Source: Flagellimonas hadalis (lineage in GTDB: Bacteria > Bacteroidota > Bacteroidia > Flavobacteriales > Flavobacteriaceae). From it: 64,000 nt of DNA. The notes beneath the pieces are model-generated. The model saw only the letters and a list, made by a program, of their open reading frames with translations. It did no database searches and was not told where the DNA came from. Location: the NCBI RefSeq assembly GCF_007785775.2, contig NZ_VNIK02000001.1:484678-548677 (forward strand). Reading direction: 5' to 3'. The translations under genes were made by a program, and so were the position numbers. This document shows positions 1 to 64,000 of the stretch, piece by piece (position 1 is the stretch's first letter; every line of letters begins with the position of its first letter).

Positions 1-981
1 AGGGCTGCCCCAATCGGGTTCGTCCACCAAAGTGGGCTCCACAAACCGCTGTCCATCATCGCAATGTCCCCCAAAAAGGATCCGTTGCCCTTCAAGCATC
101 GCTTTAAGTCCCTGATAATGCTTTTCCGTGGTAATCCGTGCAAAATCAGCGGATTGTTTGATGTCCTGTCCGTAAAATGCAGTGATTTGAGCCTTCATGG
201 CCTCCACAAAGGCTTCTTTTTGGGTGTTGTGCACCAAAATATAATCCGGGGCGATGCAGGTCTGCCCCGCATTTATGAACTTGCCCCACGCTATCCGCTT
301 TGCGGCCAGGGACACGTTGGCAGTTCCATCCACAATACAGGGATTTTTTCCGCCCAGTTCCAAGGTGACCGGGGTCAGGTGCTCCGCAGCGGCCTTATAA
401 ACGATCTTGCCCACCTGTGTGCTGCCAGTGAAAAAAATGTACTCCCATTTTTCGGCCAACAATTGGGTGGACACCTCCACTCCCCCTTCCACCACGGCCA
501 CATATTCCGGCGGAAACACCTTTTGGACAATGGCCGATATGATCGCGGACGTATGGGGACTGAGTTCGGACGGTTTCAACACTGCGGTGTTGCCAGCGGC
601 CAAGGCCCCGATGAGGGGTGAAATGGTGAGCATGAAGGGATAGTTCCATGGAGCCATGATCAACACTTTCCCAAAAGGCTCGAGCTGTATCCACTCCTTG
701 GAAGGAAAATTGGTCCACGAAGGGGCAACACTGGTCGGCCGGCTCCACTCCTCCACCTTTTTGATGGCATGCCTCAGCTCGGCAAGGACCAATTGGGTCT
801 CGGTGGCCAGGCTCTCGAACCGCGGTTTTTTGAAATCGGCATAAATGGCATCACAAATGGCATCTTCCTGTGCCAGGATCTCCTGCTGCAACCGTTTCAG
901 GTATTGCTTTCTAAAATGTACCTCCTTTGTCCGCTGTGAGGCAAAAAAGGTGTTCTGGAACTGGACCAATTGTTCGACCAT
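1..981 (-). CDS. NAD(P)-dependent aldehyde dehydrogenase, class 3 type, 3' end cut by window edge
   Basis: Oxidises aldehydes to acids with NAD(P). The 327 codons present begin MVEQLVQFQN, with the start set by the ATG at 981. The APWNYPF segment (about residues 110-116), the general base Glu208 in LELGGKNP and the catalytic Cys242 in NAGQTC are intact. The lack of an N-terminal targeting signal and the short N-terminus fit the class 3 (fatty or coniferyl aldehyde) group, normally about 455 residues, so roughly 130 C-terminal residues lie outside the window. The substrate cannot be told from sequence. It reads away from the lipoprotein gene upstream, from which it is separated by a nested palindrome. 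Confidence 0.93.
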   Translation of the reverse strand, partial: MVEQLVQFQNTFFASQRTKEVHFRKQYLKRLQQEILAQEDAICDAIYADFKKPRFESLATETQLVLAELRHAIKKVEEWSRPTSVAPSWTNFPSKEWIQLEPFGKVLIMAPWNYPFMLTISPLIGALAAGNTAVLKPSELSPHTSAIISAIVQKVFPPEYVAVVEGGVEVSTQLLAEKWEYIFFTGSTQVGKIVYKAAAEHLTPVTLELGGKNPCIVDGTANVSLAAKRIAWGKFINAGQTCIAPDYILVHNTQKEAFVEAMKAQITAFYGQDIKQSADFARITTEKHYQGLKAMLEGQRILFGGHCDDGQRFVEPTLVDEPDWGSP

Positions 982-1033
982 AAACTGATTTTAGATTCGT
1001 TTAAAGATAGTCGAACTGGTACAAAATGAAAAA

Positions 1034-1156
1034 CCGTTTAAAAAGCAATAAAATTTCGATTTTGTCAGGTTGAGCGCAGTCGAAACCCATTGATTCTCGA
1101 CAGGTATTAAGTTTTCGACTGCGCTCAAACTGACAGATAACCAGCTTTTTAAACGG
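1034..1156. repeat. Nested inverted repeat: terminator-like stem with a dispersed palindrome in its loop
   Basis: An outer pair of 13-bp arms (CCGTTTAAAAAGC at 1034-1046 and its exact complement at 1144-1156) encloses an inner pair of about 23-bp arms built on TTGAGCGCAGTCGAAA (1063-1085 and 1113-1135) that match with one difference. Read on the minus strand the outer right arm is followed by a T run, so the outer stem looks like the terminator of the lipoprotein gene at 1186-1974. The inner element is a repeat class seen again near 12.04, 34.07 and 36.47 kb. Confidence 0.6.
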
Positions 1157-1185
1157 CTTCCATCAACAATATTGCCCCAAAAAGT

Positions 1186-1974
1186 TTATAAGGTAATTTC
1201 CTCACTGGCCCCGTTCGGATAGATCAGCGTGGCCTTGTCATCACATTCGCCGTTGCCAAAGTCCACGGTCACGGCCAGTCCGTTCTTGGAGACCACCATG
1301 CTGCCGCTGGACACATATTCGCAAGGTGAGGTCACCTGAAGGTCTTCCAAGGTCTCCACTGCATACACGTTCTCATCGATCTGTACGGCCCAATTTCCTG
1401 ATAGTGTCAAGGTGAAGCTGCTCAAATCGTCACCGAAAATAAAACCAAAGGTTTTTTCTCCCGTTTCACTTATCGAAGTGCCATCTTCCAGTTCCACCGA
1501 CATATCGCTGGTCACAGTGAAGGAAACCGAATTTTGGTCGGCACTGGTGTTCACCACAAAGGTGCGGGTACCGTTCATCTTGATGGTCCCTACATAAAAA
1601 TCAGTAAAAGTTGCCGTGAAGGAGGCACTCCCCTCTCCCACTGCGTAGGTCACGCTCACGGTACCGTCCACATTTTCGGTCCTGTTGAGGACACAATTGT
1701 TGAAAGTGGCCACAAACCCGGTATCGGAATATTCGGCCGTATAGCAGTCATTTCCCTTTGCCGTGAAGGATTTGGCGGTATCGCCCATGTACAGTTCCGC
1801 AAGGGCACTATCGGCGGCCCCCGCAATGTCATCGGTCATCAGAATCGTCTGTAATTCCTGCGAAGTAAGTGCTTCCCCGTCACCCGGCATACTGTCCTCA
1901 CTACAGGATTGAAAAGCAATAAAGGCCATACCCAAAACGGCAATGGCTTGAATTTTTTGTGCAAATCTGTTCAT
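1186..1974 (-). CDS. Secreted lipoprotein of unknown function
   Basis: A 262-residue protein with a lipoprotein signal peptide: hydrophobic stretch at about residues 10-21 followed by the lipobox FQSC and a Ser/Asp-rich stretch. The mature part is rich in Thr, Ser and Val with alternating hydrophobic residues, which suggests a beta-rich fold. Several cysteines (in NDCYTAEY, NNCVLN, SPCEY, NGECDD) could pair as disulfides after export. It probably sits in the outer or inner membrane facing the periplasm. No enzyme motif or known domain was recognised. Confidence 0.8.
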   Translation of the reverse strand: MNRFAQKIQAIAVLGMAFIAFQSCSEDSMPGDGEALTSQELQTILMTDDIAGAADSALAELYMGDTAKSFTAKGNDCYTAEYSDTGFVATFNNCVLNRTENVDGTVSVTYAVGEGSASFTATFTDFYVGTIKMNGTRTFVVNTSADQNSVSFTVTSDMSVELEDGTSISETGEKTFGFIFGDDLSSFTLTLSGNWAVQIDENVYAVETLEDLQVTSPCEYVSSGSMVVSKNGLAVTVDFGNGECDDKATLIYPNGASEEITL

Positions 1975-2131
1975 TAGTAACTTTAGTTAAGGTTTTGTAG
2001 GATTAACGGCTCACCTCTCAATTTAGTGCGTGGGATGGACCGGAGATCGATGAAAGGTTAATTTTTCGATAATGTTCTGATTGTCAAAATAAAAAAGAGG
2101 TAACTTTCGTTTAGGAACAAATTGTATTCCC

Positions 2132-2275
2132 ATGCAGTACCTGAACAAACAGATCGAAGCGATGGTCAAGCGGAAAAAATCCAGTTCTCTGATCAAAAGA
2201 CAGATTTCCTGCGGTATTTTCCAGGATTTGGAAACCGTTGACAACGATTTGAAGAAGACAGAAAACAAGGATTAA
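2132..2275 (+). CDS. Possible small basic protein, 47 residues
   Basis: A short reading frame starting MQYLNKQIEA and ending in TENKD. It is Lys-rich with charged residues spaced as in a helix, has no signal peptide, and sits in a 355-bp gap between a lipoprotein gene and the moaD-like gene. No family was recognised. Coding status is uncertain because length alone is weak evidence; the in-frame overall composition (few rare codons, amphipathic pattern) is the only support. Confidence 0.3.
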   Translation: MQYLNKQIEAMVKRKKSSSLIKRQISCGIFQDLETVDNDLKKTENKD

Positions 2276-2329
2276 GACTCCTTTTTTCCATGGTTTGAAC
2301 CCCATTCAACCATCTGCCCCCCCCTCCCA

Positions 2330-2584
2330 TTACCTTCCATTCACGGGAGGAATAAGCGCAATTTCGTCATAAGAGTTGATGATTTCATGGTCCTCTGCAT
2401 AATTATGGTTCACCGCCACGGCCATGGAGGATAATTTATTGAGTTCCGGATAAGTTCCCGATAAGAAAGTCTTCAACTCCCCAACGGTCTTTGGTATTTT
2501 TTTTCCCGTTATGCTGGATGTGGGAACCGATAATGTGGGACTGCCCACAATGTCCTTTGCGATTCCGAACAAAAGTATTGTCAT
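2330..2584 (-). CDS. MoaD/ThiS-like small sulfur carrier with altered C-terminus
   Basis: An 84-residue protein with the ubiquitin-like MoaD pattern: MTILLFGIAKDIVG at the start, the helix segment TVGELKTFLSGTYPELNKL, and the end segment DEIALIPPVNG. MoaD is the small subunit of molybdopterin synthase and carries sulfur as a thiocarboxylate on a C-terminal Gly-Gly. Here the last two residues are Gly-Arg (codons GGA AGG, then TAA), so the terminal glycine needed for adenylation is missing. No other moa, moe or thi genes are near. It may be non-functional, processed after translation, or have a different role. Confidence 0.75.
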   Translation of the reverse strand: MTILLFGIAKDIVGSPTLSVPTSSITGKKIPKTVGELKTFLSGTYPELNKLSSMAVAVNHNYAEDHEIINSYDEIALIPPVNGR

Positions 2585-2798
2585 ATATCAACCTATTTTT
2601 CTGTTAGTGGTCTTTGGTTAGATAGGTTGGTATGGTATGTTCAATTGATGGGTTGAAATTACCAAAAATTATAGTGGGCATCCCCATTTTAACAGGAACG
2701 GTATATTTTTAACTTTTCTTTAATTTAAATGTACGGCATCGAAATACTTTTAGATAAAATTGAGCGTTGTGCATGAAGAACCTTAACTTCTTTTGAAA

Positions 2799-3881
2799 AT
2801 GAAACACACACTTCAATATTTCTTGCTCTTTTCCCTTACGCTTGTTCTTTTCTCTTGTGGCAATGCCGATGATGATGTAAGTTTTGACTTCAACGATAAC
2901 GAACTGGGCATTGGCAAGGAGCCCGATGATTGTCTGGGTTTTGATGATAATGAACTCCTTTTGTCCATCCAAGATGAATTCACTACCCTGCCGGGCAAGG
3001 TTTCCATCCTCTTCAAGGTTTCCGACCTTCAGGGAAATCCGATTTCCGGATTGACCGCGGACCAGTTCACCATATACGAACAAGGTAGGAACGATGACTG
3101 TTTCAACCTGATCTCCTCTTCGGAATCACAGGCACGGATTTCACCAAACTCCCAAGTGTTCAACAACAACACCCTTTTGGTATTGGACCTGAGCAACAGT
3201 GTATTGGAAAGCAGTTTGGATGAATTGAAGGCCGCTTCCATCAGTTTTGTCAACAATGTGATGCCTTCCCCCGCAACGGAATCCTTCCAAATGGCCATTT
3301 ATTGGTTTGATGGCGAGGATGAACTACACCTATTGAACCCCCTATCCTTTTCTGCGGAGGAACTAACGGCTTCCATCGAAGGGATTACGGCGGACATCAG
3401 CAACGACCCCTCTACGGACCTCTATGGTGCAGTCATCAAATCCACCCAGAAGGCCAAGGAGTTGCTTAAGCAAGATTCGGATGTCATTGGAGCCGCTTCG
3501 GTCGTCCTTTTCACCGATGGAACGGACCAAGCATCCCGATACAAGGAATCCGATGCCCTAAAAGCCGTTAGGGAAGCAGATAGGAACATTTCGTATTTCA
3601 CTATTGGTCTTGGCGCGGAAATCGACACGGAAGTACTGACCGAGATCGGTAAGACCGCCAGTGTCTTTGCCGCCAACAAGGAAGAACTGGAAATCACCTT
3701 CAACCAGATATCGCAACGTGTTGCAGAACAAGCAAATAGCTTCTACCTGTTCGAATACTGCACACCCAAAAGGGACGGCAGTGGGGAGAGCAACCTTGTG
3801 ATCCAACTTACCGATGGCAGTCTCCAAGGTGCGGTACAGACCAAATTCAGCGCCAAAGGATTTATGGGAGGTTGTGAATGA
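2799..3881 (+). CDS. Lipoprotein with von Willebrand factor A (VWA) domain
   Basis: A 360-residue exported lipoprotein: hydrophobic leader followed by the lipobox LFSC. A VWA domain fills roughly residues 120-330. Its metal-binding MIDAS site is visible as DLSNS (DxSxS) in LVLDLSNSV, with the downstream acidic segment FTDGTDQ. VWA domains bind metal ions and protein ligands, so the role is probably a surface or periplasmic binding protein. The ATG at 2799 is chosen over a TTG two codons upstream because it starts the charged MKHT end of the signal peptide. Partner and process are unknown. Confidence 0.85.
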   Translation: MKHTLQYFLLFSLTLVLFSCGNADDDVSFDFNDNELGIGKEPDDCLGFDDNELLLSIQDEFTTLPGKVSILFKVSDLQGNPISGLTADQFTIYEQGRNDDCFNLISSSESQARISPNSQVFNNNTLLVLDLSNSVLESSLDELKAASISFVNNVMPSPATESFQMAIYWFDGEDELHLLNPLSFSAEELTASIEGITADISNDPSTDLYGAVIKSTQKAKELLKQDSDVIGAASVVLFTDGTDQASRYKESDALKAVREADRNISYFTIGLGAEIDTEVLTEIGKTASVFAANKEELEITFNQISQRVAEQANSFYLFEYCTPKRDGSGESNLVIQLTDGSLQGAVQTKFSAKGFMGGCE

Positions 3882-3951
3882 TCCGTGTGTTTTGAACGTT
3901 CACTTTTTTGGATAAATCCCTATCTTGGGCATCCATTAAACTGAACAAACT

Positions 3952-4899
3952 ATGACATTCTTAAAAAATTCCCTGCGTATTTTTATATGCACCTTGATCA
4001 TGGGCGCAACACTTGCCCTTCATTCCCAAAAATCATATCCTTTGGAGGGTAGATGGGACTTGGAGATGGATTTTATGGGAAAGACCGCCCCATCGTGGTT
4101 GGAAATACGGCATTCGGGCAATGCAACCTTGATCGGGCGGTTTGTGTTCGCATTCGGGAGCGCAAGGCCCATATCGGAGGTCAAGACCTATGGTGACAAC
4201 AAATTTACCTTTAGTATTCCCAACCAATGGGAGCCCAAGGGAAGTGACATGATCTTTCATGGGGAATTGACCGACGGAAAACTGAAGGGCACCCTAATTT
4301 ACACCGATGGCTCCGTTCTTAACTGGACCGGGGTGAAGGCACCCGAATTGGCCTACACCGAAAATCCGAAGTGGGACAAACCCAGGAACATTTTCAATGG
4401 AAAGGACCTGACCGGATGGCATGTGGATGGCGAAAAGAACCAATGGGTCGTTAAGGATGGTATCTTGACCAGCCCAGAATCCGGTTCCAACCTGATCACT
4501 GACGAAAAATTCGAGGATTTTAAACTGCATGTGGAATTCCGCTATCCTAAAGGGAGCAACAGCGGCATCTATCTCCGCGGCCGATATGAACTCCAAATAG
4601 AAGATGACAAGGGGTTGGACCCGATGGACATCTATATTGGTGGCGTATATGGCTTCTTGGAACCCAATGAGAATGCGGCCAAGGATGCGGGTGAATGGCA
4701 GACGTACGACATTACATTGATCGGTAGAAGGGTCACGGTGACCTTGAACGACAAGACCGTGATCACTGATGCGACCATCCCTGGAATCACTGGTGGGGCT
4801 TTGGACAGCAAGGAAGGGGAACCCGGACCGTTCATGATCCAAGGAGACCACGGGCCTATTGAATACAGAAGCTTTGTGGTCACCCCAAGAAAAAAATGA
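3952..4899 (+). CDS. Secreted DUF1080 (3-keto-disaccharide hydrolase/lectin-like) protein with N-terminal extension
   Basis: A 315-residue exported protein. The signal peptide ends near LALHSQ. Residues about 28-130 form a beta-rich region, starting YPLEGRWDLEMDF, that resembles a lipocalin-like or carbohydrate-associated module. The DUF1080 domain follows from NIFNGKDLTGWHV to the end, with the conserved NSGIYLRGRYELQI stretch. DUF1080 folds as a concanavalin-like sandwich found in carbohydrate-active secreted proteins. The gene is convergent with a second DUF1080 gene and the two share a terminator. The sugar acted on is unknown. Confidence 0.87.
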   Translation: MTFLKNSLRIFICTLIMGATLALHSQKSYPLEGRWDLEMDFMGKTAPSWLEIRHSGNATLIGRFVFAFGSARPISEVKTYGDNKFTFSIPNQWEPKGSDMIFHGELTDGKLKGTLIYTDGSVLNWTGVKAPELAYTENPKWDKPRNIFNGKDLTGWHVDGEKNQWVVKDGILTSPESGSNLITDEKFEDFKLHVEFRYPKGSNSGIYLRGRYELQIEDDKGLDPMDIYIGGVYGFLEPNENAAKDAGEWQTYDITLIGRRVTVTLNDKTVITDATIPGITGGALDSKEGEPGPFMIQGDHGPIEYRSFVVTPRKK

Positions 4900-4918
4900 T
4901 ATAAAACTGTTATCAAGC

Positions 4919-4953
4919 AAAAGCCCGATACTAAAGTATCGGGCTTTGTTTTT
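4919..4953. terminator. Bidirectional rho-independent terminator
   Basis: A perfect stem AAGCCCGATAC / GTATCGGGCTT with a 4-base loop, preceded by A residues and followed by a T-rich run. It lies between two convergent DUF1080 genes and can serve both. Confidence 0.85.
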
Positions 4954-5564
4954 TATTCGACTTCCGCAGGTTTGATCTTGATGTTTCTCCATTTCACACG
5001 AATGCCGCCGCCGTCGTGAATCTGAAGGGCAATGGCCCCTTCTCCCTTTCCAACGATCTCATCGGTCAGGTGCACCATTTCCACTCCGTTCAACCAAGTG
5101 ATCACATCTGGGCCGTTCACACGGATTTTCATGGTGTTCCACTCCCCCATTTTCAATACCTTTTCTTTTTCAGGTTCCGGTATGGCAAGCCAATTGCGGC
5201 CATAGGATTCGTAGATGCCGCCCGTGTGCAGCCCTGGAGGTGCCACCTCCACTTGCCATCCACTTACGATGTTCCCGTCAAATGTGGAACGGATAAAAAC
5301 CCCACTGTTGCCGTCAGCTTCTTGTTTGAATTCCAAGGAAAGTTCAAAATCCTTATAGAAATCCTTGGTGGACAAGTAGCCATAGTCCGCTTTTGGACCA
5401 CTCTCGCAAATAAGTTCGCCATTCTCGACAAACCATTTTTCATCACCATGCTTGACCCAACCGTCCAAATTTTCACCATTGAACAGGTCTTTGGTAGGTG
5501 TTTGCGCCCAACTCCATTGAAGGGCCAAGACAAACAGGGTCGTAGATAAAATCAATTTTTTCAT
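4953..5564 (-). CDS. Secreted DUF1080 domain protein
   Basis: A 203-residue protein with a signal peptide (cleavage after SWAQ near residue 21) and a single DUF1080 domain: KDLFNGENLDGWV, then FELSLEFKQEADGNSGVFIR and GGGIRVKWRNIKI at the end. It lacks the N-terminal module of its convergent neighbour. Family members are secreted sandwich-fold proteins linked to saccharide processing; some act on 3-keto-disaccharides. Two of these side by side suggest a small carbohydrate-handling locus, but no SusC/SusD pair or sulfatase is present here. Confidence 0.87.
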   Translation of the reverse strand: MKKLILSTTLFVLALQWSWAQTPTKDLFNGENLDGWVKHGDEKWFVENGELICESGPKADYGYLSTKDFYKDFELSLEFKQEADGNSGVFIRSTFDGNIVSGWQVEVAPPGLHTGGIYESYGRNWLAIPEPEKEKVLKMGEWNTMKIRVNGPDVITWLNGVEMVHLTDEIVGKGEGAIALQIHDGGGIRVKWRNIKIKPAEVE

Positions 5565-5715
5565 AAATATTAGTTTGATTAAGGAAGGTCAAGTTATGTA
5601 AATCCCTACAAAACAATCAAAAATATAGGGTTTTTAGCCCAACAGTTGTTCCATATATACAAACGACAACTAATTACCTCTTAACAACCAGAAAAAAATT
5701 CAAACTCAAAAGACT

Positions 5716-5883
5716 ATGGATCTTGTAAAGGAAATCATTCAGAACAGTGCCATTGGTCCACTTCACAGCACCTACAAAGGCATCGTGGTGGCGTTGTTCA
5801 TCAGTATTGTTGCTGCATTATTGATCATGCTGACCTTGTTGCTCTTATATGGATCAACGCTCACTTTTCATTATGGGTATTAG
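5716..5883 (+). CDS. Small single-pass membrane protein, 55 residues
   Basis: Starts MDLVKEIIQNSAIGPLHSTY and is followed by one strong hydrophobic segment (about residues 22-46, IVVALFISIVAALLIMLTLLLL) and a short polar tail. An A-rich leader without a clear Shine-Dalgarno precedes the ATG, which is normal in Bacteroidota. No family was recognised. The gene stands alone, divergent from the DUF1080 gene, with the terminator of the next operon downstream. Confidence 0.55.
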   Translation: MDLVKEIIQNSAIGPLHSTYKGIVVALFISIVAALLIMLTLLLLYGSTLTFHYGY

Positions 5884-5901
5884 TGATATACTGATTATCT
5901 C

Positions 5902-5936
5902 AAAAAAAAGCCGCCCATTATAGTTGGATGGACGGC
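5902..5936 (-). terminator. Rho-independent terminator for the M14/lipoprotein pair
   Basis: On the minus strand GCCGTCCAT pairs with ATGGGCGGC (one mismatch) and is followed by eight T residues. It lies about 45 bp past the stop of the gene at 5982-6446. Confidence 0.7.
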
Positions 5937-5981
5937 ATAATCATATGGGCAGAATTTGAAAATTCTTTTATAAATCTACTA

Positions 5982-6446
5982 TTATTGATTCAAAAGAAAG
6001 GGAGAATAATCACCCCCCAGTTTTTTAAGCATACTGCTTTGAATGGAAATAATCTTGTTATTTTCCTGAATAATGGGCAAAATTATTTTTCCGTCACAGA
6101 CTACAAAATAAACATGGTCAAATTTCGAATAATTTTTTTCATATTGGCCAATAGTGTTAATGTTGGATTTTCTAGCCTCATCAAAGGTGAACAATTCATA
6201 TTCCAAGCTACATCCTTCTTCCATTGTATCCTTTATCGATGCAAAGTTTTCCTTGAAAAAGGCCAAATACTCCGGATTTGATTTGATGTCTTCACCCAAA
6301 TCGAGGAACTCTTCTATTTTGTCAATTTTTCCCGAGATAACTATTTCATCAACAAAATTTTCAATCAGAGTACTCGATTGGTGATTCGCACATGCACCAA
6401 TCAGTACATTGGAAATAAAAGTTAAAAAAATCATGATTGTTTTCAT
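5982..6446 (-). CDS. AT-rich lipoprotein of unknown function
   Basis: A 154-residue exported lipoprotein: MKTIMIFLTF leader, lipobox IGAC. The ATG at 6446 is preferred over a GTG at 6464 because it gives a normal signal peptide. The mature part contains IDKIEEFLDLGEDIKSNPEYLAFF-like helical sequence and a beta-rich end; no family was recognised. It follows the M14 peptidase gene by 14 bp and may be cotranscribed. Its DNA is visibly richer in A and T than its neighbours, which hints at recent arrival or relaxed selection. Confidence 0.7.
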   Translation of the reverse strand: MKTIMIFLTFISNVLIGACANHQSSTLIENFVDEIVISGKIDKIEEFLDLGEDIKSNPEYLAFFKENFASIKDTMEEGCSLEYELFTFDEARKSNINTIGQYEKNYSKFDHVYFVVCDGKIILPIIQENNKIISIQSSMLKKLGGDYSPFLLNQ

Positions 6447-6460
6447 ATTAACATTATTTA

Positions 6461-7906
6461 TCACCGAAAGATCAACCCATTCCCAAAATGCTGTTCTTCA
6501 ATGGGCCGGGACAGATCCAATAAGGACCCATTGATGACGGCATGGGTCAGCTTGCCATCCTTTTCCAAAAAGAAGGTGGGGTTTGCCCCGGGCCACAGTC
6601 CAAAGGGTCGCAGTTCAAAATCCTGGTCCACCAAAAATAAAGGAGCCTCCGTAAAAGCCTTTTTTTCGGGCAAGGCAGTTTTGACATAGGCCACTCCCTC
6701 CTTTAACAATACCAATGGCTTGGCGATGTTGCTCGTTGTGGCCATTTTCGGGGGCACAATTTTATACCCTGTGGCATCAAAGGTCTCGTAGCCATAAAAA
6801 GTGGAAAGATCACCTTGGTCACCCACGGAACCCCTATAATAAAAATCGTCATGCCCGTTCAGGTCCACCTCGTTCCTGAAAATCCCGAGGTCGATGATGT
6901 AGTCCTTCCCCAAAAGTTCGTAAGTGGCATTCTCGATCTTTAGGTCGAACAATTGACGGTCGTTATGGGGTATTTTTTCATAATCTTCTACTGGAATGTC
7001 CTTATAGTTGCCTTTTGCAATGGTATATAACGCTGACAAGATGGACACATAGTTCAGTTTACGGATTTCCTGCTTCTCGGGATCATTGGTGTAGCCCCCG
7101 GATTCAATCAGGATGAGGCTGGTACCCCACTTGGCAATGTTGTCCCCAAAGGCCCGTGGTTCAAAATCGTCGCTGTACCTTCCCACCTGCCCTGGCGCAT
7201 AATTTTGGATGATCTTGTTCATATACACGATTACTTTCATCGCATTGGCCCGCACCTCGTTGATGTCCTTTTCATAGTTATAGGCCGTTGCCAAATAAGA
7301 AATGGTGGCCGGTTTTTCGGTGAGTTCCGCGTTATAATATTTGCTCTGGTCGTGCAGGTTGAACCCAAAGCTGGCATCCAGACTGTCCCGGATACGTTTG
7401 AGGACCTGCCCCTCGGGCGATTGTAGCCGCAGTGCGTCCCTGTTGATATCGATGCCCAAGGCATTTCTGCGTTGGAAGGTCTCCGCTCCATCTGGATTTA
7501 CCATAGGTAAAAAATGAAGCTTCAATCGGGAAAGGATCACCTCTTTTTCTTCCTTGAAATCTGGTGCATCCAAAAAATGGAGGATGTCAAAAATCGCCTG
7601 TGTCGCCGTGGGCTCGTCCCCGTGCATTTGCGACCATAGGAAAATATTCTCACTGCCCGTTCCCACGCTGATCAAGTGCAGGTCGCGTCCCTGTATGGAC
7701 TCCCCCACTTTCTGCACTTCAAACTTGGGATTGGCCTTGATCTTTTGGATCAGGGGCTGGATATCACTGTGCTTGATACGTCTATCATTGAGTGAAGGTT
7801 CCTTGAACTGCCCATAGGTTTCATATAGTTTGGAGGTGAGTGCATCTTGCGCGCTGACCGATAACGAAAAGAGCGTAATTGCCAGTGATACTATGTTTCT
7901 GATCAT
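6461..7906 (-). CDS. Secreted M14 family zinc carboxypeptidase
   Basis: A 481-residue exported metallopeptidase (signal peptide to SVSAQ, residue 20). The zinc ligands are visible: His95 and Glu98 in MHGDEP, and His185 in NLHDQ. Glu267 in LIESGGY fits the catalytic glutamate. The NPDG segment (137-140) and NRD (155-157) for substrate carboxylate binding are typical of M14. About 200 further residues form a C-terminal beta-rich region. It probably trims peptides outside the cytoplasm. A lipoprotein gene follows at once. Confidence 0.92.
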   Translation of the reverse strand: MIRNIVSLAITLFSLSVSAQDALTSKLYETYGQFKEPSLNDRRIKHSDIQPLIQKIKANPKFEVQKVGESIQGRDLHLISVGTGSENIFLWSQMHGDEPTATQAIFDILHFLDAPDFKEEKEVILSRLKLHFLPMVNPDGAETFQRRNALGIDINRDALRLQSPEGQVLKRIRDSLDASFGFNLHDQSKYYNAELTEKPATISYLATAYNYEKDINEVRANAMKVIVYMNKIIQNYAPGQVGRYSDDFEPRAFGDNIAKWGTSLILIESGGYTNDPEKQEIRKLNYVSILSALYTIAKGNYKDIPVEDYEKIPHNDRQLFDLKIENATYELLGKDYIIDLGIFRNEVDLNGHDDFYYRGSVGDQGDLSTFYGYETFDATGYKIVPPKMATTSNIAKPLVLLKEGVAYVKTALPEKKAFTEAPLFLVDQDFELRPFGLWPGANPTFFLEKDGKLTHAVINGSLLDLSRPIEEQHFGNGLIFR

Positions 7907-8012
7907 AATTTATTTGGAGTTGTGTTAGATGATTTTTGAAATCCCATTGGTTATTGGGTTACTGAGATATTGATCTGTTGCATATGGCCAAATAACCTAA
8001 TAACCAGTATAC

Positions 8013-8672
8013 TTAGATTTTGGGAACAGGTTTAAAGTTATATTTTTTCGTGGCTTTTCGCACTTTCTCCATAAAATCCATTCCGGGGTCGGTCTTGGTC
8101 GTGCGGTAACCATCGTCCACTTCCAGCCAGAGCGGGTGTCCTTCAAACTGGGTATATTCCTGATGTCCGATGACATATTCGATATCGTATTTGGAAGCCA
8201 GGTATTCCACAAGGAAAATATTGGCCTTTAGCTGCTTTTTGGTCAATGGAAGCTTTTCGCCGCCGCCTACATTCTCGATGCCAATGGCACAGTGGTTCAG
8301 GCCGATGGTGTGTCGGGCCATAGTGGTTTCCGGCATCAATCGGTAAATGGTCCCGTCCCGGTCCACCAAAAAATGGGAAGAGACATTGAGACCACTCACA
8401 TTTTCCAGATCGGGCCGCCAATTGGGCAATGTGGTCCTGTTGAACGCCTGAAAGGATTTTTCCAAGGTAGGAATGGACGTCCAGTGCAACACGACCATTT
8501 TGGGAACTATCTGGGTGGAATCATTTTCCAGTCCATAGCGTTGGGCCATATATTCTTCAGTGAGTTCAATGCGTTGGTCATCAAAAATGATAGGGATGTC
8601 CACGATGTATTTTTGGGTGCCGCAGGCCCCGAATAGCAATGTTGAAAATGCAATCAGTCCAGTTTTTTTCAT
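8013..8672 (-). CDS. N-acetylmuramoyl-L-alanine amidase, lipoprotein (Amidase_2)
   Basis: A 219-residue lipoprotein (lipobox FGAC, Cys17) that should cut the bond between muramic acid and the first peptide residue of peptidoglycan. The zinc ligands of the AmpD/Amidase_2 family are visible: His63 in LHWTS, His170 in VIGHQE and Asp195 in KTDPG. Glu133 in GIENVGG fits the catalytic glutamate. Its ATG overlaps the stop of the upstream 3D-domain gene by 4 bp, so the two are translationally coupled and likely work together on the cell wall. Confidence 0.92.
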   Translation of the reverse strand: MKKTGLIAFSTLLFGACGTQKYIVDIPIIFDDQRIELTEEYMAQRYGLENDSTQIVPKMVVLHWTSIPTLEKSFQAFNRTTLPNWRPDLENVSGLNVSSHFLVDRDGTIYRLMPETTMARHTIGLNHCAIGIENVGGGEKLPLTKKQLKANIFLVEYLASKYDIEYVIGHQEYTQFEGHPLWLEVDDGYRTTKTDPGMDFMEKVRKATKKYNFKPVPKI

Positions 8673-9103
8673 TCAAAAGTGTTTAAAGTAATAGTGGTTG
8701 AATCCATGGGAACGGCATAGCAGATCATCAGTTTTTTTCGGCCCCATTCCCTGGCTTTTTGTATATCCTTTCCCATATAAATATCTATACGGTTCCGCCA
8801 TCGCCAATGCATTTTGTCCTTGACATAGAACGTATCCGGAAAAGTATCGATTTTCACCATGGTGTTGTGCGTCAACCCCAGTTTGATGAGGTCCCTTGAC
8901 ACGGCAATACTCTTCATCCCTGGTTTTAGGGTATCGCCCCAAGCGGCCACGGAAGGATTGATGCTGTCCGTTTGCCAAAACACGGAGTTGTATGCCGAAG
9001 CCGTGACTTGGTGCCCATACCATTGGTGAGTGGCCGGCTGCGGGGTTTCCAGCTCTTTGGCGCAGGAAACGACAATCATACAACTGAGGAGTACTTTTTT
9101 CAA
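8669..9103 (-). CDS. 3D-domain (double-psi barrel) cell-wall lipoprotein
   Basis: A 144-residue lipoprotein (lipobox VVSC, Cys14). The sequence VTASAYNS near residue 33, then the end segment RIDIYMGKD followed by AREWGRKKL, matches the 3D domain named after three conserved Asp residues and related to MltA and RlpA barrels, which act on glycan strands. Only part of the Asp triad can be confidently placed. It is the first gene of a two-gene unit with the amidase that overlaps it by 4 bp. Confidence 0.8.
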   Translation of the reverse strand: MKKVLLSCMIVVSCAKELETPQPATHQWYGHQVTASAYNSVFWQTDSINPSVAAWGDTLKPGMKSIAVSRDLIKLGLTHNTMVKIDTFPDTFYVKDKMHWRWRNRIDIYMGKDIQKAREWGRKKLMICYAVPMDSTTITLNTFE

Positions 9104-9143
9104 TAGGTTCGGTGTTGTACCTAAAGGTACATATTATTGTGGT

Positions 9144-10016
9144 TTAGGACGGAAGCGGCACATAGGTATCGTCATTTTCCATCATGGGGAACGTTTTGTC
9201 CGCCCATGCCTTTTTGGCCTGCTCAATCTTCTCTTGGTTGGATGACACAAAATTCCAATAAATGAACCGCTCTTCCGGGAAGGCCTCTCCACCAAACAGC
9301 AACAAATGGGTATTTGGTTCCATGATGATATTGCAGGTATCCTCTACTTTGGAGACCAAGATGTTCCCTTTTTCCACTGTTTCACCACAGGCCTTGATGC
9401 TTCCCTCCACGATGCAGATGCCTATTTCCCCTTTCAGGTTGCCGTTGACGTTCAAGGTGTATTCGGCGGTATTTTTTATCTCGACCATAAAAAGATCAGA
9501 ATGCACGGGAACGGGGGATTTTTTTCCATATCCATCCCCGGCGATCAAGGTGAATGTTGCACTGGCATCGGTCCATTTTGGAAGGTCTTTCCCCTCAATA
9601 TGGTGGAATTGCGGTTCCATATCCTCCAATTCCTTGGGCAGGGCCACCCAAATCTGGTAACCGTGTGCGGTAAAAGTGTTTCCATTTCTCAGGTCCGGAG
9701 GTGTACGCTCGGTATGGGTCACCCCTTTTCCGGCTGTCATCCAGTTTACGGACCCGGGACGTATGCGTTGATGGGTACCCAGACCATCCTCGTGCATGAT
9801 CTCGCCCTCCAGCATAAAGGTAAGGGTGGAGAGCCCCATGTGCGGATGCTGGTCCACATCCATGTATTTTGAGGGACCCAGTTGTGTTGGACCCATATGA
9901 TCTATAAAAATGAAGGGGCCAATCATCCGTTTTTTTCGGAACGGGATGAGACGCCCTACCAAAAAGTCACCGATATCCCTACTGCGTTCTTCGATGATCA
10001 ACCCGATGTTGGACAT
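9144..10016 (-). CDS. Pirin family protein
   Basis: A 290-residue bicupin protein. The N-terminal cupin shows the pirin pattern of FIDHMGPT, then HPHMGLSTLTFMLEGEI and GRPGSVNWMTAGKG-like sequence (here RPGSVNWMTAGKGVTHTE), with His and Glu residues suited to bind iron or another metal. Bacterial pirins include quercetin dioxygenases and regulators of central metabolism; the exact role here cannot be read. Cytoplasmic, single gene, divergent from the serine hydrolase gene. Confidence 0.93.
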   Translation of the reverse strand: MSNIGLIIEERSRDIGDFLVGRLIPFRKKRMIGPFIFIDHMGPTQLGPSKYMDVDQHPHMGLSTLTFMLEGEIMHEDGLGTHQRIRPGSVNWMTAGKGVTHTERTPPDLRNGNTFTAHGYQIWVALPKELEDMEPQFHHIEGKDLPKWTDASATFTLIAGDGYGKKSPVPVHSDLFMVEIKNTAEYTLNVNGNLKGEIGICIVEGSIKACGETVEKGNILVSKVEDTCNIIMEPNTHLLLFGGEAFPEERFIYWNFVSSNQEKIEQAKKAWADKTFPMMENDDTYVPLPS

Positions 10017-10067
10017 ATGTTTAATGTTTATATTTAGGAGCAGAAAGTTACAAATACATCCAAAACC

Positions 10068-11402
10068 ATGAAACTACTGAAGCGTGTTTTACTGCTCCTT
10101 GTCCTGATCATAGGAGTTGTCGTTTATCTAAATTATCCCAAACTGAACATTATTTCCGGTTATGCGGCCAAAAATGTGGCTTCCGGGGTCTATGTGGCCC
10201 ACCGTTCCGCGGCAAGCATGAACCAATTTGACAACAAGGCCCCTTTGATTGAGCTGGCGTCCACCGAACTGGACGAAAGCAAGCAAGCGGCCTCTTCCAC
10301 CGTCTATGGGCTGATGAAACGCACTGCGGTGTACCGGGATGGCCTGGGAGCCGTGTTGGTGAATGACGATTATGACTCCACAAAACTCACCATTCGACCC
10401 AACCGAAGCAAAACCATGGACACTATCCCCTACCCCTACGGACAGGCAGACCCCTTGGACACCATTTTACCGGAAGTGGACATGGATTTCATCAACAAAG
10501 CGGTGGCCATGGCCTTTGCCAACCCGGAAACTCAGAAAACAAGAACCTTTCTTGTGTTGTACAAAGGCCATTTGATCGCGGAGCGTTATATCGATGGGTT
10601 TGACAAGGATACCCCTATTTTGGGTTGGTCCATGACCAAGAGTGTGTTGGCCACTTGTTTCGGGGTCTTGGAACACCAAGGCAAACTGGAGATGGATTGG
10701 CCGGCCCCCATTGCCGAATGGAAGGATGACGAACGCAAGAACATCACCTTGGACCACCTACTCCGCATGCAGAGCGGACTGGAGTGGGACGAGGACTACA
10801 GCTCCATTTCCGATGTGACCCGAATGCTGTTCCTGGACAGCGATATGACGAAGGCCCAAAAAGACAAAAAAGCCATAGCGGAACCTACGGAAATCTGGAA
10901 CTACTCCTCGGGTACTTCCAACCTACTTTCGGGAATCCTTCGCCAACAGTTCAGGAGCCATCAGGAATATCTGGATTTTCCCTACGCTGCCCTCATCGAT
11001 AAAATAGGGATGCAGTCCATGGTCCTGGAGGCCGACATCGCTGGGAATTATGTGGGCTCGTCCTACGCGTGGGCCAGTACGCGCGATTGGGCCCGTTTTG
11101 GACAATTGTACCTCAATAAGGGCCATTGGAACGGCGAACAGGTCTTTGCCCCGGAATGGGTGGACTACATCACTACGCCAACCATCCATTCAAATGGCAC
11201 CTATGGGGCCCACTTTTGGTTGAACGCCGAAGGAAAATACCCCGATGTGCCCAAAGATCTCTTTAGTTGCAATGGCTATGAAGGGCAGCATGTGTTCATC
11301 ATCCCTTCCAAGGATTTGGTGGTGGTGCGGACCGGATTGGCCGAAGAACCCTATTTTGATGTGAACGGCATACTGTCAAACATCGTGAAAGCCGTACCTT
11401 AA
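10068..11402 (+). CDS. Class C beta-lactamase-like serine hydrolase, membrane anchored
   Basis: A 444-residue protein with an N-terminal hydrophobic anchor (residues 6-21). The catalytic SxxK is Ser188-Met-Thr-Lys191 in GWSMTKS. The second motif is Tyr279-Ser-Ser (YSS in place of YSN), and HFWLN near the C-terminus stands where penicillin-binding proteins have the KTG triad. This pattern fits the large family of secreted esterases and peptidases with the beta-lactamase fold, not a true resistance enzyme. It faces the periplasm. Substrate unknown. Confidence 0.9.
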   Translation: MKLLKRVLLLLVLIIGVVVYLNYPKLNIISGYAAKNVASGVYVAHRSAASMNQFDNKAPLIELASTELDESKQAASSTVYGLMKRTAVYRDGLGAVLVNDDYDSTKLTIRPNRSKTMDTIPYPYGQADPLDTILPEVDMDFINKAVAMAFANPETQKTRTFLVLYKGHLIAERYIDGFDKDTPILGWSMTKSVLATCFGVLEHQGKLEMDWPAPIAEWKDDERKNITLDHLLRMQSGLEWDEDYSSISDVTRMLFLDSDMTKAQKDKKAIAEPTEIWNYSSGTSNLLSGILRQQFRSHQEYLDFPYAALIDKIGMQSMVLEADIAGNYVGSSYAWASTRDWARFGQLYLNKGHWNGEQVFAPEWVDYITTPTIHSNGTYGAHFWLNAEGKYPDVPKDLFSCNGYEGQHVFIIPSKDLVVVRTGLAEEPYFDVNGILSNIVKAVP

Positions 11403-11430
11403 ATCGAGCTGATGGTATAAAAATGGAGCC

Positions 11431-11625
11431 TAACCACAACAACGGGACAGTTCACAACAATAATTTCATTTGCGGGAACACTGGTGGTACATTTACCGTG
11501 TAATTAATTCCGAAAGTAATTTTTTCATTTTCATATAGTGTTCTCGTAAAAGAGTCTTGACCCAAGTGGCAAGGCTCTTTTTGGTTTTGCACATTCCTGA
11601 TGGACACGAATTGCACGAATGACAC
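11431..11625 (+). repeat. Direct repeat copy 1 (195 bp), candidate small-RNA unit
   Basis: Matches 11750-11944 over the same length without gaps, about 90% identical overall and nearly identical across the central 130 bp. It contains a terminator hairpin and a U-rich tail, but no convincing reading frame. It ends in the motif GACACGAATTGCACGAATGAC common in flavobacterial spacers. Confidence 0.8.
11548..11581 (+). terminator. Terminator hairpin inside repeat copy 1
   Basis: AAGAGTCTTG pairs fully with CAAGGCTCTT (one G-U pair) around a 10-base loop, and is followed by TTTTTGGTTTT. It is 146 bp past the serine hydrolase stop and could end that transcript or a short RNA from the repeat. Confidence 0.65.
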
Positions 11626-11749
11626 GAATCCATTGTCAATTGTTCATTGTGTATTGAGTCCGTTTGTCATTCTGAGCAGAGCGAAGAATCTCTTCACTGT
11701 TTATTCAAAAACCAAGAAAAATAGGGATGGATTTCACAAAAATGCGGGA
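11626..11749. repeat. Spacer with dispersed short repeats
   Basis: Holds AATTGTTCATTGTGTATTGA and GTCATTCTGAGCAGAGCGAA, both of the kinds widely scattered between flavobacterial genes. No gene is supported. Confidence 0.5.
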
Positions 11750-11944
11750 TGACCACAATTCCGAGGAACTTCACAACAATAATTTCATTTGTGGGTATAT
11801 CGGTGGTACATTTACCATGTAATTAATTCTGAAAGTAATTTTTTCATTTTCATATAGTGTTCTCGTAAAAGAGTCTTGACCCAAGTGGCAGGGCTCTTTT
11901 TGGTTTTGTACATTCCTGATGGACACGAATTGCACGAATGACAC
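11750..11944 (+). repeat. Direct repeat copy 2 (195 bp), candidate small-RNA unit
   Basis: Second copy, offset 319 bp from the first. Differences cluster at the 5' side (first 55 bp); the hairpin region and its flanks are kept. A single change in the stem (A to G) swaps a U-A pair for U-G and so preserves pairing. Confidence 0.8.
11867..11900 (+). terminator. Terminator hairpin inside repeat copy 2
   Basis: Same 10-bp stem as copy 1, with CAGGGCTCTT as the right arm, followed by a T-rich run. Confidence 0.6.
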
Positions 11945-12155
11945 TAATGGCTCTTTTGATTCAGAAGAATGGTCTATTTTCTATCATCCAATCTCTATTG
12001 TCTCAGTTGACACGCCCACCTGCCGCGATCATTGAGCCGTCACCATGAGCGCAGTCGAAGGGCTGTCGAAATGCAGGCAGGAATTGTACAAATGTCACAA
12101 ATCCCTACTCATCAGGAATTAATTGTCAATTGTTCATTATTTATTGAACACTGAA
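11945..12155. other. Rest of the 753-bp repeat-rich gap, no gene
   Basis: Contains the GAGCGCAGTCGAAGGGCTGTCG palindrome-derived element (about 12036-12070) and AATTGTCAATTGTTCATTA near 12120. Nothing coding or promoter-like was found. Confidence 0.5.
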
Positions 12156-12998
12156 TTACGGAATCCACTTATCCTTGCCGAAATCGGGTTTGCGCTTTTC
12201 CAAAAAGGCATTGCGACCTTCCTTGGCCTCGTCGGTCATGTAGGCCAAACGGGTCGCTTCCCCTGCAAAGACCTGTTGCCCCACCATACCATCGTCCGTG
12301 AGGTTCATGGCGAATTTCAGCATTTTGATGGACGTCGGCGACTTGGCCAAGATCTCCTGCGCCCATTGGTAGGCGGTGTCCTCCAGTTCGTCATGTGGGA
12401 TCACGGCGTTCACCATGCCCATTTCATAGGCCTCCTGCGCGGAATAGTTTCGTCCCAAAAAGAAGATCTCACGGGCCTTTTTCTGTCCCACCATCTTGGC
12501 GAGATAGGCCGAACCGTATCCCCCATCAAAACTGGTGACATCGGCATCGGTCTGTTTAAAAATGGCGTGTTCCTTGCTGGCCAGGGTCATATCGCAGACC
12601 ACGTGAAGGCTGTGCCCTCCCCCAACGGCCCAACCGGGCACCACGGCGATGACCACTTTGGGCATAAAACGGATGAGGCGCTGCACTTCCAGGATGTTCA
12701 GGCGGTGATAGCCATCCTCGCCCACATACCCCTGGTGTCCACGGGCTTTTTGGTCGCCCCCGCTACAGAAGGCCCATTTGCCGTCCTTGGACGAAGGTCC
12801 CTCGCCGGAAAGCAGCACCACGCCGATACTGGTGTCCTCCTGCGCATCGTAGAAGGCCTTGTAGAGTTCGCTGGTGGTCTTGGGCCGGAAGGCATTGCGT
12901 ATATCGGGGCGGTTAAAGGCGATACGGGCCACGCCGTTGCATTTTTTATAGGTGATGTCCTCAAATTCCATGGCGGTCTGCCAGTTGGGTGATTCCAT
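12156..12998 (-). CDS. menB: 1,4-dihydroxy-2-naphthoyl-CoA synthase
   Basis: A 280-residue crotonase-fold enzyme that closes the second ring of menaquinone from o-succinylbenzoyl-CoA. MenB hallmarks are present: the segment GDQKARGHQGY, the oxyanion-hole region WAVGGGHSLH, and TSFDGGYGSAYLA, which holds the Asp and Tyr typical of MenB over other enoyl-CoA hydratases. Length is normal. Menaquinone is the respiratory quinone of Bacteroidota. No other men genes are adjacent in the window. Confidence 0.96.
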   Translation of the reverse strand: MESPNWQTAMEFEDITYKKCNGVARIAFNRPDIRNAFRPKTTSELYKAFYDAQEDTSIGVVLLSGEGPSSKDGKWAFCSGGDQKARGHQGYVGEDGYHRLNILEVQRLIRFMPKVVIAVVPGWAVGGGHSLHVVCDMTLASKEHAIFKQTDADVTSFDGGYGSAYLAKMVGQKKAREIFFLGRNYSAQEAYEMGMVNAVIPHDELEDTAYQWAQEILAKSPTSIKMLKFAMNLTDDGMVGQQVFAGEATRLAYMTDEAKEGRNAFLEKRKPDFGKDKWIP

Positions 12999-13308
12999 AG
13001 GTGTATGTTTTGTTGGATTACAAAATAACGGAAAATCTGTATTATGCGGGTTTTGAAGGGAGCAGCAACTGCAAACTCATCTGTACCAACAGGTTAGAGT
13101 TAACAAAAATGATTATGAACATGTTTAATTTAAAAGGATTTTTGAAGGAAATTTCAGCGAACTTCATTATCGGTCGATACAATTCGGTAAAACGAATCAC
13201 TTATACGCGGCCGTTCTACCCCTGCTCTTTCATCAACACGCCGCCACTACTTTTTCGCTTGAAGTAACAAATTTGGATTTCATTAGTCTACAAGTGAAAC
13301 GAATATCA
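12999..13308. other. 310-bp spacer, no supported gene
   Basis: An open frame covers most of it on the plus strand, but its product has no family resemblance, no clear signal and ends in Pro- and Phe-rich sequence. The spacer probably holds the menB promoter (minus) and the leader of the next lipoprotein gene. Confidence 0.4.
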
Positions 13309-14052
13309 ATGAAATTAATCAAAATCCTAGTGCTTTTTGTGGCAATTATTGCAATAAGTAATTGTAAAAGTGCTCCCAACACCAACGAATCCTCAAACAC
13401 TATCGTCACTTTTACCGAAGAGGGTAAAAGATTCACGCCACCCCAAAAAGAGTTGATCCATAAAATTGTATTGGAATCGGAAAATGAAATCCGGGATCTC
13501 TTGCCCACCCTGCCCGATAGCATCAACGTTTCCTTGGAAATTGTGGATTGGGATCTTGATGTGGTCGGGGGAGTTACCGGACGCACGGAAACCAATTCCC
13601 CACCCTTAGTGCTAATTCAAATCTCTGATAATTATCCAGGGGGTATAACCAAAGCCGTGCAAACGGTACTTAAGCTTACGATTTACCACGAATTCCATCA
13701 TTTGTACCGAGGTTGGGCCATTCAGGATAATAAATTTGCCCCAGGAATTGATATTGCCGCGATAAACGAAGGCCTGGCCGTTGTTTTTTCCGAAGAGTAC
13801 ACAGGTAAAGCGATGGATGCGGTCAGTCCGCCAGAAGACCATATTGCGGAACAATGGGTTAAGGAAATAAGGGAATTGCCCAAAAACGCCAACTATCAGC
13901 ATTGGATGTTCCAACACCCTGATGGCAGACAGTCCATTGGTTACCAAACCGGAAACTATCTAGTTAGAAAAGCAATGACCCGTTCCGGCAAAGATGTGCT
14001 AGAACTTGGTGAACTTTCCCCAAACGAAATTTATCAATTAGCGGGGTATTAA
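13309..14052 (+). CDS. DUF2268-type putative zinc protease, lipoprotein
   Basis: A 247-residue lipoprotein (MKLIKILVLF leader, lipobox ISNC). It carries HEFHHLYRG, an HExxH zinc site, and the downstream INEGLAVVFSEEY where a glutamate can be the third ligand; this spacing and the NEGLA segment are typical of the DUF2268 predicted protease group. The ATG at 13309 is preferred over a TTG at 13273 because it starts the signal peptide. The substrate is unknown. It acts outside the cytoplasm. Confidence 0.8.
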   Translation: MKLIKILVLFVAIIAISNCKSAPNTNESSNTIVTFTEEGKRFTPPQKELIHKIVLESENEIRDLLPTLPDSINVSLEIVDWDLDVVGGVTGRTETNSPPLVLIQISDNYPGGITKAVQTVLKLTIYHEFHHLYRGWAIQDNKFAPGIDIAAINEGLAVVFSEEYTGKAMDAVSPPEDHIAEQWVKEIRELPKNANYQHWMFQHPDGRQSIGYQTGNYLVRKAMTRSGKDVLELGELSPNEIYQLAGY

Positions 14053-14104
14053 GCCTACTAACCTAGGCCCCATCTTCAAGCTAGGCTTTAACTGTAAAGC
14101 TGCG

Positions 14105-14112
14105 TATCTTTG
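14105..14112 (+). promoter_or_regulatory. Promoter -7 box (TATCTTTG) for the DCC gene
   Basis: Exact match to the Bacteroidota -7 consensus TAnnTTTG. No clear TTTG -33 box was seen at the usual distance. Transcription from here would include the palindromic repeat at 14125-14189 in the leader. Confidence 0.4.
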
Positions 14113-14124
14113 GAGTAAAGAAAT

Positions 14125-14189
14125 TGGATTCCCGCTTTTCTGCCCGTCCCTGCCTTGCAGGCAGGCGGCAGGCGGGCGTGGGAATGACA
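14125..14189. repeat. Compound palindromic repeat
   Basis: Outer arms GGATTCCCGC and GCGTGGGAATGA surround GC-rich CCTGCCTTGCAGGCAGG and a partial repeat of it. GC content is far above the flanks. This is a dispersed flavobacterial repeat type, inserted just before the DCC gene. Confidence 0.6.
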
Positions 14190-14194
14190 GCACT

Positions 14195-14599
14195 ATGGAA
14201 AAGAAAAAAATAATTTTGTTCGATGGAGTCTGCAACCTCTGCAACAACAGTGTACTGTTTGTGATCAAACGGGATAAAAAGGACCTGTTCCGCTACGCCT
14301 CGCTTCAAAGTGAGGTTGGGCTGCAACTCGTCCGTGAACGTGGCATCGACACCGGCCAAGTGGATTCCATCATCCTGATTGAGCCCGGGGTGGCCTATTT
14401 TACCAAATCCGATGCGGCCTTGGAAATCGCCCAAGAACTTGGTGGCCTGTGGAAGCTGTCCGCAGTCTTTACATGGATTCCAAAATCCATCCGGGATGTG
14501 GTGTACGACTTTGTGGCACGTAACCGCTACAAATGGTTCGGCAAAAAGGATGCCTGCATGGTCCCCACCCCTGAGTTGAGGGCCAAGTTTTTAGGGTGA
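14195..14599 (+). CDS. DCC family thiol-disulfide oxidoreductase-like protein (DUF393)
   Basis: A 134-residue soluble protein with the family signature DGVCNLCNNSV (DxxCxxC) near residue 9-16, then YASLQSEVG and the C-terminal DFVARNRYKWFGK segment, all standard for DCC proteins. The CxxC pair suggests thiol-disulfide chemistry, although a partner is not known. Length is normal. It is convergent with the QEGLA-motif gene, with a long palindrome in between. Confidence 0.9.
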   Translation: MEKKKIILFDGVCNLCNNSVLFVIKRDKKDLFRYASLQSEVGLQLVRERGIDTGQVDSIILIEPGVAYFTKSDAALEIAQELGGLWKLSAVFTWIPKSIRDVVYDFVARNRYKWFGKKDACMVPTPELRAKFLG

Positions 14600-14610
14600 T
14601 GCTTCAATTA

Positions 14611-14720
14611 CTTCTCGATACGATTTTCTTCGAAAATCACTCGAAGTGACAAACTCCCCTTGAACATATTTCAGTTCGAGTGTTTTCCCGAAACGAAGTG
14701 GAGGGAAAATGTATCGAGAG
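14611..14720. repeat. Long imperfect palindrome between convergent genes
   Basis: The left end CTTCTCGATACGATTTTC is mirrored at the right end by GGAAAATGTATCGAGAG, and inner segments TCACTCGAA and TTCGAGTG also pair. About 110 bp. It could fold into a large stem and act as a terminator for both genes. It belongs to a dispersed repeat type known from flavobacterial spacers. Confidence 0.6.
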
Positions 14721-14725
14721 CCCTA

Positions 14726-15898
14726 TTATTTCAAGTTGTTCAAGATAAAATCCAAGGTCTTGTTGGTGTTCAATTTCTGGTCGAACGAATAACTTTTATG
14801 GGTTATGGGGTGCGCCAATCCCAACCCTTTCAGGTAGTTGATGGTTTCCTCGTACTCCAGGGCCACTTTGCCCGTCAGCAAAGTATCCATGGATTCCTCC
14901 CTTAGATAACGCTTGTAGATCTTTCGCAGTCCGCTCAGGTACAGACGGTCTTTTGTGAAACCTCCACCCCTGTGCACACGTAGCGTGATGGTAAAAGCGT
15001 CGTCCCGGTTCAGTTTGTACTGCCCGTGGATCAGGTCGAACGTATCGGCAAAAGAGTAACCTTTGATCAAGCTGTCGGCGGCCAACACCCGATAAGCAAT
15101 CTCCTTAAGGCGTTTCAAGGTCAGTGCACCACCCATATACTCGCTAAAAACCGCCAATCCTTCCTGGGTCTCCACATTTTTGGGCAAGCCGTTGGAGAAA
15201 ATCTTCAGGGGCTGTTGCAGGCCATTATAAGTGGTCACCAAATGCACGCCGATCTCGTGGTTGGCAAGGGTAAGCAGTTGGTTCTTGCTGAACTTGGTGT
15301 TCTTTTTGATCAATAGCGATTGGGTACTGTTGCTCACCATGGCCTCTGCGGCGATACTGGTGGAATATTTGATGTTCAGCGGGAAATTGTACTGCTGCAC
15401 AAAATCCTCAAAATAGCTACGGGCCTCTTCGGCCGAGAATACCTTCTCCATGTCGGGAACCACTGGCTCATCGGCAAAATGGAGGATGAAACGGGCATTC
15501 TGTACATCCTTTTCGGTAGGGGTACCATAGACCCGAAGCGAATTGTAATAGAAATTCCGACTCTTCCCTATGGTCTCAATGCACTGCACCATGTTGGAAT
15601 AGTAGTAAATGACATCTTGGTACAATTTGCGGAGATGTTCGTTCCGTATCCGTTCCAGGCGTTGGGAAAAGAACAGGCGGTGCAGTTTATAGGGATCAAA
15701 CTTTAGTTTTGGGTATTTGAACTCTGGCTCCACGGAATATTTTGAAGCAAAGAACCGCTGCTTTTCCTTCTCAATGTTCTGTGGGTTGATGTAGCTCAGC
15801 AACTCTATCTTCCGCACCAATCGGTCCAGATTGGCATCTATTTGGAAGACATAGGGATATTGTTGGAGCAGTTGTTCTGCTTGTTTTTCACCGATCAT
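14726..15898 (-). CDS. DUF1704 QEGLA-motif protein, MATCAP-like putative metallopeptidase
   Basis: A 390-residue protein of the family often labelled flavohemoglobin expression-modulating QEGLA motif protein. It has His214-Glu215-xxx-His219 (NHEIGVHL) and the name-giving QEGLA at 245-249, which may supply the third zinc ligand. The same domain is the catalytic core of the eukaryotic tubulin carboxypeptidase MATCAP, so peptidase activity is likely, though the bacterial substrate is unknown. Cytoplasmic, no signal peptide. The next gene upstream on this strand (87 bp) is a symporter. Confidence 0.88.
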   Translation of the reverse strand: MIGEKQAEQLLQQYPYVFQIDANLDRLVRKIELLSYINPQNIEKEKQRFFASKYSVEPEFKYPKLKFDPYKLHRLFFSQRLERIRNEHLRKLYQDVIYYYSNMVQCIETIGKSRNFYYNSLRVYGTPTEKDVQNARFILHFADEPVVPDMEKVFSAEEARSYFEDFVQQYNFPLNIKYSTSIAAEAMVSNSTQSLLIKKNTKFSKNQLLTLANHEIGVHLVTTYNGLQQPLKIFSNGLPKNVETQEGLAVFSEYMGGALTLKRLKEIAYRVLAADSLIKGYSFADTFDLIHGQYKLNRDDAFTITLRVHRGGGFTKDRLYLSGLRKIYKRYLREESMDTLLTGKVALEYEETINYLKGLGLAHPITHKSYSFDQKLNTNKTLDFILNNLK

Positions 15899-15984
15899 AC
15901 CTTTTCTTTTTCAAATGCACATAGCCCTTTGGGAACAAAACTTTTGATTGTTCCTTCGTCAAGCATAGCTTACCAAGGTTTTTG

Positions 15985-17304
15985 CTACTTTTTCAGGTTA
16001 TCGTCCCAGTTCTTCACCTTCGGCTCCCCAAGCTTACCCACGGATTTGGCCACCATCATGGAAACTGTGGCATCACCCGTAACGTTCACAATGGTCCGGC
16101 ACATGTCCAAAGGTCGGTCCACCGCAAAGATCAATGCCAGACCAATGGCGAGTTTGTCCGAAGGAAAACCAATGGATTCCAAAACTATGACCAACATCAC
16201 CATGCCTGCACCGGGTACTGCCGCCGATCCAATGGACGCCAACAGTGCGGTAAGCACAATGGTCAATTGACCAGTGAACGTAAGGTCAAAGCCCAATGCC
16301 TGTGAAATGAAGACCGCGGCCACACCTTGATAAAGACTGGTACCGTCCATGTTGATGGTCGCCCCGACGGGCAACACAAAACTGGACACTTCCTTGTCCA
16401 CACCAATGTGTTCTTCCACCCTTTCCATGGTCACGGGCAGCGTTGCCGCACTGGAACTGGTGGAAAAGGCCAACAATTGGGCCGGACTCATTTCCTTCAA
16501 GAACCACAATGGATTTTTCTTGGTGAAAACGGACACCATGATGCAGTAAAAAACAATCATCAAGGCCAAACCAAGCAATACCACGAGGGCATACTTCAAC
16601 AGGGCCAACAATAGATCGGGGTCGCTGGAAGAGACCACAACGCCGGCCAAAAGGGCAAAAACGGCGTATGGCGCGGTGAGCATGATAAGATCCACCATTT
16701 TGAGCACCACTTCGTTCATGGAATCAAAGAAATCCTTTAGCGGTTTTGCCTTTTCCTCTCCGATCAACAACATGGAAATGCCCAAAAAGATGGTGAAAAA
16801 GATGACCTGGAGCATCAAACCGTTGTCGCTCATGGCAGCAAAGGCATTATCGGGCACCATGTCCTCCAAAAACTGTAAAGGGCCACTGTTCTGCTGTCGC
16901 GATGCCTCTTCGATCTTTGAAGTAACACCGGCATCGCCAGCGTAGGTATCCGTCAGTTTTTGTACGGTTTCCTGCGAGATTCCCTTGCCCGGCTGCATCA
17001 AATTGACCAGTACAAGTCCAATGGAAATGGCAAAAACCGTGGTGATGATATAGATGCCGATGGTACGCAGCCCTATATTCCTGAATTTTGAAATGTCCTT
17101 GAGGTCGGAAATGCCTTTTACAAGGGATGCCACGATAAGGGGAATGGCGATCAGTTTGAGCAATTTCACGAAGATCGTGCCCAGTGGTTGGATCCAATCG
17201 GAAACAAAATCCTTGCCCCAATCCACGTAGGTCATTGCAAAACCGAAGAGAATACCCAAAAGCATCCCGATAAGGATTTGCCAGTGTAATTCTAATTTAC
17301 GCAT
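15985..17304 (-). CDS. Dicarboxylate/amino acid:cation symporter (DAACS family)
   Basis: A 439-residue inner membrane transporter with the GltPh-like fold: hydrophobic helices from LHWQILIGMLLG, the serine-rich hairpin FSTSSSAATLPVTM, the NMDGTSLYQG motif and the substrate-binding helix with DMCRTIVNVTGDA. The family imports glutamate, aspartate or C4-dicarboxylates with Na+ or H+. Arg in DMCRT is the residue that often favours acidic substrates. It is a single gene between aroC and the QEGLA protein, all on the minus strand. Confidence 0.95.
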   Translation of the reverse strand: MRKLELHWQILIGMLLGILFGFAMTYVDWGKDFVSDWIQPLGTIFVKLLKLIAIPLIVASLVKGISDLKDISKFRNIGLRTIGIYIITTVFAISIGLVLVNLMQPGKGISQETVQKLTDTYAGDAGVTSKIEEASRQQNSGPLQFLEDMVPDNAFAAMSDNGLMLQVIFFTIFLGISMLLIGEEKAKPLKDFFDSMNEVVLKMVDLIMLTAPYAVFALLAGVVVSSSDPDLLLALLKYALVVLLGLALMIVFYCIMVSVFTKKNPLWFLKEMSPAQLLAFSTSSSAATLPVTMERVEEHIGVDKEVSSFVLPVGATINMDGTSLYQGVAAVFISQALGFDLTFTGQLTIVLTALLASIGSAAVPGAGMVMLVIVLESIGFPSDKLAIGLALIFAVDRPLDMCRTIVNVTGDATVSMMVAKSVGKLGEPKVKNWDDNLKK

Positions 17305-17360
17305 AAGTGATTTTTAGGAGAGGAAGATACTATTTTGATCGGAAACTCCCTAAAATGCCC

Positions 17361-18425
17361 TCAGATTTTGTTGGCGCGCGCCAAAAGGGCGTAATCGGCA
17401 AGGAGCAGTGCGGCCATGGCTTCCACAATGGGCACTGCCCTTGGCACCACACAGGGATCGTGCCTGCCCTTGCCTTGGGCCGTTACCCTCTCCCCTTCCT
17501 TGTTGATGGTCTCGTAGGATTGGAGTACGGTCGCCACAGGCTTGAAGGCCACGTTGAAATAGATGTCCATTCCATTGCTGATGCCCCCTTGGATTCCCCC
17601 ACTCCGGTTGGTTTGGGTGGTCCCATCCGTGTTGTAGGCATCGTTGTGCTGGCTGCCCTTCATTTTCACGCCTTCGAACCCACTACCATACTCAAACCCC
17701 TTCACGGCGTTGATGGACAGCATGGCCTCTCCCAAACGGGCATGGAGCTTATCAAAAACCGGCTCTCCAAGACCGACCGGTACATTTTGAATCACACAAG
17801 TGATGACCCCACCAATGGTATCCCCTTCTTTTTTTATGGCCTTGATATATTCTTCCATTTGTTGGGCCATTTCAGGGTCGGGACAACGGACAGGATTGGA
17901 CTCGATCAGTGAAAAATCCAGTTCTTGGTAAGGTTTGTCCAATTTCATTTCCCCAACTTGGCTGACAAAGGCATTTATTTGGATCTGGTTCAAAAATTGC
18001 TTTGCAATAGCTCCTGCCACTACCCTGCTCGCCGTTTCCCTGGCAGAACTCCTGCCTCCTCCGCGGTAATCGCGGAAACCATATTTTTGGTCGTACACAT
18101 AATCGGCATGTGATGGACGGTAAGAGTCCTTGATATGCGAATAATCCTGGGATTTTTGATTGGTATTGTGGATGGCAAAACCGATGGGGGTTCCTGTCGT
18201 CTTTCCTTCAAAGATACCGGAATAGATTTCCACGGTATCTGGTTCCTTGCGTTGGGTGACAATGGCAGATTGTCCGGGCTTTCTTCTATCCAGTTCTGCT
18301 TGGATTTGATCTATATCCAACGGTATCCCGGCGGGACAACCATCGATTACGCCCCCAAGTGCCTTTCCGTGCGATTCACCAAAGGTGGTGAGCCTAAAGA
18401 GTTGTCCAAAAGAATTTCCTGCCAT
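17361..18425 (-). CDS. aroC: Chorismate synthase
   Basis: A 354-residue FMN-dependent enzyme that makes chorismate from EPSP, the last step of the shikimate pathway. Family signatures are clear: [18 protein letters not shown] at the start, [17 protein letters not shown] in the middle and [16 protein letters not shown] near the C-terminus. Length is normal. It stands as a single gene 56 bp upstream of the symporter gene on the same strand. Confidence 0.97.
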
Positions 18426-18598
18426 TCGGTATAAAATTGTACGAACTCCAAAGGTAGATTTTATCGCTGGAATTCAAAAACAACGGGGACACTTAATGTT
18501 AGTGTAACATTTTGTCATGGCGATTGATGATTTTTTAACAATAATGTCATGTATTGATGATTTGGATTTGATTTTAAGTTTATACCTACTGTTTTAAT

Positions 18599-19537
18599 TT
18601 GCAGTCAAACCTTATTCAATTGAAAAAAAGGAAGATAGAATTGGCCGTGATTTCCGATGTCCACCTAGGGACCTACGGTTGTCACGCCGACGAACTCATT
18701 GCTTATCTGAACAGTATCCAGCCCAAAAAACTCATCTTGAACGGGGACATCATTGACATTTGGCAGTTCAGCAAACGGTATTTCCCCCCTTCCCACCTCA
18801 AAGTGCTCCGAAAGATCATCGGGATGGCTTCAAGGGGCACGGAAGTGTACTACATCACTGGAAATCATGATGAAATGCTCCGTAAGTTCAGTGATACTTC
18901 AATGGGGAATTTTAAGATTTCCAACAAGTTGGTCCTCAATCTGGACGGTAAAAAAGCATGGATATTCCACGGAGACGTGTTCGATGTGTCCATCCAAAAT
19001 GCCAAATGGCTCGCCAAACTGGGCGGGTATGGCTACGATCTGCTCATTGTGATCAACAGCTTCGTGAACTGGTGGTTGGTGAAAATGGGGAGGGAGAAAT
19101 ATTCCCTGTCCAAACGCATCAAGAACAGTGTGAAAAGCGCCGTGAAATACATCAACAATTTTGAAAGGACCGCTGCGGACCTGGCCATCGAAAATGGATA
19201 TGACTATGTCATCTGTGGCCACATCCATCAACCCAAAAAAGAAATCTACGAGAATAAAAATGGGAGCTGTACCTATCTGAACTCCGGGGATTGGGTAGAA
19301 AACCTGACCGCATTGGAGTATTCGTTCAAACGTTGGAAAATTTACCACTACAACCACGATAGGCTCTCCCCTTTCTTTGTGGACGAAGACCTCAAGGAAA
19401 TGGACATGAACGAACTCATCGCCTCCATAACCGACAAGGAAGTGGATGTGGAAGATCTGACCGAAGACTACCTCGACGATGCGGAGGAAACCCCGAACAC
19501 GAAGACCTTAGACAACCAAGGCTTCTCTCAGGATTGA
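18599..19537 (+). CDS. UDP-2,3-diacylglucosamine diphosphatase-like metallophosphoesterase
   Basis: A 312-residue calcineurin-type phosphoesterase. Metal-binding motifs run in order: ISDVHLG (DxH), NGDIID (GD), TGNHDEM (GNHD), FHGDVFD and CGHIHQP (GHxH). The pattern is that of the LpxH-like lipid A enzymes and YbbF relatives in Bacteroidota. The start is TTG: a stop lies in frame 8 codons upstream and there is no suitable ATG. The C-terminal 40 residues are acidic. Its 3' end overlaps the convergent FAD/Fe-S gene by 30 bp. Confidence 0.85.
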   Translation: MQSNLIQLKKRKIELAVISDVHLGTYGCHADELIAYLNSIQPKKLILNGDIIDIWQFSKRYFPPSHLKVLRKIIGMASRGTEVYYITGNHDEMLRKFSDTSMGNFKISNKLVLNLDGKKAWIFHGDVFDVSIQNAKWLAKLGGYGYDLLIVINSFVNWWLVKMGREKYSLSKRIKNSVKSAVKYINNFERTAADLAIENGYDYVICGHIHQPKKEIYENKNGSCTYLNSGDWVENLTALEYSFKRWKIYHYNHDRLSPFFVDEDLKEMDMNELIASITDKEVDVEDLTEDYLDDAEETPNTKTLDNQGFSQD

Positions 19538-22414
19538 GACCGGGTGCTGCGCCTCCCGTTTGGTGCCGTCCTTAATCTGGTGCCTACAACTGGTGCCGTT
19601 GGCCGCAATGATGGTATCCTCAGTGCTTTTGACCACCGCGGGGAACAATTTCAGGTTGCCCACTTGCATACTGGTCTCGTAATGTTCCTTTTCATACCCG
19701 AACGACCCCGCCATGCCGCAACAACCTGATGCAATGATGGATACCTTGTAGTTTTTGGGCAAATTCAATACATCAAAGGTCACTTTTTGGTTGCTCAATG
19801 CCTTCTGATGGCAATGGTTATGGATCTTGACCGTACGGGCTTCTTCAGTGAAACTATCCGCCGTGATATGCCCTCCTGCAATTTCCAAAGCCAGAAACTC
19901 TTCGATCAATAGTGAGTTGACGGCCAATTTTTTCAACAGTTCCTTATCGTCGTGCAAACGCTGGTACTCGTCCCTAAAAGAAAGAATAGCGGAAGGTTCG
20001 AGTCCCACTAGGACAACATTAGCATCCAGAAGTGGTTTCAACTTTCCCATGTTCTTGTCCACCAATCTTTTCGCCTCTTTCAAAAATCCTTTGGAGAGAT
20101 AGGTCCTACCACTTTCGGCATGGAACAATTCCACATCATAGCCCAATTTACAGAGCAGTTCTATGGCATCCCTGCCCACTTCCACATCCAAATATTTTAC
20201 AAACTCGTCCACATAGAGCACCACTTTCTTTTTGGTTGGTCGTCCCTTGAACTTGTTCAAATGGTTTTCAAAATTGAACCGGTGCACTTTGGGCAGGCTT
20301 CTTTCCGGGGCTACACCAGCAACTTTCTTCACCAATCCACCCAAAATACCTGAATCATAAACAGAATTGGTCAACCACGAAACTTTGCTTCCCATGGCAT
20401 TCAAACGGGTATTGTGCGCAAACAATTTGCTCCGTAGCGGGTATCCGTTCGTCTCTTGGTATTGGTAGAGGAATTCCGCCTTCAGTGCCGCAATGTCCAC
20501 ATTGCTGGGGCATTCACTGGCACAGGCCTTACAGCTCAGACACAAATCAAAGACCTTTTTAAGTTCCTGATGGTCAAACTGATTGGGTTTTTCAGAATGG
20601 GTCAAAAACTCCCGTAGCGCATTGGCCCGGCCCCTTGTCGTATCCTTTTCATTTTTGGTGGCCTGATAACTGGGACACATGGCCCCGCTCATGTGGTGGC
20701 TCTTTCTACAGTCCCCACTTCCGTTGCATTTTTCGGCCGCTTTCAGGATTCCCTCACTATCCGAAAAATCCATCAAGGTCTTGATCTCGGGCTCTTTTCG
20801 GTCCACCACGTAGCGCAAGGATTCGTCCATGGGGAAGGCGTCCACTATTTTTCCGGGGTTGAAGATGTTATTGGGGTCAAAAAGGGCTTTTACCCTTTTC
20901 AACAATGCATAATTCTCCTCCCCTATCATCAACGGGATAAACTCGGCCCGGACAATACCATCCCCGTGTTCGCCACTGAAACTTCCATTGTACTTTTTAG
21001 TGAGTTTGGCCACATCGGTCGTGATGGAACGGAACAGGACCACATCTTCCGCCTTTTTGAGGTTGAGGATGGGACGCAGATGCAGCTCCCCTGCCCCGGC
21101 ATGGGCATAGTACACCGCATCTTGATGGTATCCCTTCATGATCTGGGAAAACTCCCCGATAAAATCCTTCAGGTCTTCCAAGGCCACCGCAGTGTCCTCG
21201 ATACAGGCCACGGCCTTTCGGTCCCCGACCATATTGCCTAAAAGTCCAAGTCCTGCTTTGCGCAGCTCTATGGCCTTATGGATATCATCTCCGTAAAGCA
21301 CAGGGCTGGCATAGCTCAGGCCCGACTTTTCTATGGTCACCAACAGTTCTTCCAGCTGTTTTTGCAGGTCTTCATCGGAATTTGACCGCACCTCTAACAT
21401 CAAAATGGCTGCCGGATCGCCATCCACAAAAAAACGGTTGGCCAACTGGGCCCTATTGTTCTTGGTGCAGTCCAGGATCACCTTGTCCATCATCTCACAG
21501 GTATGAAGATTGTGCTGCATCACAGGTGCCACATCACTGAGGCAATCCTCCAAGGTTTTGTAATGTGTGGCCACCATGGCAGAGAAACGCGGTGGAAGGT
21601 CATCCAGTTGCAAGGTCACCTCCGTGGTGAAGGCCAAAGTGCCCTCACTTCCGGACAACAGCTTGCACAGGTTGAAATCTTCCTGGCCATTTCCGAATAT
21701 ATCGTTCTTCAGAAGTTCGTCCACGGCATATCCTGTATTTCTTCGGTGTATGCTGGGCTTGGGAAACTCCGTTTCAATGTTCTTTTGGGTCGCCTCATTG
21801 GAAAGTTCCTCGAACAAGGTGGCGTAGATTTTCCCTTCCAAAGTGGGTTCCGATCTCTTTTTTTCAAATTCCACCTTTGAAACAGCTCCAAAGAAAGCTT
21901 CGCTCCCATCGGAAAGAACACATCGCATGGCCACCACTTTGTCCCGGGTCACCCCATATTGGATGGATGTGGTGCCCGAGGAATTGTTGCCCACCATACC
22001 CCCGATCATACATCGATTGGATGTTGAGGTGTTGGGTCCAAAAAACAACCCGAAGGGTTTTAGGTATTGGTTCAGTTCGTCCCGGACAACCCCAGGCTGA
22101 ACGGTCACTTGTTTCTTTTCCTTGTCCAGTGCAATGATCTTGGTGAACTCACGGCTGACATCCACCACAATGCCATCTCCCACACATTGTCCTGCCAAAG
22201 AGGTCCCGGCCGTCCTTGGGATCAGCCCCAACTTGTTTCTATTGGCAAAAGTGATCAACAGCTTGATGTCCGCTAAATTTTTAGGATAGGCCACCGCAAT
22301 GGGCAATTTGCGATAAACAGAGGCGTCGGTAGCGTACAAGGCCCTGCTCAGTTCGTCCGTCAATAGGTCACCTTCCAAGCTTTCGGCAAGGTCTTTGAGC
22401 TGATATTTATTCAA
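19508..22414 (-). CDS. Large FAD-binding and Fe-S oxidoreductase (D-lactate/2-hydroxyacid dehydrogenase-like)
   Basis: A 968-residue fusion. The N-terminal half (about 1-450) is a GlcD-type FAD-binding domain with PRTAGTSLAGQ and GGMVGNNSSGT. The C-terminal half has a ferredoxin-like region with CNGSGDC and CLSCKACASECP, followed by a GlpC/CCG-type heterodisulfide domain with SGCCGMAGSFG. This layout matches D-lactate or 2-hydroxyglutarate dehydrogenases that pass electrons to the quinone pool. The exact 2-hydroxyacid is not decided by sequence. Cytoplasmic face of the membrane is likely. Confidence 0.92.
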   Translation of the reverse strand: MNKYQLKDLAESLEGDLLTDELSRALYATDASVYRKLPIAVAYPKNLADIKLLITFANRNKLGLIPRTAGTSLAGQCVGDGIVVDVSREFTKIIALDKEKKQVTVQPGVVRDELNQYLKPFGLFFGPNTSTSNRCMIGGMVGNNSSGTTSIQYGVTRDKVVAMRCVLSDGSEAFFGAVSKVEFEKKRSEPTLEGKIYATLFEELSNEATQKNIETEFPKPSIHRRNTGYAVDELLKNDIFGNGQEDFNLCKLLSGSEGTLAFTTEVTLQLDDLPPRFSAMVATHYKTLEDCLSDVAPVMQHNLHTCEMMDKVILDCTKNNRAQLANRFFVDGDPAAILMLEVRSNSDEDLQKQLEELLVTIEKSGLSYASPVLYGDDIHKAIELRKAGLGLLGNMVGDRKAVACIEDTAVALEDLKDFIGEFSQIMKGYHQDAVYYAHAGAGELHLRPILNLKKAEDVVLFRSITTDVAKLTKKYNGSFSGEHGDGIVRAEFIPLMIGEENYALLKRVKALFDPNNIFNPGKIVDAFPMDESLRYVVDRKEPEIKTLMDFSDSEGILKAAEKCNGSGDCRKSHHMSGAMCPSYQATKNEKDTTRGRANALREFLTHSEKPNQFDHQELKKVFDLCLSCKACASECPSNVDIAALKAEFLYQYQETNGYPLRSKLFAHNTRLNAMGSKVSWLTNSVYDSGILGGLVKKVAGVAPERSLPKVHRFNFENHLNKFKGRPTKKKVVLYVDEFVKYLDVEVGRDAIELLCKLGYDVELFHAESGRTYLSKGFLKEAKRLVDKNMGKLKPLLDANVVLVGLEPSAILSFRDEYQRLHDDKELLKKLAVNSLLIEEFLALEIAGGHITADSFTEEARTVKIHNHCHQKALSNQKVTFDVLNLPKNYKVSIIASGCCGMAGSFGYEKEHYETSMQVGNLKLFPAVVKSTEDTIIAANGTSCRHQIKDGTKREAQHPVSILREALVV

Positions 22415-22503
22415 TTTGAAATAATTTTGGGAAACTAAATCTGCTTTTCAAACGTAAATCTATTACAAAACTATCTCTAATTTTTAACTTAAAAGAGAAA
22501 CAC

Positions 22504-23004
22504 ATGAAGATTACCACATTATTTGCAGCACTTTTTTTGTTTGTAACAGCATCCATGAATGCACAGGAAATTTCCAACCACGCCCTAGGACTTCGATTGG
22601 GTGACAGTGACGGCTTTGGCGCCGAAATTTCTTATCAAAAAGCTATAGGAAGCTCCAACCGTGCGGAATTTGACCTTGGCTGGCGAGATAGCCGCCATTT
22701 TGATGCGTTCAAACTGACTGGAGTGTACCAGTGGGTACGTCCATTGGACGGAGACTTTAACTGGTATTATGGCGTAGGTGGTGGATTGGGCAGTGTGGAT
22801 TTTGACCATCCAGATCCTGATTTTGATGATGACAATGATGGTCTATTTGTATTTGCCGCCGGTAACATCGGTATTGAATACAATTTTGACATTCCCCTAC
22901 TCTTATCGCTGGATTTCAGACCTGAACTGGGCCTAGTGGGCTACGATGGGTTCGACAATGATTTTGATTTTGACATTGCACTGGGTATAAGATACCAGTT
23001 CTAA
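22504..23004 (+). CDS. Small outer membrane beta-barrel protein
   Basis: A 166-residue exported protein (signal peptide ending SMNAQ at about residue 21). The rest alternates hydrophobic and polar residues with aromatic girdles and ends in LGIRYQF, a terminal Phe typical of barrels inserted by the BAM machine. The loop DHPDPDFDDDNDG is very acidic and may bind calcium. Probably an 8-strand barrel. Function unknown. Confidence 0.82.
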   Translation: MKITTLFAALFLFVTASMNAQEISNHALGLRLGDSDGFGAEISYQKAIGSSNRAEFDLGWRDSRHFDAFKLTGVYQWVRPLDGDFNWYYGVGGGLGSVDFDHPDPDFDDDNDGLFVFAAGNIGIEYNFDIPLLLSLDFRPELGLVGYDGFDNDFDFDIALGIRYQF

Positions 23005-23028
23005 TACGTAAAATCCTATGATTATATG

Positions 23029-23064
23029 CCCTTGGCACTCCTTAGAAGTGCCAAGGGTTTTTTT
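23029..23064 (+). terminator. Rho-independent terminator after the barrel gene
   Basis: An 11-bp perfect stem, CCCTTGGCACT / AGTGCCAAGGG, with an 8-base loop area, followed by seven T residues. Confidence 0.9.
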
Positions 23065-23107
23065 ATGACCTAAGGAATGAATACCTTAGCACCTTAAATA
23101 GCAACAA

Positions 23108-24223
23108 ATGAAAAAAATATCAGCGATTGTCCTTGGAATACTGTTTTTGGCAGCTTGTAACTCAGACCCCAAAGGATACACCTTGAACGGCACAATCAAT
23201 GGAGAACCTGAAAATGGCACCAAGGTATTTCTAAAAACCACGGACACCCTGAACCAATTGGTGGAAGTGGATACCGCAACCGTAGAAAACGGGAAGTTCA
23301 TCTTTACAGGTAACCAAGTAGAGCCCAAATTGCACTACATCTTTATGGAATCCAATCGCGGCAACATTCCCGTGGTGTTGGAAAACGGCACCATCGAAAT
23401 GGAATTTCAAAAAGATAGCTTGAACTATGCCAAATTGAAGGGGACCGAGCAGAACGAATTGTTCATGGAGTTTTTGGACGAATCGAGAAAATTGTCCGAA
23501 AGGGCCATTTCCATGCAGAACGACATGCGCGATGCCGCACAGAAAATGGATACGGCGACCGTTAGTTCCCTACGCGAAGAGTTTATGGAATTCCAGGAAG
23601 AGGCCAAGAACTTCAACGTGAATTATGCAAAGGAAAACCCAAACGCATTGATCTCTGTATTGATCATCGGCAACCTGATGGCGAGCAAGGCCCTGCCCTT
23701 GGATGAAGTGAAAGCCCTTTTTGAAGCACTTACTCCCGAAATGAAGGCCACAGAGCCCGGAAAAAAAATCAAAGAACAACTGGATACCATGAAATCCACC
23801 GAAATTGGTTCCACAGCTCCTGATTTTTCTGCACCGACACCTACTGGGGACCTATTGGCCTTGAGCCAAGTAACGGACAAATCCAAACTTACACTGGTTG
23901 ATTTTTGGGCCGCTTGGTGCAGACCTTGTCGTGCCGAAAACCCAAACATTGTCTCCGTTTATGAAAAGTACAAGGACAAAGGGTTCAATATCATAGGGGT
24001 TTCCTTGGATACCCGTGCAGAAGATTGGACAGGAGCCATAGAGGCCGATGGGCTTGCTTGGAACCACATTTCCAACCTTCAGCGTTTTCAGGACCCCATT
24101 GCCAGATTGTACAACATCAACGCCATACCAGCCGCTTTTTTGTTGGATGAGAACGGGGTGATCGTGGCCAAGGACCTAAGGGGACCTGCCCTTGAACAAA
24201 AAGTGGCCGAACTGCTGAACTAG
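23108..24223 (+). CDS. TlpA-like thioredoxin lipoprotein with DUF4369 domain
   Basis: A 371-residue lipoprotein (lipobox LAAC). An N-terminal DUF4369 region (about 20-120, starting GYTLNGTINGEPENG) is followed by a helical linker and a thioredoxin domain from about residue 230. The active site is WCRPC in FWAAWCRPCRAE, with a cis-Pro in AIPAAFLLD. It should act as a periplasmic thiol-disulfide reductase. The DUF4369-thioredoxin pair is common in Bacteroidota. Single gene between two terminators. Confidence 0.92.
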   Translation: MKKISAIVLGILFLAACNSDPKGYTLNGTINGEPENGTKVFLKTTDTLNQLVEVDTATVENGKFIFTGNQVEPKLHYIFMESNRGNIPVVLENGTIEMEFQKDSLNYAKLKGTEQNELFMEFLDESRKLSERAISMQNDMRDAAQKMDTATVSSLREEFMEFQEEAKNFNVNYAKENPNALISVLIIGNLMASKALPLDEVKALFEALTPEMKATEPGKKIKEQLDTMKSTEIGSTAPDFSAPTPTGDLLALSQVTDKSKLTLVDFWAAWCRPCRAENPNIVSVYEKYKDKGFNIIGVSLDTRAEDWTGAIEADGLAWNHISNLQRFQDPIARLYNINAIPAAFLLDENGVIVAKDLRGPALEQKVAELLN

Positions 24224-24241
24224 GTCTACTTATAAAATCAT

Positions 24242-24275
24242 AAAAAAAGCCCGGCATTTCGTCCGGGCTTTTTTT
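24242..24275. terminator. Bidirectional rho-independent terminator
   Basis: AAAAAAAGCCCGG and CCGGGCTTTTTTT form a perfect stem around CATTTCGT. It lies between the thioredoxin gene (plus) and the rhomboid gene (minus) and fits both. Confidence 0.92.
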
Positions 24276-24293
24276 ATGATTCTATTTTTCTTT

Positions 24294-24944
24294 TTAAATC
24301 TTGCCCATTTTCTCCAACACAAAAAGTATGATGATGGGGATGGCCAACAGCACAACGATCAATGTGTCCGTAACGAACAGTTCCGGCTTGAACAACAAGG
24401 TAGTGGCATATCCACCAATGGCTCCGCCGAAATGCGCCGTGTGCCCAATGTTGCCCAACCTGCTCCGCATTCCATAAATGGAATACAATAAATAAGCAAT
24501 GCCCAGCACATAGGCCGGCAATGGAATGGGGATGAACATAATGCCCAATTGCATATCCGGATTCAATAAAATGGCGGCATAGAGAATTCCTGTAACGGCC
24601 CCACTGGCACCTACTGCACTATAAAAAGGTTCATCCTTATGAAAAAACAGGGCCAAAAGGCTACCTCCGAGCAAACTGACAAAATAGATGATCAAAAATT
24701 TGCCCGGGCCAAACCAACTGATGACCACATTGGCAAAAAAATACAGGGTGAACATATTGAAGAAGAGATGGGAAATATCCACATGAAGGAACCCAGATGT
24801 GGCCATCCGTTCCCGCTGCCCTGCCTGTATGCCCCCGATGCTGAACTTATATCGATCAAAAAAAACGGTATCGTTGAACCCCCGAAGGGAAACCAGCACA
24901 TTGGCAGCAATGATGGCAATGGTGGCAATATGTAAATTGTACAT
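24294..24944 (-). CDS. Rhomboid family intramembrane serine protease
   Basis: A 216-residue polytopic membrane protein. The catalytic dyad is Ser114 in VGASGAVTG and His171 in HTAHFGGAIGG. HLFFNMFTL in helix 2 is the usual H-N pattern. It cuts transmembrane segments of client proteins within the inner membrane. The ATG at 24944 is preferred over a TTG at 24965 and leaves an 18-base leader after the predicted -7 box. It is divergent from the acyltransferase gene and shares a promoter palindrome with it. Confidence 0.93.
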   Translation of the reverse strand: MYNLHIATIAIIAANVLVSLRGFNDTVFFDRYKFSIGGIQAGQRERMATSGFLHVDISHLFFNMFTLYFFANVVISWFGPGKFLIIYFVSLLGGSLLALFFHKDEPFYSAVGASGAVTGILYAAILLNPDMQLGIMFIPIPLPAYVLGIAYLLYSIYGMRSRLGNIGHTAHFGGAIGGYATTLLFKPELFVTDTLIVVLLAIPIIILFVLEKMGKI

Positions 24945-24962
24945 GCAATAAAAGTTTGGTTT

Positions 24963-24980
24963 CAAATATAGCTATATTTG
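24963..24980. promoter_or_regulatory. Divergent overlapping -7 boxes in an 18-bp perfect palindrome
   Basis: CAAATATAGCTATATTTG is its own complement. Each half gives an exact TAnnTTTG box (TATATTTG), one for the rhomboid gene (minus) and one for the acyltransferase gene (plus). The start codons lie 18 and 16 bases downstream. No good -33 box was found on either side. Confidence 0.55.
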
Positions 24981-24996
24981 CACAGAAGAATCGCTT

Positions 24997-25893
24997 ATGC
25001 AGTTGGCCATATATATCCTCGTTTACCCATTGCTCTGGTTGGTCTCCAGGCTCCCTTTCCCCATTTTATATGCAATCTCCGATGGTGTCTACCTATTTCT
25101 CTACTATGTCATTGGATACCGCAAAAAAGTGGTGCGCAACAACTTGGCACTTGTTTTCCCTGAAAAATCAAAGGAGGAAAGGCTACAAATAGAGAAAAAA
25201 TTCTATCGCCATATGTGCGATATCTTTTTGGAAATGATAAAGACTTTGGGCATCAGCACCGAAGAAATGCAAAGGCGCTTCAGCTACACAAATATTGAAG
25301 TGCTCCAAAACCTTGAAGCGGAGGGAAAGAACACTATGATCATGTTGCCACATTATGCCAGTTGGGAATGGGTATTGTCCCTCAACACCAGAATAACATC
25401 GAAGGGCTATGGCATCTACCAAAAAATCCAAAACAAATATTTTGACAGATTGGTCCGTGGCATCAGGAGCAAGTACGGCACAACATTGATCGCCACCAAG
25501 GAAAGCAAAAAATTGTTGAAAGCGGCAAAGGAAAGAAGGGAATTGATGATGGTGGGGATCATCAGCGACCAATCCCCCATGGTCCAACGTGCGCGCCACT
25601 GGACAAAATTTATGGGCATCACGGTTCCGGTGCATGTGGGAGGTGAGGAAATCTGCAAGGCCAATGATTTTGTCCCCGTATATCTCAAAGTGAGAAAAAC
25701 GGGCCGGGGACTCTACAGCAGCACATTTATTGTCCTTGCTGAAAACCCTACAAAGGTGGAAGATTATAAGATCACCGAAATCTTTCTAAAGCATGTGGAG
25801 GAATCCATACGGGAGGCCCCGGAATATTATTTCTGGACCCACAAACGGTGGAAGCATCGGAACAAGGTCCCAAAGGCTTTTCAGAATCCATAA
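24997..25893 (+). CDS. LpxL/HtrB-like lysophospholipid or lipid A acyltransferase
   Basis: A 298-residue enzyme with an N-terminal membrane segment (about 4-38) and the acyltransferase HX4E motif His119-YASW-Glu124. The downstream segments SDQSPM and FWTHKRWKHR match late acyltransferases of lipid A synthesis, which add a secondary acyl chain on the cytoplasmic face of the inner membrane. The gene is monocistronic or leads into the next sterol-desaturase-like gene after 116 bp. Confidence 0.92.
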   Translation: MQLAIYILVYPLLWLVSRLPFPILYAISDGVYLFLYYVIGYRKKVVRNNLALVFPEKSKEERLQIEKKFYRHMCDIFLEMIKTLGISTEEMQRRFSYTNIEVLQNLEAEGKNTMIMLPHYASWEWVLSLNTRITSKGYGIYQKIQNKYFDRLVRGIRSKYGTTLIATKESKKLLKAAKERRELMMVGIISDQSPMVQRARHWTKFMGITVPVHVGGEEICKANDFVPVYLKVRKTGRGLYSSTFIVLAENPTKVEDYKITEIFLKHVEESIREAPEYYFWTHKRWKHRNKVPKAFQNP

Positions 25894-26009
25894 ATTTCCT
25901 CAAAACATCTTTTTTGGAGGTATAGATAGCGCCTGGACTGCCATTGGTCGAAATTTTATTTAAATTTTTCCTTATTTTTCTATTTTCTGTACCAATTGAA
26001 CAAACTCAA

Positions 26010-26993
26010 ATGGAATTTTTACAGACACTTTTCAATGAGGTCATAGGTTTTTTGGGCATTTCGCAGGCCTTGGAAATCCTACGATCTGGCGACTACTCCT
26101 CTTTCACCACGTATGACGGTATCGTTTCCTTGATCTATCCCATCATTCCATTGCTCCTCCTCCTCGAACTCATTTTGGGATTGATCTACAAGAAAGCCCA
26201 GACAAAGGTCTATAAAGTGAATTTCTTGATCTATATCTTCAATCGGTTTGTAGGTCGTTTCATCGCCATTGCCATGGTTGCCCTATGCATTGGCCTGTTT
26301 CAGCAATACGCTCCGTTCCAGACCACCATGAAGTGGTATTGGATCGTTTACGGATATGTGGTCTGGGAGCTTGGGCATTTTGTCTATCATTACTTGGGGC
26401 ACAAGGTGCGTCTGTTCTGGTGCCTGCACTCCACCCATCATGCCCCTGAGGACATGAACCTGTCCGTGACCCACGCCCATTTCTTTCTGGAAGCACCCTA
26501 CGCCGATACCATCCGGACCACCATCTGCATTCTTTTGGGCGTACACCCGGAGCTGTTGTTTTTGATCATGTTCATTGATGGCACCTATGGTGCGTTCATC
26601 CATATTGGGGAAAATCTGTTGAAAAACGGTCGGTTGGGTTTTTTGAACAAGATCATCCTCACTCCTTCCCACCATCGGGTGCACCATGCCAAGAACCCAC
26701 TCTACATGGACACCAATTTTTGCAATCTGCTGAACATTTGGGACCGGGTGTTCAAAACCTATCAGGAAGAACAACACGACATAAAGATTGAATACGGCAT
26801 AACCCGGGAAATGAATTCGGGAAACTTCATGGATGTGTATTTTGGGGAAATAGCGGCCTTGGCCAAAGATGTGTGGAGGGCCCCAGGGCTAGCCAACAAG
26901 TTCCGCTACCTCGTAATGCCCCCCGGATGGAGCCACACCGGCGAACACAAGACCGCCAAAGTGACACGGAAAGCCTATCTGGAATCTTTGTGA
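26010..26993 (+). CDS. Sterol desaturase/fatty acid hydroxylase family membrane protein
   Basis: A 327-residue polytopic membrane protein with the three histidine boxes of the di-iron hydroxylase superfamily: HFVYHYLGHK, HSTHHAPEDMN and HRVHHAKNP. These ligate two irons and use O2 to hydroxylate or desaturate lipids; in this phylum the family acts on sphingolipids, carotenoids or ornithine lipids, so substrate is open. The ATG at 26010 is preferred to an upstream TTG at 25944 since it starts the typical MEFLQ end. Confidence 0.9.
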   Translation: MEFLQTLFNEVIGFLGISQALEILRSGDYSSFTTYDGIVSLIYPIIPLLLLLELILGLIYKKAQTKVYKVNFLIYIFNRFVGRFIAIAMVALCIGLFQQYAPFQTTMKWYWIVYGYVVWELGHFVYHYLGHKVRLFWCLHSTHHAPEDMNLSVTHAHFFLEAPYADTIRTTICILLGVHPELLFLIMFIDGTYGAFIHIGENLLKNGRLGFLNKIILTPSHHRVHHAKNPLYMDTNFCNLLNIWDRVFKTYQEEQHDIKIEYGITREMNSGNFMDVYFGEIAALAKDVWRAPGLANKFRYLVMPPGWSHTGEHKTAKVTRKAYLESL

Positions 26994-27065
26994 GTTCGTT
27001 GCGTTTTAGTCGATTTGGTTTTACGGATATTTCATAACTTCAGCACACTTCAAAATCATCAGAAA

Positions 27066-27578
27066 ATGAAACAGTCCATCCTAACAGCAGTTATATGTTG
27101 CCTTAGCTTGTTTTCCTTCGGACAGACTTCGGATGAAATTCGTGAAGAGATAGAAAAAGACGTATGGATTCCTTTCATGGAAGCCTATGACGAATCGGAC
27201 CCGGAAAAATTGAAATCCATCCACACCAAGGACATCATTCGGGTGATCATGGAGCAAGGTGAAATCAAAACAGGTGAAAGCTATCTGGAAAATTTTGCGG
27301 ATTTTGTGGCCACCAACCGTGTGGGCATCGCTTTTGCCATCCTTTCCACTTCGGTGGACCCAAATGGTGAACTGGCCTACCAAAATGGGTATTATCGTTT
27401 CAGCTCCAAAGGCGACACTGATGAAAACCTTGTGGTAAGGGGTTACAGCGAATTCAATGTGGGGCTGCGCAAAGAGAACGGTTCATGGAAAATTTGGTTG
27501 GACTCGGATAAACGCACTCCCATTTCCCATGAGGAATTCAATTCAAAGAAAATCGTTTATAAATTGATCGAGGACTAG
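27066..27578 (+). CDS. Secreted NTF2-like (SnoaL/DUF4440-type) protein
   Basis: A 170-residue exported protein (signal peptide ending SFGQ). The mature part has the cone-like NTF2 pattern: a long helix with WIPFMEAYDESDPEKLKSIH, then HTKDIIRV, and a beta sheet ending GSWKIWLDSDKRTP. Such folds often bind small ligands or act as immunity or enzyme domains. No catalytic residues can be assigned. It is convergent with glmM, with a 4-bp overlap of the stop regions. Confidence 0.78.
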   Translation: MKQSILTAVICCLSLFSFGQTSDEIREEIEKDVWIPFMEAYDESDPEKLKSIHTKDIIRVIMEQGEIKTGESYLENFADFVATNRVGIAFAILSTSVDPNGELAYQNGYYRFSSKGDTDENLVVRGYSEFNVGLRKENGSWKIWLDSDKRTPISHEEFNSKKIVYKLIED

Positions 27579-28966
27579 CTCAATCCTGCTACCTCTTTTA
27601 TTTCTCCAATGATTCGATCTGCCAAGGTATCCGCTTCTTTTTGCGATTTGGCCTCGGTATAGATTCGGATGATGGGTTCCGTGTTGGATTTGCGAAGATG
27701 CACCCAATTTTCAGGAAAATCGATTTTCACCCCGTCAATGGTGGAAACCTGCTCGTTCTTGTATTTGTCGTGCATGGCCTCAAGTAGGGCATCCACATCC
27801 AGTCCGGGAGTAAGTTCTATTTTCTTTTTGCCCATAAAATAGCTGGGGTAGCTCGCCCGAAGCTCTGCCACGGTTCCGCCCCTTTCGGCCATCAACATCA
27901 AGAACAAAGCCGTCCCGACCAAAGCATCACGCCCATAGTGGCTCTCAGGATAAATGATACCGCCATTGCCCTCGCCACCTATTATGGCATTGCTCGCCTT
28001 CATTTTGGCAACCACGTTCACTTCGCCCACAGCAGCAGCTTCGTAGGTTCCGCCATGCTTTTCGGTGATATCCCGAAGGGCACGTGAAGAGGACAGGTTG
28101 GACACCGTGTTGCCCTTGGTCTTGCCCAGCACGTAATCGGCACAGGCCACCAAGGTATATTCCTCACCGAACATTTCCCCATCATTGCTGATAAAGGCCA
28201 AGCGGTCCACATCCGGGTCCACTACAATGCCAAAATCGGCCTTTTCTTCCACTACTTTCTTGCAGATGTCCCCCAAATGTTCCTTCAAGGGTTCTGGATT
28301 GTGCGGAAAATGGCCCGTGGGATCACAGTAGAGCTTTACCACTTCCACCCCCAATTCCTGAAGTAATTTGGGAATGGCAATGCCCCCTGTGGAATTCACA
28401 CCATCGACCACTACCTTGAACCCTTTGCCCCTGATCACATCGGCATCCACCAAGGGTAATTCCAAGACTTCATCAATATGGATATCGATATACGAATCAT
28501 TTTTGGTGATTTCCCCCAAATCGTCCACTTGGGCAAATTCAAAATCCTCTTTTTCGGCAAGTTCCAAAATCTTGGCTCCTTGGGCCGCATCCAAAAACTC
28601 TCCTTTCTCGTTCAATAATTTAAGGGCATTCCATTGCTTGGGGTTGTGGCTGGCGGTCAGGATGATACCCCCATCAGCCTTTTCCATAGGAACGGCAATC
28701 TCCACGGTTGGTGTGGTGGACAATCCCAAGTCCACTACATCGATTCCCAATCCCACCAAGGTGGATACCACCAGACTTTGGATCATTTCGCCCGACAAAC
28801 GGGCATCCCTACCTATGACAACGGTCAATTTCTCTTTCTTGGAATAGTCCTTCAACCAACTCCCATATGCTGCCGCAAACTTCACAGCGTCCAGTGGGGT
28901 CAGGTTATCGTTTGTTTTTCCGCCTATGGTTCCTCTAATTCCAGAAATCGATTTGATCAGTGTCAT
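27575..28966 (-). CDS. glmM: Phosphoglucosamine mutase
   Basis: A 463-residue alpha-D-phosphohexomutase. It converts glucosamine-6-phosphate to glucosamine-1-phosphate for UDP-GlcNAc, needed for peptidoglycan and lipid A. The phosphorylated serine is Ser106 in TASHNPKQWN, the metal loop is DPDVDRLAF and the sugar loop is GGEGNGGI. The C-terminal phosphate-binding loop RKSNTEPIIRIY is intact. A phosphomannomutase role cannot be fully excluded from sequence, but the length and motifs fit GlmM as annotated in this family. Confidence 0.9.
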   Translation of the reverse strand: MTLIKSISGIRGTIGGKTNDNLTPLDAVKFAAAYGSWLKDYSKKEKLTVVIGRDARLSGEMIQSLVVSTLVGLGIDVVDLGLSTTPTVEIAVPMEKADGGIILTASHNPKQWNALKLLNEKGEFLDAAQGAKILELAEKEDFEFAQVDDLGEITKNDSYIDIHIDEVLELPLVDADVIRGKGFKVVVDGVNSTGGIAIPKLLQELGVEVVKLYCDPTGHFPHNPEPLKEHLGDICKKVVEEKADFGIVVDPDVDRLAFISNDGEMFGEEYTLVACADYVLGKTKGNTVSNLSSSRALRDITEKHGGTYEAAAVGEVNVVAKMKASNAIIGGEGNGGIIYPESHYGRDALVGTALFLMLMAERGGTVAELRASYPSYFMGKKKIELTPGLDVDALLEAMHDKYKNEQVSTIDGVKIDFPENWVHLRKSNTEPIIRIYTEAKSQKEADTLADRIIGEIKEVAGLS

Positions 28967-29057
28967 AATTGTTAAAAAAGTTTGTGCAAATATAACCCAG
29001 CATCCTCTATTCCATGTTTTGAATTTGTAAATTTCGACACAAAAGGATTTTGCCCCG

Positions 29058-29651
29058 ATGAACTTCTTGGCACATATTTACCTTTCCTTTGATGATAAGG
29101 AAATCACTTTGGGCAATTTTTTTGCCGATCATATCCGTGGGAACCGCTACAAACACCTGCCCGAAAAAATCCAAAAAGGTATAATGCTGCATCGGGAAAT
29201 TGACACTTTTACGGACGCCCATCCCATAGCAAGACAGAGCAGTAAAAGACTGCACAAAAATTTCAGCCATTACAGCCAGGTGATAGTAGACATCTTTTAC
29301 GACCATTTCTTGGCCAAAAATTGGAGCGATTATTCAGAAACGCCCTTGGCGGAATATGTGGAGAACTTTTACGACCTATTGGAAGAAAACTACGAGTTGC
29401 TTCCTATGGCCACCAAACGGATGATGCCCTACATGATTGCGGACAACTGGTTGCTGAACTATGCAAATCTCACCGGAATAGACCGTGTTCTCAATGGCAT
29501 GAACCGAAGGACAAAAAACAAATCCAGGATGAATTTTGCCATTTTGGACCTTGAGGAACACTACACGGATTTTGAAAACGAGTTCACCGCTTTTTTTGAA
29601 GAATTGATTACCTTTTCCCGTCAAAAATTCATTTCCCTATGCGAAGACTGA
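29058..29651 (+). CDS. acpH: Acyl carrier protein phosphodiesterase
   Basis: A 197-residue protein of the AcpH/HD-related family that removes phosphopantetheine from holo-ACP. The opening MNFLAHIYLS and GNFFADHIRG, then HREIDTFTDAHP and FYDHFLAKNW, carry the metal-binding His and Asp residues. Its end overlaps the start of ggt by 13 bp, which indicates coupled translation. Confidence 0.9.
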   Translation: MNFLAHIYLSFDDKEITLGNFFADHIRGNRYKHLPEKIQKGIMLHREIDTFTDAHPIARQSSKRLHKNFSHYSQVIVDIFYDHFLAKNWSDYSETPLAEYVENFYDLLEENYELLPMATKRMMPYMIADNWLLNYANLTGIDRVLNGMNRRTKNKSRMNFAILDLEEHYTDFENEFTAFFEELITFSRQKFISLCED

Positions 29652-31321
29652 TACTGCTTCTGCCCTTCATCCTTTTCATCAATTGCAAACAACAATCCGC
29701 AACTCCCACGGGACTTGTCACGGAAAAGGCCATGGTGGTCTCAGCCCGCGAGGAAGCATCCCAAATTGGGGTGGACATCATGAAAAAAGGGGGCAATGTC
29801 TTCGATGCCATGGTGGCCACAGAGCTGGCCTTGGCCGTTTCCTTCCCCTTTGCCGGAAATTTGGGCGGTGGGGGCTTTATGATCTACCGAAAGAGCAACG
29901 GCGAGGTAGGTGGCATCGATTATCGGGAGAAAGCGCCTATGGCGGCCCATAAGGACATGTACCTGGATTCGCTGGGCAACGTCATCCCCGATATGAGCAC
30001 CACGGGCGGGACCGCTATTGGGGTGCCCGGCACGGTGGCCGGCGTCATGGAAGTACACAAAAAATTTGGTTCCCTGCCCCTATCCGAGATCATGAGACCC
30101 GTCATTGCCTTGGCCAAAAAAGGGGTTGTGGTCACCGAAATGCAGGCCAAACGATTGGAAGGCTATCGGGAAAGTTTCATCAAGGCGAACAGGGACAGTA
30201 CCAAATTTGCAGGCCCTTTCAAGGCCGGGGACACCATTAAATATCCCGAATTGGCACAAACCTTGGAAATCATCATGGAAAAAGGAAAAGATGGATTCTA
30301 CAAAGGTGAAGTGGCCCAAAAACTGGCCGCCTTTGTGCAGGAAAATGGCGGTTATATCACCGAGGAGGACCTTTCTCGGTATGAGGCCAAGTGGAGAGAT
30401 CCCATCGAATTCGATTACAAGGAACTTCATGTGATTTCCATGAGTCCACCTAGTAGCGGCGGCGTCACCATCAACCAGATTTTCAAGATGATGGAACCTT
30501 ACAAAGTGGCCAAGTTTGGACACAATTCCGCCAAGACCATCCAACTGTTCACCGAGGCGTCCCGTCGTGCCTATGCGGACCGGAATTACTTCTTGGGCGA
30601 CCCCGACTTTGTCGATATTCCCTATGATGTACTTCTAGATGATGCCTATTTACAAGAGCGGATGGCCAATTTCTCTTTTGACAAAGCAACGTTGTCATCC
30701 GATGTGAGCCATGGTGAGGTGGAGATCATCGAGAGTGCCGAAACCACCCACTATTCCATCGTGGACAGCGAGGGCAACGCCATTTCTGCCACCACCACCT
30801 TGAACGGCGGCTATGGTTCCAAACTCTATTGTGCCGAACTGGGTTTCTTTTTGAACAATGAAATGGACGATTTCAGCGCCAAACCCGGTGTGCCCAATAT
30901 GTTTGGGTTGGTCGGTGCCGAAGCGAACAGCATTGCCCCGGAAAAGCGGATGCTGAGCAGCATGACGCCTACCATTGTGGAAAAAGAAGGAAAACTGTAC
31001 ATGGTTGTGGGAACCCCGGGCGGCTCCACTATCATCACTGCGGTGGCCCAGACCATTTTGAACGTTTACGAATTCAACCTGAGCATGCAGGATGCGGTGA
31101 ACGCCCCCCGTTTCCATCACCAATGGTTGCCCGATGCGGTCATTTTTGAGCCCGAAGGGTTTTCCGAGGAACTCATATCGGAGCTGAAATCCAAAGGATA
31201 CATCATCAACGAGGAACGTACCCCCATCATTGGCAAAGTGGATGCCATCCGTGTGCTGCCCGATGGCAAACTGGAAGGTGGTGCAGACAAACGGGGCGAC
31301 GATACCGCTGTTGGATTTTAA
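29639..31321 (+). CDS. ggt: Gamma-glutamyltransferase, lipoprotein-type
   Basis: A 560-residue Ntn hydrolase made as a precursor. The leader MRRLILLLPFILF ends in the lipobox INC, so the enzyme is probably a periplasmic lipoprotein. The self-cleavage and catalytic threonine lies in ETTHYSIVDSEGN, and the oxyanion Gly-Gly is in VGTPGGSTII. It hydrolyses or transfers the gamma-glutamyl group of glutathione and similar compounds. It is in a likely operon between acpH and an ATP-grasp gene (11-bp gap). Confidence 0.95.
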   Translation: MRRLILLLPFILFINCKQQSATPTGLVTEKAMVVSAREEASQIGVDIMKKGGNVFDAMVATELALAVSFPFAGNLGGGGFMIYRKSNGEVGGIDYREKAPMAAHKDMYLDSLGNVIPDMSTTGGTAIGVPGTVAGVMEVHKKFGSLPLSEIMRPVIALAKKGVVVTEMQAKRLEGYRESFIKANRDSTKFAGPFKAGDTIKYPELAQTLEIIMEKGKDGFYKGEVAQKLAAFVQENGGYITEEDLSRYEAKWRDPIEFDYKELHVISMSPPSSGGVTINQIFKMMEPYKVAKFGHNSAKTIQLFTEASRRAYADRNYFLGDPDFVDIPYDVLLDDAYLQERMANFSFDKATLSSDVSHGEVEIIESAETTHYSIVDSEGNAISATTTLNGGYGSKLYCAELGFFLNNEMDDFSAKPGVPNMFGLVGAEANSIAPEKRMLSSMTPTIVEKEGKLYMVVGTPGGSTIITAVAQTILNVYEFNLSMQDAVNAPRFHHQWLPDAVIFEPEGFSEELISELKSKGYIINEERTPIIGKVDAIRVLPDGKLEGGADKRGDDTAVGF

Positions 31322-31332
31322 ATTTTTCTGTT

Positions 31333-32259
31333 ATGGAGTTTGATATTGTAGTCTTGACGGACCATCGATATGTGTCACCCCAAAAAAAGACACCCTATAT
31401 CGAAAATGTACTGTTGGAAGACCGTTTGGTAGTGGAAGCTTTGCAGGCAGAAGGTTTGAAGGTCGTCCGAAAATCGTGGGATAATCCCCATTTTGATTGG
31501 TCCACCACAAAATTGGCCCTCTTCCGCACCACTTGGGACTATTTTGACCGATTCCCTGAATTTTCCAAATGGTTTGAAAACACCTCCAAACTGACCCAGT
31601 TCATCAATTCCAAAGAGCTGATCATATGGAACATAGACAAACATTACCTCCAAGACCTTTCCAAGGCAGGCGTCGCCATTCCCAAGACTATCATTGTGGA
31701 AAAGGGGACCCAAACCACATTACAGGCTCTTTTTTCCACTGCGGTGCAAGACCATGGTTTCAGGAAAGAGCAATTTGTGTTGAAGCCCTGTGTATCTGGT
31801 GCGGCCCGACATACCTACAAGATCCATACAACGGAGGTTTCAAAGTACGAAGCGCTGTTTGGACAATTGATTTCCGAAGAAGCGATGATGCTACAGGAAT
31901 TTCAAGAGAACATCGTTTCCGAAGGGGAGATTTCCATGATGCTGTTCCATGGGGAGTTCACCCATGCCGTGCTCAAAATTGCCAAGCCTGGTGATTTTCG
32001 GGTGCAGGACGATTTTGGCGGTAGCGTCCACGAATATGACCCGTCCAAGGAACAGATTGCTTTTGCAGAAAAAGTGGTCAATGCCGCTCCCGAACTTCCC
32101 GTTTATGCACGGATAGATCTATTTCGGGACAACGAAGGAAATTGGGCCCTGGCCGAATTGGAGATTTTTGAACCAGAGCTGTGGTTCCGACGTAATCCAT
32201 CAGCAGCAAAAAAGTTGGCCAAGACCATCAAGGACACCTGTTTGTCCGTCAAAGTCTAG
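31333..32259 (+). CDS. ATP-grasp domain protein (RimK/glutathione synthetase-like)
   Basis: A 308-residue protein with the ATP-grasp fold: an N-terminal alpha/beta region, then the ATP-binding lysine in FVLKPCVSGAARHT, the hinge segment MLQEFQENIVSEGE and the metal-binding end ALAELEIFEPELWF. Such enzymes join an acyl group to an amine through an acylphosphate. The substrates are unknown, but 11 bp after ggt it may act on gamma-glutamyl or other small peptides. Cytoplasmic. Confidence 0.85.
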   Translation: MEFDIVVLTDHRYVSPQKKTPYIENVLLEDRLVVEALQAEGLKVVRKSWDNPHFDWSTTKLALFRTTWDYFDRFPEFSKWFENTSKLTQFINSKELIIWNIDKHYLQDLSKAGVAIPKTIIVEKGTQTTLQALFSTAVQDHGFRKEQFVLKPCVSGAARHTYKIHTTEVSKYEALFGQLISEEAMMLQEFQENIVSEGEISMMLFHGEFTHAVLKIAKPGDFRVQDDFGGSVHEYDPSKEQIAFAEKVVNAAPELPVYARIDLFRDNEGNWALAELEIFEPELWFRRNPSAAKKLAKTIKDTCLSVKV

Positions 32260-32295
32260 ACCATTGAGACAATACATAACGATAACTATTTCAAA

Positions 32296-33291
32296 ATGAA
32301 AAATTTAACCCTCCTATTGTTAAGCATTGGCTTAGGGTGTACCGCCCAACAGAAAACCACTGGCAAACTAGTTGCTTTGGATGATGCTTTTTATGATTAT
32401 ATAAGCAAAGACGCAAAAATAGAAGTGCTAGCCAAGGATTTCATATGGTCCGAAGGTCCTGTTTGGGTCAAGGAAGGTGAGTTCCTCCTATTTTCGGACG
32501 CTCCACAAAACACCATTTTTAAATGGGATGAAAAGGAAGGGCTCACGCAATTTTTAGAACCTTCTGGCTACACCGGAATACTACCTTACAGCAAGGAACC
32601 CGGCAGCAACGGACTCATCATCAACAATAATGGGGAACTGGTGGCCTGCGAACACGGCGACCGAAGAATTTCTCGGATGCCACTATCCTTCGGCGGAAAA
32701 GTAACGGTGGCCGACAAATGGAAGGGCAAGCGTTTCAATAGCCCAAATGACATCGTACAGACCTCTAAAAGCATCTATTATTTTACCGACCCTCCGTATG
32801 GCCTGCCAGAGCAGGAAAATTCCAAAACTCGGGAAATTGATGCATTTGGTGTCTTCAAAGTTGATAATGAGGGTAAAGTTGATATGGTGGTCGGCAACCT
32901 TTCACGCCCAAATGGGCTTGCGCTTTCTCCAGACGAAAAAATACTATATGTGAACCAATCGGATGGCAACGCGCCTTATATCATGGCATACAACATCCAA
33001 GATGATGGGTCATTGGATGAGGGCACTATTTTCTTTGATGCCACTGAACTACGGAAAGAAGGATTGGTTGGCTCTTTGGATGGTCTTAAGGTGGCCAAGG
33101 ATGGCACTATTTTTTCCACAGGGCCGGGCGGAGTGCTGATCATTACCTCCGAAGGAAAACTTTTGGGTCGCATTGAAACAGGACAACGGACGGCCAACTG
33201 CGCATGGGGCGATGATGGTTCGACCCTATATATGACGGCTCATGAATTTTTGATGAGAATCAAAACAAAAACTACAGGTACAGGTTTTTAA
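32296..33291 (+). CDS. SMP-30/gluconolactonase family lipoprotein
   Basis: A 331-residue exported protein (leader ending LGLGC, a lipobox). It is a six-blade propeller of the SMP-30 family: early FIWSEGPVWV with the metal-binding Glu, then NRPNGLA-like (LSRPNGLALSPDE) and GSLDGLKVAKDG with metal ligands Asn and Asp. Family members hydrolyse sugar lactones or related esters. It follows the ATP-grasp gene by 36 bp and is convergent with the repressor gene, 5 bp away. Confidence 0.9.
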   Translation: MKNLTLLLLSIGLGCTAQQKTTGKLVALDDAFYDYISKDAKIEVLAKDFIWSEGPVWVKEGEFLLFSDAPQNTIFKWDEKEGLTQFLEPSGYTGILPYSKEPGSNGLIINNNGELVACEHGDRRISRMPLSFGGKVTVADKWKGKRFNSPNDIVQTSKSIYYFTDPPYGLPEQENSKTREIDAFGVFKVDNEGKVDMVVGNLSRPNGLALSPDEKILYVNQSDGNAPYIMAYNIQDDGSLDEGTIFFDATELRKEGLVGSLDGLKVAKDGTIFSTGPGGVLIITSEGKLLGRIETGQRTANCAWGDDGSTLYMTAHEFLMRIKTKTTGTGF

Positions 33292-33296
33292 CCCCG

Positions 33297-34049
33297 TTAC
33301 TTGGCAATCTGTTTCTTTAATTCTTCCATGGATTGTTGCAGTTGTCGCAAAAGCCCTGTTTCGGTCGTGGCATCCACATTAAAGGTCAATTTGCTGCTCA
33401 CTTCCCAGATTTCCTGTATCTGAAATGGCTTGATTTCATAAGGAGGATAGGTCTCGTTCAAAGAAACCAAAGTGATGTTGTTGGAGTTGGGCCTTCGCTC
33501 TATTTTCTTGACCATTACGGAATCCTGGAGCACCACCACATACATTTTGTTGGGGCTCACATGATCAATATGCTCAATGGCACGCGCCAACACCCAATCA
33601 TTGGGCCTAAGATTTGGCAACATGCTGTCCCCTTCCACCTGAAACCCCCTGTACGTGGCATTTCGGAATTCGGGTATGGGCATGTCAAAGGCGGGCAACT
33701 GTTGGTACCAGCTCGTATCGGAAATGTTCTGCGGATAGCCCGCAGCGGCCTTGGCATTCACCAATACCATATTGTCCTGATCGGAATTGTCCACGGTGAC
33801 CACTTTGGGAATCACACTGGTTCTGGAGGTGTCCAAGTATTTTTGGTCACTCTCCCCGAACAGCCACATGGGGTTGATTTTAAATTGTTTCAATAACTCC
33901 GATACCACTTTTCCCGATAGTTTGGTCCTCCCCCGTTCAATATCAGCCGTGGTGTTCTTCACGCCCAACAATTCCGCAAACTCGGCCTGTGTATGGCCCA
34001 GCTCCCTTCGGATGTCCGTAAATCGTTTCAGTGTCAGTTCGTTTTCCAT
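33297..34049 (-). CDS. LexA-like XRE/S24 self-cleaving transcriptional repressor
   Basis: A 250-residue regulator. Residues about 5-66 form a Cro/CI-type helix-turn-helix (QAEFAELLGVKNTTADIERG). The C-terminal half is an S24 peptidase domain as in LexA: cleavage site Ala103-Gly104 in KAAAGY, catalytic Ser142 in EGDSM and Lys181 in VMVKK. Such proteins cleave themselves when RecA filaments form on single-stranded DNA. The gene is divergent from the radical SAM gene. Its predicted promoter is overlapped by an operator-like palindrome, so it probably represses itself. A prophage CI is less likely because no phage genes flank it. Confidence 0.9.
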   Translation of the reverse strand: MENELTLKRFTDIRRELGHTQAEFAELLGVKNTTADIERGRTKLSGKVVSELLKQFKINPMWLFGESDQKYLDTSRTSVIPKVVTVDNSDQDNMVLVNAKAAAGYPQNISDTSWYQQLPAFDMPIPEFRNATYRGFQVEGDSMLPNLRPNDWVLARAIEHIDHVSPNKMYVVVLQDSVMVKKIERRPNSNNITLVSLNETYPPYEIKPFQIQEIWEVSSKLTFNVDATTETGLLRQLQQSMEELKKQIAK

Positions 34050-34066
34050 CCTAGATACATATTGCT

Positions 34067-34150
34067 GTCAGGTCGAGCGCAGTCGAGACCTAATAAACGT
34101 TTCTTAGGTAAGACCTCTCGATAGCTCCTTCGACTACGCTCAGGATGACG
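34067..34150. repeat. Dispersed imperfect palindrome in the repressor leader
   Basis: The left arm GTCAGGTCGAGCGCAGTCGAG and right arm CTTCGACTACGCTCAGGATGAC are related inverted copies of the element at 1063-1135. It lies inside the predicted 5' leader of the repressor transcript. Confidence 0.55.
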
Positions 34151-34172
34151 CCTCGAGGAGCCAATACCTCCT

Positions 34173-34202
34173 CAAATATAGCTAATTTGGATTATTTCCA
34201 AA
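34173..34202 (-). promoter_or_regulatory. Predicted promoter of the LexA-like repressor
   Basis: On the minus strand a TTTG -33 box (34202-34199) is followed after 18 bases by TATATTTG (34180-34173), an exact TAnnTTTG -7 box. The first operator (34187-34201) covers the -33 box and most of the spacer. Confidence 0.6.
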
Positions 34203-34265
34203 ACTTTTTATGGATTATTTCCATTTATTGGATTATTTCCATATTTTTGATTGGAATATTTCCAA
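34187..34265. promoter_or_regulatory. Array of four 15-bp operator-like palindromes
   Basis: Four sites: TTGGATTATTTCCAA (34187-34201), ATGGATTATTTCCAT (34210-34224), TTGGATTATTTCCAT (34228-34242) and TTGGAATATTTCCAA (34251-34265). Each has inverted arms of five or six bases around a five- or three-base centre. Centres are 23, 18 and 23 bp apart, roughly two helical turns. They lie between the divergent repressor and radical SAM genes, and are most simply the binding sites of the repressor. Confidence 0.75.
34242..34249 (+). promoter_or_regulatory. Predicted -7 box (TATTTTTG) of the radical SAM gene
   Basis: Exact TAnnTTTG, 19 bases before the ATG at 34269 and wedged between operators 3 and 4. 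A TTTC about 20 bases upstream is a possible weak -33 box. Repressor bound at sites 3 and 4 would block it. Confidence 0.5.
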
Positions 34266-34268
34266 GTT

Positions 34269-35531
34269 ATGGATTTTGATAGAATACGGGAAAAACTGAA
34301 CATTCTGGCCGATGCGGCCAAATACGACGTGTCATGTGCCAGTAGCGGAAGCGACCGGACCAATACCAACAAGGGACTCGGTAATGCTTCGCACATGGGA
34401 ATCTGCCACAGCTATACCGAGGATGGACGTTGTATTTCCTTATTGAAAATCTTGCTGACCAACCATTGCATCTTTGATTGCGCCTATTGCGTCACCCGCA
34501 AAAGCAACGATGTAAAACGAGCGGCCTTCAAAATCCAGGAAGTGGTGGACCTGACCATCAATTTTTACCGGAGGAACTATATCGAGGGATTGTTCCTGAG
34601 TTCCGGGATATTCAAAATTGCGGATTATACCATGGAGCGTTTGGTAGCCGTGGCCAAAAAACTACGGGAAGAGGAAAATTTCAATGGGTATATCCACCTG
34701 AAATCCATACCCGGGGCCAGCGATGAACTCATGTACGAAGCGGGACTCTATGCGGACCATCTTTCCGTTAATATTGAAGTGCCTACCATTTCTGGCCTAA
34801 AACTCTTGGCTCCCGATAAAAAGCATGAAGACTTCACCAAACCCATGCTCAAGGTGAAGAATGAGATCGTGCGCTTCCAAACCGAACGAAAGATCATCAA
34901 AAGCACTCCCAAATATGCCCCGGCCGGACAGAGCACCCAAATGATCGTGGGCGCTTCAGGGGAAACGGATAAGGACATCATGTACTCCGCCACCTATTAT
35001 TACAAGACCTACCAAATGAAACGGGTATATTATTCTGGTTATGTGCCAGTTGCAGATGATACCCGATTGCCGGCCATTGGTTCGCAGGTGCCCATGCTCC
35101 GGGAGAACAGGCTCTACCAGACCGATTGGCTCTTGCGCTTCTATGGTTTTGCCGTGAACGAAATTTTGAGCAAGGAGCACCCCAATCTGGATATGGACGT
35201 AGACCCCAAGCTTTCGTGGGCGTTGCGCAACCTGTACCATTTTCCAGTGGATGTGAACGCGGCGGACAAACGTCTCTTGGCCCGCATACCCGGTATAGGC
35301 ATGCAATCCGTGGAAAAAATAATAAAAGCCCGAAAATTTCGAAGGCTGAACTGGGACCACCTCAAAAAAATTGGAGTGGCCCTCAACCGCGCCCAGTATT
35401 TCATGGTATGCGATTCCCGCCATTGGGAACGCCGTGATCTGGATGCGGAGAAAATCAAGGGGATGATCTTGCAGACGTCGTCCGGCAAGTTCAGGAACCA
35501 ATACAGTAACCAACTGTCATTATTCAATTAA
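34269..35531 (+). CDS. Radical SAM DNA modification/repair protein (TIGR03916-type)
   Basis: A 420-residue protein. The iron-sulfur cysteines are Cys67, Cys71 and Cys74 in HCIFDCAYC (CxxxCxxC), in a radical SAM domain with an N-terminal KLNILADAAKYDVSC segment typical of the family. A helix-hairpin-helix DNA-binding motif follows near residue 340 (LLARIPGIGMQSVEKI). The last residues are QLSLFN, a match to the beta-clamp binding consensus QL[SD]LF. The chemistry on DNA is unknown; spore photoproduct lyase is a distant relative. The ATG at 34269 is preferred to a TTG inside operator 4. Forms a pair with the DUF4130 gene after a 111-bp gap. Confidence 0.9.
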   Translation: MDFDRIREKLNILADAAKYDVSCASSGSDRTNTNKGLGNASHMGICHSYTEDGRCISLLKILLTNHCIFDCAYCVTRKSNDVKRAAFKIQEVVDLTINFYRRNYIEGLFLSSGIFKIADYTMERLVAVAKKLREEENFNGYIHLKSIPGASDELMYEAGLYADHLSVNIEVPTISGLKLLAPDKKHEDFTKPMLKVKNEIVRFQTERKIIKSTPKYAPAGQSTQMIVGASGETDKDIMYSATYYYKTYQMKRVYYSGYVPVADDTRLPAIGSQVPMLRENRLYQTDWLLRFYGFAVNEILSKEHPNLDMDVDPKLSWALRNLYHFPVDVNAADKRLLARIPGIGMQSVEKIIKARKFRRLNWDHLKKIGVALNRAQYFMVCDSRHWERRDLDAEKIKGMILQTSSGKFRNQYSNQLSLFN

Positions 35532-35532
35532 C

Positions 35533-35600
35533 AATGAGCAGTTTACAATGAACAATGGTGTCATTTCGAGGGAGTTCATAATGGAAGAATCCAGATTGTC
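35533..35600. repeat. Dispersed spacer repeat between the radical SAM and DUF4130 genes
   Basis: Contains AATGAGCAGTTTACAATGAAC and GTCATTTCGAGGGAG, of the same general kinds as those in the 11.6-12.1 kb gap. It lengthens the gap but gives no clear terminator, so read-through to the next gene is plausible. Confidence 0.45.
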
Positions 35601-35642
35601 CACTTTCGTTGGAAATGCCTGCAAAAACAAAATTCAAGCGTT

Positions 35643-36416
35643 ATGAATGCTTCAACAACCTTAATTTATGACGGCAGCTTCAACGGCTTTCTTACGGCTG
35701 TGTTTGTTGCTTTTGACGAAAAGATCAATGTGGCCGACATCCAAAGGAACGGTCAGTGCCAAAATGGACTGTTTTCGGACACCGAGACCATTTTCACCCA
35801 CGTGGAAAAGGCCAAACGGGTCTGGAACGGCATCAAGGGCAAAAGCCACAATGCCATTTCCAATGTGTATTTTGCCTTTTTGAGCGAAACCGAAGGGGTG
35901 GAAATGATGTTGTACACCTACATCCAAAAACTGATGCGCACCCAGACCGGCAAGTATCTGGACTATTCGGACGGTACGGTGCTGCACATCAGCCAATTGG
36001 CACGAAAGGTGGGCCGGGAAAAGCACCGCATGGAGGCCTTTGTGCGGTTCCAGTTGACGAAGGACAACATCTATTTTGCGAACATAGAGCCCGATTTTGA
36101 TGTGCTGCCCCTGATTTCCAAGCATTTTCGGGACCGCTATGCGGACCAGCAATGGCTCATTTACGACGTGAAGCGCAAATATGGCATCTATTACAACTTG
36201 GACCATGTGGAAATGGTGTCCCTGAACCTACGGGAAGTACATTTCAACAAAATCCATAAAAGTGATGCTTTCCTGAGCGAGGAATACGATTACCAGACCC
36301 TTTGGAACGATTATTTCAAAAGCACGGGCATCAAGTCCCGGATCAACCCCAAATTGCATACGCAGCATGTGCCCAAACGGTATTGGAAGTATCTTTCTGA
36401 GAAAAAAGCAAGTTAG
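35643..36416 (+). CDS. DUF4130 (TIGR03915-type) putative DNA repair protein
   Basis: A 257-residue protein starting TLIYDGSFNGFLTAVF, the family signature, with the later segments LMRTQTGKYLDYSDG and FVRFQLTKDNIYFA and the end HVPKRYWKYLSEK. The family is almost always next to the radical SAM partner, and in some bacteria the domain is fused to a uracil-DNA-glycosylase-like domain, so a role in processing DNA lesions or modified bases is likely. The biochemical function is not known. No glycosylase domain is attached here. Confidence 0.88.
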   Translation: MNASTTLIYDGSFNGFLTAVFVAFDEKINVADIQRNGQCQNGLFSDTETIFTHVEKAKRVWNGIKGKSHNAISNVYFAFLSETEGVEMMLYTYIQKLMRTQTGKYLDYSDGTVLHISQLARKVGREKHRMEAFVRFQLTKDNIYFANIEPDFDVLPLISKHFRDRYADQQWLIYDVKRKYGIYYNLDHVEMVSLNLREVHFNKIHKSDAFLSEEYDYQTLWNDYFKSTGIKSRINPKLHTQHVPKRYWKYLSEKKAS

Positions 36417-36464
36417 GCAACGTAATCCCGATGTGGGTAACCTTTGACCCAGATATGCAACATG

Positions 36465-36490
36465 GGGCCTGAGCGAAGTCGAAGGGTTGA
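36465..36490. repeat. Partial copy of the dispersed GAGCGAAGTCGAAGGG repeat
   Basis: A one-arm fragment, CCTGAGCGAAGTCGAAGGGTTG, of the element type seen at 1.07 and 34.07 kb, located just before the AT-rich orphan gene. Confidence 0.45.
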
Positions 36491-36540
36491 GTGTAATAAT
36501 TGTTTAACTTAACTGAACGAATTTGAATCTTGATTGAAAC

Positions 36541-37374
36541 ATGCAAAAGAAAGATGTTGAAATATGGCAAAAATCCTTCTCCATACTTGGTCAAATTTTT
36601 GTCCCTGTTATTGCCTCTAGTTTTATTATAGACCCCATCTATGCCCAAGGAGCTTCAACATTTGCTCTCCAAATGTTGAGCCTAGCTCAATCTGAAGTAA
36701 AACAAAAAAGAGTTGAGTCCCTAATGTTTGGATTGGAGGACTTATTAAAAAAGCATGATGAAAATTTCAAGTTTGAAAAAGCGAATGTTCAAGAAGTAAG
36801 GGATTTATTAGAAACTGCAATAATAAATGCCAGTAGGGCGAGTTCAGAAACGAAAATAGATCGCTTAAGGAAAGTTTTATTCGGCCATATCATCGACCCA
36901 CAACCCATTGATTACACTTCTAGATTTCTTGATTTAGCGGTTAGACTAAATGATGATCAGGTGAAAATTTTAAACGTTTATTTCGATACGGAATACCAAC
37001 TAGCACCATTGAGAGAAGAATTAGCCAACATTGGTGAAATATTGAAGAAATCAGAAAAAGTTGAATTAAAAATCGTCAATCCAAATTTAGGAGCATCTAT
37101 TAAACAAAAGGAGATTTTTTTGAAAAAAAAGAAGGAGACAGAAAAAAGGCAAGATGATTTACAACTTGAATATGAAAATATAATTAATACAAGAAGACGA
37201 TATAATTCGAAATATGACCCAGATACTTTTCAATTTTTATTTAATGATATGAGAGTTTTAGGCATAGTCTATAATCCAGCCGAGGGAAGAATAAGTAATA
37301 CGGGGGATTCTTCATACTATCACTGTACAGCTCTAGGGAAAGGTTTCGTCAAATATTTAAAAGAAGAAGTTTAG
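36541..37374 (+). CDS. AT-rich orphan gene of unknown function, helical protein
   Basis: A 277-residue protein. The N-terminus has a short hydrophobic stretch (about 12-30, SILGQIFVPVIASSFIID). The middle is mostly helical, with RRVESLMFGLEDLLKK-like charged sequence and a likely coiled coil around 195-235 (KKKKETEKRQDDLQLEYE). The segment YTSRFLDLAVRLNDDQVKIL recalls a loose family of phage-defence-associated or membrane-near proteins, but I cannot name it. Codons are much richer in A and T than all neighbours. Probably acquired by transfer. Not part of an obvious operon. Confidence 0.75.
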   Translation: MQKKDVEIWQKSFSILGQIFVPVIASSFIIDPIYAQGASTFALQMLSLAQSEVKQKRVESLMFGLEDLLKKHDENFKFEKANVQEVRDLLETAIINASRASSETKIDRLRKVLFGHIIDPQPIDYTSRFLDLAVRLNDDQVKILNVYFDTEYQLAPLREELANIGEILKKSEKVELKIVNPNLGASIKQKEIFLKKKKETEKRQDDLQLEYENIINTRRRYNSKYDPDTFQFLFNDMRVLGIVYNPAEGRISNTGDSSYYHCTALGKGFVKYLKEEV

Positions 37375-37376
37375 CC

Positions 37377-37898
37377 TTACTTCCCCTTCTCCCCCACAAA
37401 ATGGTCGCTCTTGTTTTTAAAGAGCACATTAAAACTGGTCAAACTGCCATAAATGCGGGTGATGTATTGCTGTAGGTCAATTTTATCCTGATCGTCCAGG
37501 TTACTGCTGTTGATCTTTTGTTCCATCACACGGATACGGTCGCGCACCATCACGATCTTGTGGAAAAAGGTATCGATGGGCATTTCCTTGTTCTGGGTGG
37601 CATCCCCGGGATCCAGGATCAGTTTACCACCCTTCCACTTATCGGCAATGGCCACTTTCTCGTGGGTATCGCTCCATTTTTCCAAAATCTTGACCAAGGA
37701 ACGTTCCACTTCAAAAAAGCTGACGGTGTCCACTTCGTCCTCCACCGCCTCGATCACCTCAAAATCGGCATCAAGTTCAATGGTTTCCAGTCCACTTTCC
37801 AAAAAAGTGACCCAATAATGTTTTGAAGATACGTTGGTCACCACCCCTTTTCCGTGTTCGGGATGATCAATGCGAGAGCCAATGCCCAGTAGTTTCAT
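37377..37898 (-). CDS. Tudor-like domain protein of unknown function
   Basis: A 173-residue protein. Residues 1-50 (MKLLGIGSRIDHPEHGKGVVTNVSS) match the SH3/Tudor-like domain found at the C-terminus of UvrD/PcrA helicases and in CarD-type RNA polymerase binders (compare NHTRFGRGKILNIEG in the helicase at 52667-54997). The rest is helical. The gene is divergent from uvrA, so a link to transcription-coupled or general DNA repair is possible but not shown. Conserved neighbour in this group is my impression only. Confidence 0.65.
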   Translation of the reverse strand: MKLLGIGSRIDHPEHGKGVVTNVSSKHYWVTFLESGLETIELDADFEVIEAVEDEVDTVSFFEVERSLVKILEKWSDTHEKVAIADKWKGGKLILDPGDATQNKEMPIDTFFHKIVMVRDRIRVMEQKINSSNLDDQDKIDLQQYITRIYGSLTSFNVLFKNKSDHFVGEKGK

Positions 37899-37919
37899 GC
37901 TTTAGAAATTTTAGTGTCA

Positions 37920-37939
37920 ACTTCCGCAAAAGCGGAAGT
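37920..37939. repeat. Short perfect hairpin repeat
   Basis: ACTTCCGC and GCGGAAGT around AAAA. A common dispersed motif type in flavobacterial spacers, here between the Tudor-like gene and uvrA. Confidence 0.5.
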
Positions 37940-38052
37940 CTTTCGTTCATGGATTCCCACATCCGCGAGAATGATAAATAACTTCGTAAAAATAAGCCAT
38001 CAAATAACAATAACGAAAACCAAACCTCCTTCTTTTTTACGTGTCAAATCGC

Positions 38053-38060
38053 TATTTTTG
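38053..38060 (+). promoter_or_regulatory. Predicted -7 box (TATTTTTG) of uvrA
   Basis: Exact TAnnTTTG, 18 bases before the uvrA ATG. No good -33 box and no copy of the 34.2-kb operator motif was seen nearby, so this uvrA does not look LexA-like-controlled by that motif. Confidence 0.5.
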
Positions 38061-38078
38061 AAGCTTTGCTATGAATTT

Positions 38079-40940
38079 ATGATCCACTACGAAGAACATA
38101 TTGAGGTCAAGGGTGCACGGGTGCACAACCTGAAGAACATTGACGTCACCATTCCACGCGAAAAACTGGTGGTCATCACCGGGCTTTCGGGCAGTGGAAA
38201 ATCCTCTTTGGCCTTCGATACCATCTATGCCGAGGGCCAACGCCGCTACATCGAGACCTTTTCCGCTTACGCCAGACAGTTTTTGGGCGGGCTGGAACGC
38301 CCCGATGTGGACAAGATAGATGGTCTATCTCCCGTAATCGCCATAGAACAGAAGACCACTTCCAAATCCCCACGATCAACCGTAGGCACCATCACGGAGG
38401 TGTACGATTTTCTCCGCCTGTTGTTCGCACGTGCCGGGGATGCCTACAGCTATAACACGGGCGAGAAAATGGTGAGTTACAGTGACGAACAGATCAAGGA
38501 ACTCATCATTGAATCCTACCTCGACAAAAAAATAAATGTGCTGGCCCCTGTAATCAAATCCAGAAAAGGCCATTACCGCGAACTTTTTGAACAGATTGCA
38601 AAGCAAGGATTCGTAAAAGTGCGGGTGGATGGTGAGATCATGGACATTACCAAGGGCATGAAAGTGGACCGCTACAAGACCCACGACATCGAAATTGTGA
38701 TCGACCGACTGAAGGTTACTGATAGTGAGGATTTTCACAAACGCTTGGCGGAGACCATCAACACGGCCATGTACAGTGGCGACAACGTGCTGATGGTGTT
38801 GGAAGAGGGCGAGACCGTGCCCCGCTATTTCAGTCGTGACCTGATGTGTCCCTCCACGGGCATTTCGTACCCCACGCCGGAACCCAACACCTTTTCGTTC
38901 AACTCGCCCAAGGGCATGTGTCCCGATTGCAGTGGTCTGGGCCATATCTACGAAGTGAACGAGCGGAAAATCATCCCCAATCCCAAACTGTCCATCAAGG
39001 CGGGCGGACTTGCCCCGCTTGGCGAATACAAGAAATCCTGGGCCTTCAAACAGTTGGAGACCATCGGGCAACGGTATGGGTTTGACCTTTCGGATCCCAT
39101 TGAAAAAATCCCCGAAGAGGCCATGGACATCATCCTCAACGGAGGAAAGGAAAGTTTTGAGGTAGATTCCAAATCCCTTGGCGTAAAAAGGCAGTACAAA
39201 ATTGATTATGAAGGCATTTCCAACTTCATCAGGACCCAATTTGAAGAAGCCAATTCCACTTCCCTAAAACGATGGGCGAAGGATTACATGGACAAAATAA
39301 AGTGTCCCACCTGCGAAGGTGCCCGCTTGCGCAAGGAATCGCTCTATTTTAAAGTGGGCGAAAAGAACATTGCGGAACTGGCCCAAATGGACATTGCCGA
39401 ACTGTCCACTTTTTTCAACAACTTGGAAGAAACACTTGAGGGCAACCAAAAGAAGATAGCGGAAGAAATCATCAAGGAAATCAAGGCGCGTATCGGTTTT
39501 TTGTTGGATGTGGGGCTGGACTACCTTTCCTTGAACCGGAGCTCCAAATCCCTGTCCGGGGGCGAGGCTCAGCGTATCCGACTGGCCACCCAGATAGGGT
39601 CGCAATTGGTAGGGGTACTCTATATTTTGGACGAGCCCAGCATTGGACTTCACCAACGGGACAACGAACGCTTGATCCATTCCTTGGAATCACTCCGAGA
39701 CATTGGAAATTCCGTGATCGTGGTGGAACATGACCGGGACATGATCGAACGGGCCGACCACGTGATCGATATCGGTCCAAAAGCCGGGAAACATGGCGGG
39801 GAGATCATTTCCGAAGGAAAACCCTCCGAACTGAAGGACCACCACACTCTGACCGCCCAATACATTTCGGGCGAACTGGAAATTCCTGTCCCTACCACTC
39901 GAAGAAAGGGAACGGGCAAAAAAATTGTGCTTTCTGGGTGTACTGGAAACAACTTGAAGGATGTCACCGTGGAGTTCCCTTTGGGAAAACTCATCGGCGT
40001 CACGGGCGTATCGGGCAGCGGAAAGTCCACCTTGGTGAACGAGACCCTCTACCCTATCATGAACGCCCATTATTTCAACGGGGTCAAAAAACCGATGCCC
40101 TATAAAAAAATCACCGGGCTACAGCATATCGACAAGGTCATCGACATCAACCAATCGCCGATTGGGCGTACACCACGATCCAATCCGGCAACCTACACTG
40201 GGGTTTTCAGCGAAATCCGAACCTTGTTTGCCAAAACGACTGAAGCGACCATCCGCGGATACAAACCGGGGCGATTCAGCTTCAATGTGGCCGGAGGGCG
40301 CTGCGAAACCTGTCAAGGTGGAGGGTTGAAGGTCATTGAAATGAACTTTCTTCCCGATGTGTACGTGGAATGTGAGACCTGCAATGGCAAACGGTTCAAC
40401 AGGGAGACCTTGGAGATCCGGTATAAAGGCAAATCCATTTCCGATGTGTTGGAAATGACCATCAACGAAGCGGTCGATTTCTTTGAGAACATTCCCAAGA
40501 TCCATCGAAAACTGAAGACCATCAAAGATGTGGGTTTGGGCTACATCTCATTGGGACAGCAGTCCACTACCCTTTCCGGCGGCGAGGCCCAACGGGTGAA
40601 ACTGGCCACCGAGCTTTCCAAACGCGATACCGGAAACACCTTTTACATACTGGACGAACCCACAACCGGACTGCACTTTGAAGATATCCGGGTGCTCATG
40701 GAGGTGCTCAACCAACTGGTGGACAAAGGAAATACCATCTTGGTGATAGAGCACAACATGGATGTGATCAAAATGATGGACCACATCATAGACATAGGTT
40801 ATGAAGGGGGGCGCGGCGGCGGCATGGTTGTTGCTACAGGAACCCCGGAGGAAGTGGCCAAGGACAAGAAAAGCTACACGGCCAAATTTTTGAAAAAAGA
40901 ACTGGAAAACACAAAAGAAAAGATTGCAAAGGCAGTCTGA
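38079..40940 (+). CDS. uvrA: Excinuclease ABC subunit A
   Basis: A 953-residue nucleotide-excision repair damage sensor. Two ABC ATPase domains are visible: Walker [10 protein letters not shown] near the start and GVSGSGKST near residue 650, with the signature segments [12 protein letters not shown] and [12 protein letters not shown]. Zinc-binding CPDC/CPTC and CETC pairs are present, as expected. The ATG at 38079 is preferred over a start at 37914, because that would add 55 residues unlike any UvrA. Followed by a LOG gene after 18 bp. Confidence 0.97.
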
Positions 40941-40958
40941 AAAGCATAAATTAAGCGA

Positions 40959-41645
40959 ATGAGAAAAGAACAGCACTCGAAAGGGTGGAATGAGATCAAG
41001 ACGAACGATTCGTGGGCCATATTCAAGATCATGGGCGAGTTCGTCAACGGGTTCGAGAAGATGAGTGTCATTGGCCCCTGCGTGTCAATTTTTGGATCCG
41101 CGCGGGTACGTGAGGGCAACCATTACTATGACCTAGCGGTAAGGATTGCACAAAAAATCGCCGAAGCCGGCTATGGGGTCATCACTGGCGGCGGGCCTGG
41201 GATCATGGAGGCCGGGAACAAAGGGGCCAATCTGGCCGGGGGAACATCGGTGGGGTTGAACATCGACCTTCCCTTTGAACAGCACGACAACCCTTATATC
41301 GATGAGGACAAGAGTCTGGATTTTGATTACTTTTTTGTCCGTAAGGTCATGTTCGTCAAATATTCACAAGGCTTTGTGGTGATGCCCGGAGGGTTTGGCA
41401 CCTTGGACGAACTTTTTGAGGCCATCACCCTTATCCAGACGCATAAAATACATACCTTCCCTATCATATTGGTGGGCACCGATTTTTGGAAAGGCCTCCT
41501 CGACTGGATCAAGAATACCATGCTGGAGGCTGGAAACATCAGTCCGCGGGACTTGGACCTGATTCAATTGGTGGACACCGAGGACGAGGTGGTGGAGATC
41601 ATCGATGCCTTTTACAAGGGTCGTAACCTTAGTCCCAACTTTTAA
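40959..41645 (+). CDS. LOG family (TIGR00730) Rossmann-fold protein
   Basis: A 228-residue protein of the cytokinin-riboside 5'-monophosphate phosphoribohydrolase family. The motif MPGGFGTLDELFE (PGGxGTxxE) and GGGPGIMEAGNKGA are intact. In bacteria the family splits ribose-5-phosphate from nucleotide monophosphates. It follows uvrA by 18 bp and precedes the pseudo-M1 gene by 11 bp, so the three form a likely operon. Confidence 0.92.
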   Translation: MRKEQHSKGWNEIKTNDSWAIFKIMGEFVNGFEKMSVIGPCVSIFGSARVREGNHYYDLAVRIAQKIAEAGYGVITGGGPGIMEAGNKGANLAGGTSVGLNIDLPFEQHDNPYIDEDKSLDFDYFFVRKVMFVKYSQGFVVMPGGFGTLDELFEAITLIQTHKIHTFPIILVGTDFWKGLLDWIKNTMLEAGNISPRDLDLIQLVDTEDEVVEIIDAFYKGRNLSPNF

Positions 41646-41656
41646 TCCGTACCCAT

Positions 41657-44494
41657 TTGATAATACAACGGTCCCTTTTGCGGTTTCCATTGCTGTTGCT
41701 CATCCTGTGCTCCCCTGTTCGGGGACAGCACAAAAATGAGATTGTGGCCACCTTGGACGGCCAAACGCAGCAAATCAGGATACGCCAGCACTTCACTTAT
41801 GTGAACCGTTCCGATAAAGGGCTTACCAATCTGTATTTCAACGATTGGAACCATGCCTACTCCAACAAGAGCACGGCCCTTGCCAAGCGTTTTGCCGAAG
41901 AGTTCAACCGGGGACTACATTTGGCCAAGGACAGGGAAAGGGGGCAGACCACCATCAAGACCCTAGTGGATGATAATTATGGGGGATTGGATTGGAAAAG
42001 GGTCGAGAACAGGGATCTTATCTCTGTTAGTTTGAACGAAATCTTAAAGCCCGGGGAATCCATACAATTGTTCTTCACCTATACCGTAAAACTTCCCTCG
42101 TCAAAATTTACCTCTTATGGCTTTACACCGAATGGAGGATACAATCTGAAGGATTGGTACCTAACGCCCGCCGTTTTTGATGGCGAGGATTGGAGATTGT
42201 ACGACAACATGAACTTGGACGACCTCTATACGGATGTGGCCCAGACCACCATCAACCTGACCTATCCCGAAAAGTTGTTCATGGCCACCAATTACAGACA
42301 ATCCAGTGTGGCCCGGTTTCCTGGAGGACAGCATACACAACTCTTTGGCGACAACAGAAAAAGCTGTGAGATCATCCTTACCGTCGAAGAGACTTTTACC
42401 AAACATGTCACCGCTCCGCTGACAGTGATCACCGATATCGAATCCAACAAATATGATAAAATATCCCAAGGAATATCCATTGAAAAGACAGCCCACTTCC
42501 TCCAAGAGAATTTGGGGGAATACCCACATGAAAACCTGCTGGTAAGTGATTTTGATTACAACAAGTCCCCTTTGTACGGCATAGGACAACTCCCCTCTTT
42601 CATTAGGCCCTACGAAGAGCAGTTCCAGTTTGAGATGAAGTTCCTGAAAACGGCCATCCGTAATTATCTGGAAGAAACCCTCTACCTGGATCCAAGACAA
42701 GAACGATGGGTCAATGACGCCATTGGCTATTACTTGATGATCAAATATGTGGAGGAACACTACCCCGATCAGAAGCTCATCGGTAAACTCTCCAGGATCT
42801 GGGGCGTCAAGAACTTCCATTTGGCCCAAATGGATTTCAACGAACAGTATGCCCTCTTCAGCATGTTATCCGCCCGAAAGAACATTGACCAAGCATTGAC
42901 CACACGGAATGATTCCCTGATCAAGTTCAATGAAAAAATAGCCAATGGCTATAAGGCGGGACTTGGCATGTCCTATTTATCGGCATATTTGGATAAGACG
43001 AAAGTGGACAGTAGTATTCTTGACTTTTACCGAAACCACCGATTGAAACAGGACGTTACGGCGCAAGATTTTAGAAAGACCCTAGAAAAATATGCGGACA
43101 AGGACATCGATTGGTTTTTTGATGAATACGTCTCCACGGACAAAAAGATTGATTTCAAGATCAAAAAACTACAGAAGACAGATGATTCCATCACCCTTAC
43201 CATCAAGAACAAAAGGGGAACCGATGTTCCCATATCTCTTTTTGGACTCCAGAACGACACTGTAGTCTCCCAGTATTGGTTTTCTGGCATCGATACGACA
43301 AAGACGGTCACTATACCCCGAAACGGTGAGGACCGATTGGTCCTCAACTATGACCAGAAAATCCCGGAATTCAACCAAAGGGACAATTGGAAGACCTTGA
43401 ACGGTTTCTTCTCCAGCAACAAAAAGTTGAAGTTCCAATTTTTCAAGGATACCGAAGACCCATACTATAATCAGGTTTTCTATGTGCCAATCGCCAATTT
43501 CAATATTTATGATGGGGTGACCCCGGGGATGCGACTTTACAACAAAACCTTTCTGGAGCGGCCCTTCCAGTACGACATTTCGCCCACCTACTCCTTTTTG
43601 GAACGTACCTTGGTGGGCAAGGCCAGCTTCAAGTACCGTAAATACCATCAAAAGACCGGGCTGTTCTATACCGACTACTCCATTTCGGGATCCACCTCCC
43701 ATTTCCAAAAGAGTTCGCGCTTTTCGACCCTCACCCCTGCCGTTAGTTTTGGATGGCGCCCAAATGACCTCTTGTCCAACCGCAGACAATATTTGACCTT
43801 CAGGTACAGAAACGTTTTCAGGAACATCGATGACAATTTGGTGGGTGAAATAGACACAGACCCAGATTACAACGTAATGAATGTCCGGTTTGTAGATGTG
43901 GACAATAACATCCTCAATTATATTTCGTGGTTTGTGGACGCACAGCATTCAAGCGATTTTACCAAACTGGCCTTTGAAATGGAATACCGGAAATTGTTCC
44001 ATAGTAACCGACAGTTCAACCTTAGGTTCTATGCCGGAAAGTTCTTGAGGAACAAGACCGAATCCGACTTTTTCAGCTTCGCCTTGGACCGCCCTACCGA
44101 CTATATGTACGATCTTTCCTATTTGGGCCGATCGGAAAGTTCCGGGATATACAGCCAGCAGATCATCATTTCCGAAGGAGGTTTCAAATCCAAATTGGAA
44201 AACCCCTTTGCCAACGATTGGATCGCGACCACAAACGCCAGTACCAATATTTGGAGATGGGTAGAAGCCTATGGCGACCTCGGGCTCATCAAAAGCAAGG
44301 GGGAAAACACCCGTTTTGTCTATGACGCTGGGGTGCGACTGAACTTGGTCACCGACTATTTTGAACTCTACTTTCCCGTGTATTCCAATTTAGGTTGGGA
44401 AATTGCACAGGACAATTATGGCCAGCGTATACGGTTTGTGGTCACCATCAGCCCCAAAACACTTACTGGGCTGTTCACCAGGAAATGGTTCTGA
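41657..44494 (+). CDS. M1-peptidase-like protein lacking the zinc site, with outer membrane barrel
   Basis: A 945-residue exported protein. The start is TTG, since no ATG lies upstream before the stop of the LOG gene, and it gives a good signal peptide (LLLLILCSPVRGQ). Residues about 20-500 resemble the M1 aminopeptidase layout, with ERWVNDAIGYYL where active enzymes have W-L-x-E-G-F-A. The HExxH zinc motif is absent: the aligned stretch is TAIRNYLEETLYL. Residues about 560-945 are beta-rich with repeated aromatic residues and end in ...TRKWF, which fits an outer membrane barrel. An inactive scaffold or sensor is likely. Confidence 0.75.
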   Translation: MIIQRSLLRFPLLLLILCSPVRGQHKNEIVATLDGQTQQIRIRQHFTYVNRSDKGLTNLYFNDWNHAYSNKSTALAKRFAEEFNRGLHLAKDRERGQTTIKTLVDDNYGGLDWKRVENRDLISVSLNEILKPGESIQLFFTYTVKLPSSKFTSYGFTPNGGYNLKDWYLTPAVFDGEDWRLYDNMNLDDLYTDVAQTTINLTYPEKLFMATNYRQSSVARFPGGQHTQLFGDNRKSCEIILTVEETFTKHVTAPLTVITDIESNKYDKISQGISIEKTAHFLQENLGEYPHENLLVSDFDYNKSPLYGIGQLPSFIRPYEEQFQFEMKFLKTAIRNYLEETLYLDPRQERWVNDAIGYYLMIKYVEEHYPDQKLIGKLSRIWGVKNFHLAQMDFNEQYALFSMLSARKNIDQALTTRNDSLIKFNEKIANGYKAGLGMSYLSAYLDKTKVDSSILDFYRNHRLKQDVTAQDFRKTLEKYADKDIDWFFDEYVSTDKKIDFKIKKLQKTDDSITLTIKNKRGTDVPISLFGLQNDTVVSQYWFSGIDTTKTVTIPRNGEDRLVLNYDQKIPEFNQRDNWKTLNGFFSSNKKLKFQFFKDTEDPYYNQVFYVPIANFNIYDGVTPGMRLYNKTFLERPFQYDISPTYSFLERTLVGKASFKYRKYHQKTGLFYTDYSISGSTSHFQKSSRFSTLTPAVSFGWRPNDLLSNRRQYLTFRYRNVFRNIDDNLVGEIDTDPDYNVMNVRFVDVDNNILNYISWFVDAQHSSDFTKLAFEMEYRKLFHSNRQFNLRFYAGKFLRNKTESDFFSFALDRPTDYMYDLSYLGRSESSGIYSQQIIISEGGFKSKLENPFANDWIATTNASTNIWRWVEAYGDLGLIKSKGENTRFVYDAGVRLNLVTDYFELYFPVYSNLGWEIAQDNYGQRIRFVVTISPKTLTGLFTRKWF

Positions 44495-44603
44495 ATTTAT
44501 CATATTCACAAAAAAATGATGTTAAAAATATGATTATTTAACTATTATGTTTTAATGCGGTCTATTTTTTATCATATTGTTATTTTATTAACGCTCGTAG
44601 CTA

Positions 44604-44634
44604 TTGCTGGTTTGATTGTATTTTAGTACTTTCG
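44604..44634 (+). promoter_or_regulatory. Predicted promoter of the fused E1 dehydrogenase gene
   Basis: TTG (44604-44606) and TACTTTCG (44627-44634) lie 20 bases apart, close to the Bacteroidota TTTG-N19/20-TAnnTTTG pattern (one mismatch in the -7 box). The ATG is 20 bases downstream. Confidence 0.5.
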
Positions 44635-44653
44635 CAAAAACCAGCAACGGCAC

Positions 44654-47065
44654 ATGAAACCCGACCCAAGTACAAGCAACGACATTTCTTTTGAAGATTT
44701 CAGAGCGCAGATCCTCCAAGATTATGAGATTGCCGTAATGAGCAGGGAATGTAGTCTGTTGGGGAGACGCGAAGTACTCTCGGGAAAGGCAAAGTTCGGG
44801 ATTTTTGGTGACGGAAAGGAACTTCCTCAACTGGCAATGGCCAGGGCTTTTCAAGATGGGGATTTCAGGAGCGGCTATTATCGGGACCAGACTTTTATGA
44901 TGGCCCTTGGTTTTTTGAATCCGAAGGAGTTTTTCCATGGGCTCTATGCCACCACCGACCTAGAAAAGGAACCTATGAGTGCCGGAAGACAAATGGGTGG
45001 CCATTTCATCACCCACAGCCTGAACGAGGACGGTACATGGAAAAACCTTACCAAACAAAAGAACAGCAGTGCCGATATCTCCTGTACCGCAGGACAAATG
45101 CCCCGTTTATTGGGATTGGCACAGGCTTCCAAAATATATAGGAACGTAGATGGACTGGACCAGACCAATTTTTCCAACAATGGGAATGAAGTGGCCTGGG
45201 GCACCATTGGCAATGCCAGCACGAGCGAGGGGCATTTCTTTGAAACCATAAATGCTGCAGGCGTAATGCAAGTACCCATGGTGATCTGTGTTTGGGACGA
45301 CGAATACGGAATTTCGGTCCCGGCCGAATACCATACCACCAAAGGTGACATCTCCGAAGCGCTCAGTGGGCTGCAACGGGACGGGGAAAATGACGGTTAT
45401 GAGATCCTGAAAGTAAAGGGATGGGACTACACCGCCCTTATCCATGCCTTCGAAAATGCATCGGACATAGCACGCGAGGGCCACGTTCCTGTACTTATCC
45501 ATGTGACGGAACTTACCCAGCCGCAGGGACATTCCACTTCTGGCTCCCATGAACGTTACAAATCTGCCGAACGGTTGGAGTGGGAACGTGAAAACGATTG
45601 CAACAAAAGGTTCAGGGAATGGATCTTGGAAAATGGCATCACTACGGAAGAAGACCTCAAAAAACTCGACAGGGAAATAAAACATAAGGTCAGGGCCGCC
45701 AAAAAAGATGCCTGGGCAGAGTTCCTAAAACCCCATTTGGAAGCGAAGAAGCAGCTCGTCCAATTGCTGGACAAGGCCGCGAACAGCAGCTCCAACCGCA
45801 ATTTTATCCTAAAGATAAAAAATGATCTGATTGCCGTCGAAGAACCCTTGAAAAAAGATTTGGCCGCCAAGTCACGCCAAGCGCTCAGGTTTCTGATCGG
45901 GGAAACTTCCACTGAGAAAAAAGAACTGCAAGCGTGGATCAACCGGTTTTTGGACGATAGCGAATATAAATTCAGCTCCCATCTGTACAGCGAACTGAAC
46001 AACAGGGCCACCAATATCAAAGCAGTGCTCCCCTCCTATTCCAATGATGCAGAGGAAGTGGATGGCAGGGTCATCCTGAGGGACAACTTTGATGCACTCT
46101 TTAAAAAATATCCAGAAGCATTGATCTTTGGCGAGGATACCGGGAACATTGGTGATGTGAACCAAGGACTGGAAGGTCTCCAAAAAAAATATGGTGAGCT
46201 TCGGGTCGCTGACACAGGGATCCGTGAAACCACTATCATAGGACAAGGTATTGGAATGGCCCTTCGAGGCCTAAGGCCGATTGCCGAGATACAATACCTG
46301 GATTACATATTATATGCCATCCAGACCTTGAGCGATGATCTGGCCACCTTGACCTACCGAACTGTAGGCAAGCAAAAGGCCCCACTCATTGTCCGTACAC
46401 GTGGACACCGATTGGAGGGTATCTGGCACTCAGGTTCCCCCATGGCCGGTCTCATCCATTTGTTGAGGGGAATGTACATCTTGACCCCAAGAAACATGAC
46501 ACAGGCGGCCGGTTTTTACAATACCTTGATGAAGAGTGACGAACCTGCTTTGGTCATAGAAAGTCTGAATGGGTACCGATTAAAGGAGAAAATACCTTCC
46601 AACCTTGGAGAGTTCCATACCCCTATTGGAAAGGTGGAAACACTAAAAGAAGGAACGGACATTACCTTGCTGTCTTATGGCTCCACCTTACGTATCGTGG
46701 AAAGAGTGGCACAGGAACTTTTGGAAGTCGGCATCGATGCCGAGGTCATCGATGCGCAGTCCCTTTTGCCGTTCGATTTGGAACACGATGTGGTGAAGAG
46801 CCTCCAAAAGACGAACAGACTGCTCATCATAGATGAGGATGTGCCAGGTGGGTGTTCGGCATATCTCCTTCAGGAAATTCTGGAAAAACAGGGTGGATAC
46901 CAATATTTGGATAGTGCCCCTCAGACTTTGACAGCAAAGGCACACCGGCCGGCATACGCATCGGATGGGGACTATTTCTCAAAACCCAACGCAGAGGATA
47001 TTTTTGAAAAGGTTTATGATATCATGCACGAAGCAGACCCTGAATCCTATCCCCAATTAAGATAG
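44654..47065 (+). CDS. Fused alpha/beta 2-oxoacid dehydrogenase E1 component
   Basis: An 803-residue thiamine diphosphate enzyme that joins both E1 subunits in one chain. The alpha part (about 1-380) holds GYYRDQT, GNEVAWGTIGNAST and DDEYGISVP, which carry the ThDP and metal ligands. The beta part (about 470-803) has the catalytic EDTGN and GIGMALRGLRPIAEIQ region. It decarboxylates a branched-chain or other 2-oxoacid for an E2 lipoyl partner, which is not in this window. The fused form is common in Bacteroidota. Confidence 0.93.
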   Translation: MKPDPSTSNDISFEDFRAQILQDYEIAVMSRECSLLGRREVLSGKAKFGIFGDGKELPQLAMARAFQDGDFRSGYYRDQTFMMALGFLNPKEFFHGLYATTDLEKEPMSAGRQMGGHFITHSLNEDGTWKNLTKQKNSSADISCTAGQMPRLLGLAQASKIYRNVDGLDQTNFSNNGNEVAWGTIGNASTSEGHFFETINAAGVMQVPMVICVWDDEYGISVPAEYHTTKGDISEALSGLQRDGENDGYEILKVKGWDYTALIHAFENASDIAREGHVPVLIHVTELTQPQGHSTSGSHERYKSAERLEWERENDCNKRFREWILENGITTEEDLKKLDREIKHKVRAAKKDAWAEFLKPHLEAKKQLVQLLDKAANSSSNRNFILKIKNDLIAVEEPLKKDLAAKSRQALRFLIGETSTEKKELQAWINRFLDDSEYKFSSHLYSELNNRATNIKAVLPSYSNDAEEVDGRVILRDNFDALFKKYPEALIFGEDTGNIGDVNQGLEGLQKKYGELRVADTGIRETTIIGQGIGMALRGLRPIAEIQYLDYILYAIQTLSDDLATLTYRTVGKQKAPLIVRTRGHRLEGIWHSGSPMAGLIHLLRGMYILTPRNMTQAAGFYNTLMKSDEPALVIESLNGYRLKEKIPSNLGEFHTPIGKVETLKEGTDITLLSYGSTLRIVERVAQELLEVGIDAEVIDAQSLLPFDLEHDVVKSLQKTNRLLIIDEDVPGGCSAYLLQEILEKQGGYQYLDSAPQTLTAKAHRPAYASDGDYFSKPNAEDIFEKVYDIMHEADPESYPQLR

Positions 47066-47164
47066 TTTTCCCTCATCCGTAAAACTCAGAACCGCATTTC
47101 GTCAATTAATGTTGTGTTATTCGGAACATAATATTTATTTTCACGACAACTAAATCCCCCGTGA

Positions 47165-47542
47165 ATGAAAAACAATACGTTGGTACATTTGGGCTTGGCA
47201 CTTTTAAGGATTGTTCCTTCGGCATTTATGCTGACACATGGCTACCCAAAACTCATGAACCTTATCAATGGAAATACTGAATTTGCCGATCCTTTTGGTA
47301 TTGGACAGGCACCTACCCTATTCTTGGCCGTCATCGGTGAGTTCATTTGCCCCCTTTTGATGATTATCGGATTCAAGACGAGGTGGGCTGCCATTCCTAC
47401 AGCCATCACTATGTTCGTGGCGGCATTCATGATACATGGTGCCGACCCTTTTGGAAGAAAGGAAATGGCTTTGCTCTACCTGACCGTTTTTGTGGTGGTC
47501 ATGCTGTTGGGTCCCGGAAAATATAGTGTGGACAAAAGCTAG
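47165..47542 (+). CDS. DoxX family membrane protein
   Basis: A 125-residue four-helix membrane protein. The pattern LGLALLRIVPSAFMLTHGYPKL, then APTLFLAVIGEFICPLLMIIGFKTRWAAIPTAITM and LYLTVFVVVMLLG is that of DoxX/DoxD-type proteins, linked to thiol or quinone redox in other bacteria. The family role is not settled. Convergent with holA, which starts its stop 2 bp away. Confidence 0.9.
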   Translation: MKNNTLVHLGLALLRIVPSAFMLTHGYPKLMNLINGNTEFADPFGIGQAPTLFLAVIGEFICPLLMIIGFKTRWAAIPTAITMFVAAFMIHGADPFGRKEMALLYLTVFVVVMLLGPGKYSVDKS

Positions 47543-47544
47543 TT

Positions 47545-48546
47545 TCAAACAATTTCCGCCAAGAGCTCCTTCAACAGGTCAGATTGGTCCATATTGTTGG
47601 CACCAACACCTTTTCCCTTTAAATCCAAGATTCGAAGGCTTGAAATGATGCCACTCACCCTTTTCATGGGATAATTTTTGGCGGCGACGGAAAACTCGCT
47701 TACAAAGTAAGGGTTAATGCCCAGCACCTTTGCCACATTACCAGGGGAATGGTCGTTGAGGCCATGATATTGCAATAGTTGGGTAAAGAAGGTGTTCAAA
47801 AGAGTGACCGTGACCACAAATGGATTGTCCTTCGGGTTCTGCGAAAAATAATCGATGATTCGGGAAGCCTTCTTCACATCCCTTTCCCCGATTGCCTTTT
47901 TCAGCTCAAAATTGTTGAAATCCTTGCTGATGCCTATGTGCTTTTCAATCAAATCGGGCGTGATTTCCGTGGTAGGCGGCACCACTAGGGCCAATTTGTC
48001 CAGCTCATTGCTGATCTTGCTCAGGTCGGTCCCCAAAAACTCCACGAGCATTACGCAGGATTTGGGCGATATGTTAAAATTTTTTCCGGCCAGGGTCCTT
48101 CGTACCCAATCCGCCACTTGGTTCTCGTATAACTTGTTGCTCTCAAAAAGTACCCCGTTTTTCTGGATGGCTTTGTAGAGCTTCTTTCGCTTGTCCAGTT
48201 TCTTGTACTTGAAACAGATGACCAGAACCGTTGTGGGCTGCGGGTTTTCCACATAGGAAAGAAAGTTCTCAATGTTTCGGGAGAGGTGTTGGGCCTCCTT
48301 CACGATAATGACCTGGTGATTGGCCATCATAGGATATCTTTTTGCATTGGAAACCACTTCTTCCACACTGGTATCCTTTCCATAGAGCACCATTTGGTTG
48401 AACCCTTTTTCATCCTCCGTCAGCACATTTTCTGCAATGTACTGGGAAATCTTATCAATATAATAGGGCTCCTCCCCCATCAAAAAGTAGATGGGTTTGG
48501 GGGTTCCTTTGTTTATTTCCGCTACGATCTCTTTTACCGGGTCCAT
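47545..48546 (-). CDS. holA: DNA polymerase III subunit delta
   Basis: A 333-residue AAA+ subunit of the clamp loader that opens the beta clamp. The opening MDPVKEIVAEINKGTPKPIYFLMGEEPYYIDKI is typical of HolA in Bacteroidota, with the ATPase-like N-terminal domain lacking Walker motifs, and a C-terminal collar domain. It is divergent from an HsdR_N-type gene, a pairing commonly conserved in this group. Confidence 0.93.
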   Translation of the reverse strand: MDPVKEIVAEINKGTPKPIYFLMGEEPYYIDKISQYIAENVLTEDEKGFNQMVLYGKDTSVEEVVSNAKRYPMMANHQVIIVKEAQHLSRNIENFLSYVENPQPTTVLVICFKYKKLDKRKKLYKAIQKNGVLFESNKLYENQVADWVRRTLAGKNFNISPKSCVMLVEFLGTDLSKISNELDKLALVVPPTTEITPDLIEKHIGISKDFNNFELKKAIGERDVKKASRIIDYFSQNPKDNPFVVTVTLLNTFFTQLLQYHGLNDHSPGNVAKVLGINPYFVSEFSVAAKNYPMKRVSGIISSLRILDLKGKGVGANNMDQSDLLKELLAEIV

Positions 48547-48572
48547 TCAGAAAAAATCATCAATTTTGTGGA

Positions 48573-49019
48573 ATGCAAGCATTGAACTTTCCCAACTATA
48601 CCTTCCGAGTCAAAAATAGCCAAAATAGACAGTACATCTTTGATGGCATCCGTAAAAAATTTGTGGTGCTGCAACCTGAGGAATGGGTAAGGCAACACGT
48701 GCTGCATTATCTGGTGTTCACGAAAAAGTTCCCAAAAAGCCTTATCAATGTCGAGAAACAATTGATGGTGAACGGGTTGAAAAGACGTTACGATGTAGTG
48801 GTCTTCAATCCTGATGGCTCCATTTTTCTTTTGGTGGAATGCAAGGCTCCGGAAGTGAAAGTGGAGCAGGCCGTTTTTGACCAGATTGCCCGCTACAATT
48901 ACCAATTGAAATCAACGTATTTGATGGTGACCAACGGTCTGGAACATTACTGCTGCGAAATGGACCACGAGAATGAAAAATACAGGTTTTTAAAGGAAAT
49001 TCCTGATTTTAGCCGTTAA
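48573..49019 (+). CDS. HsdR N-terminal domain (PD-(D/E)XK-like) orphan nuclease-fold protein
   Basis: A 148-residue protein of the type I restriction R subunit N-terminal family, without the helicase part. Candidate catalytic residues are Asp74 in RRYDVVVF and Glu89-x-Lys91 in LVECKAP, and the following QIARY (104-108) matches the QxxxY motif of HsdR nucleases. No hsdS or hsdM is near, so it is not part of a restriction system here. Its position next to holA hints at a role in DNA metabolism. Confidence 0.8.
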   Translation: MQALNFPNYTFRVKNSQNRQYIFDGIRKKFVVLQPEEWVRQHVLHYLVFTKKFPKSLINVEKQLMVNGLKRRYDVVVFNPDGSIFLLVECKAPEVKVEQAVFDQIARYNYQLKSTYLMVTNGLEHYCCEMDHENEKYRFLKEIPDFSR

Positions 49020-49031
49020 TTTGCCACCGTT

Positions 49032-50033
49032 TTGAAAGTCGCCGTAGTCATACTCAACTGGAACGGGGAAGCCTTGCTCAAAAGGTTCCTGCCCTCCGTC
49101 ATGGAACACTCCAAAGGTGCCGATATCTATGTGGTGGACAATGCCAGCACCGATGGGTCCGTTCCTTTTTTGGAAGCAAATTATCCCACCATCGGCATTG
49201 TGCGCAATACGTCCAACGGAGGCTTCGCCAAAGGCTACAACGATGGACTGAAACACATTGAAGCTGACATCTACTGTCTCCTGAACTCCGATGTGGAGGT
49301 TACGCCGAATTGGTTGGGTCCCATCATGGAGGGTTTTGAAACCATCCCCGGGGTTTCCATCATCCAGCCCAAGATCTTGGACCTGAAGCAAAGGGACCAT
49401 TTTGAATATGCCGGTGCTGCAGGCGGGTTCTTGGATGCGTTGGGCTATCCATTTTGCAGGGGAAGAATCTTTCAGTCCATCGAAAAGGACCAAGGGCAAT
49501 ACGATGATGTCAGGGAAATCTTCTGGGCCACGGGGGCCTGTATGTTCATCAAAAGCGAAACTTTTTGGGCATTGGGTGGTTTTGATGAGGACTATTTTGC
49601 GCATCAAGAGGAGATAGACCTTTGCTGGCGGGCCCAAAACGCCGGACACAAAGTATATTATGTGGGCCAGAGCCACATATTCCACTTGGGAGGTTCCACT
49701 CTATCCAACATGAACCCAAAGAAGACCTATCTCAATTTTAGGAACTCCCTGTACTCCATCACCAAGAACCTGCCCCGGAAAAAAGCATTGCCCATTGTCT
49801 TCCTACGCTTGATATTGGACGGTATAGCCGCCGCCAGGTTCGTTTTCCAACTGAAAATCAACCATTGTCTGGCCATTCTACATGCCCATATCAGTTTTTA
49901 TGGTAACTTTAGGAAGATGTACAGAAAGCGGGAAAAAGCTAATTTTATATTAAAGTACCATGTGGTGACATCCATAGTTTGGTCCTATTTCGTACATCAA
50001 GTAAAGAATTTTAACATTTTAGTAAAAGATTAA
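49032..50033 (+). CDS. Family 2 glycosyltransferase
   Basis: A 333-residue GT-A fold enzyme: VVILNWNGEALL for UDP-sugar binding, the acidic LLNSDVEV (DxD-like) and the catalytic-base region GGFDEDYFAHQEEIDLCWRA, typical of GT2 rhamnosyl or galactosyl transferases of envelope polysaccharides. The start is TTG; no ATG gives the N-terminal beta strand. It follows the HsdR_N gene by 12 bp. The acceptor is unknown. Confidence 0.9.
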   Translation: MKVAVVILNWNGEALLKRFLPSVMEHSKGADIYVVDNASTDGSVPFLEANYPTIGIVRNTSNGGFAKGYNDGLKHIEADIYCLLNSDVEVTPNWLGPIMEGFETIPGVSIIQPKILDLKQRDHFEYAGAAGGFLDALGYPFCRGRIFQSIEKDQGQYDDVREIFWATGACMFIKSETFWALGGFDEDYFAHQEEIDLCWRAQNAGHKVYYVGQSHIFHLGGSTLSNMNPKKTYLNFRNSLYSITKNLPRKKALPIVFLRLILDGIAAARFVFQLKINHCLAILHAHISFYGNFRKMYRKREKANFILKYHVVTSIVWSYFVHQVKNFNILVKD

Positions 50034-50066
50034 CGAAGCCGAAATATGGAAACCTTGCTTTTTATC

Positions 50067-50074
50067 TAATTTTG
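50067..50074 (+). promoter_or_regulatory. Predicted -7 box (TAATTTTG) of the OmpA-family gene
   Basis: Exact TAnnTTTG, giving a leader of about 50 bases before the ATG at 50130. No clear -33 box at the usual distance. Confidence 0.4.
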
Positions 50075-50129
50075 GCCAACATTGATTTACATTGACATAT
50101 CTAACAATCCTTAAATTATATTCTGAACT

Positions 50130-51002
50130 ATGAAAAAAGCTTTTCTAGGAACACTGGCACTGACAGTTCTATTGTCTTCATGCGTATCACAAAAAAAATA
50201 TGCTGAACTGGAGGCCAAGCACAAAGAAACACAAGACCTATTGAATTCAGCCACAGTTAAACTTAACGACTGTCTGGAAGAAAAAGCAACCGCAAGTTCA
50301 AGGTTGAAGACCCTTGAAGACCAAAACGCTTTCTTGAAAGCCAACAACCAAGAGCTCATCAACAATATGGGCAACTTGACAACCCTTACCACCAAAGGTG
50401 CTGAAAACCTTGAAAAATCATTGGAGAGTCTTAAAGAAAAAGACCTTACCATCAGAAAATTGCAAGATGCCGTTACCCGTAGGGACTCTGTAAACCTTTC
50501 TTTGGTACAGAGCTTGAAAGGTGTGCTTGGAAATTTGGATGATGAGGACATCGAAATCAGCGTGGAAAAAGGCGTTGTATTTGTTTCCATTTCCGACAAA
50601 CTGTTGTTCAGAAGCGGAAGCTACAATGTGACCAATGCCGCAAAAGAAGTGTTGGGCAAAGTGGCCAAAGTGGTGAACAACAAGCCTGATTTTGAATTCA
50701 TGGTGGAAGGACACACGGACAACGTGCCGATCAAAACTTCTGAACTAGCCGATAACTGGGACTTGAGTGTGAAGAGGGCTACAGCTGTGGTCAGGATTCT
50801 TCAAAATGACTTCGGTGTGAATCCTGCTAGGATGACCGCTGCCGGACGTAGTTACTATGTCCCCCTTGTTGACAATGACACGTCTGCAAACAGGGCCAAG
50901 AACAGAAGGACCCGTATCGTTGTACTTCCAAAAATCGACCAGTTCTATAACATGATCGAGGAAGGAATGAAAGATCCATCTATCGGAGGCACTGGTAAAT
51001 AA
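50130..51002 (+). CDS. OmpA-family peptidoglycan-associated lipoprotein with coiled coil
   Basis: A 290-residue lipoprotein (lipobox LSSC, Cys18). A long coiled coil (about 25-135) is followed by an OmpA-C domain. The peptidoglycan-binding residues are intact: VEGHTDNVPI (Asp) and AKNRRTRIVV (Arg). It should tie the outer membrane to the cell wall. The terminator is just after it. A degenerate relative lies at 58689-59462. Confidence 0.93.
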   Translation: MKKAFLGTLALTVLLSSCVSQKKYAELEAKHKETQDLLNSATVKLNDCLEEKATASSRLKTLEDQNAFLKANNQELINNMGNLTTLTTKGAENLEKSLESLKEKDLTIRKLQDAVTRRDSVNLSLVQSLKGVLGNLDDEDIEISVEKGVVFVSISDKLLFRSGSYNVTNAAKEVLGKVAKVVNNKPDFEFMVEGHTDNVPIKTSELADNWDLSVKRATAVVRILQNDFGVNPARMTAAGRSYYVPLVDNDTSANRAKNRRTRIVVLPKIDQFYNMIEEGMKDPSIGGTGK

Positions 51003-51022
51003 TCCAATAAAATATAGATAAG

Positions 51023-51050
51023 AAAAAGCGGCCCAAAAGGCCGCTTTTTT
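51023..51050. terminator. Bidirectional rho-independent terminator
   Basis: GCGGCC and GGCCGC form a perfect stem around CAAAA, with AAAAA before and TTTTTT after. Serves the OmpA gene and the convergent Sua5-family gene. Confidence 0.88.
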
Positions 51051-51054
51051 ATTG

Positions 51055-51675
51055 CTAGAATATTTCCAGACTCCCCTTTCCTTCCCTAACGACCACTGGT
51101 TCGCCTTCCGAAAGATCGATTACCGTAGAGGCCACATTGCCCCCATATCCACCATCAATGACAATATCGACCAAATTCTGCCATTTCTCAAAAATGAGTT
51201 CGGGATCAGTGGTGTATTCCAAAATATCGTCCTCATCGCGAATGGAGGTGGAAACAATGGGATTGCCCAGTCCGTTCACCAAGGCCTGTGCGATTGCATT
51301 ATCGGGAACCCGGATACCCACGGTTTTCTTCTTTTTGAAATCCTTGGGAAGATTATTGTTTCCTGGAAGAATGAAGGTATAAGGTCCTGGAAGCGTTCTC
51401 TTCAAAATCTTAAAAGTAGTGGAGTCTATCTGCCGAACATAATCGGACAGGTTGCTCAAATCCGCACACACGAACGACCAGTTGGCCTTTTCCAACTTGA
51501 TTCCCTTGATCCGCGCAATGCGTTGTAGAGCTTTGGAATTGGTAATGTCACATCCCAAACCATAAACAGTATCGGTAGGATAGATCACAAGTCCGCCCCT
51601 TCTGAGCACTTCCACTACTTTTTCCACCTGGCGTGGGTTTGGATTTTCTTCGTAAAGTCGTATAAGTTCTGCCAT
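51055..51675 (-). CDS. L-threonylcarbamoyladenylate synthase (Sua5/YciO/YrdC family)
   Basis: A 206-residue enzyme of the family that forms threonylcarbamoyl-AMP for the t6A37 modification of tRNA. Visible motifs are VVEVLRRGGLVIYPTDTVYGLGCD and PGPYTFIL near the ATP and bicarbonate site, and VGIRVPDN. The ATG at 51675 is preferred over an upstream TTG. It may be the YciO-type paralogue, since the second domain of Sua5 is lacking. Confidence 0.9.
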   Translation of the reverse strand: MAELIRLYEENPNPRQVEKVVEVLRRGGLVIYPTDTVYGLGCDITNSKALQRIARIKGIKLEKANWSFVCADLSNLSDYVRQIDSTTFKILKRTLPGPYTFILPGNNNLPKDFKKKKTVGIRVPDNAIAQALVNGLGNPIVSTSIRDEDDILEYTTDPELIFEKWQNLVDIVIDGGYGGNVASTVIDLSEGEPVVVREGKGSLEIF

Positions 51676-51905
51676 GTTCCATATGAAAGCCGTATGCCTC
51701 CCTCCCAACAAATTAACAAATATTATGGCTAACTGTCATGGTACGTTAAATATTCTTTAATACACCCAACCACAACTCCTTCGTTGCATCTATTGCTTGA
51801 AATGGTCCATTGGTCAATCCAAAAGGGCCATTCGTGAATTGCTTCGAAAAATTAAATTTAAAACTTTCAATTTTGTACCATAAAAACACATCAAAAGCCC
51901 AAAAG

Positions 51906-52670
51906 ATGATTTTCAAGTATTCCCTTTTTACCATCTTCATACTAGGGTCCGTCATCATAGGTTGTGAAAACATGGCCCCCGATAAAACAAATACCGCCAT
52001 AACAGGGGAAGATGTGCTAGCCACTTTGGACAGTCTTTCGTACAGATTGTCAGCAAATGGAAAAGCCCCTATTGCTTCAGAAGAAGTGATACAGATAAAT
52101 GAAGATATGCGCAGGACCGTGGAAAGCATTCGAACTCCCCATCTATTGACCGAAATGGCTGAAATTTATGCTCATCAGAAGCATGCTTTTACTTTTACCC
52201 TCTCCGAAGACCAAAAAATAGGGGTGTTTTCTTGGCACACCAAAATGGATGCCACAGGAAATAGGATCAAAAATATTGCGCTCTATGACACCGGAAATGC
52301 CATTGAACCCACCTCACTGTATGACACGCCCATAACTTATAAAAAGATCCACCAAGTGAAATCACACAAAGGCGAAGATCTATATATCCTACATGGACAT
52401 TTGAATTCTGGGGACAGCCATTATTTCCGTCTGAATGCCTATACCCTGAGAAATGGATACATGGAGGAGGCACCCATTTTCCCCAACAGTGAAAGCTCCC
52501 TGTCCATTGCCCAAATCTCCAATAGTCCTGAATTATCCGACTCTTTAGGGTTTAGGGTGGAAATGAACGGAATACGGATACTGTTGCCTGAAATACAGAA
52601 TGTCCCCGTAATCGGACGCTCCCTTGCCTTTAATGGAAAAAATTATTCGCCTGAACCGAAGAGGAACTAA
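51906..52670 (+). CDS. Lipoprotein of unknown function
   Basis: A 254-residue lipoprotein: leader MIFKYSLFTIFILG, lipobox IIGC. The mature part has a helical N-terminal section and a beta-rich body with YDTPITYKKIHQ and YILHGHLNSGDS. No family was recognised. Its stop overlaps the convergent helicase stop by 4 bp. The ATG at 51906 is preferred over an upstream start at 51810, because it begins the signal peptide. Confidence 0.75.
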   Translation: MIFKYSLFTIFILGSVIIGCENMAPDKTNTAITGEDVLATLDSLSYRLSANGKAPIASEEVIQINEDMRRTVESIRTPHLLTEMAEIYAHQKHAFTFTLSEDQKIGVFSWHTKMDATGNRIKNIALYDTGNAIEPTSLYDTPITYKKIHQVKSHKGEDLYILHGHLNSGDSHYFRLNAYTLRNGYMEEAPIFPNSESSLSIAQISNSPELSDSLGFRVEMNGIRILLPEIQNVPVIGRSLAFNGKNYSPEPKRN

Positions 52671-54997
52671 TCTCCCAACACTTCCAACTTGGCGAAACGG
52701 AGCAATAGTTTCTTTACGCCACCTTGCTCAAACAAGATTTCAGCTTTTTTATCGCTTCCCACCCCTTCGATATTGAGGATCTTGCCCCTGCCAAACCGAG
52801 TGTGGTTCACCAAGGTGCCCTCTACCAGTCCTGGGTCTATGTCGTTGCCGCTTTTTGTTGGGGCGGAAAGTTCGGGCTTTAACTTTCGTAGCTTTCGCAA
52901 CTGGTTTTCATTGGGTCGTTGCACTGAGGGCGGTGTCCCATTTTGGGGCTTCACCTGGCGTAGTTTGCTCTTGTCCACATCTCCGAAGATATCTACATTG
53001 ATCATGGATTTGTACCGATACCCGTCATTGACCGGGGTGAGGTTTTCCACATATTTTTCATCAATCTCTTCCAAAAAACGGCTCGGTTCGGCATCAATGA
53101 GCTTGCCCCATCGGTAGCGGTTCTGGGTGTAGGTAAGGTAGGCCTGTTTTTCGGCACGGGTGAGGGCCACATAGAACAATCTTCGCTCCTCTTCCAGCTC
53201 GCTACGGGTGTTCATGCTCATGGCAGATGGAAACAGGTCTTCCTCCATTCCCACCACATACACATAAGGAAACTCCAAACCCTTAGCCAAATGGATGGTC
53301 ATCAGGGCCACGCGGTCTTCATCACCGACTTCCTTGTCCATATCGGTGGCCAGGGCCACATCTTCCAAAAATTCGGTAAGACTTCCCGTGGCATCCACCA
53401 ATTCTTTTTGCCCTTCCACAAAATCCTTGATCCCGTTCAAGAGTTCCTCAATGTTCTCCATTTTGGCAATGCCCTCGGGCGTACCATCTTTTTTGAACTC
53501 CAGCAACAGCCCTGTTTTTTTGGCCACATGCTCCGAAAGCGTGAAGGCATCCACTCCTTCGTTCATGACCTGGAAACTCTTGATCATGGTCACAAAATCA
53601 TCCAATTTGCGCTTGGTCCCAGCATTGATGTTGAGATTCAGTTTGTCCAAATGCTCCATCACCTCAAAAACGGAACGTCCGTATTGGTTGGCCGCCACAA
53701 CGAGCCTGTCAATAGTGGTCTGACCAATGCCCCTCGCAGGAAAATTGATGACCCGCTTCAACGCCTCCTCATCCTTTGGGTTGATGACCAACCGCAGGTA
53801 GGCCAACACATCCTTGATTTCCTTACGCTGGTAAAAAGAGAGCCCACCGTAGATCCGATAAGGAATGTCGCGTTTCCGCAAGGCATCTTCAATGGCCCTT
53901 GACTGTGAATTAGTGCGATACAGCACTGCAAAATCCCCATTTTGGAGCTGGTGTTGCATTTTGTTCTCAAAAATGGAACCCGCCACATACCTTCCCTCCT
54001 CCGCATCGGTCACACTTCGGTGTATGATGATCTGTCCGCCATCGTCATTGGAGGTCCATACATTTTTCTCCAACTGGTTCTTGTTGTTGGCGATGATGGA
54101 ATTCGCAGCATTGACGATGTTTTTGGTAGATCGATAGTTCTGCTCCAACCGATATACGGCCACATCGTCATAATCGCGTTGAAAATTCAGGATATTGCTG
54201 ATGTTGGCTCCCCGGAACGAATAGATACTCTGCGCATCGTCGCCCACCACACAAATGTTCTGGTACCGATCGGACAGGGCCTTTACAATGAGGTATTGCG
54301 AATGGTTGGTATCCTGGTACTCATCCACCAAAATATATCGGAACCTGTCCTGATACTTCATCAAAACATCCGGAAAGCGGGTCAGTAGTTCATTGGTACG
54401 CAGCAACAGGTCGTCAAAATCCATAGCACCGGCCTTAAAACAGCGATCCACATAGTTTTGATAGATTTCTCCCATACGCGGTCGCTTGGCCATGGCGTCG
54501 GCTTCCACCAATTCAGGGTTTTGCAGATAGGCCTTGACAGTGATCAGGCTGTTCTTGTAGGAGGATATGCGGTTCTGGACCTGCTTGTACTTATAAATAT
54601 CCTTGTCCAACCCCATTTCCTTGATGATCGATGCTATCAACCGTTGGGAGTCCTGGGTATCGTAGATTGTAAAATTACTGGGAAAGCCCAGTTTGTCTCC
54701 ATCAAAGCGTAGCAATTTGGCAAAAACGGAGTGGAATGTCCCCATCCAAAGGTTTTTGGCCTCGGAATTGCCCACAATGGTGGCAATCCGCTTTTTCATT
54801 TCGCGGGCAGCCTTGTTGGTAAAGGTCAGGGCCAGAATATTGAAGGAATCCACCCCTTGCTCCATCAAATGGGCTATCCGATAGGTCAACACACGTGTCT
54901 TTCCAGAGCCGGCGCCCGCAATCACCATCAACGGGCCATCCTTGTGAAGGACAGGGGCACGCTGTGCGTCATTCAATTCATCCAAAAAAGTACTCAA
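52667..54997 (-). CDS. UvrD/PcrA-type superfamily 1 DNA helicase
   Basis: A 776-residue 3'-5' helicase. Motifs run in order: Walker A GAGSGKTR (residues 27-34), TFTNKAAREMK, DEYQDTN (motif II), GDDAQSIYSFRGA, LEQNYRS, and VGMEEDLFPS near motif V/VI, ending in VALTRAEK. The last 50 residues carry the Tudor-like NHTRFGRGKILNIEGVG domain that in PcrA binds RNA polymerase. It acts in repair and removal of stalled complexes. No copy of the operator motif is seen upstream. Confidence 0.95.
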   Translation of the reverse strand: MSTFLDELNDAQRAPVLHKDGPLMVIAGAGSGKTRVLTYRIAHLMEQGVDSFNILALTFTNKAAREMKKRIATIVGNSEAKNLWMGTFHSVFAKLLRFDGDKLGFPSNFTIYDTQDSQRLIASIIKEMGLDKDIYKYKQVQNRISSYKNSLITVKAYLQNPELVEADAMAKRPRMGEIYQNYVDRCFKAGAMDFDDLLLRTNELLTRFPDVLMKYQDRFRYILVDEYQDTNHSQYLIVKALSDRYQNICVVGDDAQSIYSFRGANISNILNFQRDYDDVAVYRLEQNYRSTKNIVNAANSIIANNKNQLEKNVWTSNDDGGQIIIHRSVTDAEEGRYVAGSIFENKMQHQLQNGDFAVLYRTNSQSRAIEDALRKRDIPYRIYGGLSFYQRKEIKDVLAYLRLVINPKDEEALKRVINFPARGIGQTTIDRLVVAANQYGRSVFEVMEHLDKLNLNINAGTKRKLDDFVTMIKSFQVMNEGVDAFTLSEHVAKKTGLLLEFKKDGTPEGIAKMENIEELLNGIKDFVEGQKELVDATGSLTEFLEDVALATDMDKEVGDEDRVALMTIHLAKGLEFPYVYVVGMEEDLFPSAMSMNTRSELEEERRLFYVALTRAEKQAYLTYTQNRYRWGKLIDAEPSRFLEEIDEKYVENLTPVNDGYRYKSMINVDIFGDVDKSKLRQVKPQNGTPPSVQRPNENQLRKLRKLKPELSAPTKSGNDIDPGLVEGTLVNHTRFGRGKILNIEGVGSDKKAEILFEQGGVKKLLLRFAKLEVLGD

Positions 54998-55138
54998 TCG
55001 CCAGGTCTTTAAAAAGTAGGCGTGAAATTAACCAATAATGGCCTTTTGCTAAAATCATCCTTTCAATATTTATAAACACTGGGAGCGTTTGTTCTCCATT
55101 TTTAAATATATTTAGGCCTCAACCCTTATTGACCCTAT

Positions 55139-55678
55139 ATGAACCGTCATTACTTTCCACTAGTCTTTTTCATTCTTTATTGCCTTTCGGGCCTTTCACA
55201 AGAAAAAAAGGCGGGGCCCATCATAGAAAAATACGGAGAGGTCTGGACGATAGAAAACCCTGACTTTAAAACGGATACTTCCCAAGAGTTCAAAGTGGTC
55301 TTCGATGTGATGGACAGTCCAAGTTCGCATGAAGAAATCAATAAAAAATTGGAGACCGCTGCCCGCTTCCTCAACATGCATGCCCAAAGTGAAGTGCCCA
55401 AATCACAACTCAAAGTCGCTATAATTGTCCATAATCAAGCCTCGAAAGATATTACCCAAGACGAGGCATACCGTGCCAGGTTCGGTGTCCCCAATCCCAA
55501 TTTAGGTCTTGTCAAGGCCCTGTTGGATGCTGATGTAGAGATCATCTATTGTGGGCAATCCTCATTTTCTCGGGATTTTCCAAAAGAAGATTTGATACCC
55601 GGCGTAAAGATTGCATTGTCCGCCATGACGGCGAGCATTCAACTACAGAATGAAGGATACCGACTTATCAAACTATAA
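55139..55678 (+). CDS. Exported DsrE/F-like protein
   Basis: A 179-residue protein with a signal peptide (ending GLSQ) and a DsrE-like alpha/beta domain, with LKVAIIVHNQASKDI and ADVEIIYCGQSSF, where the cysteine in IYCGQS is at the position used for sulfur transfer in DsrE proteins. The role could be periplasmic sulfur or redox handling. It is 11 bp upstream of the M20 peptidase gene, so the two are likely cotranscribed. Confidence 0.8.
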   Translation: MNRHYFPLVFFILYCLSGLSQEKKAGPIIEKYGEVWTIENPDFKTDTSQEFKVVFDVMDSPSSHEEINKKLETAARFLNMHAQSEVPKSQLKVAIIVHNQASKDITQDEAYRARFGVPNPNLGLVKALLDADVEIIYCGQSSFSRDFPKEDLIPGVKIALSAMTASIQLQNEGYRLIKL

Positions 55679-55689
55679 AACAGTGATCT

Positions 55690-56976
55690 ATGAAAATTTT
55701 CATTTCTTACACCTTCCTTTTGATCAGCTTTTCCATACAGGCCCAAAACCACGGTCTGGAAAAAGATATTGCAGCAGTGGAATCCAAAGTGATCGAATGG
55801 CGGCGGGACATACACCAACATCCAGAACTGAGCAACCGGGAGTTCAAGACTGCAGAAAAGATAGCCGAGCACTTAAGAGCTCTGGGTATTGAAGTGCAGA
55901 CAGGAGTGGCCCATACAGGCGTTGTGGGCTTACTGAAAGGCAACCGTCCGGGAAAAGTGGTGGCCCTCAGGGCGGATATTGATGCGCTTCCTGTCACTGA
56001 AAGAAATGACCTTCCCTTCAAGTCCACGGTAACCTCCGAATATTTAGGTCAAGAGGTGGGCGTGATGCATGCCTGTGGCCACGATACCCACATTGCCATT
56101 ATGATGGGGGTCGCCGAAGTACTTTCCAAAAACAAGGACAAGATCCGCGGTACGGTGAAATTCATTTTCCAACCTGCGGAAGAAGGCCCGCCACCTGGTG
56201 AGGAGGGTGGTGCCGAGCTCATGGTGAAGGAAGGTGTTTTGGAAAATCCAAAAGTGGATGCTATATACGGGCTCCATATCGGTTCTTACCTTCCTGTGGG
56301 GCAGATTGCCTACAAACCGGGCGGTGCCATGGCCGCAGCACAGCGTTTTGTGGTGAACATCAAAGGAAAACAGACACACGGCTCCGCTCCTTGGGGCGGT
56401 GTGGACCCTATTTTTGTGGCCGCCAAAATCGTGGACGGTTTCCAATCCATCATAAGCCGTGAAATGGAACTCACCAAGGAAGCAGCGGTCATCACTGTTG
56501 GAAAAATTAGTGGTGGCGTGCGGAACAACATCATCCCGGAAAGTGCAGAGCTGATCGGCACCATCCGTACGTTGGACTACGACATGCAAAAACAGATCAA
56601 CGAGCGTATGAAGGAAATGGCCATCACCATTGCCAAGGCATACCGGGCCGAAGCCACTGTGGAAATTGACAAAGGTGTTCCCATCACCTACAACGATCTT
56701 GCCCTTACCGAAGCCTCGCTTCCCAGCCTGAAAGAAGTGGCCGGAGATGGCAATGTGCATCTGATCAAGGCCATTACGGGAGCTGAGGATTTTTCGTTCT
56801 ACCAGGAAAAAATACCCGGATTTTTCTTCATTTTGGGAGGAAAGGACCCCGATGCCGGACCCAACGACCATTTCCCACACCACACCCCTGATTTTAAAAT
56901 TGATGACAGTGGGTTATTGTTGGGTGTAAAGGCTATGACAGAAATTGCATTGGATTATCTGGACAGGACCAAATAG
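55690..56976 (+). CDS. Exported M20D amidohydrolase/peptidase
   Basis: A 428-residue exported enzyme (signal peptide ending SIQAQ). The metal-binding residues are in HACGHDTHIA and EEGPPPGEEGG, and the C-terminal metal His is in DHFPHHTPDF. The class matches N-acyl-L-amino acid or indole-acetyl-amino acid hydrolases (IAA-amino acid hydrolase-like). It probably recovers amino acids outside the cytoplasm. Likely cotranscribed with the DsrE gene. Confidence 0.93.
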   Translation: MKIFISYTFLLISFSIQAQNHGLEKDIAAVESKVIEWRRDIHQHPELSNREFKTAEKIAEHLRALGIEVQTGVAHTGVVGLLKGNRPGKVVALRADIDALPVTERNDLPFKSTVTSEYLGQEVGVMHACGHDTHIAIMMGVAEVLSKNKDKIRGTVKFIFQPAEEGPPPGEEGGAELMVKEGVLENPKVDAIYGLHIGSYLPVGQIAYKPGGAMAAAQRFVVNIKGKQTHGSAPWGGVDPIFVAAKIVDGFQSIISREMELTKEAAVITVGKISGGVRNNIIPESAELIGTIRTLDYDMQKQINERMKEMAITIAKAYRAEATVEIDKGVPITYNDLALTEASLPSLKEVAGDGNVHLIKAITGAEDFSFYQEKIPGFFFILGGKDPDAGPNDHFPHHTPDFKIDDSGLLLGVKAMTEIALDYLDRTK

Positions 56977-57032
56977 GGCAAAACGACCAGTATTTACAAC
57001 AAAAACATTCCGCCCCCCTTTATTGAGATTTA

Positions 57033-57064
57033 TTTGGATTTTGGACCGTGGGGCTTGATATTTG
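57033..57064 (+). promoter_or_regulatory. Candidate promoter of the FMN glutamate-synthase-like gene
   Basis: TTTG (57033-57036) and GATATTTG (57057-57064) lie 20 bases apart. The second is a one-mismatch -7 box. The ATG is 24 bases downstream. Confidence 0.35.
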
Positions 57065-57087
57065 TATCCATTACCTGAAAACTTTGC

Positions 57088-58662
57088 ATGGAAGCAATCT
57101 TGGATTTTTTGTCGTCGATCTCTTGGTGGGGATGGATTCTTATCTTTTTATTGATCGTCGCTATCCGCGACATCTTCTTTCAAAAAGCACATACCATAAG
57201 CCACAACTTTCCGATAGTGGGCCATTTGCGCTATTGGTTGGAAAGTATTGGCCCGGAAATGCGCCAATATTTTGTGGCCAACAATCGTGAGGAGTTGCCC
57301 TTCAACCGCATTGAACGCAGTTGGATATACGCCTCTGCCAAAAAGGAAAACAATTACGAAGGTTTTGGAACGGACAGGGACATCTATGCCCACCAGCACA
57401 TTTTTGTCAAGAATGCCATGATCGGGTTTCAGGTCCCAGAAAAACACCCCAACATTGCCAATCCCTATTTCCTGCCTTGTGCCAAGGTGATGGGGGCCTA
57501 CAACAAACGCAGAAAGCCCTATCGGCCCGCATCGGTGATCAATGTGTCCGCCATGAGTTTTGGTTCCCTATCCGCAGCGGCCGTGGAATCCCTCAACAAG
57601 GGAGTGGAAAAATGCGATGCCTATCACAATACAGGTGAAGGTGGACTTTCCCCATACCACAGAAAAGGTGGGGATGTGATCTTTCACTTTGGGACGGGTT
57701 ATTTTGGGGTCAGAAACAAGGAAGGAAACTTTTCCATGGAAAAAATGAAGATCTTGGTGGATGAAAATCCCTGCATCAAAGCCGTGGAGATCAAATTGTC
57801 CCAAGGGGCCAAGCCCGGAAAGGGCGGTGTGCTTCCAGGAGCCAAAATCACCAAGGAACTTGCCGAGATCCGTGGGGTGGAAATCGGAAAGGACGTAATC
57901 TCCCCTCCTACGCATAAGGCATTCAGCAATATTCCTGAGCTTTTGGAACTTATTGAAGCCATTGCCGAAGAAACAGGACTTCCTGTGGGCATCAAGGGCG
58001 CTGTCGGGAAGGTGGAACAATGGGAAGAGTTGGCCGACCTGATGAAAAAAAAGGGCAAAGGACCGGATTTCATCACCATTGATGGTGGCGAAGGGGGAAC
58101 CGGTGCTGCGCCTCCCAGCTTTGCGGACCACGTTTCCCTGCCATGGACCTATGGCTTCACTTCAATCTATAAAATCTTTTTGGACAGGGGCCTCACGGAC
58201 CGCATCGTGTTCATCGGCAGTGGTAAATTGGGCTTTCCAGCCAAAGCGGCCATGGCCTTTGCCATGGGAGCGGACTGCATCAATGTGGCCCGGGAGGCCA
58301 TGATGAGCATAGGCTGCATCCAAGCACAGGTTTGCCATACCAACAGGTGCCCTTCGGGCGTGGCCACCCAGAACAAATGGCTCCAGAACGGGATCAATGT
58401 GCCCTTGAAATCGGACAGGTTGGCCCAATACTTCAAAACCTTCAGAAAAGAACTATTGGAAATTACCCATGCGGCAGGTTACGAACATCCGTGTCAATTT
58501 CATATGGAAGATATTCAAGTGAACGTGGACGATGATTATCTTAGCAGCAATTTAAGAACGGTCTACAAATACCAGAAAGAGCAAGTAGGGTTCCACTCCA
58601 TGCAGGAACTTTACGATTGCCAACACCTAGGTGGTAAACCAACATATGAAAAAACATTATAA
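57088..58662 (+). CDS. FMN-binding glutamate synthase-like protein (GltS/GltB-central family)
   Basis: A 524-residue protein with a membrane segment near the start (about 10-30) and the FMN-binding alpha/beta barrel of glutamate synthase: INVSAMSFGSLSAAAVESL, then EGGLSPYHRKGGDVI and SQGAKPGKGGVLPG, then TIDGGEGGTGAAPPSFADH. The cysteine cluster CIQAQVCHTNRCPSGVATQ fits the 3Fe-4S site. The glutaminase domain is absent, so it should be an electron-driven or ammonia-dependent relative. The substrate is not known. Confidence 0.92.
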   Translation: MEAILDFLSSISWWGWILIFLLIVAIRDIFFQKAHTISHNFPIVGHLRYWLESIGPEMRQYFVANNREELPFNRIERSWIYASAKKENNYEGFGTDRDIYAHQHIFVKNAMIGFQVPEKHPNIANPYFLPCAKVMGAYNKRRKPYRPASVINVSAMSFGSLSAAAVESLNKGVEKCDAYHNTGEGGLSPYHRKGGDVIFHFGTGYFGVRNKEGNFSMEKMKILVDENPCIKAVEIKLSQGAKPGKGGVLPGAKITKELAEIRGVEIGKDVISPPTHKAFSNIPELLELIEAIAEETGLPVGIKGAVGKVEQWEELADLMKKKGKGPDFITIDGGEGGTGAAPPSFADHVSLPWTYGFTSIYKIFLDRGLTDRIVFIGSGKLGFPAKAAMAFAMGADCINVAREAMMSIGCIQAQVCHTNRCPSGVATQNKWLQNGINVPLKSDRLAQYFKTFRKELLEITHAAGYEHPCQFHMEDIQVNVDDDYLSSNLRTVYKYQKEQVGFHSMQELYDCQHLGGKPTYEKTL

Positions 58663-58688
58663 CTTAGCCCCCAAATATTTTACCTTTT

Positions 58689-59462
58689 ATGAAGACTAAA
58701 TCATCCATCATACTATTGCTTGTCCTTTCCACAGGAGTGTTCGCACAGAAAAAAAGTGAGCTCATTGCCGAGATCGACAACCTGAAATCCAAAATATCCG
58801 AAGTGGAACAGGAGCTGGCCAAGGCCAAGCGGGAAATTTCGTCCAGCAATGCCAAGGCAGAGACCCTGGAAACCGAAAACATTGGGCTCCGCGATGCGAA
58901 CACCACTCTTTTGGGCAACTTGAGCAATTTCTCCGAGCTCTCCAAGCAAAACTCGGAAAATGTGAACAGGGCCATGGCCGCACTGGCCCGTAAGGAAAAA
59001 CAACTCAGTGGTATCAACGACATGATTTCCGCCAATGATTCCACCGCCATTGTTTCGCTCACGAGAATCAAACAGACCTTGGGCGAAAATGCCAACGTCA
59101 ATGTGGCCGAAGGTGGCATCGTTATTTCCAACAAATTGGACGATCTTTTTGGATCGGACACTTCCACAAAGCTTACGGAGGCTGGAAAGGCCTGGTTGGT
59201 GAATGTGGCCAAGGTCATCAAGTCCAATCCATCCTTCAGGACCCAAGTGGAAGGACTCAACATTACCGGGGAGTTCGGCACCACTTTCGACCAAGCTGCG
59301 GCCGTTGCCAAGGAGTTGGTCGGTGTTCTACAGATTCCTTCGGACCAAATCAACATTTCTGTAAAGGATGGCAACTTCAAGGAAGGGATCAACATAAGAC
59401 TACAGCCCGATTACAAAGGTTTTTATGCCAAGGCCAAGGAAAGTGCCAAAGCGGCACAATAA
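58689..59462 (+). CDS. Degenerate OmpA-like coiled-coil secreted protein
   Basis: A 257-residue exported protein (signal peptide ending VFAQ). A coiled coil (about 25-110, LIAEIDNLKSKISEVEQELA) is followed by a section that lines up with the OmpA-C domain of the 50130-51002 protein (VAKVIKSNPSFRTQVEGLN), but the peptidoglycan Asp in HTDN is replaced (the aligned stretch is NITGEFGTT) and the conserved Arg segment is missing. It probably no longer binds cell wall. Different role or a fold remnant. Confidence 0.75.
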   Translation: MKTKSSIILLLVLSTGVFAQKKSELIAEIDNLKSKISEVEQELAKAKREISSSNAKAETLETENIGLRDANTTLLGNLSNFSELSKQNSENVNRAMAALARKEKQLSGINDMISANDSTAIVSLTRIKQTLGENANVNVAEGGIVISNKLDDLFGSDTSTKLTEAGKAWLVNVAKVIKSNPSFRTQVEGLNITGEFGTTFDQAAAVAKELVGVLQIPSDQINISVKDGNFKEGINIRLQPDYKGFYAKAKESAKAAQ

Positions 59463-59535
59463 GGCACTCTGAAATACTTTTTGGGATTTTGGTGCGTTCA
59501 TGGTAGTGTAAAATCAATAAAAAACCAACTATCCT

Positions 59536-60057
59536 ATGAGTGGAGATGACATCCTTCAGCTTTTTGCCTATTTATTGCCTGCCGTGGTGACCGGGGTGGT
59601 CGCATTCTATTTTTTCAGGTTGCACACCCGCAACGAAGAAGGCCGAAGACGCTTCCTGTTGCACAAGGATTCCCAAAAAGATACACTTCCGGTGCGACTA
59701 CAGGCCTATGAGCGAATGGCCCTTTTTTTGGAGCGTATCACCTTGAACAGTCTTGTGGTAAGGGTAGCCCCAAAGAGCAAAAGCAAAAGTGATTACGAAA
59801 ATTTGTTGGTCAAACAGATTGAGACCGAGTTCGAGCACAATCTTTCACAACAGATCTACATGTCCGATGAATGCTGGAACATTATCAAAACGGCTAAAAA
59901 TGCCACTATCCAGATCATCCGCTCTGCCGGGATGAGCGAGACCGACTCTCCTGATAAGCTTCGGGAAGACATCCTCAACCAGACCATGGAGAAACAATCG
60001 CCCTCCAATACCGCTTTGTCCTATGTGAAAAAAGAGGTCGGCGATCTTTGGAACTGA
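59536..60057 (+). CDS. DUF7935-like membrane-anchored protein
   Basis: A 173-residue protein with one transmembrane helix near the N-terminus (about 9-27, LFAYLLPAVVTGVVAFYFF) and a long cytoplasmic helical body, including RRRFLLHKDSQKDTLPVRLQAYERMALFLERI. This matches a conserved Bacteroidota family of unknown function. It is a single gene after the OmpA-like gene, 73 bp gap. Confidence 0.7.
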   Translation: MSGDDILQLFAYLLPAVVTGVVAFYFFRLHTRNEEGRRRFLLHKDSQKDTLPVRLQAYERMALFLERITLNSLVVRVAPKSKSKSDYENLLVKQIETEFEHNLSQQIYMSDECWNIIKTAKNATIQIIRSAGMSETDSPDKLREDILNQTMEKQSPSNTALSYVKKEVGDLWN

Positions 60058-60146
60058 TGGGGCGTGCTAGATTCAAGTACCAAACTCAAAGCACCAAATT
60101 CCAATGGTTCAATACGCAGTTTGCAGAAACATATTGACCTAATAAC

Positions 60147-61061
60147 TTATTCCTGCTTATCCGGGTCGATAGGACTGGTTTCATCGTTCTTGTTCTTGGC
60201 ATACAGATAACCCCGTTTCCACCACAAGGTCATCCGTTCCTTATTGAATATGAGTGAGTTGGTCGTGAGAACGGTAGGTGTATAATAAAAATTGATGATG
60301 GCATTCTTTTGATTGGCCACCAACTTACCGATACGGATATTCTGGTTCTCGATCCTGTCCAACATAAAACTGAAAATGGTGGTAATCAGGTCGAACGGGT
60401 TTTTAGAGGACATGCGGTTCATGTAGTTTACCTCGGTGTGCAAGACCACCACATCCACTTCGGTCGCCCCGCGGCTCAACGCCTCTTCGATAGGCACCAG
60501 ACTGCCCAGACCGCCATCAGCATATTCACAGCCATCTTTCTTGACCAAGCTCATAAAAGGAGTATAGTTGGAGGAAATCCAGATCCAATCACAGAATTCG
60601 TCATAGGTGCACTCGTTCACGGACTTGTATTCCACTTGGTTCAGTGAGAGATTGGACACCGTGACCACCACATCCGCATGACTTTCCTTGAGTTCGTTGA
60701 ACTCTTCCACAGTAATGGACTGTCGAATGAGTTTTCGAAGGTTCTCGCTTTCCCCAAAGGTCTTTTTTCCTCGGATAAAATTTTTCACCACGTTCCAGTG
60801 GTTGATGGCAATGACCTCCACCCCATTCCTCTTCTTGATGACAAACGGACAGTTGTTGAAAATACTATCTTGATTCACAGAGGAATAGATTTCCTTGATC
60901 TTGTCCAATTTGTTCAGTGCCAAATGAGAGATCAAAAGACTGCCCGTGGAAGTGCCCACAAAAAGATCATATTTGTGCTGTGCCTCTTGGATCAGGAATT
61001 GGGCCACACCCCCTGCAAAAGCACCTTTGCTTCCCCCGCCTGAAATGACCAATGCCCTCAT
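60147..61061 (-). CDS. Patatin-like phospholipase
   Basis: A 304-residue hydrolase. The oxyanion segment GGGSKGAFAGG, the nucleophile elbow GTSTGSLL (GxSxG) and DGGLGS (the Asp of the Ser-Asp dyad) are intact. It likely cleaves lipid acyl chains. Its ATG overlaps the stop of the M1 peptidase gene by 4 bp, so it is translationally coupled. No signal peptide is seen, so it is cytoplasmic or membrane-peripheral. Confidence 0.92.
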   Translation of the reverse strand: MRALVISGGGSKGAFAGGVAQFLIQEAQHKYDLFVGTSTGSLLISHLALNKLDKIKEIYSSVNQDSIFNNCPFVIKKRNGVEVIAINHWNVVKNFIRGKKTFGESENLRKLIRQSITVEEFNELKESHADVVVTVSNLSLNQVEYKSVNECTYDEFCDWIWISSNYTPFMSLVKKDGCEYADGGLGSLVPIEEALSRGATEVDVVVLHTEVNYMNRMSSKNPFDLITTIFSFMLDRIENQNIRIGKLVANQKNAIINFYYTPTVLTTNSLIFNKERMTLWWKRGYLYAKNKNDETSPIDPDKQE

Positions 61062-63145
61062 TCTCCCAAAGTTTTGTCCAAATATTGCTTTTCTTGTTGA
61101 TTCAGCAAAGGATATATTGCCTTTACCTTGGCCAAACCGTCCTTGTTCTTTAAAAATTCCTTCAAAATGTCCCTAGCTGATTTTTTAAAATGCCACACAT
61201 GGTGTCCGCAGGCCTCCACCAAATTTTTCAAGGTCTCATCGTTGTATCCTCCAATACTGCTCAAATACTGGAACACCAACAACCGTGTTTCAAAATGATG
61301 TTCAGGCCCCGAATATCCGTTCAATTCCTCAAAATAGGAAGGTTTCATTCCGGTATTGTATCCTGGCGTCACCAAGGCCAAGGTCAACCACAGTACCCGA
61401 AGGTTCTTATTTGGAAATCCCTCCAATTCTTCGGTCTCATCAAGATACTTTTCCCTGTTGTCCGGAAAATCTCCCCACAGCTTGTACAACGCACTTTCAA
61501 TCGTGGTGTAACTCTGGTCCAGGAGAAGGCTTTCCGTTTCTTGTTGTAGTTCCGCAGGTATTTTTTCAAGGGAAACAATAACGGCCTGTCTCACTTTAAG
61601 GTCGCCCCTCTGGAGAATGGTCGATAGGAACTGGGGCGAAAAATGGCTCCCATATTCCAAGACTAAGTGTTGTTTCAGTTGGCTGGACTCCAAGGAGTCC
61701 CAGATATCCTTCAAATGATTTTCCGCAGTTTCGGCTTGTTCGCCTATTTTTTCCTTCAATTCAAAAAAGCGCTTGATGGAGGTATTTTTTTGCATCAAAA
61801 ACGATTGGACTTCGGCATATCGGAAATTGGGGTCTTCCAGCCACTCCTGTTCAAAATTGGAAAGGTCCATGCCTGAAACACTTTCCATTTCCTGCATAAA
61901 ATCGGGGATGGTCACATTTTGGTAGGCGTATTTTTGGAGATAGTTGCGGATGCCCTGCTTGAAATTGGAGTCCCCTACCCTTTCATGGAGCATGGCCAAG
62001 GCCCAGGCCCCTTTTTCATAAAACGTAAGGCTGCCCGCCCCTGGGTTTCTGAGTGCCTCCCCTTGGTCATCCTCGGAAAAACTTTTCAATGCTTCGGCCG
62101 TTCCCAACAAATGCCAATAGAAATGATCTTCTCCAAATAAATCTTTTTCGGCCAAATAGGCATAATACGTAGCAAACCCCTCGTGCAGCCAATGGTGCTC
62201 GCTACTGGTTTCGGTGACCAGATTTCCGAACCATTGGTGGGCCAGTTCATGCGCGTTGACATTCACGTAGTTTTTGTCCACAAAAGCCGTGGAATCGATC
62301 ACGTATTGGTTGGAAAAAATGGTGCAGGTGGTGTTTTCCATACCCGCATATAAAAAATCCTGAACGGGCACCTGTTTGTAGTTCTGCCAGGGATAGGCTA
62401 CGCCGATTTCCTTCTCCAAAAAATCAAAAATATGTTGGGTATGGCGATAGGTAGGCTCCACCTTTAAGTTATCCTTGGGTTCGTAATACAGTTCAATGGG
62501 TACTCCGGAAGAGGATTTGAGCTCTTGTTTATCAAAATTGCCTATGGCAAACCCGACCAAATAGCTGCTCATGGGTTTTTTCATGTCAAAAAACCAATGC
62601 TTAGTATTTTGAATGCTCTTAAAACTTCTATCCAACTTTCCATTTGAAATTACATTATATTGCTCTGGAGCAACAATGATAAGATCAAATTCTACTTTTT
62701 CGGTCATATCATCCAAACTCGGCAACCAATGGCTGGTATATTTGCCTTGGCCCTGGGTCCAAACTTGGTCATTGCCCGGAATGTCATCATCCCAGCCTAA
62801 AAAATATACCGTCTGTTTAGGTTGTGTTTCATATTGGATAAATAGTTTATTCTTTGTTGAAGGTTTTAATTTCTTATGGATTATCAACTTCTTTGTATTG
62901 TACAAATGGTCAACTTTTTTTCCGTTCAACTCTACTTTAAAGATTTTCATGTTTTGAGCATCGAGAAAAAAAGTATCAAGCTGTGAAGTAACATCAAATG
63001 TATATTCCACTGACCCTTTTATTTTCAAACTATCAACATCCACATAAAAAAATGGCTTGGCATGGATAAAATCCACCTTGTCCTGAACTTGGGCGCTCAG
63101 CAATTGCACAAATAGGAAAAAAATAAGAGTCGGGTTCAGCTTCAT
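61058..63145 (-). CDS. Exported M1 family zinc aminopeptidase
   Basis: A 695-residue exported enzyme (signal peptide ending LLSAQ). The GMEN substrate motif (268-271, in AGMENTT), the zinc site His299-Glu300-xx-His303 (HELAHQW) and the third ligand Glu322 in HEGFATYY are all intact. It removes N-terminal residues from peptides in the periplasm. The C-terminal half is helical and resembles the HEAT-like domain of this family. First gene of a two-gene unit with the patatin. Confidence 0.94.
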   Translation of the reverse strand: MKLNPTLIFFLFVQLLSAQVQDKVDFIHAKPFFYVDVDSLKIKGSVEYTFDVTSQLDTFFLDAQNMKIFKVELNGKKVDHLYNTKKLIIHKKLKPSTKNKLFIQYETQPKQTVYFLGWDDDIPGNDQVWTQGQGKYTSHWLPSLDDMTEKVEFDLIIVAPEQYNVISNGKLDRSFKSIQNTKHWFFDMKKPMSSYLVGFAIGNFDKQELKSSSGVPIELYYEPKDNLKVEPTYRHTQHIFDFLEKEIGVAYPWQNYKQVPVQDFLYAGMENTTCTIFSNQYVIDSTAFVDKNYVNVNAHELAHQWFGNLVTETSSEHHWLHEGFATYYAYLAEKDLFGEDHFYWHLLGTAEALKSFSEDDQGEALRNPGAGSLTFYEKGAWALAMLHERVGDSNFKQGIRNYLQKYAYQNVTIPDFMQEMESVSGMDLSNFEQEWLEDPNFRYAEVQSFLMQKNTSIKRFFELKEKIGEQAETAENHLKDIWDSLESSQLKQHLVLEYGSHFSPQFLSTILQRGDLKVRQAVIVSLEKIPAELQQETESLLLDQSYTTIESALYKLWGDFPDNREKYLDETEELEGFPNKNLRVLWLTLALVTPGYNTGMKPSYFEELNGYSGPEHHFETRLLVFQYLSSIGGYNDETLKNLVEACGHHVWHFKKSARDILKEFLKNKDGLAKVKAIYPLLNQQEKQYLDKTLGE

Positions 63146-63191
63146 GCCATCATCGTATCAAAAGTCCTTCCAAATTACATATTTTAGTTCG

Positions 63192-64000
63192 ATGAATCCC
63201 AATTTTCTACAAACTCCCATAGCCTATCTTAAAGGTGTCGGTCCCAACCGGGCCGATGTTCTAAAGGCCGAACTGGACATTGAGACCTATCGGGACCTGC
63301 TCCATCTCTTCCCTAATCGCTACTTGGACCGCACCAGCTATTACAAGATCAACCAATTGCAGCCCAGTGGTGCCGATATGCAGGTGGTCGGGAAGATCAT
63401 CCACCTCAAAATGGTGGAACAAAAGCGCGGCAAGCGCCTGGTGGCGACCTTTGTGGATGAAACGGGACAAATGGAACTGGTTTGGTTCCGAGGTCATAAA
63501 TGGATCAAGGAAAGTCTGAAGATCAACGAACCCTACGTGGTTTTCGGTCGGGTTTCGCAATACGGCAGCACATTTTCCATACCCCACCCCGAAATGGAGC
63601 TGTTGCACAAACACCAGCAAGGGCTGAAAATTGCCATGCAGCCCATCTACCCATCCACCGAAAAGCTGAGTGCTTCGGGCATTACCAACAGGGTGGTCTC
63701 CAAAATGGTGCAGCAACTTTTACTAGAGTCCAAAGGGTATTTTCCTGAATCATTGTCCAAAGACATGCTGGAAGAGCTTCGGCTGATTCCGAAGGCGGAG
63801 GCATTGTTCAACATCCATTTTCCCAAAAACCAAGAGCTGTTGGCACGCGCCCAATTCCGATTGAAGTTTGAGGAACTGTTTTTTGTGCAGATGCAATTGA
63901 TTTCCAAAAAAATGCTCCGCAAACAAAAAATTAAGGGTTTGCCGTTTGAAAATGTGGGGGAAAATTTTACCACTTTTTTTGAAAAACACCTTCCCTTTGA
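63192..64000 (+). CDS. recG: ATP-dependent DNA helicase RecG, 3' end cut by window edge
   Basis: The first 269 codons of a protein that is normally about 700 residues, so the helicase motifs lie outside the window. The N-terminal wedge domain is recognisable: MNPNFLQTPIAYLKGVGPNRA, then NRYLDRT and the OB-fold segment. RecG reverses stalled replication forks. It is divergent from the M1 gene. Confidence 0.9.
   Translation, partial: MNPNFLQTPIAYLKGVGPNRADVLKAELDIETYRDLLHLFPNRYLDRTSYYKINQLQPSGADMQVVGKIIHLKMVEQKRGKRLVATFVDETGQMELVWFRGHKWIKESLKINEPYVVFGRVSQYGSTFSIPHPEMELLHKHQQGLKIAMQPIYPSTEKLSASGITNRVVSKMVQQLLLESKGYFPESLSKDMLEELRLIPKAEALFNIHFPKNQELLARAQFRLKFEELFFVQMQLISKKMLRKQKIKGLPFENVGENFTTFFEKHLPF

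Follow-up and report, generated by a model that had tools for sequence, protein, structure and literature searches.

Conserved distances between GGA-N5-TCC sites at a putative SOS control region of Flavobacteriaceae

The SOS response in Bacteroidetes is run by S24 repressors with a CI-like DNA-binding domain, and one non-canonical LexA group of these, found mainly in Flavobacteriaceae, reads the palindrome GGA-N5-TCC (Sanchez-Osuna et al., 2021; PMC8565304). The predicted network of this group comprises the repressor's own gene, dinB, splB, umuDC, and the two-gene COG1573–COG4277 repair operon. In the exemplars the CI-like DNA-binding domain was predicted, and the exemplar repressor of S. agarivorans bound GGA-N5-TCC in EMSA as well as its own promoter; its gene was induced by mitomycin C, and recA of the exemplar species was not induced (PMC8565304). 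Two or more sites were noted at several promoters, and one motif was scored by EMSA at the S. agarivorans umuD promoter; if that probe held no second site, a single site is enough for binding. An account of the distance between sites was not found in the main text of that paper, supplements aside, where 'cooperativ' does not occur and 'spacing' occurs once. A literature search found no title on operator spacing in the GGA-N5-TCC group, most subscription journals lying outside its scope. The motif, the regulator class, and the targets are already published, while the fixed inter-site geometry reported below appears undescribed.

In lambda-type CI operators (OR1–OR3), as in the array analyzed here, a row of operators lies between divergent promoters that include the repressor's own. 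The gaps of lambda OR are 23–24 bp, close to the 22–23 bp gaps of the array, but the array belongs to a chromosomal SOS locus; the likeness, known here from geometry, would be one of layout and DNA-binding domain. Canonical LexA of the E. coli type is also a self-cleaving S24 repressor of repair genes with several sites at lexA, but has another DNA-binding domain and another motif. Multiple non-overlapping sites occur at only 4 of 31 E. coli SOS promoters (PMC11332147), whereas same-spaced pairs are usual at both targets studied here. UmuDAb of Acinetobacter, an S24 DNA-damage repressor outside LexA, binds cooperatively with a Hill constant of 4.9, but it is UmuD-derived, reads another operator, and is helped in binding by DdrR (PMC11332147).

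The window, that is, the whole 64,000-nt stretch of Flagellimonas hadalis DNA that was analyzed, carries four exact copies of the palindrome WTGGAWTATTTCCAW at 34187–34265, which lie in the spacer between a repressor gene (33297–34049, minus strand) and a radical SAM gene (34269–35531, plus strand). The centres are 23, 18, and 23 bp apart; the four 15-bp sites reported in an earlier note on this DNA were confirmed by exact matches. Exact matches were absent from 100 dinucleotide shuffles of the window; with up to three mismatches the 15-mer was not enriched in it (29 vs. 26.6 in shuffles). The core of all four sites is GGA-N5-TCC, unlike the CTGT-N8-ACAG and GAAC-N4-GTTC LexA boxes, as the note, unaware of the published motif, had held. 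Site 1, the repressor-proximal one (34187–34201, core GGATTATTTCC at 34189–34199), covers both the −33 box and the spacer in the predicted repressor promoter. Site 2 (34210–34224, core 34212–34222), whose distances are 23 bp to site 1 and 18 bp to site 3, touches neither of the −7 boxes nor the repressor −33 box. The core of site 3 (34228–34242, core 34230–34240) ends 1 bp ahead of the predicted radical SAM −7 box, and site 4 (34251–34265, core GGAATATTTCC at 34253–34263) covers the expected transcription start of that gene.

The predicted repressor promoter consists of a −33 box TTTG (34199–34202, minus strand), within a TTTTGGA conserved in the anchored profile, and a −7 box TATATTTG (34173–34180, minus strand) 18 bases from it. 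The predicted −7 box of the radical SAM operon, TATTTTTG (34242–34249, plus strand), lies between sites 3 and 4, and the radical SAM ATG at 34269 is 19 bases past it. These positions agree with the earlier note, which described an array overlapping both divergent promoters, placed site 1 on the −33 box plus spacer of the repressor's promoter, and had sites 3 and 4 flank a −7 box 19 bases ahead of the radical SAM ATG.

The repressor (250 aa) was assigned to the non-canonical LexA type by domain matches and invariant residues. HTH_3 (PF01381) scored 33.5 bits (cut-off 23) and Peptidase_S24 51.4 bits (cut-off 23.3); the canonical LexA winged HTH (PF01726) was not among its Pfam matches at E 0.001, where HTH_3 and HTH_19 were listed. 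Residues A103, G104, S142, and K181 were invariant in an alignment of 29 sequences, and the closest named relatives, from Allomuricauda/Flagellimonas, were 98–99% identical. An AlphaFold2 model built from an alignment of 25 close sequences had a mean pLDDT of 44, with values above 70 for only part of the N-terminal 60 residues, too poor for testing contacts, and a PDB sequence search gave one match (DBP48, E 6e-4). Among viral contigs there was one match (L317), whose neighbour genes look bacterial by eye, so it supplied no phage array.

The radical SAM gene encodes a putative DNA modification/repair protein of TIGR03916 (rSAM_link_UDG; 660.3 bits vs. a cut-off of 343.5), and profile matches place a putative DNA repair protein of TIGR03915/DUF4130 at 35643–36416 on the plus strand. 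We take TIGR03916 to be COG4277 and TIGR03915 to be COG1573. Features shared with the published group are HTH_3 plus S24, the Ala-Gly bond, the Ser-Lys pair, the occurrence in Flavobacteriaceae, and sites at the repressor's own gene, the COG1573–COG4277 repair operon, dinB, and splB; by domains, residues, motif, neighbours, and family the locus fits as a member of the GGA-N5-TCC non-canonical LexA group. It differs from the published description in the fixed 18/19 and 22/23 bp gaps and in umuC–umuD and recA standing without a site.

The repressor has a long leader (34050–34168, minus strand) with an exact copy, at 34128–34143, of the interspersed repeat CTTCGACTNCGCTCAGNNTGAC, which had 13 matches with at most one mismatch in the genome and none for the backward control. 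The leader also carries an imperfect inverted repeat copy, recognized by eye, that pairs with the exact copy in the predicted fold, a modest hairpin (−38.9 kcal/mol, z −1.73). More copies of the repeat core lie in the window at 36469–36484 and 12045–12060.

The sites were also mapped across the 4.07 Mb of the genome, where exact TTGGAWTATTTCCAW occurred four times, with three copies in the array, whose site 2 begins with A, and one at C1:98300; this last copy, inside a 354-aa ORF near its start, is presumably there by chance. Tandem pairs, defined as two GGAW5TCC with starts 15–45 bp apart, numbered six vs. none for the backward pattern used as control. Three of them were in the array, and two, each spaced 19 bp, lay upstream of a splB-like radical SAM gene of the PA0069 family and of dinB–dnaE with an SRAP gene divergent, respectively; the sixth, at C3:109628 (28 bp) inside a 1087-aa ORF, was taken as chance. 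Single GGAW5TCC sites were not specific, with 139 in the genome vs. 41 for the backward control. The note's refuting condition, a motif equally common at random positions, was not borne out for tandem sites, which are rare there. Further regulon members may be hidden among loosely matching single sites; one single site, TTGGAATTTTTCCAA, lies between ORFs at C8:46166 (L149).

GGA-N5-TCC was absent from the 300 bp upstream of the umuC–umuD operon and of recA in the window genome, so that the regulon seems to have fewer members than the published one. The UmuC-like and UmuD-like ORFs (L234 1477–3182, G000:C23) stand in the order umuC–umuD and overlap by a few bases; the usual gene order is umuD before umuC. 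The dinB of this genome (L147 3263–4477, G000:C56) shares 98% and 88% identity with its counterparts in two other genera, against at most 73% for the rest of the dinB matches listed; horizontal transfer may have brought in the gene and its 19-bp operator pair together.

To follow the array among relatives, 170 repressor loci were collected, namely the best 80 of 480 relatives (the named loci), 30 loci of the family, and 60 further stretches with at least 53% identity to the repressor, selected from a longer list; they represent 166 distinct upstream regions, and related genomes among them are not independent. Conservation in orthologous loci, which had been set beforehand as a test on which the operator reading could fail, was found: a chain of at least two sites was present in 160 of the 166 distinct promoters and no chain in six (L080, L169, L175, L179, L188, and L210). 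Counted from the repressor side, the first gap (n = 160) was 23 bp in 104 and 22 bp in 36; the second gap, present in 126, was 18 bp in 110, 19 bp in 8, and 20 bp in 3; and the third was 23 bp in 42, 19 bp in 3, and 18 bp in 2. The distance from the chain to the ATG, approximate for protein matches that start later than residue 1, ranged from 18 to 345 bp. Together the three core sites cover 41–42 bp, which at 10.5 bp per turn is about four helical turns and puts sites 1 and 3 on roughly one face of the DNA.

When one locus was taken from each of 78 genera, a first gap of 22 or 23 bp was retained in 57, comprising 37 with 18/19 bp as the second gap, 16 with 22/23 bp alone, and 4 with 22/23 bp plus another gap. 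Judged by exact sites, 21 of the 78 differ from the plain array: a 23/18 array is preceded by an extra site in 2, only the outer sites, 40–42 bp apart, are present in 5, gaps of other lengths (18, 19, 21, 30, 31) occur in 10, and no more than one exact site is present in 4. The array was retained despite change of the divergent gene, which in the 80 named loci was radical SAM in 63, DUF4130 directly in 16, and another gene in 1; dinB is directly divergent from the repressor in four sampled genera (G057, G077, G094, and G111). The radical SAM and DUF4130 families are usually paired. In the 16 loci with DUF4130 directly beside the array (L033, L037, L040, and 13 more of L021–L100), a radical SAM match was not found within up to 5 kb on each side.

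A pair scan of 60 genomes of the family gave 68 pairs vs. 1 for the backward control, of which 56 were spaced 18, 19, 22, or 23 bp; equal use of all 31 spacings (15–45 bp) would give about 9. A repressor orthologue, defined as a match with E below 1e-60, was held by 22 of the 60 genomes and by all 21 genomes with a pair spaced 18–23 bp. Some pair occurred in 21 of the 22 orthologue-holding genomes vs. 2 of the 38 others (Fisher p 7e-13), and in these two the spacings were 17 and 35 bp. The spacing rule was not extended to the sister group that reads CTAA-N5-TTAG: among 198 genomes of the class, 5 had a pair (backward control 1), at 40, 24, 33, 19, and 22 bp, one of them across two N, with no preferred spacing.

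Target genes were examined at 30 splB-like loci listed of 110 genomes with a match and at 30 dinB loci listed of 102. In repressor-positive genomes, a pair was found at 17 of 19 splB-like loci, G143 and G148 having no site, and at 16 of 17 dinB loci, G108 having one site only; every pair was spaced 19 bp. Two of the dinB pairs (G077 and G111) are the repressor's own array, beside which dinB stands. No site was found at the 11 splB-like and 13 dinB loci of repressor-negative genomes (0/24). Together, the 19-bp pairs of both lists span 26 genera. Based on the conservation, the rarity of tandem sites, and the published GGA-N5-TCC binding of the regulator's group, the four palindromes are very likely operators of the adjacent repressor, in line with what the earlier note had predicted from the letters of the DNA.

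We consider, with a probability of roughly 0.85, that the array is a flavobacterial SOS control region in which repressor dimers in contact with each other block both promoters and are released after DNA damage. Dimers of the adjacent CI-like S24 repressor would bind each GGA-N5-TCC palindrome, and neighbouring dimers would touch, which would set the sites 18/19 or 22/23 bp apart. The row of dimers would block both promoters, with site 1 occupied on the repressor's own −33 box and spacer, and with sites 3 and 4 bracketing the −7 box of the radical SAM/DUF4130 operon. Upon DNA damage, RecA filaments would trigger self-cleavage at A103–G104 by S142/K181, the dimers would leave, and the repair operon and the repressor would be induced together with dinB–dnaE and the splB-like gene elsewhere.

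The distances could instead be set by promoter architecture, the sites being placed relative to the −7 and −33 boxes and the dimers binding independently. Box positions are indeed regular: 102 of 120 arrays have the repressor −7 box, TAnnTTTG, 8 bp beyond the core of site 1, 73 of 74 radical SAM loci have the radical SAM −7 box 1 bp past the core of site 3, and 17 of 17 pairs at splB-like genes have a −7 box in the gap between the sites (TCC-A-TAnnTTT-GGA). The three-site radical SAM loci repeat this splB layout, with the −7 box between site 3 and a degenerate GGA-N5-TAC, which in 36 of 40 loci (e.g., L067, L070, and L079) stands at exactly 19 bp past site 3 and takes the place of the full site at 23 bp in four-site species. 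At dinB, however, the −7-like box TAnnTTWR is 1 bp past the second site in 12 of 16 loci and in the gap in only 1 of 16, the window genome's own dinB being among the exceptions, yet the spacing is 19 bp in 16/16. The same 19-bp spacing thus occurs with the box between the sites and with the box after both, indicating that promoter layout alone does not set it. Moreover, site 2 keeps conserved distances to sites 1 and 3 although it is off both −7 boxes and the repressor −33 box. Promoter architecture is therefore rather unlikely as the source of the spacing, and contact between dimers is preferred mainly because 19 bp is found in both layouts.

In 49 of the 120 arrays the start of site 1 is at most 33 bp ahead of the repressor ATG, which leaves a few bases between the end of the −7 box and the start codon; repressor mRNAs from these arrays would have a very short leader or none.

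A switch like lambda OR, in which the sites are filled in a set order and one dimer additionally activates a promoter, would also suit the three core sites, placed between divergent promoters that include the repressor's own, the HTH_3 N-terminal domain, predicted to be CI-like in the published exemplars, and the gaps near those of lambda OR. The divergent gene, however, is a repair gene and not Cro-like, and the resemblance seen here is one of geometry, which makes such a switch, with its activation and filling order, distinctly improbable. That another regulator reads the palindromes, binding by this strain's own repressor being a prediction, is hardly credible in view of the EMSA published for this protein group and its motif (PMC8565304), of target-gene sites confined to repressor-holding genomes, and of the only other S24 match in the genome, a 149-aa UmuD-like ORF after a UmuC-like ORF (both named by eye), which is too short to leave room for an added DNA-binding domain.

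Contact between dimers would thus be the best explanation of the fixed spacing, and the conserved distances strengthen the cooperative binding put forward in the earlier note, though still as a suggestion. A more far-reaching reading, to which we give an even chance, takes the distances as a geometric code. In it, dinB and splB would each carry two operators exactly 19 bp apart with touching dimers, and the repressor's own divergent promoter would carry a rigid three-operator unit of 22/23 plus 18 bp (about four turns), kept across dozens of genera whatever the neighbour or leader length; a cooperative operator in the style of phage CI would have been retained and spread through a chromosomal SOS network.

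For the family, two GGA-N5-TCC sites 19 bp apart provide a signature for regulon members where single sites are unspecific. If the spacing is due to contact between dimers, SOS induction in Flavobacteriaceae would be steeper than with independent sites, and the conserved geometry would be relevant to the phage origin proposed for the repressor.
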